A DNA stretch of 64,000 nt from Aphrocallistes beatrix. Its lineage: Eukaryota > Porifera > Hexactinellida > Sceptrulophora > Aphrocallistidae. Location of the stretch: positions 1,656,986 through 1,720,985 of the forward strand of contig OY725488.1 of assembly GCA_963281255.1 (NCBI GenBank). The letters run 5' to 3'. The translations under genes and the position numbers were made by a program. The notes beneath the pieces are model-generated. The model was not told the DNA's origin. It did no database searches and worked only from the letters and a program-made list of their open reading frames with translations. This document shows, piece by piece, positions 1 to 64,000 of this stretch (within the stretch, counting starts at the first letter, position 1; each line of letters starts with the position of its first letter).

Positions 1-1445
1 GGGCTATTCTTCTCCTTTTTATGCCGACCGATTTTAATCATTGTCCCGCTGTTAGTAGGCGATACAGGATTGCTCTTGCTATTCGACTTCAGAGATTGTC
101 TCTTGTGGTGGAGGGCAATTTCGAGTTCTGTCATTGGGGAGGGGGGTTTGGGAGGCCGCTCAATTCTTTTGCTTAGACCTGGGGGCAGTAGGGAGGTTAG
201 AGATATTATTTCGGGAATCAGGCACGGTGGAGTGCCGTGTGTTAGTTTGGTCTTTGAGTTCCTAGAAGGAATGGGTGGAGGGGGGTCCATTCGCTAATTT
301 AGTGAATATAACCATAGTAATATAGACATTGGACACTATTTTAGTCCTGAAAACACCTTCCTGATTACACCGCCTCTATTCATGAAGATTAATTGGTTTG
401 AACCAGTGTTTTCAAGAACTGTATAAAACTGGATTACTTCGCACAATGATACAATATCATTTAGATTTATTTACACATATAATCATGAATAGCGAATATA
501 CAATGAAATAGTACGCGCTTATTGTAGAAATTAAATTCATTCAATCTCACTCATCGTCCTCTATAAAGCACTGTACAGATCTAATCGCTTAGCCCCCCGC
601 TCATGTTAAAACTTTTGAAAGCCACTTTGTTAAATAATGAGTTCATCGCTCTGTTAACGCTGCCGTTTACTATTCTATTATTTGTGTAGCACAATAAATT
701 TTCTTTTTTCGTCATAAATTGATTAGAAAAGAGATGGTAAAGAGCAGGTGCGACGAACTTTTCGAAATCTAAGGACAATTTCGGGGTTCCAGGGGGGGCT
801 CAGCCCTAAATTAGTATTGCGTCTATGGGCCATCTTCGAATCCAGGGGGGGCTCGAGCCCCCCCAGCCCCCCCGGGTTCGGCGCCTATGGTAAAGAGTTT
901 ACTATAAACTTGGAACTTAATCTTTATCAGATTTATATTTAGGATGAATCAAATGATTTAATAGACTCGAGTCAGCATTACATAATATCTCTATACCTAC
1001 CTACAGTCAAACAGGAATTCTGCGCTTCTACGCAATATGGTCTTTCAAATGGTAGTTGACGTAATAACTCGAAGTTATTGTCAACCATTATCTTTTATCT
1101 GTAGGTCAAGACAAGTTCGAAACTAGGAAAAGAACTCCATGTAACTAATACCATTTAGTATGAGAATAGTCTACGGCTTCAAAGGTATTCGGATGTCACA
1201 GAATAATTCAACTAAGAGAAGTTAAAAAGTGCAAAAGAATTAAAAATTCTCCTTATCCAATTAATTACAGCATGTTGTCCGTATAGATCCTGTGGGAGGG
1301 AAATATTTGAATCGATCTATTTTTGAGGAAATATAAGTACTGTATATACTCAAACATCGACCGTTGATCAAATTCATACCATTTACAGTTGTTATATTTG
1401 TAGGTAAAGATGCGTCGATTTTCCAGATAAAGTATATAGGAAATA
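1..1445. other. No supportable gene; repeat-rich flank
   Basis: I see no gene here. The first 300 bases are more GC-rich than the rest and have open frames on the plus strand, but no recognisable domain. The remainder is AT-rich with short random frames. A G/C-homopolymer-rich repeat fragment sits at 770-893. Confidence 0.5.
770..893. repeat. GC-rich dispersed repeat fragment
   Basis: Runs of G and C surround GGCTCGAGCCCCCC, and the fragment ends TTCGGCGCCTATGG. A diverged copy with the same order of blocks (calls for a GGGCCATAGAC-type block and a GCTGAGCCCCCC block) occurs at about 16150-16276, so this is dispersed. The GGCGCC-containing ends resemble hAT termini elsewhere in the window, but no target duplication was found. 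Confidence 0.4.
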
Positions 1446-1616
1446 CAGTCGACTCCGCTTAATAGGGCCACATCGGTCAGAGGACATTTTGGCCCGATTA
1501 ACCGAAAATATTTTGTATTAGCTTCTATGTGTGAGAGCTATTCTGGTCCTACCAAAAGTGGCCCGATTAAGCGGCTGACCCGATTAAACAGTGGCCCTAT
1601 TAAGCGGAGTCGACTG
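1446..1616. mobile_element. TA-flanked pogo-like MITE (CAGTCGACTCCGC)
   Basis: Non-autonomous element with perfect inverted ends CAGTCGACTCCGCTTAAT and ATTAAGCGGAGTCGACTG, flanked by TA on both sides. A TA target duplication and CAGT termini point to the Tc1/mariner-pogo group. Relatives in the window lie at 3669-3804 (decayed), 13300-13453 and 43730-43878. Confidence 0.8.
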
Positions 1617-1621
1617 TATAT

Positions 1622-2122
1622 ACGTACAAGCGCGCTTCGCTTGATTGCGCTGCGCGGCTGGCGGACACTTTGTGTCCACCGGAGGAGGATAACATCTCTA
1701 AATATGTGTGTCTTACTATTATAATCGATATCACTAGAAAAATCATCATATTTGTCAGTTTTCAAATTTTTTGATGCGTAATAATGACGTCATAACAGAG
1801 GATGAGTCATCATTTTTTATGATAGTTGCATCATATTTGAGATATATTAATATACACATTCTATTAAATTTGCAGCCTTCTATCACCTAAACTGTTATGA
1901 GTTATAGTCGAAAACTGAAATTTCTAATTATTAAAAAAAAGAGACAATGACGTCATAATTCCATGATGAGTAGACGTCTGAACTCAGAACTTAGTGGAGC
2001 CATAGCCCAAAGACTCCCACATGCCCAAAATCAGCTTCCTGTGCCTGGCAGTTTCTCCAATCAATTCATTACAGATATATATATATATATATACACACTA
2101 ATCGAGTTTTAATAGTAAGGAT
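1622..2122 (-). mobile_element. Dispersed ~0.5-kb Helitron-like repeat, copy A
   Basis: One of about ten copies. Every full copy runs from a GC-rich end (AAGCGCGCTTCGCTTG then TGCGCTGCGCGGC) through paired TGACGTCA sites to an end ATCGAGTTTTAATAGTAAGG, usually next to a TA microsatellite. Read on the other strand it begins TCCTTACTATT and ends in a GC-rich hairpin, resembling Helitron or HINE elements. That class assignment is inference; the repeat family itself is directly visible. I assign strand with the TCCTTACTATT end as 5'. Confidence 0.75.
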
Positions 2123-2218
2123 GAGATAATGTGGTAATTTATCGTTTGGTCGTTGACTCAGATAACAGCAATACTTACACATAACAGCAGAAATGCATTT
2201 GTAGTATATGAAGATGAT

Positions 2219-2587
2219 TCAAAACAATTTTTCCCTACGCCTCAACCCCTCTTGAATGAATAGAACAATATCGCCAGTAATCCGATTGGTCTCCTCCAGA
2301 GTGCGCATGTGCTGGCGAATGCTTTCCAGCTGCGCTGGTTGTTTGTTCACAGTCTCGAAAGAGTTGGCAATATCGGATTCTGCTTTCTCTAGATAGCTCT
2401 CTCGCGACATCAATTTTTTCGCAGCTCGAGTAATTGCCTCGGAACTTCCGGAATCATTTACAATTCCTTTCGCTAACTTTCCAAACTCATCAACTTCTCC
2501 CGCCACCTGCAGTACTATCTTCTCCCGTGCATATTCACAATGTAATAACTTGCTTTCAGCTGCACTGGAGTCGTTTTGTAGAGTCAT
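2219..2587 (-). CDS. BORCS7-like BORC subunit
   Basis: A single-exon reading frame of 122 residues from the ATG at 2587. The open frame continues upstream only through a GTG, so I take the ATG. The protein is helical and hydrophilic. Its core, GSSEAITRAAKKLMSRE followed by YLEKAESDI and an NRITGDI-type C-terminal helix, aligns by eye with BORCS7 (the SSELLGQAARNMVLQED segment of the human protein). BORCS7 is a small coiled-coil subunit of BORC, which recruits Arl8 to lysosomes and steers their outward movement on microtubules. Length matches the family (about 105-120 residues). No signal peptide or membrane segment is seen. It lies alone between repeats. A generic small coiled-coil protein is the main alternative. 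Confidence 0.6.
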   Translation of the reverse strand: MTLQNDSSAAESKLLHCEYAREKIVLQVAGEVDEFGKLAKGIVNDSGSSEAITRAAKKLMSRESYLEKAESDIANSFETVNKQPAQLESIRQHMRTLEETNRITGDIVLFIQEGLRRREKLF

Positions 2588-2653
2588 GGCAAGGCTAGAG
2601 GGAGCAGAACGGAAACAAATAAAATTCAACCCAAAAGCAACAGTATGGCGCAC

Positions 2654-4326
2654 TCAATTAGCACCTCTAGTTTTACGTGTATGGAATTAATCTTACGAAA
2701 TTGGAGTACGGCGCCATTTATGGGAACTCTTGATTTACCCCAACTCTATAATTATGGTGAATTAACGAGAGTAGACCAATCATCAGGATGGAAACAGCAA
2801 TCCGAAAATGTGTCCTGTTAACAGCAACTTTCATAGTTTGTTTGGAGTCTAATTTTAGATATAAAACTAGTAATACGTATTTAAATTTAAGTTGATGCAA
2901 ATTGTCTAATATTAAATTTTGAAGGGATTTCCATAACACTAACTAGCTGTTGACAGCTGTTGACAGCTGTGAACAGCAACTATTTATTTTTAACAACATT
3001 GAAAGCATCAATTTGCTATTATAAAGAACAGTACAGTAAGCAGGAACTATTTAGCTATAATTTGAATCTTGCGGGGAAGAAGCCTTACTGTTAACAACAT
3101 TTCTACAATTCCTGCAAATCATGAACGAACAATAATATTCGTTGGATATCAAATTGAAAATTAAAAACAGTTACTTTGATTTTTAAGTTGATGTTTTAAG
3201 TAATTTCATAGGACCACTCAATTGGACTTTTTCATATATGTCTGTTCAATTAAAACACTTCAAATAAAAAAAACCGAAAAGAGGAAAAATGTTAAAAAAC
3301 AGACCGTGGTAATTCAATATCTTAAATAGTAGTTTTAAATGCTTCTGCCGCAGTGTTAAAATCGAGAGATCAAACTTGAAAAGAAACCGCGGAATTCACC
3401 CACAAATTGTCTACGCACTACTACAGTAGTACCTTCTATCTTAGCTAACCTTATACGTATAAAGTTTCGGAAATGCGAAGTATTTAGAGAAAGGAAGCGA
3501 TTTGGGCAGAGAAAACTAAGACTATATAGACACAGATCTAGATGCTGCATTCGACAGCCATAGTAGTATAGCTCCAGAAGAATGGGAACACAAAGTGGAA
3601 ATGTGTACATATGTTAATACAGATGTCGAACAAACAAGTCAATCGCCTGACTCGCTCTGAATGAGATGACTCTGCTTAATCGGGAGATATGGGGTCCTGA
3701 TTAAGCGGAGTTCCCAATTAATCGATGAAATTTAGCATTAGCTTCTATGTATGGGAACTATTTCGTTCCTGGAGATTTGTCTCAATTAAGCGGAGCCACA
3801 TTGTAATGAGGTTTATTTTGAGTGTGCTTCTTATATAATTGAATAGCAAAGCTACAATCTAATCGTATAGGATGGCCACTTTGAAACAAGTGTGGATGAT
3901 CCCCTGGTTTGTGACCTCTTCTAGAGTTCAAGAAATGGCTTGGATTTCTGGTGAAGCTGGGGTGTATATGTGCCACCTCGGTATACGATTTTGATATGAT
4001 GATAAATCAACATTCAGGGATTTGTGAATTTTTAGCTTATAGCTAACATTATCATGATGCAACAAATCTAATACCTCGTTTTCTTTTTTTAAAAGCATGA
4101 AAGGGAAATTTAAGGTACGTTTATCTGTCTAATACTAAATCGGATCCAAAATCTAACTCTGGCAAAATTGTGGCAACTGAAAGAAACACGCAAAGTCAAA
4201 TTGCAAAAGAATATCTTAATGCACAAATATTACAACGCACACAACAAACAAGTACGTATACATCTAAACAATCCTAAACATAATTATGCATCAACTTGAA
4301 GGACTAATCGCAATGCTAGCGAGAGC
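2654..4326. other. Intergenic, with a decayed pogo-like MITE
   Basis: No gene is supportable. A GACAGCTGTTGACAGCTGT-type short tandem lies near 2948-2970. A decayed relative of the 1446-1616 element, with GCTTAATCGGGAG and ATTAAGCGGAGCC ends, lies at about 3669-3804. Confidence 0.45.
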
Positions 4327-6705
4327 TCATTTATTAAGATAGTAATTTTGTGCTCGGATAATATCTTCTTTTTCACAGAGGACGTGGAAGTAAAGAGAGG
4401 AGGGAGACAAGAAGCGATCCTCTATGATGCGAGCTGTAAGAAGCGAAGTGAGCATTATGTCGCTGGGCTCCCTCAAAATGTGCTCTTCCAAGCTGAGGAG
4501 GCTTAGTATAGTTTTAGCAGCTGTGAGGGGTGCCAGTCTGCTCTGAGGAGAACTTGAAATAAGACTTAAAAGGATGTACTTCAAGAAATTACGCAGCGGC
4601 AGAGAGGCAGATGAATGGAATGTGAATGCATCTTCACAGTTGTATTTCTGTAGAAATGCAATATAAAATATGGCCAATAGTAGTGCCCCTTTTATTTAGA
4701 TACAATCATGCCACATCATACTGAATTTAATATGTATAGTATAACAAAAGAAGTTCTATGAATCAAAAGATACACGTAATCAAAATGATCGGAATCGAGA
4801 CTGCGCTACTTTTTCACGCTGTCCCAAATGGAACTGAATTATATTTTTAACTTCATCATGCTATGTGAGGATAAATTTGAGCCCTCACCTCCTGAAAATC
4901 TCAACCATAGATTCTCTTTCTTCCTCCCCTTTCTTTTAGAATCAAGTATTGAATATTGAGTAAGTGATGGAGTGGAGCTTAGGTCCGTGGGATAATTTAC
5001 TATAAATTTCAGAGATAGTTTCTAGAAGTCATTATCTCTTAAACCTTGACCAGGACAGTAATCACGACCGACACCAAAATTTATCGTAAAACAATGCATC
5101 TTCCAACCTGGATATTAAATTATATTGGAACATAGATCCACACATATCAGTTTAATTAGAATAATTATGAATTGATTCAATTGAGTCAAGAAAAATCTTC
5201 TCAAACTTAAATTGGGATAATCTTTGCCTCGTTTTAAAACTTTTTTCAAACTAATATAGTCTTGCCTGACTCTGCAGTGTAGATTGTATGATGACACAGT
5301 GATTGTATTCTCGATATTAATAAGTAGACAATACTAAACGATTGCGATCGTTATGAATGGCGGACACTCCGTCGCACGGACATTTCGTCGCGGACATTTC
5401 GTCCTCTGAACATTAGTTACCGGACACGGGTAGCGGATCTTTCGGAATTTTCGTCCCCTGAAATACCCCTTTCGCACCTACTTATTTCTCAATCAAAGCC
5501 CTCATTTTCACCTTTTTTTTCAAACATACTTCACTCCAAAAGCCCCAAATTCCGTTCCTTATAAATTAGTACCCGTTTATTTTAGTCTCTAATGAGGCGA
5601 AATTCCCGTGAAACAGAGACGAAAATTCCGCTACACATTGTCCTGTAACTGGTGTTCAGAGGACGAAATGTCCGTTTACCGATCGTTATACCACATATTC
5701 GGAAACTACGTCTTGTGATAAGAAGAATCCTTGCTTGTAGAATAAGATGGACAATGTAAATCTTATCCGAGTTTAAACCTTTGAATCTATCCACACGTCA
5801 TGAGTAGCAGATTAACAGGTGAAGTACTATTACTATTTTTTGACATAGCCTGTCACTCACCTGCATAGGCCACAGATCCGCTTCTTTCATGAAAATATTC
5901 TGATAAAAAGAACGACCAATTGAATATATATCTACGTGCTGGTATGGGAGGGCGACTTCCACCTCTGAGAGCTGATCAACCGGAAGTGAAGAGAAGTGGG
6001 AGAGTTCGGGTGCGAAGGATTCATTGCAGTAGTATGGGATCGTGTTGTTGAGGCTCTTCATGGTATAAGGCTGCGATTGAGAATTACTTAGGTAGATACA
6101 ACAGGTGAAGTTGGAGAGAAGAGCCTTCTTGTGTTTCCTAGTAGGGATACATCACAATAGTTTATATGTAGATATACAATCAATCTTATAAGGCTAATAG
6201 CAGGGTACATACACGTCTACAATGATATTCTGAGGGTTTAGGTTCCTGTGTACAATACCGTACTGTCTGAGATGCTCTAGAGCCAGCAGACAGTTAGAAA
6301 GTATAGAGAGAACAGTCAACTCTTTGGTAGGATCAAACCCTTCCCCGAAATCCTCTGATTTGATATGTAGAAATTGATCGAGGGATATTTCTAAAATCGG
6401 TGTCATCAAGAAGAAGGCAGAAGAGCTGAGCTGCTGACGAATAATTTCTTGCACGTTTAAGTGCGTAGAGTATTCCTCGGCAGAGGCGCAGTAGATGTGG
6501 GACGGCTAGTGAAGGGATCCATGGTTAAAGAAGGAACATAATCCTTAAGCCACGCGAACAGAGAATCTACCTGTAGGATGAATGGGTGATACATGATCTG
6601 GTAGGCGGGATCATACTTCCCGAGATATTTGAGCAGTTTCTCGTTGTTAACTCTCCCCGTAGTCGAGTTGTAGAAGAGTCCGTGCTCCGAGGTGAGAAGA
6701 GCGAT
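4327..6705 (-). other. PINK1-like pseudokinase region of the ankyrin fusion
   Basis: Four exons encode the kinase fold. 6705-6571 begins inside the N-lobe (HGLFYNSTTGRVNN, then YHPF like PINK1 HPNI). 6505-6213 carries LALEHLRQYGIVHRNLNPQN. 6137-5861 carries LLSNFTCC and SFAPELS, then HVDIYSIG, where kinases usually have DxWxxG. 4647-4327 is the last exon. Introns here measure 65, 75 and 1213 bases. The 65-base one (6570-6506) has CAG/GTAGAT and CACTAG borders and restores the frame exactly. Without it the frame breaks, although the retained sequence also looks coding, so a one-base indel is the alternative. The DFG and HRD aspartates are both asparagine. Confidence 0.65.
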
Positions 6706-9700
6706 CTGAAATTAAAAAGTGGAAAAAATAAATCCATAATTTTAAACCAGTGGAATAACTTAGTTAAAATTACTGTATGCATTACAAAGGATGGCAGCTA
6801 CTAATCGTAAACTGTATCTAGAAGATCCAGAATCGTAATAAGGATTTGGATGATAACTTTCTTAAACAGAAACCATGCTTATTGTGATAGAAATATTTAA
6901 CAATTATTAAGGTTTTCTGGATTTAGGGTTGGCGTCGGTTGATTAGAACTTCGAAGGCTATTATCTTCTATTAGCCATAATACGATCTGCCCAAAATGGG
7001 CTACCAATCTTGAGTCCTAGCACAAAGGCCCTACGAATCCTCATCACGAGTCAATGCCCCTGAAGAAGTACTGCACCTTTAGATTGAATGCTCCCATCTT
7101 TTCGCCTTTTGCGTCCATAGAAATAAGTTCAACCTTGTTGGAGTTAGGGTCCTTTATCAATAGACATTCCTTAGTTATGTCTATTATAAAGTCTATGCCT
7201 AGTCGCATCCCATTGCCAACATTGAAGTTGGTGTAGAGGTCATATATGTCGACAATTCTGGATTCAGAGTAGATCTTGCTAATCAGGTCAGAAATCTCGA
7301 GACAAGCATTTTCTATAAACAAATTTGAATATGCATCATACATTTAATAAGTATAAATCATCCTAATCTCACAGATTTCGAATCTATTCTTATTCATAAA
7401 GTATTTCAGTAAAATCATATTACAGTCAATAACATTTAAATCTCGACATTATTTTTTTTGCCAGGAAGCCTCATTTTTTAAAGAGGGCTATCAGATTGTA
7501 CATATTTTATACAATCTATCTTTACAATAGAGTATAACAAATTTCTCATTGAATCATGACTTCATTGTCACTGTGATTTTTGTTAATATTGTACCTGTCA
7601 CACTATAGATAACCTTAAGGCGAAATAGTTAAAATTGTCGCTTATTTCGGATATTGGAGTGCAAGATCAACAAATAGTATTAATAACGTGTCGAGCGAAA
7701 TTTTCACAATGAAACGTACGCTTTAAGGTATGTAGGATTGAAAAAAAATGTTTGGCGATGTTGTTTTGACTCGCTTGTCTTTGCACCAGCTCCTTCACCA
7801 TGCACAGCCTGAAGCAGAGAAGAGCTTGCTGGGAAGGCTGGAAGCAATCAAGCATGTGCTTGATGATGTCCTCCGACAGGGTGCTCTTCTCCAGCATACG
7901 GTTCACCTCAAAAGCAGAATCAGTTGATTGTCTGGAGAGGCCAGCTTCATACCTCACTAGAGGAAGGGTTGTGTAGGAAGGTAGCTCTGAAAACTTACGA
8001 GAGCAGTTAATGCGCAAGCTAAGGAGTGTGTCAAATGAAAAGAATAGATAAAATGTCAACAAATGTAATATAAAATTATTAAGAGATTTTAGTCAAGATT
8101 GTTTATATTCACCTAGAAAAATCATGGTAGCCTTGCTCGGAAGCGGATCTGTTAGGAGTTATCATTAAGTCAGGAGGACAAGGAGAGAGCAATTCAGGCA
8201 GACTCCCAATCATTGGTTCTAAACAAAGAATGAAATGAATATAAGAAGGGGATATCCTTGGTGAAATATAGTCACAACTATTTAAAGTCGAGTTCTTTTA
8301 GAAAGAGATTTTCTAGTTAGATTTAATAGTATGTCATAATGCAGAACCTCTAAGGAGATGGCCCTATGGGAAGCACTCCGTCCATCCATATGATTCTGCG
8401 AAATATTACAGGTGTATGTATTTCTTTTATGGTGTAGATGACATCAACAATATATTCCCGTAAATTAACACTATATTCCCGTAGTTGCCCTAAGTACAGT
8501 ATATCCTCATATTTTCACACAATTTAGTGTGCTTCCCATGCTATAATTTTGGAGTTTGGATCATAGATCCAATATAACACTAGCATAGTTGAACAGTTAT
8601 AAAGTGAGTGCTGGTGTCCGACAACCGTAATTCCTCCCTTAGCAAGAGTTCAAAGATAATGGATCGAATTTTTTACCCAACCTTTCGATTTTAAAAATCT
8701 CGAAAATCTAGAGGCTGAGTCAGTCTATTACCGGTGTCCAGATTATATATAAGTATGATATATTTAATATACTAGTATATTGGTGCAATTTACGAAGACA
8801 GATAGGTACACAGATTAACATAAAAAGAAAAGAATAACCGAAGTAGAAAAACTACTGACATTTTAATTATGATGTGTCATTGGGTCCGAAAATATTATTT
8901 TCTCTATGGCAAGGGCTCCCAACCTTAGTTACCCCCTTGAGATCGTAAACCTATTCCCGTACCCTGTGAAGTAATTTAGTTCGTGGAAATCATACGCCGC
9001 AAGTAGCCTTCGACAGACAATCAATTTGTTTTAATTAATGTAAAATTGTGTTGAAAAGTCAACACTCACGTTATCATTTGTTAATTAAACACTTCGCGTA
9101 CCTCTAAAAAGACTCAAGCACACATAGGCGTCGATGATGGGGATCTGGGGCGCTTGTAACTGTAATAGTAATTAGGTATAGTTGAACCCAACCCTGACAG
9201 GCAGCGACACATAAGTCATCAAAATATTAGACACTGATATTGAGGTTTTTAAATCCATGACTTACAAATTACTTTTAGAATATAAAGATCCCAATTTCAA
9301 GTCGAGTATGTTTATTATTTGTTAATAAATCATTAGCTTTGGATATTCACAGCGATCTTTTGAAAATATGAAAACATATTTTATCCAAAAATATAGGAAA
9401 CGAAAACCCATCATCTGGTTAAAGAGGCATATAGGCATTTCAACAAAAATGTCCATTATTATAAGCTATTTTATAATAAGACTGCTACAGAGTTACGATC
9501 GTAACAAATATCTCTGACCACCAGGCCAAATTATGGAAAAATTATGAGAATATATGCTTAATTTATACCTAAAATATTTCTTAAAAATAGCCGACAATGT
9601 TCAGTTTTAAGGCCCAATGAGCACGAGCATTATACTTCAGAAGACCAGTTTTAAATAAGAAAATTTGGGGGAGGGGGACAAGCCCCCCCGAACTTTCCGC

Positions 9701-11177
9701 CCATGCAACGCAGTAATTCCATATTCATACCAAACGTAGATAGTAACCTCATCTAAAACCCATTCCACTCTCAATCCAATCAGACTTTCCAATGCTAACT
9801 TATTCGCGGTTAATATGTTAATGTGCCATCGTCTCCTGATTCAATATTTTGTATTTAAAGGTATTAAACACACATCCTGATGGCTTTTTAGTTTTAAAAG
9901 TAACTAGGAATTAACCGATTACTTTTTTTCCTCATTACCTGAATCACAAGGAGAGAGATGAACATAGTTGTTTAAGAACTTGGGGGCTGTGTCGTGAGGA
10001 GGAAAATCACTCTCTAGCAATACATCCTTGTGGCGAGGTTGAGCACTAAAGATAAGTGTAATATATAACAGTATCGAAGTGTTAGGATATTCTTTACAAC
10101 AAATTGACTTATTTTCGATGTGTAGTAAGTACTTACATTGAGCTGGGACTAAACAGGGGGAGAGAGATAATAGGAGCATTTTGGCTGTTCGTCTCCAGAG
10201 GAATGCTGAGTGATCTGCAGTTTGGATCTAAATCTAAATGGTTGGAGATAAAACTATATCATAATTTCAAGAGCATAGATAGGTACATCTATTTCACCTT
10301 TTGCCTGATCAAAATCTTTCAACAGCTGCATAATGTTGAAGTGTGAATTACTGGCTGCCTCCATTGCTGGGGTCTTGCCCATATTGTTCTTCACGTCGAT
10401 AGCAGCTCCAGCCTCCAACAGTATATTCACACACTCCTCGTTCCCTCGACAGCAAGCTAGATGCAGGGCTGTGTCTCCGTTCGAGTCCTGGCTGTTGATT
10501 CCAGTGGTGTGTTGCAGAAGGAGACTGAGGATGGTCTCATGGCCCCGGGAGGATGCCCCATGCAATGGGTAGAAGTCCTGCCCTGTCTTCTGGTTAGCAT
10601 CTGCATTAGACTAGGAGGGAGTGGGTCAGTTAGTAGCGGCACAACAATAAATAATACATTTGGTGCAAAGCTGAATTTAGACATACGTAGTACAGTCTAG
10701 AGTGGAAAGTAACTATAATACTTTATGAATAGAGGCAGTGGCATTAGCTATTGGAACAAGACTGTATATTTTGATCAGAAAATATGTAGAATTTGATCAG
10801 AAATGTGGAATTTGTATTAATTAGTTTTGAAATTCCACATTTCTGATCAAAATTTTACATATTTTCTGATCAAAATATAGTCTTGTTCTCATCATAACTG
10901 GACACACTTATTGCAATACAGTTTCCAGGGAAAAAGTAGGGACAGAGGTTCAACAAAGGAAATTGCTACTTACGGATATCAGAAACTGGCACAGTTCAAT
11001 ATTCCCTGAGCATGCGGCCGAATAGAGCGGAGTCTGTCCTTCGTTGTCAACACAGTTTACAATGCTCGAGTTGGAATTTAGATAAGAACGAACTAAGTCC
11101 AGGTTCCCCTCAGAGCAGTAGTGAAGTAGCTCATTGACAACTCGAGGTTTTTCTGAATCTGCATTAGGATCATCCAT
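4327..11177 (-). CDS. Ankyrin-repeat protein fused to PINK1-like pseudokinase (11 exons)
   Basis: Reconstructed exons on the minus strand: 11177-10974, 10610-10298, 10233-10137, 10045-9939, 8218-8113, 8018-7720, 7312-7077, 6705-6571, 6505-6213, 6137-5861, 4647-4327. All junctions are GT..AG with matching phases, giving 795 residues. Residues 1-172 hold about four ankyrin repeats (GQTPLYSAACSGN, GDTALHLACCRGN, GKTPAMEAA). Residues 173-375 are a linker and helical region I do not recognise. Residues about 400-690 fold like a PINK1-type kinase. The catalytic HRD reads HRN (585-587). The metal-binding DFG reads NFT and is followed by CC as in PINK1 DFGCC. APE is kept at 639-641, and no VAIK lysine is evident. 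The C-terminal tail has an AAxxLxxL..EHIL segment matching the PINK1 C-terminal extension. A catalytically dead scaffold is therefore inferred. Alternative: two genes, with the first ending at a TGA at 7044 if the donor at 7077 is unused. I favour one gene because no 5' exon for the kinase half is visible between. Confidence 0.7.
5355..5681. mobile_element. hAT-like MITE with ATCGTTAT target duplication
   Basis: Lies in the last intron of the ankyrin-pseudokinase gene. It begins GAATGGCGGACAC, contains repeated GGACATTTCGTC blocks, ends GTCCGTTTACCG, and is flanked by the 8-base direct repeat ATCGTTAT (5347-5354 and 5682-5689). A relative with its own 8-base duplication lies at 57720-58210. 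The 8-base duplication is typical of hAT. Confidence 0.7.
8219..9938 (-). other. 1.7-kb intron of the ankyrin gene; no further gene seen
   Basis: AT-rich intron sequence. Around 8525-8630 is a short repeat (GGATCATAGATCCAATATAA) also found near 41070-41110. A C-rich block (AAGCCCCCCCGAAC) lies near 9680. I see no coding potential on either strand. Confidence 0.5.
10754..10888. repeat. Palindromic MITE in intron 1
   Basis: An almost perfect inverted repeat. Arms start GAACAAGACTGTATATTTTG and end CAAAATATAGTCTTGTTC, with a short AT spacer around 10815. It sits inside the 10973-10611 intron of the ankyrin gene. No target duplication was resolved. Confidence 0.75.
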
Positions 11178-12487
11178 TTAAATAACAATGAAGAAAAGTA
11201 AAGCGAAAATGATACTGAAAGTCAGATTCTCCAGGAAAACTCCGAATGAGACGCATATATATATGATATGGCATTCTAGCATAAACAATGAACTCATAAC
11301 AAGTAAATTGATGAAAGTGAAAGCGAATCCAGTTCTAATACTGTGTTGTTTCAGCCGTCTTGCGTGATTAAAAGCAAATAACGCTGATAGTGTAACTAGT
11401 TTTAAGTTTCAATATGAAGCTTGCATAAATAACATTTCAGAGAAATTCGTTCTGGATGATATAATGGATTATATCATCTAGAATATCAGCGATTTGGCTT
11501 ATTCATTATAATAATGAATTTAGTACAAAAGGTAAGGAGAGACATGAAACAACAGAATTAATATTAGTAATACCCTTAGCATGTGACCATTTTAAACTAG
11601 CTTTAATTTTCAATTAAATATACGTATGTGCTTACGACAACAAATTAAAATTATAGATACAAGTAAGCCTTAACCATTATTGATGAATAGAGTATGGGGT
11701 CAAGACTCAAGACGATAATGAACCATTATCGTCTTGAACCCACCACATTCACACGATTCGGCTGGCACGAAGAGATTCTAAATCAAGGACAGAGTCTATG
11801 TAGCATTGTATGCCAAATTTTAACTCCCCGATCGTCGGAAGAAGTAGAGAGTTCCGCTCCTAAACCCTCAAAAAATGATCGGGAAGAGCGCGGTTCTGAT
11901 ACAAAGTCAGTACTCGAAATTAAATTTCTAAAATCCATTTTTAAAGCTTTAATTCAAATATGAAATAAATTTGAAATGAGAATTGATACCAGTATACTGT
12001 GCAGTCAGCATTCTCTAACGGACAAGTGTTTTAATACTCTCGGTATTTTCTACCATATTAGTCAATAGCTGGTGGATCTATTTGTAAAAGACGATGCACT
12101 TGAATTATAATATACGGTATTTTATTCCAAATTCGGAATAAAATACCGTATATTAGACTGCATTAGAAACTTTATACACAAATCTTCAACTCCAAGATAA
12201 AATACTCTTGTTCATGAAAGTGGCGGAAAAAGTGAACTCTTTGATATTGAGTGTTCTAGTCTAGACTCGAGAATCATTTGATGTTGAGTGATTCTCTGGA
12301 CTAAACTTTCTGGTGTTAATTACAGTGGAAAATATTGAGGTGTAACCGAAATACCTTCGCTGCGATCATCCATTAACTCGGTTTTTCAAGGAAATTTAAA
12401 CATCAACCTTCATAGACTAGGCTGCCGGTTCTATTGAATGCAAATGATTTTATTCGATTCGATGAATAATTCGGATTAACTAATAAG
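11178..12487. other. Intergenic upstream of the ankyrin gene
   Basis: No supported gene. A perfect hairpin, CAAGACGATAATG with its complement CATTATCGTCTTG, lies at about 11708-11737. An open plus-strand frame at 11694-11963 (89 residues, hydrophilic, with a SSEEVESSAPKPS segment) overlaps it; nothing in it is recognisable and I do not call it. Confidence 0.4.
12113..12154. repeat. Perfect 18-base-arm palindrome (TATACGGTATTTTATTCC)
   Basis: Two 18-base complementary arms separated by AAATTC. The TACGGTATTT ends match those of the TA element at 59450-59805, so this may be a pair of terminal repeats left after internal loss. Confidence 0.7.
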
Positions 12488-12900
12488 TAGGGCATTAGTC
12501 GATCCTCAAAAAAGGATCTAAATCCAGATCCCGATCCTAACTTATAAAAGGATCTTCGATCCGATCACGATCCCCAAAAAGATCCTTTCAATAATAGTCA
12601 GAGGAAATCATTTTTCTCCTGGAAGGAGATGCCTTATGGCATGGACGGCGTGCAATGTCCATCCGTCTGCGGCAGCCTGGGGCGTACTTAGTGCTTAAGT
12701 TAGTATTCAAACCATAAAACACATAAAAAAATATATTTAATCAACATAAATTTCAACACTTTCACCTCCAACTTGGGGATTGAAAAGAAAAAGGATCGGA
12801 TCGAATTCAGTAAAAGTTTCGATCCGATCCCGATCCTACTTTTAAAAAGGATCGTCGATTCGGATTTTTCGATCATGGATCGAAAGATCCTAATGCCCTA
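12488..12900. mobile_element. hAT MITE, GATCC-rich, TSD CTAATAAG
   Basis: 413-bp element with ends TAGGGCATTAG and CTAATGCCCTA, flanked by perfect 8-base direct repeats CTAATAAG (12480-12487 and 12901-12908). The body carries many GATCC/GGATC motifs that fold back. The TAGGG terminus plus 8-base duplication supports hAT. No transposase is encoded. Confidence 0.85.
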
Positions 12901-13299
12901 CTAATAAGTTATCAAACTAACTGAAGCATCACGAAAAGTCTACGCATAACCTTTAAAAAATGTGTCTATACTCAATTAAAAATATAACATGAAAAATTAG
13001 TTATAAAAATATACACGTATACGTATATATATCCTTACCTTTACAAGCGACCAGATAATTTGTCACCAGTCAAAGATTTGCTAACTTCACAGGCCTTCAG
13101 AAGAACCTTCCATATCTTGAGATAAAGATTATTGCTAGTTACGTAAATCGCAAAGGAATTGAATATAATAAGCGCTACACTGTCAGCTTAGCGATGACTG
13201 GCTTTATCCTCGATTAGCTGCTGTGTGTACGAGGGGTACAATGCTGGATTCTGCTTATTGTACTGATTTTTCCTTAGCGCCATGCAGCAAATTAATATA

Positions 13300-13453
13300 C
13301 AGTCGACTCCGCTTAATAGGGTCACATCGGTCAGAGGACATTTTGCCCCGATTAAGCGGAGAACCCTAATAACCGAAAATATTTGTATTAGCTTCAATGT
13401 ATGAGAGCTATTCTGATCCTGCCAAAAGTGACCCAATTAAGCGGAGTCGACTG
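13300..13453. mobile_element. Pogo-like MITE, relative of 1446-1616
   Basis: Same CAGTCGACTCCGCTTAAT and ATTAAGCGGAGTCGACTG ends and the same internal GTATTAGCTTC segment. The left flank is TA; the right flank has mutated to CA. Confidence 0.75.
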
Positions 13454-13682
13454 CACTTGTAGAATGATGAACAAAAGGCCACTGTTAATAATACACTTGT
13501 TTCGGCGTTCAAAAAAGGGCCTCCATCGGATGAGTGCGTGCGGTATTTCAAAATAATTATCTCATTATATTACGACATAATCAAAGCTGATAATTTGACG
13601 TACTGTCAAGAAGTATCTGCCTGTGTACAATTTGGTCTGCCCATTTCACCACAGATTAAACCATTTTTAGTCCGAGTTACTT

Positions 13683-14168
13683 AGTATACACTAATTATCC
13701 CGACAAAAGTATTTGTACACTACATTATTTCCCATACAAATAGTTGAAAATAGGATTTTGATGAAGGAAAAAGTATTCCAGCTCTAAGAGATACTAAAAG
13801 TCTGATTTAAGATTCGAAATCTCCACATTCGAATTAGTAATAGTTGAAGATTTCTAAAAAATTGTTCAACCCAATAAGTCAAATTATCAACCTGTGGCAC
13901 AAGAGGTAATTCATCACCATCATGTATAGTGGTAAGTAGCGACATATGTGGCACAAGGTGGCAGTGATTTATAATTTGAAAACATTGAGAATTAATAATT
14001 GAATATTATACAATAACTAATTGGAATGCGCAGTTTTCGAATCTGAAATCTGATTAGTTGCACCACTACCGTTTAGGAGTTCTGATCTTCATGAATAGAC
14101 CCATTTTAGTATTAAATGCGCATAAAATAATGAAGTGTACAAATACTTTAGTCCGGGTAGTGTATGGT
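13683..14168. mobile_element. TIR element (GTATTTGTACACT arms)
   Basis: Inverted arms of about 45 bases: AAAGTATTTGTACACTACAT near 13708 matches the complement of the stretch near 14127-14155 (GAAGTGTACAAATACTTTAG). The outer ends read TACACTA and TAGTGTA. The interior has no coding frame of note. Confidence 0.55.
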
Positions 14169-14524
14169 CAGTTCGGACCAAATATATCAGACGTTTTGTC
14201 CAGCTGTTCTGCACTATACCTTCATTAATCTGTCTTTTCAATCTTCGCTCGATCACATTGATTTGTTTAAACATTGGAATGGAATCAACAATTTTTTTCT
14301 TCAGTGATAGGAAGTGTGATCGTTTTGTACAGGATTTTCGTGAAAATCGTTTGGATTGTTGGTGAATGGAGTTTTATGTCTCTTCTCAAGGTAACACATC
14401 TTTCCTTTCAGCCCCATCAATATTATTTGACTGGTTGCAAAGTAATTCTTTTGGTACCTCGTGCCTCGAAAACTCAACCATTCTTAAATTCACTAACGAT
14501 GGAGCCCGCCTTTTGATCCTTTAA

Positions 14525-15145
14525 TTAATATGGGACAGCTGCTATGTACTTTTTCTGCGCTATGATTTTCACGGATCTGTTTTCTTCGTTCGAGACGCAT
14601 ACTCCATAGCCCCTTCTGGAAAAGCGTATCTTGCAGTCGAATGAACCTTCTTGCTTCCTGTCTATCACCTCTGCATCTTCTTTGCTAATAATCCATCTCT
14701 TTGTCGCTGGCTCAACTTCTGAGGGTAACTGCGAAACGACTGCGACACATAACTGTTTCGTTGTGTGATGCAATCGCCCTGTCACTGTCCATAAGTTAGT
14801 AAAGAAGTAATGGATTCTCTTATATTCCATTGCGTTGCCCGATATCGGTCAGTAGCCTCATAAATGTCTATCGAGGGGTCTGTCACGCCAAAATTGATCT
14901 GGGCTGAATTTGGTCCACTAGACCAATTTTGACCGCGGAACAATTTGTGACATGTCCAGGTATAATGATGGAACCGCAAGGCTTCCTTTAGCGTCTCTTC
15001 TTTTATGGCTTCTAACACTATTGCTTTTCGTAGTGGTCAGATAAGAAGGGAGTATCTGAATTGCAGCTTCATACATGCCAACTTGAGCCATGATAAAATC
15101 GGGACGAGGCGCTGAAATCCGCCCAACGGTTGGACATGCTTGCAA
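14525..15145 (-). pseudogene. Degraded coding sequence of unknown origin
   Basis: This block is more GC-rich than its surroundings and holds three overlapping minus-strand frames that read like one protein broken by frameshifts: a piece with ACPTVGRISAPRPDF (15145 downward), a piece with WSSGPNSAQINFGVTDPSID (15018-14782), and a 101-residue piece from the ATG at 14830 with VEPATKRWIISKEDAEVID. I do not recognise the family. It could be a captured gene, an old viral or transposon ORF, or a pseudogene. Confidence 0.4.
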
Positions 15146-15499
15146 CCTTTTCTCCCCGCTGACGAACGAGAGTACTTATGGAGGCAAATAAAGTTGCTTT
15201 CAATCTCGATTCGCTAACCCTATGTGAGAAGGGGAACATATATTTCCCTTGAAGCGTCCATTGTTCAGATAACTAATTGTTATGCGAACGTGAAGAGTAA
15301 ATATAGAGCATAACGGGTTATACGGACAGTTTGCTACAACAGGGACATAGGTCCCAAGTTTGAGTGAGCCCAATGCGGGTCACCTTAGTCACTAGGTACC
15401 ATAGTCACCGTTTATGATTCTGGGAGCCGGAACTGCCCTACTACGGATATAGTACTTGCTATTACTACCATTTATTTTTTTGGAGGAAAAAAGTAAGTA

Positions 15500-15610
15500 A
15501 ATTTCTGGATGGCGGGCAAAAGAAAAGTAGCAAGTAAATTTTCCGGGCACCTTGAGCAACTGGACATGGTAAACATTAAGAAAATTCTGATTCTGAAATT
15601 ACTCAAATAT
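15500..15610. repeat. Repeat copy 1 (empty site for a TTAA element)
   Basis: The sequence GTAAGTAAATT..CTGGATGGCGGGCAAAA..AGTAGCAAGTAAATTTTCC..ACTGGACATGG recurs in the same orientation at about 16780-17045. In the second copy a 117-bp insert interrupts it; here the corresponding position reads ACATTAAGAAAATTCTG without the insert. Confidence 0.75.
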
Positions 15611-15724
15611 TTCTACAAATCGCTAGATGCCAGGGTTGGGTTCAAGTACTTTTATTACCAAGTTCAATTTTATTATATTTTATGTAAATTTAGATAAATA
15701 TACTAAGTACGTACCATGATTCAA

Positions 15725-16015
15725 TTATTTAGATGAACACAACTGTAAAGATAGAAGGACTATACTATTGCATGTTTCCCTAATGAACATCAGTGTTTCA
15801 AAGCTTTTGTCAGATAGGTTACATCTATCGGGGCGATAAATCATTCCAGCGACACTGAAAAATCGTTCCACTGGTGCTGATGATGCTGGAATTGCTAAAT
15901 ATTTTTGAGCTAACAGTGAAAGTTTGTGGTAAGTGTTTTCATGAATTTTCCAGAAGGTGAGTGGATTAGAATCGACAGGAACACAGGCTTGCTGAGATAA
16001 CCGTCCAGTTCTGTT
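15725..16015 (-). pseudogene. hAT transposase C-terminal dimerisation remnant
   Basis: The frame ending at the TAA at 15725-15727 encodes the hAT dimerisation region: NPLTFWKIHENTYHKLSLLA, then AQKYLAIPASSAPVERFFS, then NLSDKSFETLMFI. This corresponds to the family pattern W....YP.LA.LA..YL.IPASSAP.ERVFS. Upstream the frame shifts (a DETELDGYLS segment lies in another frame), so only the C-terminus survives. No catalytic core is visible. Confidence 0.85.
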
Positions 16016-16614
16016 TCATCAGTATATAAACATACTTCTTCATCATCGGATTCCATAAATGAAAATACCGTAGTTCATCTTGACATTCTAATATCACGTA
16101 TATTTTGTTTGTTCAATTGAACTTCAACCATCTTAGACAGAATATAACTCGGGGGGCTCGAGTTCCCACTGGATTCGAAGGTGGGCCATAGACTCAATAC
16201 TAAATTTAGTGCTGAGCCCCCCCTCTAAAACTCCGAAATAGTCCTCAGATTTCGGAAAGTTCGGCGCCCCTAACCCACCCACCCCAACTAAATGCTAGTA
16301 AAAAAAAGTAAGTAAACAAAACTAAAATGGAGAAAAAAATGAAGTAGCAAGTAGAAGGTTGGCAAAAAAAATTTGTCAGTCCTGGAATCCTTGTGCCCTA
16401 CCCCAGTTTTGTATTAGTATTTTCCAAATCCTGGCTTCTATATTAATAATTATTTGCGTTTGAGATGTGAGATACTAGGGGATCCTGGCCATGTTCCAAG
16501 GAAATGTTTTAAAATTATTCCCACTAAAGCTGTAGTTCTTGAATTCTGAAAGTATTTCAAGTGGATTGGTTCTTACAAATGGCATTTCATAAGGGCATGC
16601 CTAATTTCCAGGAC

Positions 16615-16690
16615 GGGACGGGACCGTCCCGGAAAATCTAGATACCTAATTTCCGGGACGGGACGGCATCCCGTCCCGGAAATTAGGCAT
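16615..16690. repeat. GC-rich double hairpin (GGGACGGGACGG)
   Basis: TGCCTAATTTCC and GGAAATTAGGCA bracket two GGGACGGGAC blocks and their complements, giving a compact foldback. It looks like a short MITE; no target duplication was determined. Confidence 0.6.
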
Positions 16691-16874
16691 CTTAACCAGC
16701 GGTGTTTTGCCAAAAATAGAAGTGGGGGGGGGGGGCGCTTCCTAAGTACTTATTACCTTTTTATTATTTGAGAAAAAAAGGTAGTAAGTAAATGTTCTGG
16801 ATGGCGGGCAAAAAAAAGTAGCAAGTAAATTTTCCCGACACCTTGAGAAACTGGACATGGTTAACATTAATTAA

Positions 16875-16991
16875 CCCCAACTTGACGAGGAATGTTGAAT
16901 TGAAAGTGAAAGTTAATTGAAAGTGAATTGAAATTGAAAATGAAAGTGGGGTCATTTCTATTTATACCTTTGACCCCACGTCAAATTAGGG
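16875..16991. mobile_element. piggyBac-like MITE at TTAA
   Basis: Ends CCCCAACTTGACG and CGTCAAATTAGGG, with TTAA on both sides. The paralogous repeat at 15500-15610 shows the uninterrupted target, so the boundaries are visible by comparison. An extra TTAA is present on the left. The interior is GAAAGTGAATTG-rich and non-coding. Confidence 0.7.
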
Positions 16992-17291
16992 TTAAGAAAA
17001 TTCTGATTCTGAAATTACTCACATATTTCTACAAATCGCTAGATGCCCAAATATCGAAAATATTCAAGCTAGACCCTTGTATTTATATAGTATCGAAAAG
17101 TATGTAGCGGATAAAATGGGATTAATATTTTAATTTATTAGTTTTATTGACAAGTTTTGAATGTATTATTAGTATGACAGAAGGTCAATATGAACTTGTA
17201 TTTAACTTAAGTCGTTGATTAATTAATTTGGTCCTGGAAAAATAAAATTGAATTCACATCATCAATACAAACACAATACTTATCGAATAAT

Positions 17292-17577
17292 TATATGGCA
17301 CTGAGCGACAATGTCGCTGACTCTTGCGATAATAACGCAACGTTTTCAGTGGAGAATGCTACCCATTTCAGACCGATTTAGCAGCATTTTGGGTAGGAGA
17401 TATGGCTCTCAGGTTGTCGAACGGGGCATTTACTAAGGTGGATGTCGGTTTTTAGGTGAGGAAATAGAGCCTAAAGACCACGGATCGCAGGAATTTTTAA
17501 GTTAGTCCCATTGTTGCTAGAGTAACTCTAGCGATACTATCGCTAGAGTCAGCGACATTGTCGCTCAGCGCCATACA
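17292..17577. mobile_element. TIR element with GAGCGACAATGTCGCTGA ends
   Basis: Ends ATGGCACTGAGCGACAATG and CATTGTCGCTCAGCGCCAT are inverted repeats of about 35 bases, continuing into GCTGACTC and GAGTCAGC. The ends are themselves palindromic (GCGACAATGTCGC). No transposase is present. Confidence 0.65.
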
Positions 17578-17607
17578 AGTATTCTGATTACAAATGTAGA
17601 AAATCTT

Positions 17608-17765
17608 ACTGTAAAGGTTAAGCCGGATCGGTCATAAATATTGGTACGGCCATTGCCGGACCAATATATTCGGCCGATTAGGCCAAATATTTTAGTTTAG
17701 CCATGACCGGACCAAGTTGACTAGTCAAACATTGGTCCGGCCAAAGCAGGACCAATTTTTAAATA
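17608..17765. repeat. GGACCAAT-rich short interspersed repeat
   Basis: Reiterates CGGACCAAT and ATTGGTCCGGCC in both orientations. Related blocks occur near 43140-43240 and 44230-44360, just upstream of the caspase gene. Class unknown. Confidence 0.5.
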
Positions 17766-18334
17766 TTCTTTCGCTTTTAAATATCTGATAGCTTGGTTTT
17801 GTTCAATCAAACATACGTAGTATCTAATTGACAAAGTACCAATTGGAATTGAAATTTTAAGTCTAAATTTATGTTTATCTAACAGGTTTCGTTGCTACAA
17901 TACTAATTTCAATTCAGTTCATATTTTCAATATTGTCTAGCTAGGCACTAGTTCTAATATTAGATTCATAGTCTTAGATACCATATTCGCGCATTGGTAT
18001 TTCTTTATCTGTATACTAATTTTAATCCATAGATACCATATTCAAACAATGGCATTTCTTGAAATTTCGGCTTCGCAATAGCTCTCGTAACATTCTATAA
18101 GTAGCTCTAGTATCTAAGAAGCGAGAATCAGTATAAAATATGCAATTATCAATCATTCAATTATATTTTTCTTCAGTTTGAGTGATCTTAACCAAATTAT
18201 ACTAAATTTCAATCTACCCTTAGCACCTGTGTTGAGGTATATTATCTTAGTTATCTTTTCACAGGCCTAATGACTTGTCCTAATTCAACTTTATTACTAA
18301 TATAATATTCTCATGTTTTATCTTCGCTAGCGTT

Positions 18335-20749
18335 ATGGATCTCTCTCAGCACTTCATGCTCTACGACAACATTCCCGCAAGTCTGCAGGCAACCGACGAG
18401 AACTCTGAAAATGAAGTTCCCAGCAAGCCCTCAATTCTGCAGATTTCAATGGAAAATCAACTAACTTCGAATCCTCCTTACCTGAGCAAGCATTTACTCT
18501 CTCCTAACTCGAAACAAATCGCCAAGAAGCAACGTCGGTCCAATAACCAAGCAGTGTTCGCCTGGCTGGACGACAACTATGAGTTGAAGGAGGATGAGTG
18601 CTTGGCTCGTAGTGTAATGTATAACCATTACCTTGACTACTGCAAACGCAATGCGATATTTCCTGTCAGTCCGGCTTCTTTCGGGAAGATTATCAAACAG
18701 AAGTTTCCAGAACTGAAGACACGGCGGCTTGGTACGAGAGGACAGTCTAAATACCATTACTATGGCGTCTCTATAAAGTCTGGGTCTCTCTACTACAGAT
18801 CCTCTGAGCACAAGAACGGCCTGTCTCGCTTCTCCACTTCAATAGGCAATGGCATCGGCACTCCACTTACTCCCAAGAGTAAAAAGGACAATTCTTCTGT
18901 TTGCTTTCCTAACGTCAAACTGAGAACGCCTCTCCCAGACTTCCCAGACACTTCTTACCTCGACCTTTCCCCGCCCTCTTACAAGACCAAGCTGGAAACC
19001 TTCATGATCATGTACCGCACTCACTGCCAGCGCATAATGGACTCGGTGATCCGCGCTAACTTCGAGGAGGTGAATGACTTGATGGTCCACTTCTGGCAAG
19101 GCATGCCTCCGCACATGTTGGAGGTCCTCAACTACTCCATCACTCTGCACATCATCACCATCTGTGATATCATGCTGTATCGCGTATTGGGAGAAGTCCT
19201 CATTCCAGCTTCACTGCAGGCTCTACCTGACTCTCTTCTCTCAGATATCAAAGACTTCGCTTTGAATATCAAAGAATGGCTATTTGAAGCCCTATCCGAC
19301 CTGCCTGCTACGCTAATGATTAGGAAGATTGAACTAGCCAAGAGCTTCTCAAAGATTTTGATCCGTCAGACCACTCTCGTGATGTTAGCGCAGACGGCTC
19401 GCGGGGTACTGAGAAACTGTGAGTCAGTCTCTATCATGCTGGAGGACTGGAGAGGGATTAATTTCCGTGACATAGCAGTAAGACTTACGTTTTTCAATCA
19501 ACCTGCCCAGTCAGAAGAGAATGATCTTGTTCGACTCATCTGCTACGAGCTGGAGAGTCTCTTCGTCAAACAAGCCCCTCTCGACCTCTATCTGGAATGG
19601 ATCGACTCGATGATCAACTCGCAAGTCGTGCTTCCAGCTGCGTCTAACATCAATAGCTTCAGGGCTAAGAGTAGGCGGTTTTTGCTAGAGTGGTTTTACA
19701 TTGGAAGAATCATAGAGGAAGAAATGACAATAAAGTCTGCTCCTAGCTTCGGCTGCTTCCGGCTGCTCTACTTGATGCTATCCGAGTACGTATTCTACAT
19801 CATTGAACACCTGATCTACCAGAAGATCGAGAAAGGATATGAAGACGTCCTGCGAGAAATTTTCATAGCACACAATCCCACTCAGCAGCCACTTGAAAAG
19901 ATTCCGACTCGGAGCATAGAGATCATAGTGCCCGGGGGAGACCTCTCTCCGGGGCTGGACGAGCGCATTCTCCCTTTCTCAGAAGAGTATCACTCATCCA
20001 GGAACTATCCGACAGGCATCCTCTCTTATCCAGTTTTCTCCAAGATTCCATTCACGGAATGCGCTGCTGTAGAGAAGAATTCAGAGAAATTACCAATCGG
20101 TTTCCCCTCTGGCTCTTCTAAGAATATTGTTACTGAGCCTGTGATCAACTCAGATTTCCCCTCCCCTATAGTTCAATCTGTCCCCATCGATCCAACAAGG
20201 GGGGTGTTCAGATTCGACTTTCCTCGGATTCTTCCTCACCACGAGAGATTAAAAATTCCAGTCTTAGCTAACAACCCATCACTTCACGTCCATCAGAATA
20301 ATGATTCCTCCGACACACCCTCATCCCGTCGTTCTCCCACTTGTTTCCGCCCTGCCAATTCTCTCTGCATCAATGAATCGATTGACAGACAAGGCTCAAT
20401 TTCAAATGAGGTTTTTAGCAATGATTTGTCTTACCCTCCTGGATTTGATTATTCTGATGATTGCTACTCTCACAGTGATCTCTCTGACATGCATGACCCA
20501 CCAACAGCCATTCCTCAGTCATTATTTCCACAGAAACAGTTTTCTTTCCATCCCCGCAGTCTCCAGGAGGAAAGTCCATTCCCTCCACCTGGGATCAACA
20601 AACTCCACCCCTCAGCCTCTCACCCTTACGTCCTCGCCTCAGAGCCTGCTCGAGACCACGCTCTTCAATCTGCCGTTTTAAATTCAGGGCCAATGATCAC
20701 TTCGGCTCGTCTAGTTTACCCCTCTGGGATGGCGAACCCAAACTTTTAA
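18335..20749 (+). CDS. RFX-family transcription factor (RFX4/6-type)
   Basis: 804 residues in one coding exon. The winged-helix DNA-binding domain spans about 72-154 and includes the family signature RRLGTRGQSKYHYYG, which contacts X-box DNA. Residues about 215-510 form the extended dimerisation region (YRTHCQRIMDSVIRANF, HFWQGMPPHML, LEDWRGINF, SAPSFG), closest by eye to vertebrate RFX4/RFX6. The C-terminal 270 residues are Ser/Pro-rich and probably regulatory. RFX factors drive ciliary and secretory-lineage genes in animals. CTTCGCTAG just before the ATG could be a 3' splice site, so an upstream non-coding exon is possible. AATAAA lies at 21066-21071. The large intronless coding region is unusual for RFX genes. 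Confidence 0.93.
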   Translation: MDLSQHFMLYDNIPASLQATDENSENEVPSKPSILQISMENQLTSNPPYLSKHLLSPNSKQIAKKQRRSNNQAVFAWLDDNYELKEDECLARSVMYNHYLDYCKRNAIFPVSPASFGKIIKQKFPELKTRRLGTRGQSKYHYYGVSIKSGSLYYRSSEHKNGLSRFSTSIGNGIGTPLTPKSKKDNSSVCFPNVKLRTPLPDFPDTSYLDLSPPSYKTKLETFMIMYRTHCQRIMDSVIRANFEEVNDLMVHFWQGMPPHMLEVLNYSITLHIITICDIMLYRVLGEVLIPASLQALPDSLLSDIKDFALNIKEWLFEALSDLPATLMIRKIELAKSFSKILIRQTTLVMLAQTARGVLRNCESVSIMLEDWRGINFRDIAVRLTFFNQPAQSEENDLVRLICYELESLFVKQAPLDLYLEWIDSMINSQVVLPAASNINSFRAKSRRFLLEWFYIGRIIEEEMTIKSAPSFGCFRLLYLMLSEYVFYIIEHLIYQKIEKGYEDVLREIFIAHNPTQQPLEKIPTRSIEIIVPGGDLSPGLDERILPFSEEYHSSRNYPTGILSYPVFSKIPFTECAAVEKNSEKLPIGFPSGSSKNIVTEPVINSDFPSPIVQSVPIDPTRGVFRFDFPRILPHHERLKIPVLANNPSLHVHQNNDSSDTPSSRRSPTCFRPANSLCINESIDRQGSISNEVFSNDLSYPPGFDYSDDCYSHSDLSDMHDPPTAIPQSLFPQKQFSFHPRSLQEESPFPPPGINKLHPSASHPYVLASEPARDHALQSAVLNSGPMITSARLVYPSGMANPNF

Positions 20750-21750
20750 CATTTGAACTATTCAACTTGATTATATTTTAGCTTACGTGAAGTGGCTGTA
20801 TTTCTCAGAGCCATATCACTTATGCATCATATATTAGATTTCATACCTTCTTAGACATGTTTTCAACGTATAGAAAGAGTCCAATCAAGCTTTTCGATCA
20901 CTTCAATCATTTCATTTCGACTGCACATCATCACTCATCCTGATCAATAGTTACGCTTATTTTTGATTCTCATAATCATCTGACATATTGTATCTTTCAC
21001 TTGTAACTTGATTTAATACTATTATACTTAGTTCGTGTTAATAAGTATGTATTTAAAATTTTCCGAATAAAGCATTGGTACCCGTCAGGGCCTTAAAGAC
21101 AAGGGATTTTGAGTAAGACATCCCCAATGACGGTAAATACAATTTGGCAGAAATTTATTCGAGCTCATCACCCCTTCCTTTGCAGCTACTCTATTACTTG
21201 TTCGAGAATGCTTAGTGTGTGTGAATAAGGGCTTTTATCCCAATTGAGATGTCCATTGAGTGACATTATACTTTTAGGTTTAATTTATTCCACTTATTAG
21301 TACAAGTATTTCTGATTTATTCGAACAAGTCATATGCAAATTTAGACATCTTAGTGTTAACCTATTTATTTTCAGCCGTTTGATTAGCTCTGAAGATGAA
21401 GCGGAAATAATGTCCATTTGGTTAACTTGAACTAATGAAGTCTGATTCTTTATTTCCTCAATCTAGTATTGTTCCATCTTTCACTTCCTCTGAAGCTCTA
21501 CTCGCTCTCATTTCACAGTCTTGATTATCTTTATTATATTTTTCCGATTCGAGATTAATTGTTACAATGTTTATGGTTGCTCCCTCATTTCATTACAATG
21601 AATGAATTCAGAGGAATCGTTTCATCTGATGATCCAACAGGAATTAACTACGACATTCTTATTTGTTATCAACACCTAACCTAACTTCCGCGAAATTGAC
21701 ATGAAGTATATATACACGCACATGTTTGCTCTTAGCATACATTTCTTCAA
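20750..21750. other. RFX 3' UTR and intergenic spacer
   Basis: Contains the AATAAA at 21066 and AT-rich sequence up to the next gene. No other coding signal or repeat boundary was recognised. Confidence 0.5.
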
Positions 21751-22917
21751 ATGAAAATGGCTTCAGATTCCTGCTTTATCACGCTTATATTTATAATAGC
21801 ATTATTATGTTTACTCTCACAATTGTTACTCTTTCCTCAATACTTTTCTCTTACTTCTCCCAAAGACTTGAATAATGAAGTTGAGTTGAATTCTCTTTCT
21901 TTCAAATCTAACTCTTCCCTGAGAAGCGAACTCACCTATGATCCGGTCATCCGCACCCTCACTACCATTCCGAAACCCAACTACGACTTGAACATATACG
22001 CACTGCCGGTAGGCAATGGTGATTGTACAATAGTGCAATGCCCGAGTGGAGAGCTTATAATAATTGATGCTGGTAACACTGGGGGAGAAGGCTGGATGGA
22101 AGCTATGATCGCTACATTCTTAAAACCTCAACTCGGAAAGATTTCAACTCTCATTATAATGCATGCGGATAGGGACCACTTTAGCTACATTCCTGAATTA
22201 TTCACTCTCAACGACGTTCCGAACTTGCAACGAATAATATTAGGCGGCAGAAAAGACGACTATACTTCCCCTCCATTCCGTAAATGGTTGAACCAGCACG
22301 CCGAGGTGGTTGAGTACATCAATAACGGAGAGCCGTGCATCGGGAAGTGCAACAATGATCCGCCTCAGTGCAACAGCGGCAAGGACGGAGTCACGTTCAG
22401 GTACTTAGGTGCCAATCTAGGAAATTCAGTGGATGGCAGAAGCATCATGATGCAAATAGTAGCTGGCCCCAAGTTTCAAATGCTGCTGCCAGGCGACTTC
22501 TTAGGCTCTGACATTGAAGAATTACTGGTGAATGAGTGGGAGAGGAGAGGACAACCCCTGAGGTCTACTCACCTGAAAATGTCACATCATGGTAATTCTA
22601 TACGCGCCAACAGCAAGGTGTTTCTCTCCGCAGTGGCTCCATCATTCGCATTCGCGAGTGCAAGCTACCCTGCTCCCCCGGAATGGTACCCTTCATGCGA
22701 ATCTATTAAGACACTTTTGAATGTTGGATCGATAGAACTAAGGAGAGTGCCTGGTCGCTTCTCGTGTGGAGATGAAGCTGATAGGAAAGCTATCCAGTAT
22801 GAAAACTGGCCTTATTCCATCTACACTCTATCTCCAAACATAGGAGACTACGAGATGGTAACAATCAATGTGCCCATGCCCCCAAGACCTCACACGAATT
22901 ATTCTCATCTAAATTAA
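21751..22917 (+). CDS. ComEC-type metallo-beta-lactamase-fold protein, membrane-anchored or secreted
   Basis: 388 residues, single exon. Residues 8-30 are strongly hydrophobic (ITLIFIIALLCLLSQLLLF), a signal peptide or type II anchor. The fold follows with metal-site motifs in order: NGDCTIV then IIIDAGNT (about 89-110), HADRDHFS (138-145, the HxxxDH motif), LLPGDF (Asp249) and MSHHG (279-280). This order is typical of the ComEC/Rec2 C-terminal hydrolase family. A cysteine-rich loop (CIGKCNNDPPQC) suggests an oxidising, extracytosolic location. Known relatives act on nucleic acid or phosphoester substrates, but the substrate here is unknown. The absence of the ComEC channel domain makes this a stand-alone hydrolase. 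AATAAA lies at 23043. Horizontal origin is possible but not shown. Confidence 0.8.
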   Translation: MKMASDSCFITLIFIIALLCLLSQLLLFPQYFSLTSPKDLNNEVELNSLSFKSNSSLRSELTYDPVIRTLTTIPKPNYDLNIYALPVGNGDCTIVQCPSGELIIIDAGNTGGEGWMEAMIATFLKPQLGKISTLIIMHADRDHFSYIPELFTLNDVPNLQRIILGGRKDDYTSPPFRKWLNQHAEVVEYINNGEPCIGKCNNDPPQCNSGKDGVTFRYLGANLGNSVDGRSIMMQIVAGPKFQMLLPGDFLGSDIEELLVNEWERRGQPLRSTHLKMSHHGNSIRANSKVFLSAVAPSFAFASASYPAPPEWYPSCESIKTLLNVGSIELRRVPGRFSCGDEADRKAIQYENWPYSIYTLSPNIGDYEMVTINVPMPPRPHTNYSHLN

Positions 22918-23442
22918 TTAATTACCTCTGTATGTATGTATATACTACATATTGAATGTTGTAGTTCAATTAATTACTATAAACAAGTATTATTTCATCA
23001 TTGATCAGCCGGGATTAGTTTTTTAAAATACTTTGTTTTCAGAATAAAAGCTCCAGCTATGAAAAAATCCTGGAAAAAAACAGGGGTTGGAACAGTGACT
23101 AGACTATTTCACTAAAAATCTAATCTAACTTGCCGAATGAATTAATACTTACGGTATAACTACTTGATAGTTGCTCATGACGCATCATAACCGAATTGGT
23201 ACGGAATGGGATGAAAACCAGGTTTTCCAGGCGGTAAAACCTGTTTCTTTAAATTTCTGAAAAAAATAAATCAATTAAATAAAAATTGTCATTGTACAGA
23301 CTGATAAAATACCATCACTAGAGGCGCGATGATGATGTCCCTATATCCTTTGTTAATATCAATATCATATTGATTTTACATTAATATAATATTGATTTTA
23401 CATACAGTTTTCCGTATGAAAATCGGGATTCCTGTAGTGAAT

Positions 23443-24645
23443 CAGTGGCGGCGCCAAGGGGGTGCTGGGAGGTGCTATAGCACCCCCTGAAATTCTGTCA
23501 GCACCCCCACTGGGGGTGCTGACAGAATTTCAAGGGATATCTATGCCTTTATTCTATTTAAGTTTAATAGCATAACTAATAAACTGGAATACATAGGGGT
23601 CTAAAGTGTATTATTTATAAATATTATTAATTATAACTAACAAGTATTCCATCAACATTGGTTATTTTAATTGAATCCTTCGACATATTTGCGAAAACTT
23701 TTCCATAAAAACATCGTAATCCACATTTCGATCTGTGAGAGCCATTAACCCCAGCCCTGAGAGCTGAAGCTTCTGGACACCGTGATTCCAATCATGAAAG
23801 CCGATAGAAGTGAAGTTGTCAGGAGTGTCATGCTGAGGGGAGTGTGAGCACGCAAAACAAAATACGGAATCTCTCTCTTGGCTGTACTCAATCCATGGGA
23901 ACTTTAGATACCAGTCACTTTGAAATCGTTTTCCATTACGAGTAGGAAAAACAGAAAGCTTTGACTTGTACTGATTGTCAGATGGTGTTTTTGAAACATC
24001 GAAAGGTCTTACAGTTACAGAGTCAGAAATTTTTAATTCAGGCTGAAACAATAATACAGGAGGCTCAACCTGCTCTTCGAAATTGCTAGTTTGACCCATT
24101 TCATCCCCTATTGTGTCGTCTGAGTAAAGACTGGAATGTCATTACAGGGCTTCGTTCACCGACTTCTAGTACACTTCTCATTTTAGCAGGAGGAAATACT
24201 TCACCAAGCGAAAGTCGTCTTTTGGACATATTGAAATTTGAAACAAGTAGACAAAAATACGTACTCACAACGTTTATATCAATAAAATCTTGAATCCTCA
24301 CACTAGACGTAATAATTATTAGATCACAGGTATTACGAGGCTTCCAAGTTAATTAATGCCTGAAATTTTCACGCAACAGCCCAATAGTGAGTTAGGAGTG
24401 TTAATAAACAATATAATTATAATTTAGCACTTAGTGATTAGCTTTTAAGGTTTTCCTATTGCTTATTAATTTATGTTGAATATTTTAGAACGCTAGATTT
24501 GAGTAACACTTAAAATCATTGATACTTTCTATGTTAAACCAGCGCACGTGTTATATAACAATGAACTGAATTATGCTTTCACCCCCTGAAAATTATCAGA
24601 ACCCCCCATTGCACCCCCTCTTGCGATGCGCTAGCGCCGCCACTG
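23443..24645 (-). mobile_element. hAT element with TTF-type zinc-finger ORF, TSD TAGTGAAT
   Basis: 1203-bp element with ends CAGTGGCGGCGCC and GGCGC-type complement GCGCCGCCACTG, flanked by perfect 8-base direct repeats TAGTGAAT (23435-23442 and 24646-24653). The left end adds a hairpin of GCACCCCC/GGGGGTGC. It encodes only the N-terminal part of a transposase-like protein on the minus strand, so it is internally deleted. Confidence 0.9.
23662..24229 (-). pseudogene. TTF-type zinc-finger N-terminus of a hAT-like protein
   Basis: Starts near the ATG at 24229 (MSKRRLSLGEVFPPAKM), changes frame near 24100, then continues with RNGKRFQSDWYLKFPWIEY and FCFACSHS, followed by GFHDWNHGVQKL. This is the TTF-type zinc finger (KRxFQxxWxxxxPWLxY..C..C..H) that precedes hAT catalytic domains in ZMYM1-like transposon proteins. 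The catalytic DDE and dimerisation parts are absent, so it is a remnant within the 23443-24645 element. Confidence 0.8.
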
Positions 24646-24814
24646 TAGTGAATTACTGCATATCGTTGAGAAATCATTTTATCGTTAATTACAATTACGT
24701 AAAAATGAAAATCGGAATTCTGGGACACTCATCGGGCCCAGGCGACGAATGTCACTAAGTTTTGCTGGTTTTGAGAGACAACATAGAGCTGAGAGAGCTT
24801 CAAATTGACGGGAA

Positions 24815-25350
24815 AGTATTCACCATAAAATTTTCATGCAATTTGGGGATGGTTTAGTGGTCGCGCAAAGTAGCTTCCCCCTCATGCTAATTTATAATGG
24901 GATATGTCCAGGTTGGGGCCAAAAGTAGTAAAAGGCGTATTTCTGATGTTTATATAAACTAGTGACTTTATTTTTGTGATATTTGGGGGTGATTTTATAT
25001 CAGTTGATAATAGATTTTAATGACCTAAAAGCTACCGGTTCGGAGATATTGGTGAAAACAGTTGACACCATTAATAATTTCAAGTATGAAGGCTGGTCCC
25101 AACTGTTTTCGCCAATATCTCGGAACTGGTAGATTTTAGGTTATTAAAATGTATTATTAGCTTATATAAAACCACCCCCAAATATCACAAAAATAAAGTT
25201 ACTAGTTTATTAAAACATCAGAAGTACGCATTTTACAACTTTTGGCTCCATCCCGGACATATCTCATTATAAATTAGCACGAGGGGAAGGCTACTTTGCG
25301 CGACCACTAAACCATCCCCAAATTGCATGAAATTTTTAGGGTGAATACTT
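24815..25350. repeat. Foldback element, ~250-bp arms
   Basis: The left arm starts AAGTATTCACC and passes through GGTTTAGTGGTCGCGCAAAG; the right arm mirrors it and ends GGTGAATACTT. The spacer near 25070-25090 is about 30 bases. No coding frame is present. It abuts the larger palindrome that follows. Confidence 0.8.
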
Positions 25351-27475
25351 GACGAGTGTTATCTTAGCAGCGGATTCAGCAGCGGATTCGAAGTCGCACT
25401 TAATCGCTTATAACTCGAAAAGTATTCGTCCTAGATCAAAAATAATTATACCAGTGGAAAGAAGAGAGTTGGTGTATTTCATTTTTAAGTTTAAAATTTT
25501 AAATTTTCACAAAATGAGCTAGCAGTGACACATCAAATTTAGGTCTCAGTTTTTGGTTAATATCTCATGAAATATTTATGATAAAAACTTTTCCTTTAAA
25601 CTACGTTTATTTCAGCCTTGGTGTATTTTGTATTTCAAATTTCAAATTAAAATATTTATTTTTGAACGAATTATTAATATTTGAATTTTACATTATAATA
25701 ATGTGATATCACCGGGATTGAATCTATCAAAATATCTTCTTTTGATTACACCAGATCATATTTTGATTGCTGAATTCGTGTCCAGCACTAAATTTCCAGC
25801 AATTTGATATATATATTGACCATATTTGGAGAATTATTTTGGTTGCCCGTTCCTAGCAACGGCCAGGAATGCTAAAACATTCCGATCTCCAAATTTTGGA
25901 GTAACCATATCGAGTGACCCCTTGTTCTTCTCGGCTAGGTTCAGCGAGTACGAATATGCTATTTAGAACACTCTGACATATCATATGTGGAATATATGAA
26001 AGTTTTACCACATTCAAATATACCTGCCACAAAGGCATGGCACATAACTTTCATATATTCCACATATGATATGTCAGAGTGTTCTAAATAGCATATTCGT
26101 ACTCGCTGAACCTAGCCGAGAAGAACAAGGGGTCACTCGATATGGTTACTCCAAAATTTGGAGATCGGAATGTTTTAACATTCCTGGCCGTTGCTAGGAA
26201 CGGGCAACCAAAATAATTCTCCAAATATGGTCAATATATATATCAAATTGCTGGAAATTTAGTGCTGGACACGAATTTAGCAATCAAAATATGATCTGGT
26301 NNNNNNNNNNNNNNNNNNNNNNNNNNNNNNNNNNNNNNNNNNNNNNNNNNNNNNNNNNNNNNNNNNNNNNNNNNNNNNNNNNNNNNNNNNNNNNNNNNNN
26401 NNNNNNNNNNNNNNNNNNNNNNNNNNNNNNNNNNNNNNNNNNNNNNNNNNNNNNNNNNNNNNNNNNNNNNNNNNNNNNNNNNNNNNNNNNNNNNNNNNNN
26501 AATCTATCAAAATATCTTCTTTTGATTACACCAGATCATATTTTGATTGCTGAATTCGTGTCCAGCACTAAATTTCCAGCAATTTGATATATATATTGAC
26601 CATATTTGGAGAATTATTTTGGTTGCCCGTTCCTAGCAACGGCCAGGAATGTTAAAACATTCCGATCTCCAAATTTTGGAGTAACCATATCGAGTGACCC
26701 CTTGTTCTTCTCGGCTAGGTTCAGCGAGTACGAATATGCTATTTAGAACACTCTGACATATCATATGTGGAATATATGAAAGTTTTACCACATTCAAATA
26801 TACCTGCCACAAAGGCATGGCACATAACTTTCATATATTCCACATATGATGTCAGAGTGTTCTAATTAGCATATTCGTACTCGCTGAACCTAGCCGAGAA
26901 GAACAAGGGGTCACTCGATATGATTACTCCAAAATTTGGAGATCGGAATGTTTTAACATTCCTGGCCGTTGCTAGGAACGGGCAACCAAAATAATTCTCC
27001 AAATATGGTCAATATATATATCAAATTGCTGGAAATTTAGTGCTGGACACGAATTCAGCAATCAAAATATGATCTGGTGTAATCAAAAGAAGATATTTTG
27101 ATAGATTCAATCCCGGTGATATCACATTATTATAATGTAAAATTCAAATATTAATAATTCGTTCAAAAATAAATATTTTAATTTGAAATTTGAAATACAA
27201 AATACACCAAGGCTGAAATAAACGTAGTTTAAAGGAAAAGTTTTTATCATAAATATTTCATGAGATATTAACCAAAAACTGAGACCTAAATTTGATGTGT
27301 CACTGCTAGCTCATTTTGTGAAAATTTAAAATTTTAAACTTAAAAATGAAATACACCAACTCTCTTCTTTCCACTGGTATAATTATTTTTGATCTAGGAC
27401 GAATACTTTTCGAGTTATAAGCGATTAAGTGCGACTTCGAATCCGCTGCTGAATCCGCTGCTAACTTCACACTCG
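25351..27475. repeat. Giant palindrome with internal duplicate and gap
   Basis: The outer arms (ATCTTAGCAGCGGATTCAGC near 25360, complement near 27460) read inward for about 690 bases. An inner palindrome is centred near 26040. Segments 25721-26300 and 26501-27078 are nearly identical in the same orientation and flank 200 Ns, with about five differences. The simplest reading is one palindrome of about 1.4 kb whose centre was duplicated in assembly. Confidence 0.8.
26301..26500. other. Assembly gap (200 N)
   Basis: Run of 200 Ns inside the palindrome. Both sides carry the same ~580-base sequence, so the gap length is probably nominal. Confidence 0.95.
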
Positions 27476-27766
27476 TGAATACTTGGTGATCAAAGTAACC
27501 TATTTGCAGAGTGTGCATCTAAAGATTCAAACTTTCGAATTTTTTTGAGCACCCTAATATATATATATATACAAGCACGCTTCGCTTGTTTGCGCTGCGC
27601 GGCTTGCGGGCGCCTGGAGTAACTCAATCTAACCTATTTGGGAATTTTCTTTTCTTTATATAAATATTTTAAACAAAGGTCAACGAATAATTTCTCATAT
27701 GGATCCGAAAATATGATATTCGAATATTCGTTGGAAGCTAGTCTCTAGCCTATTTTTGTATTTGTT

Positions 27767-28165
27767 TACTTTATGTATCTATTGTATACAAAAGTAAACA
27801 AATCGATCATCAAATTTACTTGAAATATGATATTCGAAATCTACACCCCTGAAAACCCCATGTCAACCGTTGAATGCAAGTTTCCAACAAATTTTTGAGA
27901 TTTGTTTACTTTATGTATCTATTGTAAACAAAAGTAAACAAATTGATCATCAGATTTACTCGAACATATGATATTCGAAATCTACACCCCTGAAAACCCC
28001 ATGTCAACCGTTGAAAGCAAGTTTCTAGCATATTTTTGAGATTTGTTTACTTTATGTATCTATTGTAAACAAAAGTAAACAAATAATTTATCATATAGAT
28101 CTGAAAATATGATATTCGAAATCTACACCCCTAAAAACCCCAAGTCACCCGTTGGAAGCTAGTCT
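27767..28165. repeat. Three ~135-bp tandem units with TTTGTTTACTTT hairpins
   Basis: Units start near 27767, 27901 and 28041. Each carries TTTGTTTACTTT with its complement AAAGTAAACAAA, then ATATGATATTCGAA and ACACCCCTGAAAACCCC. The block is bracketed by inverted fragments of the Helitron-like GC-rich end (27574-27612 and 29058-29092). Confidence 0.7.
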
Positions 28166-28995
28166 CTAGCATATTTTTCAAAATTCGTCAAATGGTGTGA
28201 AAAGATGTATATAAAGGTGTGAAAATATGCACATAATCTTTTTTTATTGCCATACACTATAATACATTTAAGATATCAAACATAAGTTGTGGCTATGAAT
28301 TATTAATAACAATGACGATATATGTAGTGTAGTACAATGGTTTCCATTGTGATAGTGAGTCATATATTTTGTATAGAAAAGGTGTGAAAAATTGTTTTCC
28401 ATTTTTTTTGCAGAGGTGTGAAAATATTGCTTAGATTTTCGAACTTAATCGTAGATTCATCATTTGGCACCTACATGCCAATTTTCGTATCTCTACGACT
28501 TGCCAATTCTTCAATCAATTCGGACAAACAAACAAACAAAAAAAATCCTAGCATTTTAATATATAAGATATACATACGTATATCTTAGATATTAAAACGC
28601 AATTTTTTTTTTTCCAGAATTGAATGAGGAACTGGGAGGTGCTAGAAATGTTAAATTTGGCACACAGGTAAATAATAACGAGTCTACGATTAAGTTCGAA
28701 GATCTAAGTGAAATTTTCACACCTCTGCAAAAAAAATGGAAAACATTTTTTCACACCTTTTCTATACAATATATATGACTTCACTCTCACAATAGTGATC
28801 ATTATACGACACTACATTAGATTGTCATTGTTATTAATACTTCAAAGCCACAACTTATGTTTGATATCTTACATTTATTATGGTGTATAGCAATAAACAA
28901 GGTTATGTACATATTTTCACACCTTTATATACATATTTTCACACCATTTGACGAATTTTGAAAAATATGCTAGAGATTAGCTTCCAACGGATGAC
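28143..28995. repeat. Large palindrome, ~420-bp arms
   Basis: The left arm begins CACCCGTTGGAAGCTAGTC and contains several GGTGTGAAAA motifs; the right arm mirrors it (TTTTCACACC) to GACTAGC-type sequence and CCAACGGATG. The centre lies near 28570 in ATATCTTAGATATTAA-like sequence. Confidence 0.75.
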
Positions 28996-29095
28996 ACAGG
29001 TTTTTAGAGGTGTAGATTCTGAAAATCGTATTTTCGAATTTATGTGATAAATTATTTGTCGCGCAGCGTAAGCAAGCGAAGCGCGCTTGTTATAT

Positions 29096-30100
29096 ATAAG
29101 TGTAGGGTTGTAAAGGGTGGAATTTCCGGGAATTTTGGGAATTTTGGTTTTTCTTTCATAATGAGAAATATTCAAAGATTTTACTGTGCCGACTATAATA
29201 TTGTATAGTGCCTCAGTTCTAAAATGCATTATTTTGTTTGTTTGTTTGTATTTGTCAATAGACCTGTCCTGGCTACACCATTATACATTAAATTTGGCAA
29301 GTAGATATGAAAAGTCCATCTAATTTGCATCTCGGTATACGATTTTCCAACCAGCCACAATTTTTGTGTTCAATATTTTGAATTGTAATGTCATTCACGA
29401 GAATCACAAGATTCAGAACAATTATAGCCAATATACTTTTCATTTCAATGAGGTTAAATAAAACTCGGTTAAAATTTATCAGATATTTATTGACTAGAGC
29501 TGTAGCCAATATATTATTATAAGCTATAAGCTTCTGCTTACCTCATAACAGTTTTAACTTAATACCTAGTCAGAAACGTATTGTTGGACTATTTGATAGG
29601 TTTCCAGATTGTTATATATACGTATATAGAAGAATTGGATAACTAATACTTAGAACTAGTATTCGATTTTGTATTACATTTATTATTGATCCATCTTGAA
29701 TCAGTTCGGCACTGGTTGTATAATTTACATTTTTTTTAAATTTTCCTTTATTCTTTGAGTATTTAGAGGCAAATAAAGAAAGGTTTTAATTGAATTCAAT
29801 TTATTTTCCTCAGAGAAATGCCTCCGGAAACAATCAGATTTATTTAAACACTATGCAGAAATTTCCAGGTCTTATAAATTCCCGGAAAGTTTCCACATTT
29901 GAAAATTCCCGGGAATTTTGCAACCCTATATAAGTGCAAAGAGAAAGTGGGCATTTTCGGTTTTTAATAATATCAAATGGCACGCGAGAGTGGTATTTTT
30001 ATTTCGTGAGGCGAGAGTAGTATTTTTATTTCGTGATTATCATTTATTATTTGTTAGAATGAATGAGATAATGAAAGTGAGGATTCAATAATTTCATTCA
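29096..30100. other. No supported gene
   Basis: AT-rich. An inverted GGAATTTCCGGGAATTTTGG block near 29120 matches the complement near 29885-29930 (CCCGGGAATTTTGCAACCC), which suggests an element spanning about 29105-29932 whose ends contain AGGGTTG. No transposase frame is recognised within it. Confidence 0.45.
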
Positions 30101-30387
30101 AAGAAATATCAGCGACGAAACATCCGGGACAAACATCCGGCGACGAAACATCCGGTGAAGAAACATCCAGCGACGAAACGTCCGTTATTCCTCTTCAACA
30201 TGAGTAATTGGTAACTGATGAGCATTTTCTCCTGACAAGATTGGAAGTAGTTGTTGGACCAACATAAACACATTAGTTGATGCTCGTGTTGTGATATTTT
30301 TCGCCATAGAAATCAAGGTGTATGCTGTATGATTGTTTGCAAATTTGATATTTTGCAATAAAGACGGATACAAGAATATACTTGTAC

Positions 30388-30833
30388 CAGTTCATTTGGT
30401 TGAACTCTAGATTTCCGGTTCCTTCCTTCCCTACTCGTTGTATCAATTTCATGTCAGGTAACTTGAAGTAGAATACAGTATGCTTATTAATATCACTGAC
30501 ATACAGATTATCATTCTGTATCGCTATGCACCATGGATTCATAAATGATTGTTTACCAAATGACTTGATATATTCTACAGTTTGTGAGAATACTGAAACA
30601 CGGGAATTATTGAATTCTGCTACGAATATATTTCCACTTCTCTCCTCTACAGTTACTCCTACAGGACCATCAAGTTTTCCAGGATCACTGCTTTTCTTAG
30701 CAACAGTTACAACAGGTTGGAATGCAACATAAATATCGCGTACAACTTCACTAATCTTTCCTATTTCTTCTATTTCTTGTTCAACAGAGTTAGAGGGATT
30801 TCGGGGTCTAACTGAATTGTGGAATCTGGTGGA
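30388..30833 (-). CDS. NHL-repeat protein fragment (exon or remnant)
   Basis: An open frame of about 149 residues encodes consecutive NHL/beta-propeller blades: KLDGPVGVTVEERSGNIFVA, EFNNSRVSVFS, then MNPWCIAIQNDNLYVSDINK and KEGTGNLEFNQ. An EIEEIGKISEVV segment precedes them. The pattern (GPxGVxVxxxGNIFVAExxNxRVxVFS) is that of TRIM-NHL type propellers. A possible acceptor (AATTCAG) lies near 30815 and a possible donor (CTG/GTACAA) at 30388, so it could be one internal exon. I could not find adjacent exons, and repeats flank it closely, so a relic is equally likely. Propellers of this type usually bind proteins or RNA. Confidence 0.5.
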
Positions 30834-31400
30834 TTATTTAACTGAATATGGTGGAATCAGACTGAATAAATAGCAACCTGAAACTGCTCGAAATCAATCT
30901 CAGTATTCTGTGTGCCCCTTCCTGTATAGCCAGTACAGTACGCCCTCGCTAATCCGAACAGCTCTGTGCCAATGATCGAAAATATCGTTCGGATTAGTGA
31001 ACTGACACTAATTCAATGGGGTATTAACTATAATAAATTGAAAATTGGTCCGCCGGCCCTGCCACTGGAGGTCTTTTTGGAGCGGAAACAGGTTTTTCAT
31101 TAAGAGTGGCCTTAGCGAAACAAACACCGAATTCTGCAGCATTGGCGTAGCCAAAAGGGGCAGTGCTGGTGTGGCCCCCAACTTTTTGAAATTTTAATCA
31201 TGGTACAGATTACAGACCCTACTGTTTCCCAATGAAGTTCCTTTCCCACCAATTCATTAAGTGAGGCCCCTTTGGAGGATCTAAACGATAATAGCTACTA
31301 TTGAAAAGACTCAAATGTTTCAAACTGTAACTTCTGTGTACAAATCAATTCAACTGAACCAAGAGGCGTAAAAATTCTGCAGGAATATTCGAACGAATTG

Positions 31401-32095
31401 GTGCCATTTCGCCTACTAATAGTATAATAGTGCCATTTCGCCTACTCAATGGAGTGCATTGTTTAACACACATTTATATGTTTTCAATAATTATTTAGCT
31501 TCACAAAACATTAATGAGTTAACATAAATTAATTATACTGGAACATAAGAATATTTAATTGATGCTAAACATGTGCTGAGATAGCCCGAACATAATCCCT
31601 TAGTGTAATAGTGTCCTGACGTAATCTGATTTTCAAGGTCTCTATTTTGTTGTCCTTCTCAATGTATTTCTTGGCCCTTTTGGGAGTCTGGGAGCCTATT
31701 GCTAGTTGAGCGATGGAAACCTCAGTATTCGCCTGCTCCTGTTTGAATATTTCAATTAATTCATAAACATTAGGGTGGGATTTTTTTGCGATACGTTTAA
31801 GCTTGTTATGCCAACCTTCAATGTGATTATTGGTTCCGCTCCCCGGCGTGTGTTATTGACCATTCTCTCTCAAAGTGAACTTCATCCCTAGACATTGGGA
31901 GTGGTGGAAGTCGATTTCTTAAGATCTGTTAGATTAGTATAAACACTTCTGCGTTTTTTAAACTTGAAAACATAAACATGTCAAACAACCCATTTCATTG
32001 AGCAGGCAAAACCATACAAACACATAAAACATAACAATGCATTCCATTGGGTAGGCGAAATGGCACTATTATACTATTAGTAGGCGAAATGGCAC
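31401..32095 (-). mobile_element. Deleted MULE-like element with ~60-bp TIRs
   Basis: Inverted ends of about 60 bases each contain GTGCCATTTCGCCTACTAAT twice (starting 31401; complement ending 32095). Between them lies only the C-terminal part of a transposase on the minus strand. No clear target duplication was seen. Confidence 0.75.
31565..31857 (-). pseudogene. C-terminal remnant of a MULE-type transposase
   Basis: The frame ending at the TAG at 31565-31567 encodes GSGTNNHIEGWHNKLKRIAK, then KSHPNVYELIEIFKQEQ and KRAKKYIEKD. The TNNxxEGWHNxLN motif and following helices are typical of the C-terminal end of MULE/ISXO2-type transposases in animal genomes. The catalytic core upstream is missing. 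Confidence 0.75.
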
Positions 32096-32108
32096 TAACC
32101 CATAAAGA

Positions 32109-32890
32109 TGATGTCAAAGTACCCATATCCGTTGTTAAAATTTTAATTAGTCACCATATGGTTGCGCAATAGGTTATATTTGTGACAAATTTGGTGATTT
32201 TCAGAGGCCGTTTAGGGGCACTTCTAAGTGTTTTTATTATAAAGTTTTCCGCATAGAACTGAGATGTGAATGGGTTAATACGAAAAATTTGGAATTTCTT
32301 CATGAAATGTTGCTACATTCCATTGTTGCTATAGAAACGTGTTTTGGTCAGTTGGGGTTATATCTTGAAAACTGCAATAGCTACACATTCAAATGTAATT
32401 CCATTTGATAGCAAATATACTACTTCCTATTAAGCGATAATATAATTTCGACCTCTAAATTCAACGGTTTACGAGATATTCGACAAAATATCAAATGTGA
32501 CCAATATGATACATTGTCGAATATCTCGTAAACCGTTGAATTTAGAGGTCGAAATTATATTATCGCTTAATAGGAAGTAGTATATTTGCTATCAAATGGA
32601 ATTACATTTGAATGTGTAGCTATTGCAGTTTTCAAGATATAACCCCAACTGACCAAAACACGTTTCCATAGCAACACTGGAATGTACCAACATTCCACGA
32701 AAAAATTCCATTTTTTTCGTATTAACCCATTCACATCGCAGTTCTATGTGAAAAATTTTAAAATAAAAACACTTAGAAGTGCCGCTAAACGGCCTCTGAA
32801 AATCACCAAATTTGTCACAAATATAACCTATTGCGGAATCATATGGTGACTAATCAAAATTTTAACAACGGATATGGGTACTTTGACACC
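32109..32890. repeat. Palindromic element, ~380-bp arms (family P)
   Basis: The left arm starts ATGTCAAAGTACCCATATCC and the right arm ends GGATATGGGTACTTTGACA. The centre is near 32505, at TTTGTGACC-like AT sequence. The arms are above 90% complementary by eye. Diverged relatives sit at 52286-53688 and about 62260-62640, sharing GCAATAGGTTATATTTGTG-like blocks. Confidence 0.8.
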
Positions 32891-33407
32891 ATATTTATAT
32901 ATGCTGGTAATACATTCCTAAGCTCTATTGTGCTTTGTTAATGATTTAAGGCAGCTCATGTATTAGTTCAACCGGGGTGCCTTCATTAGTTAGAATTTTA
33001 AGGTTGTCACAAGTTAGAATTTTATCAACTGTCACAAGTTAGAATCGTTTTTAGCTCGATTGTCACAAGTTAGAATTGTTTTTAACTCCATTGTCACAAG
33101 TTAGAATCGTTTTTAACTCGATTGTCACAAGTTAGAATCGTTTTTAGCTCGATTGTCACAAGTTAGAATTGTTTTTAACTCGATTGTCACAAGTTAGAAT
33201 CGTTTTTAGCTCGATTGTCACAAGTTAGAATTGTTTTTAACTCGATTGTCACAAGTTAGAATCGTTTTTAACTTGATTGTCACAAGTTAGAATCGTTTTT
33301 AGCTCGATTGTCACAAGTTAGAATTGTTTTTAACTCGATTGTCACAAGTTAGAATCGTTTTTAACTTGATTGTCACAAGTTAGAATCGTTTTTAACTCGA
33401 TTGTCAC

Positions 33408-33962
33408 TAGGGTTTTTAATCCCGGGATCCCGGCTTGTTTTAGCCCGGGATTCATTTTTCAATGCCGGGACTGATGATTAATGCAGTTTATACGTATATC
33501 ACACATTTGTGTATATTGGTTTGTAAATACAGGGTTTCCCATAATTGGATGAAATAGTGATTCAATATATATAACACACTTTGATTAATATACTATACAA
33601 AGTTGTGATACTAATAATATGGTCAAATTGAACTTGCAAGGACCTTTCTGATGTATTATAAAAGTGTTTGTATGTGACTCTTACACTTCAAATTTACAAT
33701 ATCTATATGATGGCTGAGAAAATCGCAAAATTTTGTAGGTGCACCCATTTGGAAATATTTCAAGCGTTCTCTATGTGGGAAATTAGCTCAGTGAATTCAT
33801 GTAGTAAACAATTTCCGTAATTCAAAAATAGTCTCGTTATATGCACGTTATATATACAAATACTAGCATACCAATTCTTGAAAATTACTAATCCCGGGAT
33901 CCCGGGATTCAGAATTTGTTAATCCCGAAATCCCGGGATTGGAATTTTAGAAGAAAACCCTA
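33408..33962. mobile_element. hAT MITE nested in the MULE array
   Basis: Ends TAGGGTTTTTAATCCCGGGA and TTTAGAAGAAAACCCTA, with ATCCCGGGATCCCGGG blocks. The left flank ATTGTCAC and right flank ATTGTGTCAC fit an 8-base duplication of the 31-bp repeat, with a two-base insertion on the right. No coding content. Confidence 0.7.
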
Positions 33963-34582
33963 ATTGTGTCACAAGTTAGAATCGTTTTTAACTCGATTGT
34001 CACAAGTTAGAATTGTTTTTAGCTCGATTGTCACAAGTTAGAATTGTTTTTAGCTCGATTGTCACAAGTTAGAATCGTTTTTAGCTCGATTGTCACAAGT
34101 TAGAATTGTTTTTAGCTCGATTGTCACAAGTTAGAATCGTTTTTAGCTCGATTGTCACAAGTTAGAATTGTTTTTAGCTCGATTGTCACAAGTTAGAATT
34201 GTTTTTAACTCGATTGTCACAAGTTAGAATCGTTTTTAGCTCGATTGTCACAAGTTAGAATCGTTTTTAGCTCGATTGTCACAAGTTAGAATCGTTTTTA
34301 GCTCGATTGTCACAAGTTAGAATCGTTTTTGGAGAAAGGACATTTAAAATAAATAAAATAAAATGTGAAATCAAATAAACTAATAAATAAAAGAAGTAGA
34401 ACAATGAAAATGATAAATAAAATTAGTTGAACAATGAAAATAGCGAATAAAAGAAGTAGAACAATGAAAATGATAAATAAAATTAGTAGAAAATGAAGAT
34501 AATGAAGAAAAATGTAAAATGATGAAAATGATAAATAAAATTAGTAGAAAATGAAGATAAATGATGAAAAAATGGAAAAATC

Positions 34583-35474
34583 CTAATTAAAAATTTGGAT
34601 TATGCTCTGAATACTAGAGCGACATACCGGACAAGGCTGTCCCAATTCTTCCAGCCTTTCGCTACATTCTTTACAACAATGAGCATGCCTACAAGGCATA
34701 AATACCCAAGTAGTTGTTCGTGGCAATAAACATACGGCACATTTATTTTCTGATGGGTCAATTTCATCATCCTCATCTTCTGAATTTTCCGAATCACTGG
34801 AGAGATAAACATCATGTGTTTTTATCTTCCCTATAGTTTGGCTGATTGTTTGGAGGAATTCCCATGGAGAACAGTCCCCATCGCGTAATCTTTGTTTGGA
34901 GAGATTTCTATATTCTTCAATGAATTGCGGGTAGAGAATGCTTCCCCACAGCTATAAATATAGTCCAAAGTTGATAGAACTGAATTGGTACAGTGAAAAA
35001 TGTTCCATCGAACTGGATATTAGTAATTTCTGATAATATATCATTCATTTTATCTGAGTAAAAAACAACTGCAGTATGACTCCCGCAACTTACAGAGAAT
35101 TTGTAATATTCTCCAAAAGATGATGTCGGCAACATATCGCAGAATTCTGAAGCCGTCTGAGGGATTATCGGTTGAAGTTTTCTTCTGGCACGATACATTG
35201 ATGATTCGCATTCTGTAAATGAAATGTCACAAGCAGAAGGATGATTTCTTGTTACATCATTGAAAATTTGTCTGAGATTACCTTGCGAAGATTTGGAAAT
35301 CGTTTTGCATTTGCTTTTAAGCTCATAAGCATCTCCGTTATACTCAGTATCACTATGGCTATGATTACTCATTGGATTTATTAAGTTCGTATCCAAATTA
35401 AGTTTGCAAGTTGCTTTACATTTCAAAGACTTAAAAAAAACGATTCTAACTTGTGACAATCGAGTTAAAAACAA
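34583..35474 (-). pseudogene. MULE transposase fragment plus C-terminal RING finger
   Basis: The upstream frame (35474-34917) has a FLYWCH-like start (CKATCKLNLDT..SNHSH) and the first catalytic segment ITNIQFDGTFFTVPIQFYQL with its conserved Asp, then ends at a stop. A second frame (about 34961-34583) reads YPQFIEEYRNLSK, an acidic stretch, and a C3HC4 RING: CAVCLLP, CRHAHCCKEC, CPVCRSSI. The remaining DDE core between them is missing, so the two ends were joined by deletion with a frame change. A RING would imply E3 ligase function in the parent element. Confidence 0.75.
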
Positions 35475-36204
35475 TTCTAACTTGTGACAATCGAGCTAAA
35501 AACGATTCTAACTTGTGACAATCGAGTTAAAAACGATTCTAACTTGTGACAATCGAGTTAAAAACAATTCTAACCTGTGACAATCGAGCTAAAAACGATT
35601 CTAACTTGTGACAATCGAGTTAAAAACAATTCTAACTTGTGACAATCGAGCTAAAAACGATTCTAACTTGTGACAATCGAGCTAAAAACGATTCTAACTT
35701 GTGACAATCGAGTTAAAAACAATTCTAACTTGTGACAATCGAGTTAAAAACAATTCTAACTTGTGACAATCGAGCTAAAAACGATTCTAACTTGTGACAA
35801 TCGAGTTAAAAACGATTCTAACTTGTGACAATCGAGCTAAAAACAATTCTAACTTGTGACAATCGAGCTAAAAACGATTCTAACTTGTGACAGTTGATAA
35901 AATTCTAACTTGTGACAACCTTAAAATTCTAACTAATGAAGGCACCCCCTATATGGGGTTTTACCATAGTAAATTGTGTCGCGTGCCATCAAATTTGTCG
36001 CGTGCCACAATTTGGTGGCGGTGGTCATCAAGTTACGATGAAACTGATTGAACCATAAAGTGATTTGAGTAAACAGAAACAAAATCTCAACGATTCTACG
36101 GATAATCTCAGAATTCTACGCTAGAAAACTATCCATGGTTATATAGTATAAGATCTCACGAATCTACGCAACAGGCCTTATATACAGTAGGCTATGCCTT
36201 AGTG

Positions 36205-36544
36205 CAGTGTTTCTCAACCTTTTTCTTCTCGCGGCACCCTTTCTAAACATATCTTTCAGCGGCACCCCTTAATTTGACTTAGGGGCAGGCCAATGAACAA
36301 ATGATAGTAAAAGTGGAGATTGATTTGAATTATTACGACTTTATTATAGAATAACTAATTAATAAACTAGGAAATTATTGTGAATATTGTGTAATAAATT
36401 ATTCCAGAGGATTGTCAGAGGACAATCATCAAATTCAACATTGACAATGGTATCAATATAAAATAAAATAAAGCAGTATGTAAGCGTGGTAAGGCCTGCG
36501 GCACCCCTAGAGGAAGCAAATGGCACCCCGGTTGAGAACCACTG
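36205..36544. mobile_element. hAT MITE (Charlie-like), TSD CCTTAGTG
   Basis: 340-bp element with ends CAGTGTTTCTCAACCTTTTT and GGTTGAGAACCACTG, flanked by perfect CCTTAGTG repeats (36197-36204 and 36545-36552). The CAGTGNTTCTCAACC terminus is a well-known hAT signature. A related fragment starts at about 62645. Confidence 0.9.
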
Positions 36545-36558
36545 CCTTAGTGTATATA

Positions 36559-36744
36559 CAGTCAGGGTCGCCTATTGTGAACCACCAGGGGAACAAAAAA
36601 TATGTTCATAATAGAGGTACTTCATATTAAAGCGTACTTGATCCAATACAAATCCTATCTAAAAATGAATTGGGACCACAGGAGGTTGGTTCATAATAAA
36701 CGAAGGTTCATATTAAGCGGGCTCATAATAAGCGACCCTGACTG
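36559..36744. mobile_element. TA-flanked MITE (CAGTCAGGGTCGC)
   Basis: Ends CAGTCAGGGTCGC and GCGACCCTGACTG with TA on each side, and internal GGTTCATAATAA blocks. Tc1/mariner-pogo type by its ends and target. Confidence 0.85.
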
Positions 36745-37189
36745 TAATGCTATGGTATGACCTTATATAAGAGCTGCACGAAAACAGTATCAAATATTTC
36801 AGAAAGGATGTCCACTTCTCAAGAACCCCACTTACCCTCCATAAAAACCTTTGAACGCATATAATGAGCTGTGTTCCGGTAATCGCTCCACATCACATGA
36901 GTTGCTAATATTTGTGAATTTCCATTAATTAGTATCAATCATATTTCTATGGGTACATATAAGAATACATAAAAAGGGGGCGAACTAGTCGAAATAACCC
37001 CTTCCCCTCTACCACTACGAATTAGCTAATGATGCCAAATGGGGCAGCCTACAACTAGGGATATTAGGAGTATTCGTCATTATAATCTTGGATTTTACAT
37101 TTCTAAAATAAAAGTTGGTCAGTTTGCATAGATTATTTAATAAAATAAATCGTTCTCATTATATGACACAAATTATCCTTTGGAAATGT
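36745..37189. other. Spacer downstream of histone H3; nothing recognised
   Basis: AT-rich sequence with no coding frame or clear repeat. Confidence 0.5.
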
Positions 37190-37205
37190 GGCTTTGAAAA
37201 AAGCC
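37190..37205 (-). terminator. Histone mRNA 3' stem-loop
   Basis: On the minus strand GGCTTTTTTCAAAGCC, a 6-bp stem with a TTTC loop followed by ACA, lies 22 bases after the H3 stop codon. This is the canonical SLBP-bound processing signal of replication-dependent animal histone mRNAs. AAAGGAT about 15 bases downstream could be the U7-binding element. Confidence 0.9.
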
Positions 37206-37227
37206 GGGATTGTGTTAGCAGAAGGAC

Positions 37228-37647
<420 letters not shown>

Positions 37648-37697
37648 TTAGATGAGAAATAAACGAAGAGATGGTAATAAAAATCAAGAGCTCTGTC

Positions 37698-37740
37698 CTT
37701 TTATAGTAAATTGGGAGTTGAAATGCTGCGATTTGATTGG
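37698..37740 (-). promoter_or_regulatory. H3 core promoter (TATA and CCAAT)
   Basis: On the minus strand TATAAAAGG (37706-37698) lies about 60 bases before the H3 ATG, and CCAAT (37740-37736) about 35 bases further upstream. This spacing is typical for animal core histone genes. Confidence 0.75.
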
Positions 37741-38164
37741 CTATTTGGAGATTAGATTTATTGAAGGTTTGAGTACTAGTGCTTACACCAAATAATCTAC
37801 ATTCTACACAGATTCGCAGCACATTTTGCTTACAAATATACACTTCAAAACGACCCTAACTTTCATACGAGTTCTCACTTGTCATAATTACAATTTCTCA
37901 GGATTCATTTTCACTTATTTTGACAAATGATGGTATCAGGCTCTCAACCTGTTATTTAACTAAATCGTGTGATGGCATGTGACAAATCGTGAGATATGGG
38001 AAAATAGTTTTACGAACAGTGGTTCTAAATCGTGAGACACACGACGATATCGTCAGGGTTGAGAGGCCTGTGGTATATAATTATCATATTTTAATAAATC
38101 CTATGTAAGACACATTTTGTCAAGCGACTTGTACTTCTGATAAATGCTGTAGTCAGCGTCACCA

Positions 38165-38366
38165 CTAAAAGGGGAGGGTATTGGCGTAGCCAGGGAGCGG
38201 CAGCCGGGGCCAGGGCCCGGTTAGCGAAGCTGAGGCCCCGGTTGGCGCGGCTGAGGCCACAGTAGGACCCCACCGCTTCAGTATTTCTGCTTAGGGGGCC
38301 CCGCTGAAATATTTGAGCGTCCCAGGTGTGCCAGGTTGAGATCAACGTCTGGCTACGCCACTGGGG
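38165..38366. mobile_element. hAT-like MITE with GGCGTAGCCAG ends
   Basis: Ends TTGGCGTAGCCAGG and CTGGCTACGCCACTGG with a GC-rich GGGGCC body. Related ends occur at 31143, 49916 and 50383. Target duplication not resolved. Confidence 0.6.
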
Positions 38367-39245
38367 ACGGGTCAATTGATTGCCTCTTAGGTCTTCAATT
38401 GATCAACTTTTTCAAGGCGATATAGATACCGTAGGGTGTCCACAGGCATTTTCAGTCTCGAGTGGGGACTCGATGCATTTAAGTGGAGATTTCGAATAAA
38501 AACGCCAATGTTTTTTGGCAAGGATAGAAGGATTTAACAGCAATTGTTGTTGCAATTTGTTACAAGGAACTTATCATCAATAAGGTTAGGTTGCTGTTAT
38601 CATTTGATATAACAAGTTTTAAAGTTTTTTTTTATTAACTTCACTCTTTTTCGGGATCTTACAAGTAGTACTTGTAAATGGACTAAAATAACTCCTCTTT
38701 GTGTTCTTTCGTCTTTTCCACACTTTCTCCATTAGACTATTATCTTTACTGTGAAGACAACTTTTCTTAATTAGCCAAGTGAAGACAACTTTTCTTAATT
38801 AGCTGTTTTTTTCATGATTCTCATCCAGTTTTCCACTATAGCGTTTGACATCTATTACCTTGCTGACATGATGGTAATAATCGTGCTATAAAATTGCCTG
38901 TCCATAAGGGACAAATGGACATATAACGAGTTGTTAGAAACTCTGCCCATTGGAATGAAAAAAAAAAGAAATTGTTGTATTCTAATTGAACTGAATTTAC
39001 GTATTTATTTTCTAATTAAAAATAAAAACTTGACATCTATTTAAGGAATTGGTGAAGTGTTTTCCAAAGGGATACTTATTCTTGTAAATAAAACTATACC
39101 CCAAATCATTGGGGAGTTGCAGTGTCCCCGATATCGCGGATGTCTCCCAGCCATTTTTCTATGCAACTGAAGCCATATACATGTTGGGAATTCTACGTTA
39201 AAACTCGATTAATGTGTATTTGTTTGTTTGTTTTATATATATATA
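38367..39245. other. No gene seen
   Basis: AT-rich sequence with a short direct repeat (GTGAAGACAACTTTTCTTAA twice near 38750-38800). No coding signal. Confidence 0.5.
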
Positions 39246-39666
39246 CAGTCGAACCTGCTATAACGGTCACCTGTCTATAGCGGTCACCAATGAACAGTCC
39301 CGTCCGAAATTCCATAATATTGAACCTGTGCATAGCGGTCACCTGCTCAACGCGGCCAGCGGCCACCCGTTTGTAGTCCCTTACTGACCCTAAAACTGTG
39401 TATAACGGCCATCACCTGTCTATAATGGCCACTACCTGTCTATAATGGCCATCACCTTTTTATGTGTTTATTACAGGACCTGTCACGAACGGGAAATAAG
39501 TTTCATGTAATTACTTCAAGTAATGGATTTCTAAAAACTTTATATTTATTGCACTACGTTGATACCTTTTGGGGATTAAGACAATCACCTGTATATAACG
39601 GTCACCTGTGTATAACGGCCAATTTTGTCCAGTCCCTTGGGTGGCCGTTATATACAGGTTCCACTG
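39246..39666. mobile_element. TA-flanked element (CAGTCGAACCTGCTATAACG)
   Basis: Left end CAGTCGAACCTGCTATAACG; right end GTTATATACAGGTTCCACTG; TA on both sides. The body repeats CGGTCACCTG and CGGCCA motifs. A second, 3'-truncated copy follows at 39675-40020. Tc1/mariner-pogo type by ends and target. Confidence 0.75.
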
Positions 39667-39674
39667 TATATATA

Positions 39675-40020
39675 TAGTCGCACCTGCTATAACAGCCACT
39701 CTATATAACGGTCACCAAGGAACAGTCCCGTCCGAGATTCCATAATATTGAACTTGTGTATAGCGGTCACCTGCTCAACGAGGCCAGTGACCACCCGTTT
39801 GTAGTCCCTTACTGACCCTAAAACTGTCTATAACGGCCACTACCTGTCTATAACGGCCATCACCTTTTTCACCTTTTTATGTGTTTATTACAGGATCTGT
39901 TACGAACGATAAACAAGTTTCATGTAATTACTTCAAGTAATGGATTTCTAAAAACTTGATATTTATTGCACTACGTTGATACCTTTGGGGATTAAGACAA
40001 TCACCTGTAATAACGGTCAC
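39675..40020. mobile_element. Truncated second copy of the 39246 element
   Basis: Begins TATAGTCGCACCTGCTATAA and follows the first copy, including CATGTAATTACTTCAAGTAA, then stops after ATAACGGTCAC without the right terminus. Confidence 0.7.
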
Positions 40021-40089
40021 TTATTTCTTCCGATGATTCACAATCAATAATTCGAGCAATTACGAAAATAATTCTCTTTTTGGTTTCCT

Positions 40090-40700
40090 TATGTATTTCC
40101 ATTATGTGAAGTTTGAAGCTGAATAGGGACAATGGACATAACATGGGCCGGCAGAGCATAAATATATCATTGTTCTAGAATACATAATTGGGAAATTATT
40201 ATTTGCATTGATTTCCCAACAATTAGTAAGGTACTCCTCAAGACTTATTTGGTTAAAACCACGACAAGTGCTGTGTAGCATAGCCCAGCTAAAGTATATT
40301 TCTATGTGAGCAGGATTGAATTCTATATTGAATACTTTTTTTACATCATACTATAACCGCTTACTCAAGGAATGAAATATATCTCCACATTCGTATGGTC
40401 GCTGCTTAGCATTTTCTGGGACTAATTTTAGTATGGATGTTTGATGGTGATTGCATAATAAATAAACTTCTTCTGTTCTTTATCGAGTTTACGAATCACA
40501 GAAGCGGTTGCAACTAGATGTAAGGTACAAATAATATTGTCCCAACAATTGAAATGTTTTGAAACAAGTATTTGATCCTCAGTATACATGTGAGCAACAA
40601 CAGGCTGTCTTAATATGCTTTGAATATAACCGTTAATTTTGTTTCCTTTAATTGAAACATCATTTCAGCTTTCTTTGTACTCACGATATCAAGCCTATAT
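40090..40700 (-). pseudogene. Decayed ORF, probably transposon-derived
   Basis: Minus-strand pieces read as protein but in broken frames: RQPVVAHMYTEDQILVSKHF, NCWDNIICTLHLVATASVI and KLDKEQKKFIYYAITIKHPY (40433-40615), then PAHIEIYFSWAMLHSTCRGF and NQISLEEYLTNCWEINANNN (about 40150-40310). I do not recognise the family. Stops and shifts show it is dead. Confidence 0.4.
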
Positions 40701-41470
40701 CAGAACTAAAACGCTCTTTGGCTAAACCTTCAGCTTTTATCTTCCAAAACAACTGCTTGTATCTGTAAATGATTGAAATTTCCACAATTTGCAACTGAAA
40801 CACTCTGTAAAGTAGTAAATTGTTCATAATGCCAAATTGAACCCTTAGCCAATAAGTTCACTCTGACCATCCATTTCATCATTCGGTTCTATATCAATCC
40901 AAAGTCTGAATGACACAATCTTCCAGCGATCAAAAAGTTTCAAATTCTCGGTTAATCCGGTGATAGAACTTCAGTAATTACACACAAGGAATAAACATTG
41001 ACTTTTTGGAAAATAATATTAATCCATTCTAAATACAACTTCTTATCGTTATTTTCAGTGTGCTTCCTATATTATTATAGTGGATCTATGATCCAATATA
41101 ATAATATAGTAGCACAGTACTAAAATGAGTGCTGGTGCCCGGCCGGCCGGCCGTAAGTGGTACATAGACCAGAGTTTGAAAGATATCGCCCTGAAATCTT
41201 TTGTGAAGCTGCGGACATATACGTATGTAGATGTGCACCTACTTATACGATTTTCAATATATGCGAAATCATCATCATTACGTAGCATTTTGTGATTTTA
41301 TTCTTTTGCTTATTGCACAAAAACTAGAAGATCTAGAAACTTTAAAAAAAGATTCGTAACACTGGTGAAGTATGAGGCCCTGTAAAAACTATTTCATTCC
41401 TAGATCCATCAGACATAGGACCTCTGAGCAATTTACGGTTAAAAATTTTCATCGCCTAATTTAATGATAA

Positions 41471-41826
41471 ATGCCTATTATTGCTCAAATTTTAATAGTT
41501 TGAGATAAACAATTGTTCAATAAAATGTTCAATATAGATGTCTCAACAAAATTTTCTTAATTAATTATGCTTACGTCATCACGATGACGCCAGCATAATT
41601 AATTAGCATAATTTTGTAGTCATCTATTCTGAACACTTTATACAATATATGTTTATTTCTATCTCTTAGCATTTTATTTCTATTAACCATTCATCATTAA
41701 TTATTGCTGTGTCATCATGATGACGTAAGCATAATTAATTAAGATAATTTTGTTGAGACATCTATATTGAACATTTTATTGAACAATTGTTTATCTCAAA
41801 CTATTAAAATTTGAGCTATAATAGGC
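41471..41826. repeat. Palindromic element with CRE-like ACGTCATC sites
   Basis: The left arm starts GCCTATTATTGCTCAAATTT and the right arm ends AAATTTGAGCTATAATAGGC, complementary over about 120 bases, with GATGACG and CGTCATC motifs in each arm. It abuts the Helitron-like copy that follows. Confidence 0.75.
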
Positions 41827-42384
41827 ACAAGCACGCTTCGCTTGCTTGCGCTGCGCGGCTGGCAGACACTTCGTGTCCGCCGGAGGCTCCCTTCGGTCGT
41901 CTGGGGTCACATTGGTTAATTATAAGGGAGATAACATCTCTAAATACGTCTGTCCTACTGTTATAATCTATTTCGCACGAAAAATCACCAAATTTATCAA
42001 TTTTAAAAATTTTGATGAGTAATGATGACGTCATAAAAAAGTGATGAGTCATCATTTTTTGATGATAGCGATATCATATGTGAGGTATGTTAGTATACAG
42101 ATTCTATTAAAATTTCAGCCTTCTATCTCCTATAATGGCTGAGTTATGCCCGAATAACTGTGTTGCTTAACTTTTAAAAATGTGACAATGACGTCATAAT
42201 TCCATGATGAGTCGACATTTTCGTCTGAGCTCAGAATTTACTGGAGTCATAGCCAAAAGACTTCCAAATACCAAAAATCAGCTTTCTGGGCTTGACAGTT
42301 TCTTCAATCAATTCGTTACATATATATATATATAATATATATACGTACTTGTATATATAGATTAATCGAGTTTTAATAGTAAAG
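41827..42384 (-). mobile_element. Helitron-like repeat, copy B
   Basis: Full-length copy starting AAGCACGCTTCGCTTG and ending ATCGAGTTTTAATAGTAA, with TGACGTCA twice and TGAGTCA once, and a TA microsatellite before the last 40 bases. Confidence 0.8.
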
Positions 42385-43729
42385 ATATATGGAGGTGTGA
42401 AAACCGCGGAACCAAAAAGGCCAGACATAACTAAGATCAGTCGATACGCTCAAATGACACCTTATGTATGACTTCCTATCCAACAATAGTCAATTTTACA
42501 TGTCTAACTCTAACCAATCACGAATTATTAACGGGATTACCATATATGGGAAGGTGTTAAAACCGCAGAAACTAAAAAACTACAAATATTTAAGTATTCC
42601 AATATGGCCAATGAAATCACCATATGCTGCTTCCTATTCAACAATAATACATATATCACCAAAAATGTGATGCTAAATGTACCAAACGTAACTCATCGAT
42701 ATTAATTTTCAGCCTACGCTAATTTTACCGTAAACGAAGTTGAAAGTCTGTGTATTTTAGAAGTCCGTGGTGGGATGGGATTGGTATAATTCCACAGTAG
42801 AACACAACCTATTTAATGAGCACGCACTTTTTAAGAAAAAATTTTTTCATGCAACAGTCCTTTTTACGGTGGATTTTGGATATTATTTGCCCTGCCAAAA
42901 TAAATTAATATCATTATTTTTGCGACCCTATGTTAGAGGGAAAATATCATCATGTTCTCCGTCGATAATAATCGATTCTCTATACTCATTGTAATACGAA
43001 ATTGACATTAAAAGTAACTTTACTTCCAAATAAGTATTATCTTTTGTTATAGCCGGTCACATTTTTCGACTGTTTGTATATTGTGTTGGGTGTGTTAAAT
43101 TGACTGTGCTGCACTCCGGAGGGGGATACCCAAATTCTCCAGGGGTATCTGGCCCTGTCACGAAAAATTTGGTCCGGGAAACCAGTTTTAGCCGCTCAAA
43201 AGTGGTTCCCCCCAGCCAAAATTGGTCTGGGTCATTTTTTGTGCCTTTTTAATTCTCTACACTAATGCAAGTCTCCCCTCAAATGATGTGATAGCGTTAC
43301 TTTCACTCTAGGAGCTCTCTATAGCTGTAGTTCTTCACACCATACTTATATAAGTTATAGTTAGATCGGTAGGACCCCGATTATGATAATGTCATGTCTA
43401 ACAATAATTCATTGTGTTGATAGATTCTAAACAGAAATTAGTTGTTCAACTCACTGCTCCTCAGCCCATAGGCTCGGAGGGACATCTCACCACGGGATCA
43501 CATGTCCAAGGGACAAAATAAAGGGGGAACTCCTGGCACTACGACATTTTCACTATACAACAAACACAAGAATAGCCTCATTCAAAACTAGGATGCTACG
43601 ATGCGATGATCACCCGCCAATCATAATCTCCGCTTTGATCTCACAATTACAACGAAACAACAACGAACAAATCTAATCATGGTCGGCGCCACCGGGGGTG
43701 TCCTGGGTGTCCGGAAACCCACTGCCTCC
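42385..43729. other. No gene supported; local duplication
   Basis: A diverged tandem duplication of about 160 bases lies at 42385-42670 (AGGTGTGAAAACCGCGGAAC versus AGGTGTTAAAACCGCAGAAA, each followed by TTCCTAT.CAACAATA). Beyond it the sequence holds short frames only, and GGACCAAT-type repeats near 43170-43230. Confidence 0.45.
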
Positions 43730-43878
43730 GAATCGCTTAATCGGGTCACTTTTTGGCAGGAGCAGAATAGCTCTCACACATAGAAGCTAATGCGAATTAT
43801 TTTCGGTTATAGGGTTCTCCGCTTAATAGGGGCAAAATGTCCTCTGACCGATGTGACCCTATTAAGCAGAGTCGACTG
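43730..43878. mobile_element. Pogo-like MITE, truncated
   Basis: Reverse-oriented relative of 1446-1616, intact at its right end (AAGCAGAGTCGACTG then TA) and truncated on the left, where it starts within CGCTTAATCGGGTC. Confidence 0.7.
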
Positions 43879-43968
43879 TATATTAATTGTTATCTGTATC
43901 CATGAGATCAGGGTACTCAACTTTGATTGCTACTTAGCCCACAACCAGCTTCTCAAGTCTATGGCCAG

Positions 43969-44122
43969 CAGGTTTGCCGTGGGAATAGAATTTCAATAGC
44001 CATCCCATTCCCACAGGAAAAGCCACAGAAACCGACACGTGGGAATACCCATAGGGTTAAAGTCATTCCCATTCCCATCCCATATGGGATACCCACAGAT
44101 TCCCATTCCCACGGCAGCCCTG
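43969..44122. mobile_element. hAT MITE, TSD ATGGCCAG
   Basis: 154-bp element with ends CAGGTTTGCCGTGGGAATA and CCCACGGCAGCCCTG, rich in CCCATTCCCA, flanked by perfect ATGGCCAG repeats (43961-43968 and 44123-44130). Confidence 0.85.
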
Positions 44123-44570
44123 ATGGCCAGCTATGGTATTGTATTGGTGATTTACTTCTATTTCTATTGTTCCAATAATTATTTATTTCACCAATTTAAT
44201 TGATCGATAAAAATACAACATACGGATCAAATTGGCTGCCAACCTGGTTTCCGGACCAAATTTCGCGACCCAAAATGGTCCCGGACTAATTTTGGCAGCC
44301 AAAACTGGTCCCCTGGACCAATTTTGGCGACCAAAACTAGTCCACCGGACCAATTTTGACCTAACGGGCCACGGAAAATTATCAAATTTTTCGATATCAG
44401 GTTAAAGATTGGTTAACCGGTTAACCGCCCTGGAGGAAACCAAAATAACCGAGCCCTAAAATCGGTTAACCAACCCCATCCCTGATAAATTTAATTGTTT
44501 CGATATTTCTCAATGACTAGTTGTAAAATTAATATATTTTATAAACTATCAGTTTTTATTTTTATTAGTT

Positions 44571-47500
44571 ATGTACGAAGAGAATCCGAGTAACAGCGAG
44601 GATTCTAATACGCCACCTCTTGAAACCCAAAGTGATGAAGAACCAGCATTCTATTTTGAAACCCCTGTTTCACTCATCAAATCAAAAACTAGCCCAAATC
44701 CCTACCTTGACAATTTCAACGAATATGCTTCTACAACTACTTCTCTTAATCTCAAGTCTTCTACACATTTCCCCTTGAATTCTCAGCTCAATACTCACCC
44801 TGTTTCCGAGTATGATCTTAAGACCATAGGGCCAGGATTAGCTTTGGTTCTACTATTTGAAACTGCTGAGTCTGACCTCATTCAAGCCAGATTAATGTCA
44901 AGCAAGATAGAGAAAATTCTAAATTTTTTTAATTTCGCGACTAAGATCATTGACACAATTGAGTTAAAAGAAGGAAGAGTTGATCCATCTAAGAAAGTTC
45001 CCTCTTCTGCCTCATCTAGGACCAAATCCTTTTCTACTCTTTTTGGCGATGCTCTCAATTCAATTGAAGCAGCTCCCTATAGCTGTGTGGTCCTATTTGT
45101 AATAGGCCAATCGGTACCTGACAAGGAATCTAGGGGTATTCTCAGTTTTAAGATCCCTGAAGGATTGGACACGAAAACTGTTATTTCTCATAAATATATC
45201 ACTCAGAAGATAGTCAATACTCTATCTCATTCCAAACACATTAAACCAGGACTTCTTTTCTTTAACTACGTCTCTCAGCAGAATTCTCCGCTAACTCCAG
45301 AGAGGAACATCTGCCCTAATACTTTCTTCTCTTACACATCTCTTTTGATGAACTCTCTTCCTCATGGAGTCAAACCTCATCAATTTATAGTTTCATTCTA
45401 TGAAGCTCTCAGAGATGCTCCGCCTCAATCCCAGCTTTCAAATATTTTTCTTCAAGCAAGGGAGAAATATTTTGATAACCTTGGAACTGATAGCGTATTC
45501 TTTGTTAAAGATACTCTAAGAGAGCCGTTTTACTTTCGGAGAGTTGCTCCCATTCAAGATACAGCTATAAATATATCGCAAGATGCTCCAGGATTATTCA
45601 TGTTATTGACGAATGAGAATTTCATGCAGAGAAGGTGGAGTTTTATCCCAGAATTAATTGAAAGCATCAAGAAGGAATTCGAATTAATGAATTTCACAAT
45701 CACTCAAGATATCTTGTTAGTTGGAAAGTCAAGCTACACTCAGACCCTTGCTAAAAACAAATCTTTGTGCCAAAATTGTAGGTGTGTCTTTGTCCTCATT
45801 CTTACCTCAGATGGCGAACCTCATAAAGTTTCCCTAAAAGACAAAACTTTTCTTAAAATAAACATATTTTCACATGAGTTAGCCAATTCATTTCCGGACA
45901 TACCGAGAGCGATTTTTCTAAGCCAAGTTGTGAATCAAGAGAAGAATTTAGATGTTAGCGCCTCTCAGTCAATCTCTTCACCTATCGATGTCGATACTTA
46001 TCAGAACTTGTTTCTAGTCCACTCTGTGGAAAAGAATCTCTCAGGGGCAAACAACTTTCTGCTAGCAAACCTCTCCTTAGCAATGCAACGGAATTACTTT
46101 GCTGAATTGCATTCAATTTGTTATAATGCTATTTCCCAATCTAACAAAACTTCATTCATTCAAATAGTTGATGGTCTGAGAAAGAATTTCTTTTTCAACT
46201 CTCAAGATCTATCATCTCCAATCTTTAATAAGGAGAGTGAGAAATATAAAAAAGCTTATAATCTAGCTTGCATACAAGGGTCTGAACCTTTTCGATTCTA
46301 TCGTTTGATGGTTGTAGGCCCTGAAGGGGTGGGAAAAACCTCTCTACTCCGCTCTCTCACTGGCCTACCTTTCAAATTTGATCAGGAGAGTACTCCATTT
46401 TTGAACAAGTTTGATCTTCAAGTCCACAAGATTTCTCATGGATGGGATCAAATCGAAGACTTAGATACTTATGCGAATAACCTGGAGGATACAAGGCAAG
46501 ACATGGCTGTAAAGTACGCTCGGGGCTTGTTGGATTCAACAGTCACCGATACAGCCGAGGGAAATTTGTTGTATGGAGAAATAGCAAGTGAGGATATTAA
46601 AATAGAAGTTAATTCAAGTTCTGAAACAACAGATCCTTCACAGAGAACCTATGTCTCTTCACAGTCATTTGGAGAAGAAACCAAACAAGAATATGATGAC
46701 ACTGCTTCTATGCCTAATTTTGATAAGAGTAAGGTTCAAGAGATTGTGGATATCCCATCGTCTGACGTAGACTTCATCGAATATCCCCCAAGACCCGACT
46801 TAACAGCTGCAGAACTTGAATATTCAAACTTCTTTCCTGAACAAAAGATCCGTGCCAACCTCATCGGAAGTGATGAATTCTCTTCTAAGTCCGATTTCCT
46901 TACGGCCTGGGACTTTGCAGGTCAAAATTACTTGTATTGCTTCCACTCCCTCTTTCTATCACCACGCGCGATCTATTTGCTATTGATTGATTTATCAGTT
47001 GAGGACCTGACAGCAGATATCAACGTGCGGAAAGAAAGGATGGACCGAATAGATCTCAGATCACAGGTCGGTGTTCCCAATACCTATTTGGAAGCAATTG
47101 AATTTTGGTTGGATGCGATTTTTTCTGTTAGTAAAACAGCTTCGACAGACATCTATCAGAGGCCAGCTAAAGTTATTTTTGTATTCAACAAGTCAGACCT
47201 TGTTGAGAATCCGAGACTCAGAGCCGAAGCTCATCTAGATACTGTCAGATCCCATATGAATAAGAGAAACAATTCTTTCAGTCTAGTTCACGAAGATGAT
47301 GGGATTTTTCTTATTAGCTGCATTCCTGATTCTCCCTTTTCCTCCAATATTGCAGATCTTAAGAATACTATTAAGCATCAGTCAGATCAGATTGCATTCC
47401 ACCAGCCTATCCCCATCAAATGGCTGGAATTTGCTAAGGTTATTCTGCGTGATGAGCAACCGATTCTCGGTTCTAAGAGAATTCACTATTTGGCTGAATC

Positions 47501-49667
47501 CTGCCAGTGTTCAGAAGATTTAGAACATTTTTTGCATCTATTCCATGATATCGGCTTCTTCTTTTTCAAACAAGGGAAGATAATCAAAGACGTTCAGAAA
47601 TTTCTCGATTTAATCTATAACATTGTATCACCGCAATATGGTACTGAGTTAGTAGAATATATTCCGAATAAGGATATTGAACTACTAAAAAGAGATTTGA
47701 AAATGTGCCATGAAAGAGCTGAATTGTCTTCTACCCTTTTTGACGCCATATTGAAATCATTAAATTTATCTATTTTAAGAGAATCTATCCTCTCTCTATT
47801 ATTGATATACGGGATTCTAATTTCAAACCAAGCTGTACATAGAGTTTCAAATTATTTTTATGTTCCATACCTTCTGACTGGATCATTTAAATATATTTCC
47901 GAACTTTTACCCCCGCACTATGCTATATCTAGCTTTTACTTATATTTTCCTGACGGATTTATTCCAGCATCACTCTACTTCACTCTCTTATCCAAATGTA
48001 TCCACCGGAACGAAGAGAAGGGGCAACCTCTGCCCAAGCTCGGATTTGACTGTGCATATTTTTACATTTGTTCTTCCGTTTTGGTTTCTATTGACTCTTG
48101 CAAAAGGAAACCTTATATCAGAGTTATATTTTCAAAGATAGGAGATGTCACAAAAGGCAATTCTATAGTTGATGGGTATGTCAGATCAGAAATAATGAGC
48201 TATTTAGTATTCCTCCAAATGCTCATTGTAGACATTCAAGCTAAACTTATACCATGTGGCAATCTGGCAAAAGTTGTTTTGGATTGCATTTGTGGGAGAT
48301 TGCCAAATATGGAGCAGGTAGAACAGCCTTGCATTTGTTTAGATCAACTCTTACTTACAAATGCTAGAGCTAGGGAATCCTGGTGCTACAATCAACAATG
48401 TAAAGTAGATTGGAATCACTATTTCAACGACAACGATTTTCTTCTTGACTACATGACGAAATTCTATGATAATACTTCTTTAGCTAAGTTCATTATTGAT
48501 CACCAGGACACCTTCATCACACACATTAATTGCATTGATTTATCTTCTCTCCTCTATCGATTTGGTCTTGTAACCAGTGAAAGGATTTTTGATAACATGA
48601 GATATACCCAGTGTGAAAATGCGGCGAGTCTCTTAGAAGAACTTGTTCATAAGGGCTCGCTATGGGCGATTAAATTCTATGTGGTATTATGTAGAGAATA
48701 CACTAACCCTGGACATCAATTTCTCCGTAGCCTTTTAGACAAAAACATCAGTACTGGTCTCATCAAACCATTATCACACAATATCAGTCAGCCAATTGAT
48801 TCGATGCTGTATCATGATCGATATCGAATGAATTCCAACCCCCATGGAATTGCCTTTTTACTCAATATTGAATCATTTGCATCTGACCAATCTCCGATAA
48901 GAAAAGGTTCTAGGTGGGATCTTATTTCTCTTCGTCAAACGTTTGAGCAGCTACAATATGTGGTGGTGACGAGGGAAAACTTGGCTAGATCTGAGTTAAA
49001 GAAGGAATTATTTAGGCTAGCACATCTCGATCATTCTTCTTATGATTCTTTATTTTGTGTTATTATGTCTCATGGGGATGAGAATGATAACATAATATTA
49101 TCTGATGGGAAGAAAATATCAATTGAAGAAATAACTTGTGAATTTTCTCATACCTATTGTTCTTCTCTTGCTGGTAAACCCAAAATTTTTATTATACAGG
49201 CATGTAGAGGTTCTAAAATTGAAGTTTTACAGAAAAATGATGAACAAAAAGATAACTCCTATTATAGGCAAATAGCAAAGAAAAATACTAATATGAACCC
49301 GACAGTTTTTGCTTCGGACAAAAGACAATCTGAAACGTTTGACCTCGAAAGCGGTAAACTTCATCCTGTTATCCAACCCTTGAGACAAAGACTTGTTTCG
49401 TTTGGTTCAATTGAAGAGGAACCAGAAATATTATCGGAGGTTTCAGACATTTTCATAGCTAATTCTACTGTACATAGATATGCATCGTTTAGGAACACTG
49501 CTAAAGGTTCAATATTTATTCAATCTTTTTGTTTAGTTCTACGATATTGCCGGTATGAAGAATTCATGCATATAATGACTGAGGTGAGAAGAAGAGTTTC
49601 TCTATATCAAACACATACCCAATGCACAGAGGATATCAGTCATTTGAGGAAGAAATTGTATTTTTAA
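44571..49667 (+). CDS. Pseudocaspase x2 - Roc-COR GTPase - CARD - active caspase
   Basis: 1698 residues in one exon. Residues 86-325 and 339-545 look like complete p20+p10 caspase folds without catalytic residues: SHG is IGQ or TSDG, and QACRG is NYVSQ or SQVVN. Residues 571-945 are a Roc-type GTPase: P-loop GPEGVGKT (583-590), DFAGQ (781-785), NKSD (873-876), with a 170-residue acidic insert. Residues 946-1240 match COR (IPIKWLEFAKVIL, FHDIGFFFF, FYLYFPDGFIPASL). Residues 1300-1392 resemble a CARD (LLEELVHKGSLWAIKFYVVL). Residues 1408-1698 are a full caspase: IMSHGDEN (His1501), IIQACRG (Cys1545), p10 YASFRNTAKGSIFIQ, ending RKKLYF. By analogy with ROCO proteins and CARD-caspases, GTP-dependent assembly would activate the protease; that is inference. 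TTTTTATTAG just before the ATG suggests an upstream non-coding exon. AATAAA lies at 49801. Confidence 0.9.
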   Translation: MYEENPSNSEDSNTPPLETQSDEEPAFYFETPVSLIKSKTSPNPYLDNFNEYASTTTSLNLKSSTHFPLNSQLNTHPVSEYDLKTIGPGLALVLLFETAESDLIQARLMSSKIEKILNFFNFATKIIDTIELKEGRVDPSKKVPSSASSRTKSFSTLFGDALNSIEAAPYSCVVLFVIGQSVPDKESRGILSFKIPEGLDTKTVISHKYITQKIVNTLSHSKHIKPGLLFFNYVSQQNSPLTPERNICPNTFFSYTSLLMNSLPHGVKPHQFIVSFYEALRDAPPQSQLSNIFLQAREKYFDNLGTDSVFFVKDTLREPFYFRRVAPIQDTAINISQDAPGLFMLLTNENFMQRRWSFIPELIESIKKEFELMNFTITQDILLVGKSSYTQTLAKNKSLCQNCRCVFVLILTSDGEPHKVSLKDKTFLKINIFSHELANSFPDIPRAIFLSQVVNQEKNLDVSASQSISSPIDVDTYQNLFLVHSVEKNLSGANNFLLANLSLAMQRNYFAELHSICYNAISQSNKTSFIQIVDGLRKNFFFNSQDLSSPIFNKESEKYKKAYNLACIQGSEPFRFYRLMVVGPEGVGKTSLLRSLTGLPFKFDQESTPFLNKFDLQVHKISHGWDQIEDLDTYANNLEDTRQDMAVKYARGLLDSTVTDTAEGNLLYGEIASEDIKIEVNSSSETTDPSQRTYVSSQSFGEETKQEYDDTASMPNFDKSKVQEIVDIPSSDVDFIEYPPRPDLTAAELEYSNFFPEQKIRANLIGSDEFSSKSDFLTAWDFAGQNYLYCFHSLFLSPRAIYLLLIDLSVEDLTADINVRKERMDRIDLRSQVGVPNTYLEAIEFWLDAIFSVSKTASTDIYQRPAKVIFVFNKSDLVENPRLRAEAHLDTVRSHMNKRNNSFSLVHEDDGIFLISCIPDSPFSSNIADLKNTIKHQSDQIAFHQPIPIKWLEFAKVILRDEQPILGSKRIHYLAESCQCSEDLEHFLHLFHDIGFFFFKQGKIIKDVQKFLDLIYNIVSPQYGTELVEYIPNKDIELLKRDLKMCHERAELSSTLFDAILKSLNLSILRESILSLLLIYGILISNQAVHRVSNYFYVPYLLTGSFKYISELLPPHYAISSFYLYFPDGFIPASLYFTLLSKCIHRNEEKGQPLPKLGFDCAYFYICSSVLVSIDSCKRKPYIRVIFSKIGDVTKGNSIVDGYVRSEIMSYLVFLQMLIVDIQAKLIPCGNLAKVVLDCICGRLPNMEQVEQPCICLDQLLLTNARARESWCYNQQCKVDWNHYFNDNDFLLDYMTKFYDNTSLAKFIIDHQDTFITHINCIDLSSLLYRFGLVTSERIFDNMRYTQCENAASLLEELVHKGSLWAIKFYVVLCREYTNPGHQFLRSLLDKNISTGLIKPLSHNISQPIDSMLYHDRYRMNSNPHGIAFLLNIESFASDQSPIRKGSRWDLISLRQTFEQLQYVVVTRENLARSELKKELFRLAHLDHSSYDSLFCVIMSHGDENDNIILSDGKKISIEEITCEFSHTYCSSLAGKPKIFIIQACRGSKIEVLQKNDEQKDNSYYRQIAKKNTNMNPTVFASDKRQSETFDLESGKLHPVIQPLRQRLVSFGSIEEEPEILSEVSDIFIANSTVHRYASFRNTAKGSIFIQSFCLVLRYCRYEEFMHIMTEVRRRVSLYQTHTQCTEDISHLRKKLYF

Positions 49668-49915
49668 ATTCACTTGATTGCGTTATGGATATAAATAGTT
49701 CATACTTGTAGAATATTTTATCTTAATTTTTGTTATTCCAAACATAAATTTAAAACATACTCGAGATTTGACTCGAAGTATTGAAGTGTTTTAATTGAAT
49801 AATAAAGTACACCCTCGCTAATCCGAACAACTCTGTACCATTGAACCAAAAGAAGTTCGAATTAGTGAATTTGTTCCGATTAGTGAAATAACACTAATTC
49901 AATGGGGTATTATTA

Positions 49916-50383
49916 GGGGCGTAGCCATAGGCGTCGTAACCCACCCGGTTACCCGGCAATGGCCGGGCGGCCCAGAGGGAATGCCGGGTAGTACCCGGTC
50001 TCCCGGGTGCTACCCGGTAAATGACCGGGTACTACCCGGTCTAATGCGGGTACTACCCGGTAAAAGCTTAGTGCTATTATGTACTGGTAATTGGCTGTTA
50101 ATAATTCCTCATGTAGATCAAGGGTCACGGCCCATTTGGCTGACGGTAACGCTGGATCAGCTGAAGATACGGCCCGATTAACTGACTGAACGGCCCTGGA
50201 TTATTGTGGCCGGGCAGTCCAAGGGTAGGAAATAAAGTTTACGACGCCTATGGGCGTAGCCAGTGGCGCCGACAAGGGCCTGCCAGGGGCTACGGTCCGT
50301 CTTAACTGGGCCTGCAGAAACATTTTCTGGGCCTGCAGGATATTTAGTGGGCAGGCTCTGCAGGCCCATTGGCTACGCCTATG
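49916..50383. mobile_element. Nested hAT-like element in the 49806 element
   Basis: Ends GGGGCGTAGCC and GGCTACGCC, flanked by GGTATTATTA direct repeats (49906-49915 and 50384-50393). It is itself split by the insert at 49926-50252. Confidence 0.65.
49926..50252. mobile_element. Innermost hAT MITE, TSD GGCGTAGC
   Basis: Ends CATAGGCGTCGTAAC and ACGACGCCTATG, flanked by perfect GGCGTAGC repeats (49918-49925 and 50253-50260). The body repeats CCCGGTA/TACCCGG. Confidence 0.85.
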
Positions 50384-50593
50384 GGTATTATTACAATTAG
50401 TACTATAATAAATTTGCATTGTTAGAATATTAAGGATATTATTTAGTTACGATTGCTTTTCTAACTAGGATTCTCAAACTTATTGAAAGATATAACATTA
50501 CAAACGATGATTCAAAGCATAGAGGCGAATAAGATTATATTTTGACTGTTCGGATTGTAGGAATGAAGTGTTCGGATTAGCGAGGGTGTACTG

Positions 50594-51190
50594 TAATTAT
50601 GAAAATAATAATTATATCTCCAATATCCCATGATATGAGTTCGTATAGATCCGAATTCTCTCATGGGTAGGGTTGGATCTAACTCCGGATATACTTGGAT
50701 CCAGCCTCTGATCTCAAGGGGCGGGTATTTTAGTCAAATTGATGCATACAACGAGAAAATTTCTTATCATTATACGGTATCATTCTAAAAAGTAGATATG
50801 TTTAAGAATGATATCCTTCAAAAGAATAATTAAATTATAGGATAAAAGCTTCCCCTCAGGTGGGGGCGGGAGTTAAATTCTAGTCAGGGGTGGTCTAAAA
50901 TATTTTCAGTGGGGCTAAATCCACCTTCAGGACAGCGCCGGCGCCACGGTTTGAAAAGGACCCGGGTAAAACCTTACCAACCGTACCAGTGGCGCCGGCC
51001 CTGCAGGAGGGGAGGCTTTATACAATCCTGCTCATGGGCCTACCTATTTTATTGGCCGAGTTCTCCATTATTCAAAATTGGGAACGCTCATTTTAGTACT
51101 CTGTATCTATTATATTAAACTGGACTATAAATCCGATTCCAATATGATAGTATTGTGAGCACACTAAAAATTGCTGGAATTTTATTGGTT
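50594..51190. other. No gene seen
   Basis: Low-information spacer with a short GC-rich inverted block (CAGCGCCGGCGCCACGG and GTGGCGCCGGCCCTG) at about 50934-51004, probably a small MITE. Confidence 0.45.
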
Positions 51191-51191
51191 A

Positions 51192-51732
51192 CAAGCGCGC
51201 TTCGCTTGCTTGCGCTGCGCGGCTAGCGGACACTTCGTGTCCGCCGGAGGCTCCCTTCGGTCGCCTGGAGGTGACATTGGTTAATTATAAGGGAGATATC
51301 ATCTCTAAATATGCCCATCTTAGTTTTAAAATCGATATCACTCGAAAAAACACCAAATTTCAATTTTTAAAATTTTGATGAGTAATGATGACGTCATAGT
51401 AAAGTGATGAGTCATCATTTTTTGATGATAGTTGCATGATATGTGAGACGTGTTACTATACAGATTCTATTAAATTTTCAGCCTTCTATCTCCTATAATG
51501 GCTGAGTTATGCCCGGATAACTGTGTTGCTTAACTTTTAAAAATGTGACAATGACGTCATAATTCCATGATGAGTCGATATTTTCGTCTGAGCTCAGAAC
51601 TTACTGGAGCCATAGCCAAAAGACTCCCACATGCCAAAAATCAGCTTTCTGGGCCTGACAGTTTCTTCAATCAATTCGTTACAGATATATATATATATAT
51701 ATACACATTAATCGAGTTTTAATAGTAAGGAC
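51192..51732 (-). mobile_element. Helitron-like repeat, copy C
   Basis: Full copy: AAGCGCGCTTCGCTTGCTTG to CGAGTTTTAATAGTAAGG, with TGACGTCA twice and TGAGTCA once. Copy D begins immediately after it, head to tail. Confidence 0.8.
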
Positions 51733-52264
51733 AAGCGCGCTTCGCTTGCTTGCGCTGCGCGGCTGGCGGACACTTTGTGTCCGCCGGAGGCTCCCTTCGG
51801 TCGCCTGGGTTCACATTGGTTAATTATAAAGGAAATAACATATCTAAATATGTCCATCTTAGTGTTAATTAAAATCGATTTGACTCGAAAAATCACCAAA
51901 TTTGTCAATTTTAAAATTTTTGATGCGTAATGATGACGTCATAACAAAGTGATGAGTCATCATTTTTTGATGAAAGTCACATCATATGAGAGTTATGTTA
52001 GTATACAGATTCTATTAAAATTTCAGCCTTCTATCTCCTATAATGGCTGAGTTATGCCCGAATAACTGTGTTGCTTAACTTTTAAAAATGTGACAATGAC
52101 GTCATAATTCCATGATGAGTCGACATTTTGCTATGAACTCAGAACTTACTGGAGCCATAGCCAAAAGACTCCCACATGCCAAAAATCAACCTTCTGCGCC
52201 CGGCAGTTTCTTCAATCAATTCGTAACATATATACAAATATTAATCGAGTTTTAATAGTAAGGA
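51731..52264 (-). mobile_element. Helitron-like repeat, copy D
   Basis: A second full copy in direct tandem with copy C, with the same motif order. The tandem arrangement is unusual for simple cut-and-paste insertion. Confidence 0.8.
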
Positions 52265-52285
52265 TAATCATCAAGTAAAATTAAT

Positions 52286-53688
52286 GGTGTATACATAGCC
52301 TACTCTAATAATGCCTCACAGTAAAATAACCAAGGATGCAGTAATAGCCGACTGGATTAATACACGATTAGCCTAAAATCGTTAACCATGTAGAATAGGC
52401 ATTAATAATGTATTACCACTATATATAAACATGTCATCAAAGTAGTACATATATCCGTTGTCAAAATTTCGATTAGTCATCATATCATTGCGCAACAGGT
52501 CATTTTAAGTACGATTTTGGCGATTTTCTAAGCTGTTTTAAGCCTACTTCTAAATGTTATTAAGGTATAATTTTTGTGTAGAACTAAGATTAGCACTAGT
52601 TGATTTGAAAAATTTAGAATTTTTCGATAGAATATTTTTACATTCCTACGTTGCTATGGTAAAGCATTTTTATCAGTTTGAGCCATATCCTGCAAACTGT
52701 AAGAACTAGGTCTTCAAGTTTGATCGTATTTGATAGGCAATTGGCTACTTATACATATTAGGTAATAATACAATTTAAAATTCTAAATTCAGACTATATA
52801 GTTATGCGACAATTTATTATTTTGGTCACATTCTTAAAATCAACCCATATCTCAAAACTCGTTGAATTTAGAAGTTCAAGTTGTATTATCACCTAATAGG
52901 AAGTAGTCCATTGCCTATCAAACACGATCTATTACTACAGTTTGCACGAAATGGCCCAAACTGACTAAAATGCTTTATCATAGCAACGCAGGAATGTAAC
53001 AGCATTCCATTGAAAAATTCTAAATTTTTCAAATCAACTAGTACCTAAGTTGACTAATTCATTAAAAAATGGCAAAGAATTATGAATTATTTGAATAATT
53101 CATAATTCAAGTATGAATTAGTCAATCATGTGTGATAAAAAGGAAAGTAACAATTACTAATTAATAAAGATTATAGAAAGTGTTCCAAACATTTTCTATA
53201 GCATTGATCCATCAATCCTCGACAACAATGTTTCCACTTCCTGAATTAAAAATTATTCGAATAATTTATCCCTACAATTTATGACTTTTTCTTGGCTAAA
53301 ACTTTATATTTTTCAATAATTCTTCTCAGGTTTAATGAATTATGAATTATTCGAATTATTCATTAATTCATGAATTAGTCAACTTAGTACTAATCTTGGT
53401 TCTACACAAAAATCACACCTTAATACCGTTTAGAAATAGGGTTAAAACAGCTTAGAAAATCGCGAAAATCGTCCTTAGAAGGACCTGTTCCGCAATGATA
53501 TGATGACTAATCAAATTTTTACCAACAAATATATGTACTCTGACATCATGTTTATACTGGTAATACATTCTTAAAGTCTATTCTGCATGGCAACGATTTT
53601 ATGCTAATCATGTATTATTTCAATCGGCTACTACTTCATCCTTGGTTATTTTACTGTGAGGCATTATTAGACTGTAGGCTATGGTGTA
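52286..53688. mobile_element. Long-TIR palindromic element (family P)
   Basis: Outer ends GTATACATAGCCTACT and AGGCTATGGTGTATAC continue into TAATAATGCCTCACAGTAAA and its complement, then into arms shared with the palindrome at 32109-32890. The centre (about 53040-53390) holds AATTATGAATTATTCGAATA repeats. No coding frame. Confidence 0.75.
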
Positions 53689-53929
53689 TACTTTTTTTAA
53701 TGAAAAAACTGGATTACTGAAAAAATTGCCCTGAACCCATAGAAAATCTTAATGTTGGACCTTGCCCGAGCCTGTACATCCGCACGTTTCCAATACGTAC
53801 TCTTAAATTCAATTTTAGCTGTTAAATCTTTGACCATAACAAATTCTACTGAGTATTAAACGTTTTGTCTTAGTTTATATATTAATTCTAGATTGAATTT
53901 GTTGAAAATATTTGAAAATACTCTAAAAT

Positions 53930-54825
53930 ATGAGTGACGATCCAGAGGACACAACTATTTTCTTGTATTTCTTCTGTTTTATGTTTGGGATAGCTATTAT
54001 CCCCATTACTTATTTTCTATGGCCGTTCAAATCTAAAAAGCCGAAGTTGTTAAGTAGCATACAAATGTGCAACTGTGAAGGATGTGATCTGAAAAGAAAA
54101 AGTTCTGAAAAATTAGATAGTTTTGGCTATATCTCTTTCGCCATCAAGGGTTTAGTCCTATTATCCCTATGGCTATTATTTTTGATTACAGTATACTATA
54201 CATTCACGCAGGAGAGCACTATTGAGTTGTACGACCCCTGGAAAGAGATGGATTTAGAGACAGGTGAGCTGTTTGAATGAAGTGGCAAGAATGATTATTG
54301 CATTCAGAAGTTCTTAAGTGTATAATGGTTACAAGCGCGCTTCGCTTGATTGCGCTGCGCGGCTGGCAGACACTTCGTGTCCGCCGGAGGCTCCCTTTGG
54401 TCGCCTGGGGTCACATTGGTTAATTATAAGGGAGATAGCATCTATAAATATGTCTGTCCTACTGTCATAATCGATATCACTCGAAAAAACACCAAATTTG
54501 ACAATTTAAAAATTTTTTTGATGAGTAATGATGACGTCATAACAAAGTGATGAGTCATCATTTTTTGATGATAATTCCATCATATGTGAGGTATGTTAGT
54601 ATACATATTCTATTAAAATTTCAGCCTTCTATCTCCTATAATGGCTGAGTTATGCTCGAATAACTGTATTGCTTAACTTTTAAAAATGTGACAATGACGT
54701 CATAATTCCATGATGAGTCGACATTTTGCTCTGAGCTCAGAACTTACTGGAGCCATAGCCAAAAGACTCCCACATGCCAAAAATTAGCTTTCTATGACCG
54801 GCAGTTTCTTCAATCAATTCGTTAC

Positions 54826-54865
<40 letters not shown>

Positions 54866-57800
54866 TAATCGAGTTTTAATAGTAAGGATTACAGAGTACA
54901 CTCTCTTTAATCCGAACCCTCGCTAATCCGAGCACTTCATTCTTAGAATCCGAACACGAAAAAATGCATGATTATTCGCCTCTTCATTTTCAAAAGTTTG
55001 TGTTCTTTTATCTTTCAATAATATTGATAAACATCGCTAAAATGCAATCATAACGAAATAATAACCGTAATATTCTGACCTTACAAATTTTTATCGTTAA
55101 ATCCCCATTGACTTAGTGTTATTTCACTAATTGGTACATACTGTTTATGACCTCTGAAATCACCATATCGGTTAAAAATACGGACCTTGCGAAATTTACA
55201 AGTTAGATGGAGAATTTTATGTAGATTCTGAATCTGATTTGATAAAATATTTCCATCGCAAAATTTTTTGTGTGATTTACAAATTTTGTGTCATGATGGC
55301 AAAAACTTACTCCCCCATTCCCACTTATGTTGTGTACAAAATCACAATTAATTTAGTCAAAAGTTTGAGCAAATCCAAATACGTATAATAAATCAAAGCC
55401 ATTTTTTGTCACTCTTAGATTTATAATGCATCTATTTCGTTCACTTTTTGACCTTTGGATCAAAATATGGCCAACAAGATGATCTAAAATTACTTTCTAG
55501 TTCAAGTCAGGTCAAGTTAAGATCCAACCTTATAACGAAATGCAAATTGTGTCCAGAAAACCGCTCTTTCACCACTCCTTTCTCAATTAATGAGATTAAT
55601 TTCAATGGTAAAATAAGAGGTCTCTGATTGACAACACCCTCCAGCATTAGCTCACAGGAATGTGTTCGATCAGTATGCTTGTCTTGACATGCTACAACGT
55701 TTATAAGCAGGAGAGACTAGTACATTAAGCTTACAACTCCCGCACCCGGAAGGATAGCCTCTAATCATTAGCGCTTCAAGCTCTTCACATTTTCCACCTC
55801 AATCAGAATCGATTGCCTTTTGGCTTAGTAAGGTTCCTGAGTATTATTATAAATTTCCAAATTTTTCCGTGAAGATCAGATAATAAATTTTCTGACCAAC
55901 TATGATGTAACACTTACCGTTGTCAAAGCAGGATATACTTGTATTTGTATCGGTTTAATGGCAGGGCGGTATCCATACATCTGGTGTACTAGGGATAGTC
56001 GCCTAGGTTTAAACGAGACCAGATTGCAGATCGTCTTCTACATTCAACGATGTTCGACAAACTTTAAACAGTGTACAGTAGTGATGGAAAAAGATATGCA
56101 ATTCATTGTATGGGCGTGGAATATACCCCTTCAATAGGATTTCGGATATCGAATACAGTGGATATATTCAATATTCCAGAATTGCATTTGATGTTAGGAG
56201 TAGGACAAAAGTTATATGATGCCATAGTGGGGAAGCTGCATTTGTCCGAATGGATTTTGGTAAGTTCTGTATTTGTCCTAAAAGTGTTTTTTTTCTGAAG
56301 AAAGGGGTGTGTGTAGAGGCCTTTTAGGTGAGGCATCTTGCTCCCCTTTGGGACCATTGATGCATTTTGGTCGGGGAATATATTGTAATGCTAGGATTTT
56401 GCAGTTTTTAGGAGTGATGTTTATTTGCAAACTATGAAATTCAGACAAATGCATACTTCAAAATTCGGACAAATGCAGAACTTACAAAAATCCATTCGGA
56501 CAAATGCAGAACTTACAAAAATTAGTAAGAAATTCGGACAAATGCATACAGACAAATGCATACAAATGCATGCCCCGCCATAGTAACAACAATGTATGAA
56601 GAATAGATCATCGAAGCAATAACATTCAACGGAGCACCTACCATGGAAATGCATTGCGAAAAATGCTTAAGATGTGTAATGGACTGGCTTTTCCTACTTC
56701 AACTCCGCCTTCTACATCATCATGCTTTGGGACAAATATTGAAAGTGAATATATTGAGCATATTTACCAATTCGAAGAGGCTTTTAATAGAACTGGGTTA
56801 CCATGTCCAGCTAAATTCCATGTTCTTTGTCGCCACATTGTACCTTTTATTCAAAACTAACTCCTGGAAAGGGTCTCGGATATGTTTAGAACAAGCTGTA
56901 GAATCTTCTCACTCTCGCCTTTTGACGGTGTGGAATATGTACCCTATACTACATGCAATGAAGATTTCCAAAAAGCGTATATAACGCAGTCTGCGAGGCC
57001 AATTTCACTAACTACTCTACATGATAGTCAAATTAATATGCGATTTAATGTACTTACTTGATAGAATAAATGTAGCACCAAATATTAAAATAACGCTTAC
57101 AAAAAATTTTGTGATGGAAATATTATTATCAAATCAGATTCAGATTCTACTTAAAATTTTTCTAAACTGTAAATTTCATAGGGTCCGTCTTTTTAAGCGA
57201 GATTTCGATTTCAGAGACCCCTGTGTTGGGTTAGCGAGGGCATACTGTATACTGTATTATTCAAGATTCTAATGATTGTTAGTTAGATCTGTTAAAAAAT
57301 TGACAATTATTATGTTATATTTCTGGGACAAGCGACCATTTTTGTGACAGACTCGAAATTGCACCATCACTCCTCTCACAGAATACTTTAGTAACAGTGC
57401 AAAATTGTAATACTTTTGTTCGGGTAGAGTAGTATAGTACTTGCTTGGTACGTACTCGGCTTAAGATGTACTTCCGGATGATACAAAGAACCGATTTTCC
57501 GCCTATCTGATCCAATTATAAATGATTCTGTTAATATTCTGATTAGTCGTACCTCGGAAAAGACGTACTATTTTTTCCACAAAAATAAAATGTATTATTC
57601 TAAATTCGTTTAAAAGGAATCAAACTATCAATAGAAATATTTTGTTTTCTGAGTACGTGACAGCCAAAATACCTTTTAAGTATGTTGGGACTTCAATGCT
57701 CTACACATAACTTATTCGCGAATGGAAGACACTTCGTCTACGGACATTTCGTCTAAGGCAGGGCTGTCCAACTATATTTACTTCGGGCCGCAACTGCTTC

Positions 57801-60800
57801 ATACCATTTAGTGGCGGGCCGCAATACAGGGGCGTGCACTCGGGATGGGTATAGATAGAGGCATTTTGGAGAGATTGAAGCAGGAAACGCGGGCCGCCTG
57901 TTGGACAGCGCTGGTCTAAGGCATTCACTTTACAAGTATCACAAACACTCACAAGTGTTTTAATAACATTGAAATAAATACAATTGAAATCTAGTTGTCA
58001 AAAATTATAAATCTCGGTGCTAAATAACAAAAATGTGGGTGTTTTTACAACATAGCTATGTGTGTGTAGTAATAGAATGTACTTATATAATATTTAGACT
58101 AAATATCCACTATACGAAATAGCCATTATACGAAAAGTCCATTATACCAAATGTCCGTTAGACTAAATGTCCGTAGACGAAATGTCCGTATACCAAGTGT
58201 CCGATTACCCTTATTCGCAGCATCGCACAAGTCAGCATTTTAGCTGTTCACTCGATTAATGCGTACCTCGTTTAATACGGACTCGCTTAATACGTGCCTC
58301 GAATTATATTATCAAATATATTATCAGGGACGCGAATACAAATTTCGACTCGTGGATTATGCACACGGATAAGACGTACCTCGATTAGTGCTGTACTTAC
58401 TTTTTCCTGATACACCTTAACGGTTCTACTGTATATATGCATATGCATATTCAGGTGTGCTTTGCTTGCTAGAGCTCCGCGGCCAGTGAACACTTTGTGT
58501 CCACATGAGACATCCTGCGAGTACCTATTATATTGCTTATAGTCAGAGCATTGATAGAGTGTGCTCCATTTGAAATTGTAGGAGCGCGCATACTGAACCG
58601 AACTCTTTTAAACAACATTCAATATCATATTTTCCTGATATACTAACATTTTCTCATTGTTTTATCTCTGAAATTTGATTATAGGTTAAATCCAAATTGA
58701 AAGAGCGTCTTAAGATAAAAAAGACAGTCCCATTACTCTTAATATACAAACTACCCACCTCTTCTAGCATCCTGGGAAATTGTGTATTAATTTCAATTTT
58801 ATAAAAGAGTTAGCAATGCGCTCCTTCATTTTATAAGAGAGAACGGAGTTGACTCATTTTTAAAATTCGTAACTGGAGCGATTAATACTCTGCTAAGGGT
58901 CTGCTTAATTTTGGAATGTTTAATTATATCTAACACAGTGCACATTTTTTTCAACTAAGTTCTGACTTATTTATTTCTTTTAGATTCTCCTCGCTCTATT
59001 GTCAAGAAAAAGTATCGAGAATTAAGTCTTTTATACCATCCAGATCGTCCCACAGGGAACAAGACTAAATTTATGGCTGTAGCAAAGGCTTATGAGATAC
59101 TTAAAACACCTGAAAGTTACGAAGATTTCTTAAGGCATGGTTTACCTGATAGTCGACAGCCTACTAAAATCGTTTTTGCTCTGCCTAACTTTTTTTCAGA
59201 TAAAAAGTATTCTGTTTGGATCATTCTGGTATATGGTTTATGTTTTCTTATCCTTCTTCCTTCAATTATAGGTGTATGGTGGTACCGATCAATTAAATAT
59301 GATGGCAATCAGGTTAGAGTGCATTTTTAAATTTTGTTATAAATGACATTTCAATCCTAAAGTTAAAATTATATGTTAAATAATTTCGGTACGATTAGCC
59401 AAATAAGGAAATCAGAAAATGTTGCGTCTTTATATCTTGGTAATTAGCATACCGTATTGCTTCGAATAAGCGCCCGGGCGCTTATTTATTTCGTTCACCC
59501 TTTAGACCCGGCGCTTATTCAAACCGGCGCTTATTCAAGCCCCGGCGCTTATTTTTTTCATTCGCTATTTTGACCTGGCGCTCTTTTTTTTGTTTACTAC
59601 ATTGACTGGCACTTTTATTTTTGCCACAACTGAGAATTTAGTTCTATTAAAAAAGGATAATGTAATGTTTCAAAAAAGCACTTGTATCTATGCCACTACT
59701 GAGAATACTAGTTTGATATGATGTTCAGAGAACTAAAATGCCCCGGCGCTTATTCGAGCCCCGGCGCTTATTCAAGCCCCGGCGCTTATTCAGGGAAATA
59801 CGGTATATGCATGTATAATATTGTGGGTTTTTGTAGTCTACAAGCACGCTTCGCTTGCTTGCGCTCCGCGGCTGGCGGACACCTTGTGTCCGCTGAAGGC
59901 GCCCTTTGGGCGTCTAGGCTCAAATTGATTAATTATAAGCTGGATAACATCTTTAAATATGTATGTCTTACTGTTATCATCAATATCACTCGAAAAATCA
60001 CCAAATTTGTCAATTTTTGATGCGTAATGATCAACATTTTTTATGAGAAAGTATCATATGCGAAGAATATTAATATACACATTCTATTAATATTTCAGCC
60101 TTCTATCACCCAAATGGCTGAGTTTAGTCGAAAAACTGAAATTTCTAATTATAAAATAAGTGACAATAACGTCATAATTCCATGATGAGTCTACATTTTC
60201 GTCTGAGCTCAGAACTTAGTTGAGCCATAGCCAAAAGACTCCCCCATTCCAAAAATCAGCTTTCTGTGCGTTGCAGTTTCTTCAATCAATTCGTTATAGA
60301 TATCCTTACTATTAAAACTCGATTAATGTTTAAATATATACAAGCGAGCTTCGCTTGCTTGCGCTACGCGGCTGGCGGACACTTTGTGTCCGCCGCAGGC
60401 TCCTTTCGGTCGCCTGGGGTCACATTGATTAATTATAAGAGAGATAATATCTCTAAATATGTCTGTCTTACTGTTAAAATCGATATCACTCGAAAAATCA
60501 CCAAATTTGTCAATTTTTCTGTATATATATATATATATATACAAGCCCGCTTCGCTTGCTTACGCTGCGCGGCTGGCAGACACTTTGTGTCCGCCGGAGG
60601 CTCCCTTCGGTAGCCTGGGGTCACATTGGTTAATTATAAGGGATATAACATCTCTAAATACGTCTGACCTACTGTTATAATCTATATCGCACGATAAATC
60701 ACCAAATTTAACAAATTTTAATTTTTTTGATGAGTAATGATGACGTCATAACAAAGTGATGAGTCATCATTTTTCGATGATAGTTACATCATGCGTGAGA

Positions 60801-62103
60801 TATGTTAGTATACATATTCTATTAAAATTTCAGCCTTCTATCTCCTATAATGGCTGAGTTATGCTCGAATAACTCTGTTGCTTAACTTTCAAAAATGTGA
60901 CAATGACGTCATAATTCCATGATGAGTCGACATTTTGCTCTGAGCTCAGAACTTACTGGAGCCATAGCCAAAAGACTCCCACATGCCAAAAATTAGCTTT
61001 CTATGACCGGCAGTTTCTTCAATCAATTCGTTACATATATATATATATACATTAATCGAGTTTTAATAGTAAGGATATATCCTTACTATTAAAACTCGAT
61101 TATTGTATCCTTACTATTAAAACTCGATGATTGTATATATCCTTACTATTAAAACTCGATTATTGTATCCTTACTATTAAAACTCGATGATTGTATATAT
61201 CCTTACTATTAAAACTCGATTATTGTATCCTTACTATTAAAACTCGATGATTGTATATATCCTTACTATTAAAACTCGATTATTGTGTATGTATATATAT
61301 CCTTACTATTAAAACTCGATTATTGTATATATATATATATATATATATCTATATCTGTAACGAATTGATTGAAGAAACTGCCGGGCGCAGAAGGCTGATT
61401 TTTGGCATGTGGGAGTCTTTTGGCTATGGCTCCAGCAAGTTCTGAGTTCAGAGCAAAATGTCGACTCATCATGGAATTATGACGTCATTGTCACATTTTT
61501 AAAAGTTAAGCAACACAGTTATTGGAGCATAACTCAGCCATTATAGGAGATAGAAGGCTGAAATTTTAATAGAATCTGTATACTAACATAACTCTCATAT
61601 GATGTGACTTTCATCAAAAAATGATGACTCATCACTTTGTTATGACGTCATCATTACGCATCAAAAATTTTAAAATTGACAAATTTGGTGATTTTTCGAG
61701 TGAAATCGATTTTAACACTAAGATGGACATATTTAGAGATGCTATCTCCCCTATAATCAACCAATGTGACCCCAGGCGACCGAAGGGAACCTCCGGCGGA
61801 CACAAAGTGTCCGCCAGCCGCGCAGCGCAAGCAAGCGAAGCGCGCTTGTATATATATATACACTACCTGGCCAAAAGTATTGGAACACATTATAATATGT
61901 GCCACTTTTGCCAAAGTGGTACAACCCATTGAATACAATATTAAACAAGTGTAAACATTGTGATATCAATAGAAACTGTCCCTCCGACCTCTTCCACTAA
62001 ACTTTTGTTGATTTCCTTCAATGGGCCCGTTTACCTGCCACTGTGCCATTTATGGCATATGGTGGCATACATTAGAATATGTTCCAATACTTTTGGCCAG
62101 GCA

Positions 62104-62175
<72 letters not shown>

Positions 62176-64000
62176 ACACATTAATCGAGTTTTAATAGTA
62201 AGGATTAATGTATAATGATCACAGGAAATTTTACTTTGGACCAGTTGTTTAGAAATATGTGGAAATTTCATCGGAATGTTGACACATCCTTTGCTAGGGA
62301 AATGTAATTTGACTAATTTAGACTATATCTCGAAAGTTACAAATTCTAGGCACCAATAAATTGTGCCATCAGGTAGGCACTTCCTATTAACCAATAATAC
62401 AATTTATATCTCTAAATATAACAGTTTACAGATGGTACCATTTATTGGTGTCTAGAATAAATTTGTCACAAATATAACCTATTGCGAAATCATATGATGA
62501 CTAATTTAAATTTTACCAACGGATAGGGTACTTTAACACCATATTTAGTATATGCTGGTAATACATTCTGAAGCGCTATTATGCGTGGTTAATGATTTAA
62601 GGCAGCTCGTTCATGTATTACATGTAATTCAATCATCTTCTACCGCAGTGGTTCTGAACCTTTTCAGTCAGTGGTACTCCTTGGTGTCAACTTGAGGTTT
62701 CACGTGCCCCTCTCAATGTTGTTGAACTTAGCCATTGATAATAATGCTACGATTATCCTAAAAAAATAAACAAACACTAACTAATAATTTTATTAAGGTT
62801 CTAGTGAACATTTTGACAAGTTTGAATTCTCTAAATTTAGTGAGAAGCTGCTGCTTGATAGCGACTAATAATTCGATTCGAGGTGAAGTCATTGATAGTG
62901 CCCAGGTACCCCCTGGGGAATGTATCATATGTTAAGAATATTAATATATACAGGCTGAAATTTTAATAGAGTGTGTATATTGATATATCTCAAATATGAT
63001 TCAACTATCATTAAAAAATGATGACTCATCACTCTGTTATGACGTCACCATTACGCATCGTGCGATATCGATTATAACAGTAAGACACGTATTTAGAGAT
63101 GTTATCTACCTCATAATTAATTAATGTGGGCCCAGGCGCCTCCGGCATTAATCGAGTTTTAATGGTAAGGATATATACAGTATATAAATAATTTGTAGTA
63201 GAACAAAAGTTGCTAAATTATTATCCAAATTCAAATTTGATATTTTATTAATTTGAGATATGAATAATTTTTGATCTATGATCTACTTGTTCAAAAATAT
63301 ATTATGCTCTTGACAAGTTTTGAATTGATTCATAGGAGTGTGTAGATTTCGAAATTGATGAAAAATTTCTTTAACTCTGGTGATTTTAATCGATTGACCT
63401 CCATAGTTAAACTCATTTTATTACCACTTATGAGTTATGACACTAAGTAATATGATGTTCCAATACTTTTGGCCAGGCAGTGTACATACATACATACATA
63501 CATATATACATACAATTTGTTTTTTCTGAGGATGGCGTAGCATTTTCTAACTGAATTTCAATACTGTATTACTAATAGGATGGAGGTAAGCAATAATTTA
63601 AGAAATATTTTAAAATGAAGAGATGATCTTCGACAGAAATTTGAGTAAAAAATGGAAATTGTGAAAATTCTGGATAAGATCAGGTTTTGTTGTTGTTGTT
63701 TTTAATTAAATTACATAATTATATAATTTTATTGTTGTTGTATTATTTAGATACTGAGTGAGACAAGTCAAATGTTTGGCTACTGTTTACATACCTACCC
63801 TCAAAATAATTTTCAGAGGGTGAAGATGATTCTAATGTGTGCTTGCGAGTTTTCCCCTGTTCACTCAAAAAAATGTATACCGGAACGTCCTGAAGATGAA
63901 AAATATTTACCTATTTTAGCTGCTAAGTTACCTCAAGCCAAACACAAAATCAATTTAAAACCTTTCAATATTCCTTTTACAGTAAAGGCACGTATCTTGT
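53930..64000 (+). CDS. SEC63: SEC63, ER translocon J-protein (5' part; runs off the window)
   Basis: Exons 53930-54263, 58984-59312 and 63751-64000+, phases consistent. Membrane segments lie at about 10-31, 68-91 and 189-211, matching Sec63 topology. The J domain (about 100-165) sits between the second and third, with HPD at 130-132 (YRELSLLYHPD). After the third segment, WWYRSIKYDGNQ matches human WWYRSIRYSGDQ. Exon 3 begins the Sec63/Brl region (ILSETSQMFGYC..) and includes FNIPFTVKARIL, equivalent to human CPYSLKARVL. Sec63 works with Sec61/Sec62 and recruits BiP through its J domain for post-translational import and ERAD. Introns of 4720 and 4438 bases are filled with transposons. The rest of the Brl domain and acidic tail lie beyond the edge. 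Confidence 0.92.
54331..54889 (-). mobile_element. Helitron-like repeat, copy E, in SEC63 intron 1
   Basis: Full copy with TGACGTCA at 54532-54539 and 54695-54702 and TGAGTCA at 54551-54557, a TA microsatellite near 54828-54860, and the terminal ATCGAGTTTTAATAGTAAGG. Confidence 0.8.
54893..57250. mobile_element. Composite element in SEC63 intron 1 (TA-type ends)
   Basis: Starts ACAGAGTACACTC..CCCTCGCTAATCCGAG and ends GGGTTAGCGAGGGCATACTG then TA, like the 49806 element but much longer. Inside is a decayed transposon ORF (56040-56985). Whether the ends belong together is uncertain. Confidence 0.45.
56040..56985 (+). pseudogene. Decayed transposon ORF in SEC63 intron 1
   Basis: Plus-strand pieces in shifting frames: VDIFNIPELHLMLGVGQKLY at 56158-56217, then KMLKMCNGLAFPTS and YIEHIYQFEEAFNRTGLPCP, KFHVLCRHIVPFI (56654-56857), then an EQAVESSHSRLLTVWNMYP segment in another frame. 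The order xxLHLxLGxxxKLYD .. FxGNxxxxLL .. PKxHxxxxH .. GKGLGxxxEQAxESxH recurs in an uncharacterised ORF of invertebrate transposons. The gene is dead (several shifts and stops). Confidence 0.5.
57720..58210. mobile_element. hAT-like element, TSD TTATTCGC
   Basis: Begins GAATGGAAGACACTTCG, carries GGACATTTCGTC and GACGAAATGTCC blocks, and ends GTGTCCGATTACCC; flanked by TTATTCGC (57712-57719 and 58211-58218). Same family as 5355-5681. It contains the nested MITE at 57759-57913. Confidence 0.75.
57759..57913. mobile_element. Nested hAT MITE, TSD GTCTAAGG
   Basis: 155 bp with ends CAGGGCTGTCCAAC and GTTGGACAGCGCTG, flanked by perfect GTCTAAGG repeats (57751-57758 and 57914-57921). The CAGGGCTGTCCAA terminus with GGGCCGC body is typical of hAT MITEs in animals. 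Confidence 0.9.
58255..58510. repeat. Degraded TTAATAC repeat and Helitron-like end fragment
   Basis: CTCGATTAATGCGTACCTCG-type repeats (58250-58430) resemble pogo-like ends. 58455-58510 is a diverged piece of the GC-rich Helitron-like end (GCTTTGCTTGCTAGAGCTCC, GAACACTTTGTGTCCAC). Confidence 0.5.
59450..59805. mobile_element. MITE with TACCGTATT ends (SEC63 intron 2)
   Basis: Starts TACCGTATTGCTTCGAATAA and ends TTATTCAGGGAAATACGGTA; the body repeats GGCGCTTATTCAAGCCCC. The ends match the palindrome at 12113-12154. Confidence 0.75.
59839..60300 (-). mobile_element. Helitron-like repeat, copy F (diverged)
   Basis: Starts AAGCACGCTTCGCTTG. Internal sites are mutated (the CRE positions read AATAACGTCATAA). 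At its right edge, 60302-60329 carries the TCCTTACTATT terminus in the opposite orientation. Confidence 0.7.
60341..60538 (-). mobile_element. Helitron-like repeat, copy G (truncated)
   Basis: Only the GC-rich end and the first ~190 bases are present (AAGCGAGCTTCGCTTGCTTG to CCAAATTTGTCAATTTTTC), then a TA microsatellite. Confidence 0.75.
60541..61076 (-). mobile_element. Helitron-like repeat, copy H
   Basis: Full copy with TGACGTCA at 60741-60748 and 60904-60911, TGAGTCA at 60760-60766, and the terminal CGAGTTTTAATAGTAAGG, immediately followed by the tandem array of reversed termini. Confidence 0.8.
61075..61335 (+). repeat. Tandem array of Helitron-like termini
   Basis: A ~60-bp unit containing TCCTTACTATTAAAACTCGA twice (followed by TTATTGTA, then TGATTGTATATA) repeats about four times. 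This is the 5'-type end of the dispersed family, amplified as an array between copies H and I. Confidence 0.85.
61336..61856 (+). mobile_element. Helitron-like repeat, copy I (opposite orientation)
   Basis: Full copy on the other strand, from CTGTAACGAATTGATTGAAG to GCAAGCGAAGCGCGCTTGT. With copy H it flanks the tandem array as an inverted pair. Confidence 0.8.
61861..62106. mobile_element. Tc1-like MITE (CACTGCCTGGCCAAAAGTA)
   Basis: Ends CACTACCTGGCCAAAAGTAT and ATACTTTTGGCCAGGCAGTG with TA flanks. This terminus is the classic animal Tc1 type. A partial copy of one end lies at about 63455-63483. Confidence 0.9.
62107..62170. repeat. TA microsatellite
   Basis: About 30 uninterrupted TA units. 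Apparent reading frames across it (YIYIYI) are artefacts. Confidence 0.95.
62240..63180. repeat. Fragments of family P, hAT and Helitron-like repeats (SEC63 intron 2)
   Basis: 62290-62640 contains an inverted pair and the AATATAACCTATTGCGAAATC block of family P. 62645-62925 begins CAGTGGTTCTGAACCTTTTC, a hAT terminus, without a clear right end. 62990-63175 carries the CATCACTCTGTTATGACGTC and ATCGAGTTTTAATGGTAAGG parts of the Helitron-like repeat in mixed orientation. Confidence 0.6.

Follow-up and report, generated by a model that had tools for sequence, protein, structure and literature searches.

A glass-sponge gene family that carries a Roc-COR GTPase module and a caspase in one chain

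We analysed a 64,000-nucleotide stretch of the Aphrocallistes beatrix genome (100.5 Mb, 28 contigs), hereafter the window, which corresponds to C1:1656986-1720985. Positions 44571-49667 (+) of the window hold a single frame that begins with ATG and comprises 1698 codons and a stop, lying inside a stop-to-stop frame of 1716 codons. The probability of a random occurrence of such a frame at the local base composition is about 10^-51.6. The encoded protein presents, in this order, two pseudocaspase domains, a Roc domain, a COR domain, a CARD-like domain and a caspase domain, and an AATAAA, which by its position could be a polyadenylation signal, is found 134 bases past the stop (49801-49806, +). 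The first-pass annotation had proposed one open frame with this domain order. The frame is confirmed, a full-length orthologue of 1689 aa from Oopsacas minuta covering an equal extent, and the order is supported by profiles, alignments and relatives.

A frame of this kind could also be an artefact, with two neighbouring genes or exons merged, or a pseudogene. Indeed, the C-terminal end of the 1550-aa relative P0007, which covers 87% of the query, is unlike that of the other relatives. Nevertheless, the Oopsacas protein and three more relatives of 1660-1680 aa share their C-terminal end with the window protein, the A. beatrix paralogues have long open frames, and single-exon genes are numerous in glass sponges, with 12,409 single-exon transcripts for 19,578 genes in Aphrocallistes vastus and 9,872 for 16,340 genes in Oopsacas, according to the available text of PMC10282587. 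An artefact is therefore strongly disfavoured and would be most surprising and, because single-exon genes are so numerous, a single exon of 5.1 kb is unremarkable in these animals. Another long single-frame gene lies in the window at 18335-20749 (+), where an unbroken frame of 804 aa exhibits RFX DNA-binding and RFX BCD domains, and the neighbouring frames 37231-37647 (-), 30276-30833 (-), 58959-59327 (+) and 2222-2653 (-) carry core histone, NHL repeat, DnaJ and BORCS7 domains.

The protein starts with an N-terminal tail modelled with low confidence (residues 13-46, 44607-44708, +; pLDDT about 25-36). It contains a short motif, TPP ... KSKTSPNP or a close variant, that recurs across the window-type relatives and is a possible docking or phosphorylation site. 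Pseudocaspase domain 1 (residues 84-325, 44820-45545, +) and pseudocaspase domain 2 (residues 338-555, 45582-46235, +) follow, and the caspase fold of both is backed by profiles and predicted structure. Domain 2 matched the caspase profile over 201 columns with an E value of 9.5e-12 and domain 1 over 115 columns, corresponding to the large-subunit part only, with an E value of 1.8e-7, while the small-subunit parts alone gave weak profile matches (E 0.042 and 0.0011). In the model of residues 1-570, caspase matches span from about residues 72-85 to 543-550, with 179-211 residues aligned, and among five models the best has a mean pLDDT of 63 and the others have 48-56. A domain-swapped pair, in which the small part of domain 2 would pack against domain 1's large part, was considered and set aside, the model confidence being too low.

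In the alignment, the catalytic Cys is missing at the aligned site of both N-terminal domains in 28 of 28 proteins, as expected from the double pseudocaspase proposed at the first reading; a Cys is located one residue ahead of this site in 3 of the 28 pseudocaspase-1 sequences. At the position aligned with the catalytic His, a His occurs in 1 of 27 domain-1 sequences and in 1 of 28 domain-2 sequences, the window protein being neither of them. In cFLIP-L, an inactive caspase domain regulates the active caspase-8. By analogy, the pseudocaspase pair is probably a cFLIP-like regulatory partner or sensor, and its role may be cFLIP-like or that of a decoy. The window protein differs from the cFLIP-L/caspase-8 system in that two pseudocaspases and a caspase are present in one chain.

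The Roc GTPase domain (residues 572-930, 46284-47360, +) was detected by Pfam with 35.2 bits for a cut-off of 27, and a Roc profile made from A. beatrix sequences matched, in the PDB, the Roc domain of LRRK2 (E 4e-10) and CtRoco (3dpu, E 1.1e-7). The G1, G3 and G4 motifs are found at 46317-46343, 46911-46925 and 47187-47198 (+). Between G1 and G3, the structure model exhibits a low-confidence insert (residues 650-770, 46518-46880, +), in which model residues 105-202 (protein 659-756) are below pLDDT 50. In the locus L035:1121-5206 (+), the Roc insert consists of a short repeat, similar to SDPIxSSTIQ, arranged in a long array, with a Pfam extensin-like match below the cut-off.

The COR domain (residues 940-1245, 47388-48305, +) comes directly after Roc. 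Its profile matched 42 public Roc-COR proteins, P0037 included, with an E value of 8.7e-20 and, since P0037 may belong to the Roc-COR-caspase family, the comparison was rerun with the other 41 proteins, giving 1.9e-20. With six A. beatrix ROCO loci, the E value was 2.1e-4 and the probability 46%. Pfam COR-A is weak in 6 of 28 family members (best 3.9e-5) and was not detected in the window protein, the COR-only profile found only unrelated chains in the PDB (E 0.17 or worse), and the VIA-align structural match list, filled by caspase, is uninformative on Roc or COR. Sequence profiles thus support the Roc-COR module, that is, a Roc domain of the Ras superfamily followed by COR as in the ROCO family. 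The Pfam scan found in the window protein no protein kinase domain, which is a feature of DAPK.

Counting the aligned proteins with a residue at the site, the P-loop Lys (Lys589 in the window protein) is present in 51 of 51 and the G3 Asp in 52 of 52, and the P-loop Thr/Ser is retained in all. The G4 Asp (Asp876) is found in 53 of 53 aligned proteins, but the G4 Asn in just 3 of these, the others having T (23) or S (27). The G3 Gly is missing in 2 of the 53, so that some family members may not hydrolyse GTP. Considering these residues, Roc-COR could be a scaffold that turns over little nucleotide and only sets the geometry, the CARD-caspase part being recruited by other CARD proteins. The scarcity of the G4 Asn and the loss of the G3 Gly are consistent with this explanation, as is the existence of other CARD proteins, deduced from the nine CARD matches of the genome, of which four are in confirmed Roc-caspase loci, four elsewhere and one beside a stop-containing caspase match. 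However, wherever a residue is aligned, the P-loop retains its Lys and its Thr/Ser, and G3 its Asp, and we consider the scaffold explanation unlikely. The CARD matches that score best in this genome, L044 (C11) and L045 (C10), lie in long frames with no further Pfam domain in the part read, and they are possible CARD partners.

The CARD-like domain (residues 1306-1378, 48486-48704, +) gave no Pfam CARD match in the window protein, but it aligns with the homologous segment of four of the eight paralogues (L029, L030, L031 and L036), in which Pfam CARD is above the cut-off, with a profile match at E 1.4e-8. Compared with solved structures, the CARD-like profile gave no significant match, the top one being DDX1 (E 0.22), with seven Apaf-1 CARD at E 0.31-0.42. 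At the level of sequence, the CARD-like domain of the window protein is thus divergent.

The caspase domain (residues 1416-1698, 48816-49664, +) exhibits the catalytic dyad His1501 (49071-49073, +) and Cys1545 (49203-49205, +), with QACRG, and a long linker between the large- and small-subunit parts (49224-49442, +). Among the aligned proteins with a residue at the site, the His is present in 47 of 47 and the Cys in 46 of 46, which confirms the intact dyad read initially and extends it to the family. Additionally, R1444 and R1641 align with the Arg residues of caspase-3 that we take to form the P1-Asp pocket, and, counted in the same way, they are conserved in 49 of 49 proteins and in 43 of 43. 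Structure prediction, the check fixed beforehand for this domain, gave a caspase fold, the zymogen caspase-8:cFLIP-L entry 3h11 being among the structural matches. The C-terminal caspase is apparently intact, judging from these residues.

The roles of the two modules could also be inverted, the GTPase being the output and the caspase its regulator, whose self-cleavage would free or end a ROCO signal, cell death being uninvolved. The long Roc insert and the long caspase linker are possible cut sites for such a process, and the P-loop Lys and the G3 Asp are conserved as strongly as the caspase dyad. Nevertheless, the two pocket Arg are kept alongside the dyad, and the CARD of the four paralogues detected by Pfam stands right before the caspase, which is the layout of initiator caspases; this inversion appears to us quite improbable.

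The A. beatrix genome gave 58 listed caspase-domain matches. Fifteen loci were fetched around the matches in longer frames, and the Roc-to-caspase order was found in eight of them. These eight paralogues share 28-43% identity with the window protein over the main aligned stretches; L033, for example, shares 42.7% over residues 775-1698, with an additional match to residues 365-675. The genome thus contains at least nine Roc-COR-caspase genes, the window gene included, and this number is a lower bound because it was obtained from the longer frames. In L042 (C7:527274-527937), the frame stops within the caspase and the remainder is in another frame four bases on, possibly owing to a frameshift, an intron or an assembly error. 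A region of about 109 kb, C17:338779-447685, holds 25 of the 58 caspase-domain matches, L030, L031 and L036, each with a Roc-COR-CARD-caspase gene, being among them.

The paralogue L029:1300-6513 (+), on C18, encodes in one frame a protein of 1738 aa with the order NACHT-Roc-COR-CARD-caspase, and it therefore has two NTPase domains. The E value of its NACHT domain is 6.3e-10, and Pfam found no NACHT, a feature of NLR proteins, in the window protein. The search of the genome for NACHT, in which 94 of 176 candidates were scored, gave at least 94 matches. Open frames that reach or exceed 1000 aa contain 73 of these, and the NACHT set is thus a large family with long unbroken frames.

In Oopsacas minuta, the 1689-aa protein P0003, annotated 'Caspase-3', shares 64% identity with the window protein over residues 550-1698, and P0009 shares 44%; the Oopsacas members are annotated 'Caspase-3', 'caspase-3' or 'Caspase-3-like'. 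Using residues 550-1698 as query, Roc and caspase were found together in 28 of 32 matches, the window protein counted. A ten-member profile gave 88 proteins among the matches listed: 27 with Roc and caspase, two with caspase only, three family members in which Roc alone is listed, and 56 further proteins that have Roc without a listed caspase, these last including corals, bivalves, echinoderms and the possible family fragment P0037. Of the 14 listed matches to the COR-CARD-caspase part of L031, 12 have Roc and caspase (window protein counted); this search and that with the ten-member profile scored only candidates sharing most words. Oopsacas is the sole named source among the listed Roc and caspase matches, most of which carry no source name. 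The first-pass annotation considered one gene, which is one member of a multigene family. In the brittle star Amphiura filiformis, the protein P0103 (647 aa) is listed with both a protein kinase and a caspase domain of Pfam.

A midpoint-rooted tree was made with 52 of the 53 aligned proteins, P0032 being left out with a coverage under half. It presents a NACHT type (9 proteins), a window type (6), a long pseudocaspase type (8), types whose N terminus lies near Roc (10) and a further 19 proteins, none of which is from the fetched A. beatrix loci. The NACHT domain is found in 9 of 9 proteins of its group, L029 and eight public relatives, one of them from Oopsacas. Leucine-rich repeats before Roc are weakly indicated. 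The NACHT, window and long pseudocaspase groups each contain A. beatrix and Oopsacas proteins, and therefore probably predate the split of the two sponges. Instead of the pseudocaspase pair, other family members carry NACHT or start near Roc. As NACHT replaces the pair in a sister gene, the switch-CARD-protease core would be constant and its inputs exchangeable, and this N-terminal exchange suggests an input-switch-effector organization.

The Pfam NB-ARC search of the A. beatrix genome, done exon by exon, gave no match. This had suggested that Roc-COR replaced a lost Apaf-1, an idea that was dropped given a match to APAF1_C on C11 (E 3.6e-6), according to which a conventional apoptosome may exist alongside the Roc-COR-caspase proteins. 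The Apaf-1 winged-helix model had no match in any genome, controls included. The Bcl-2 search gave one match, under the curated cut-off.

The window protein would be a glass-sponge caspase of the initiator type, self-contained and controlled within one chain, a reading drawn from its domains and conserved residues to which we give a probability of roughly 55%. The resting protein would be kept inactive by the nucleotide state of Roc-COR together with the N-terminal module, and a signal at this module would shift that state. COR-COR contact, aided by CARD-CARD contact, would then pair two C-terminal caspase domains, which would be activated by proximity in the manner of initiator caspases. According to the available text of PMC6337361, the bacterial Roco protein CtRoco is mainly a monomer when GTP is bound and a dimer when nucleotide is absent. 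The first-pass annotation supposed activation by GTP but, considering that the CtRoco dimer is the nucleotide-free state, GTP-bound Roc-COR could, by analogy, hold the window caspase off.

In the caspase-9/Apaf-1 apoptosome and the caspase-1 inflammasome, an NTPase platform drives proximity activation and a CARD adjoins the caspase, these complexes being normally assembled from separate sensor, adaptor and protease. The glass-sponge proteins share with them a CARD or CARD-like domain adjoining the caspase and, in one sister group, NACHT; however, ATPase and protease are separate in those complexes, while the window protein has Roc-COR in the same chain as the caspase. Apaf-1 joins caspase-9 through CARDs (PMC6321704, available text). 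ROCO proteins with death-fold domains, namely DAPK1 and those of Trichoplax, are alike in the Roc-COR core, a death-fold domain (CARD-like in the window protein), the large multidomain chain and the several copies. The Trichoplax ROCO proteins carry CARD or death domains (PMC4104024), and in the text available from that paper, Figure 1 excluded, 'caspase' occurs only within 'caspase recruitment domain'. The effector of DAPK is a kinase (PMC8195603, available part), whereas that of the window protein would be a caspase.

The amphioxus 'shortcut' hybrids, TNFR-caspase and LRR-caspase, present QACXG, and a cDNA is reported for TNFR-caspase (PMC2575513). In the same way as the window protein, they fuse a sensor or receptor directly to a caspase, but they are described without Roc-COR, 'roc' occurring 0 times in the available text of that paper. 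Bacterial AP-GTPase and STAND/caspase conflict systems combine an NTPase switch with a variable effector, caspases included (PMC8195603 and PMC7159879, in the parts available), and are set apart from the window protein by their domain sets. The first-pass annotation knew of no described family with this order, and in the open PMC literature searched, as far as its text is available, we likewise found no description of a Roc-COR-caspase protein. The architecture is absent from the accessible text of PMC3196919 (amphioxus caspases), PMC11508797, PMC2246300 and PMC6321704, and 'caspase' has 0 occurrences in that of the Oopsacas genome paper (PMC10280926). In the accessible part of a paper on Dysidea avara NLRs (PMC12909245), the legend of Figure 2 names COR and caspase, their order unstated, so that a demosponge relative is possible; that part also states that no bona fide NLR was found in A. 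vastus, a glass sponge. ROCO proteins and initiator caspases were already known; what appears to be new is Roc-COR and a caspase in one chain.

We advance a broader picture, which we hold to be rather doubtful: part of the cell-death or immune response of glass sponges might rely on platforms made of one chain, with sensor, GTPase timer, CARD and protease covalently joined and inputs interchangeable. The dead caspases would be bait, a caspase-aimed inhibitor or protease of a pathogen tripping the switch, as with the integrated decoy of plant NLRs.

The window gene links a Roc-COR switch to a caspase, an arrangement hidden by annotation as plain 'Caspase-3' and kept in three groups common to two glass sponges. 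It provides a single protein on which one could directly measure how nucleotide state, dimerisation and protease activity are coupled, and it may inform the role of pseudocaspases and how Roc-COR switches of the LRRK2 type pass their state to a covalent effector.
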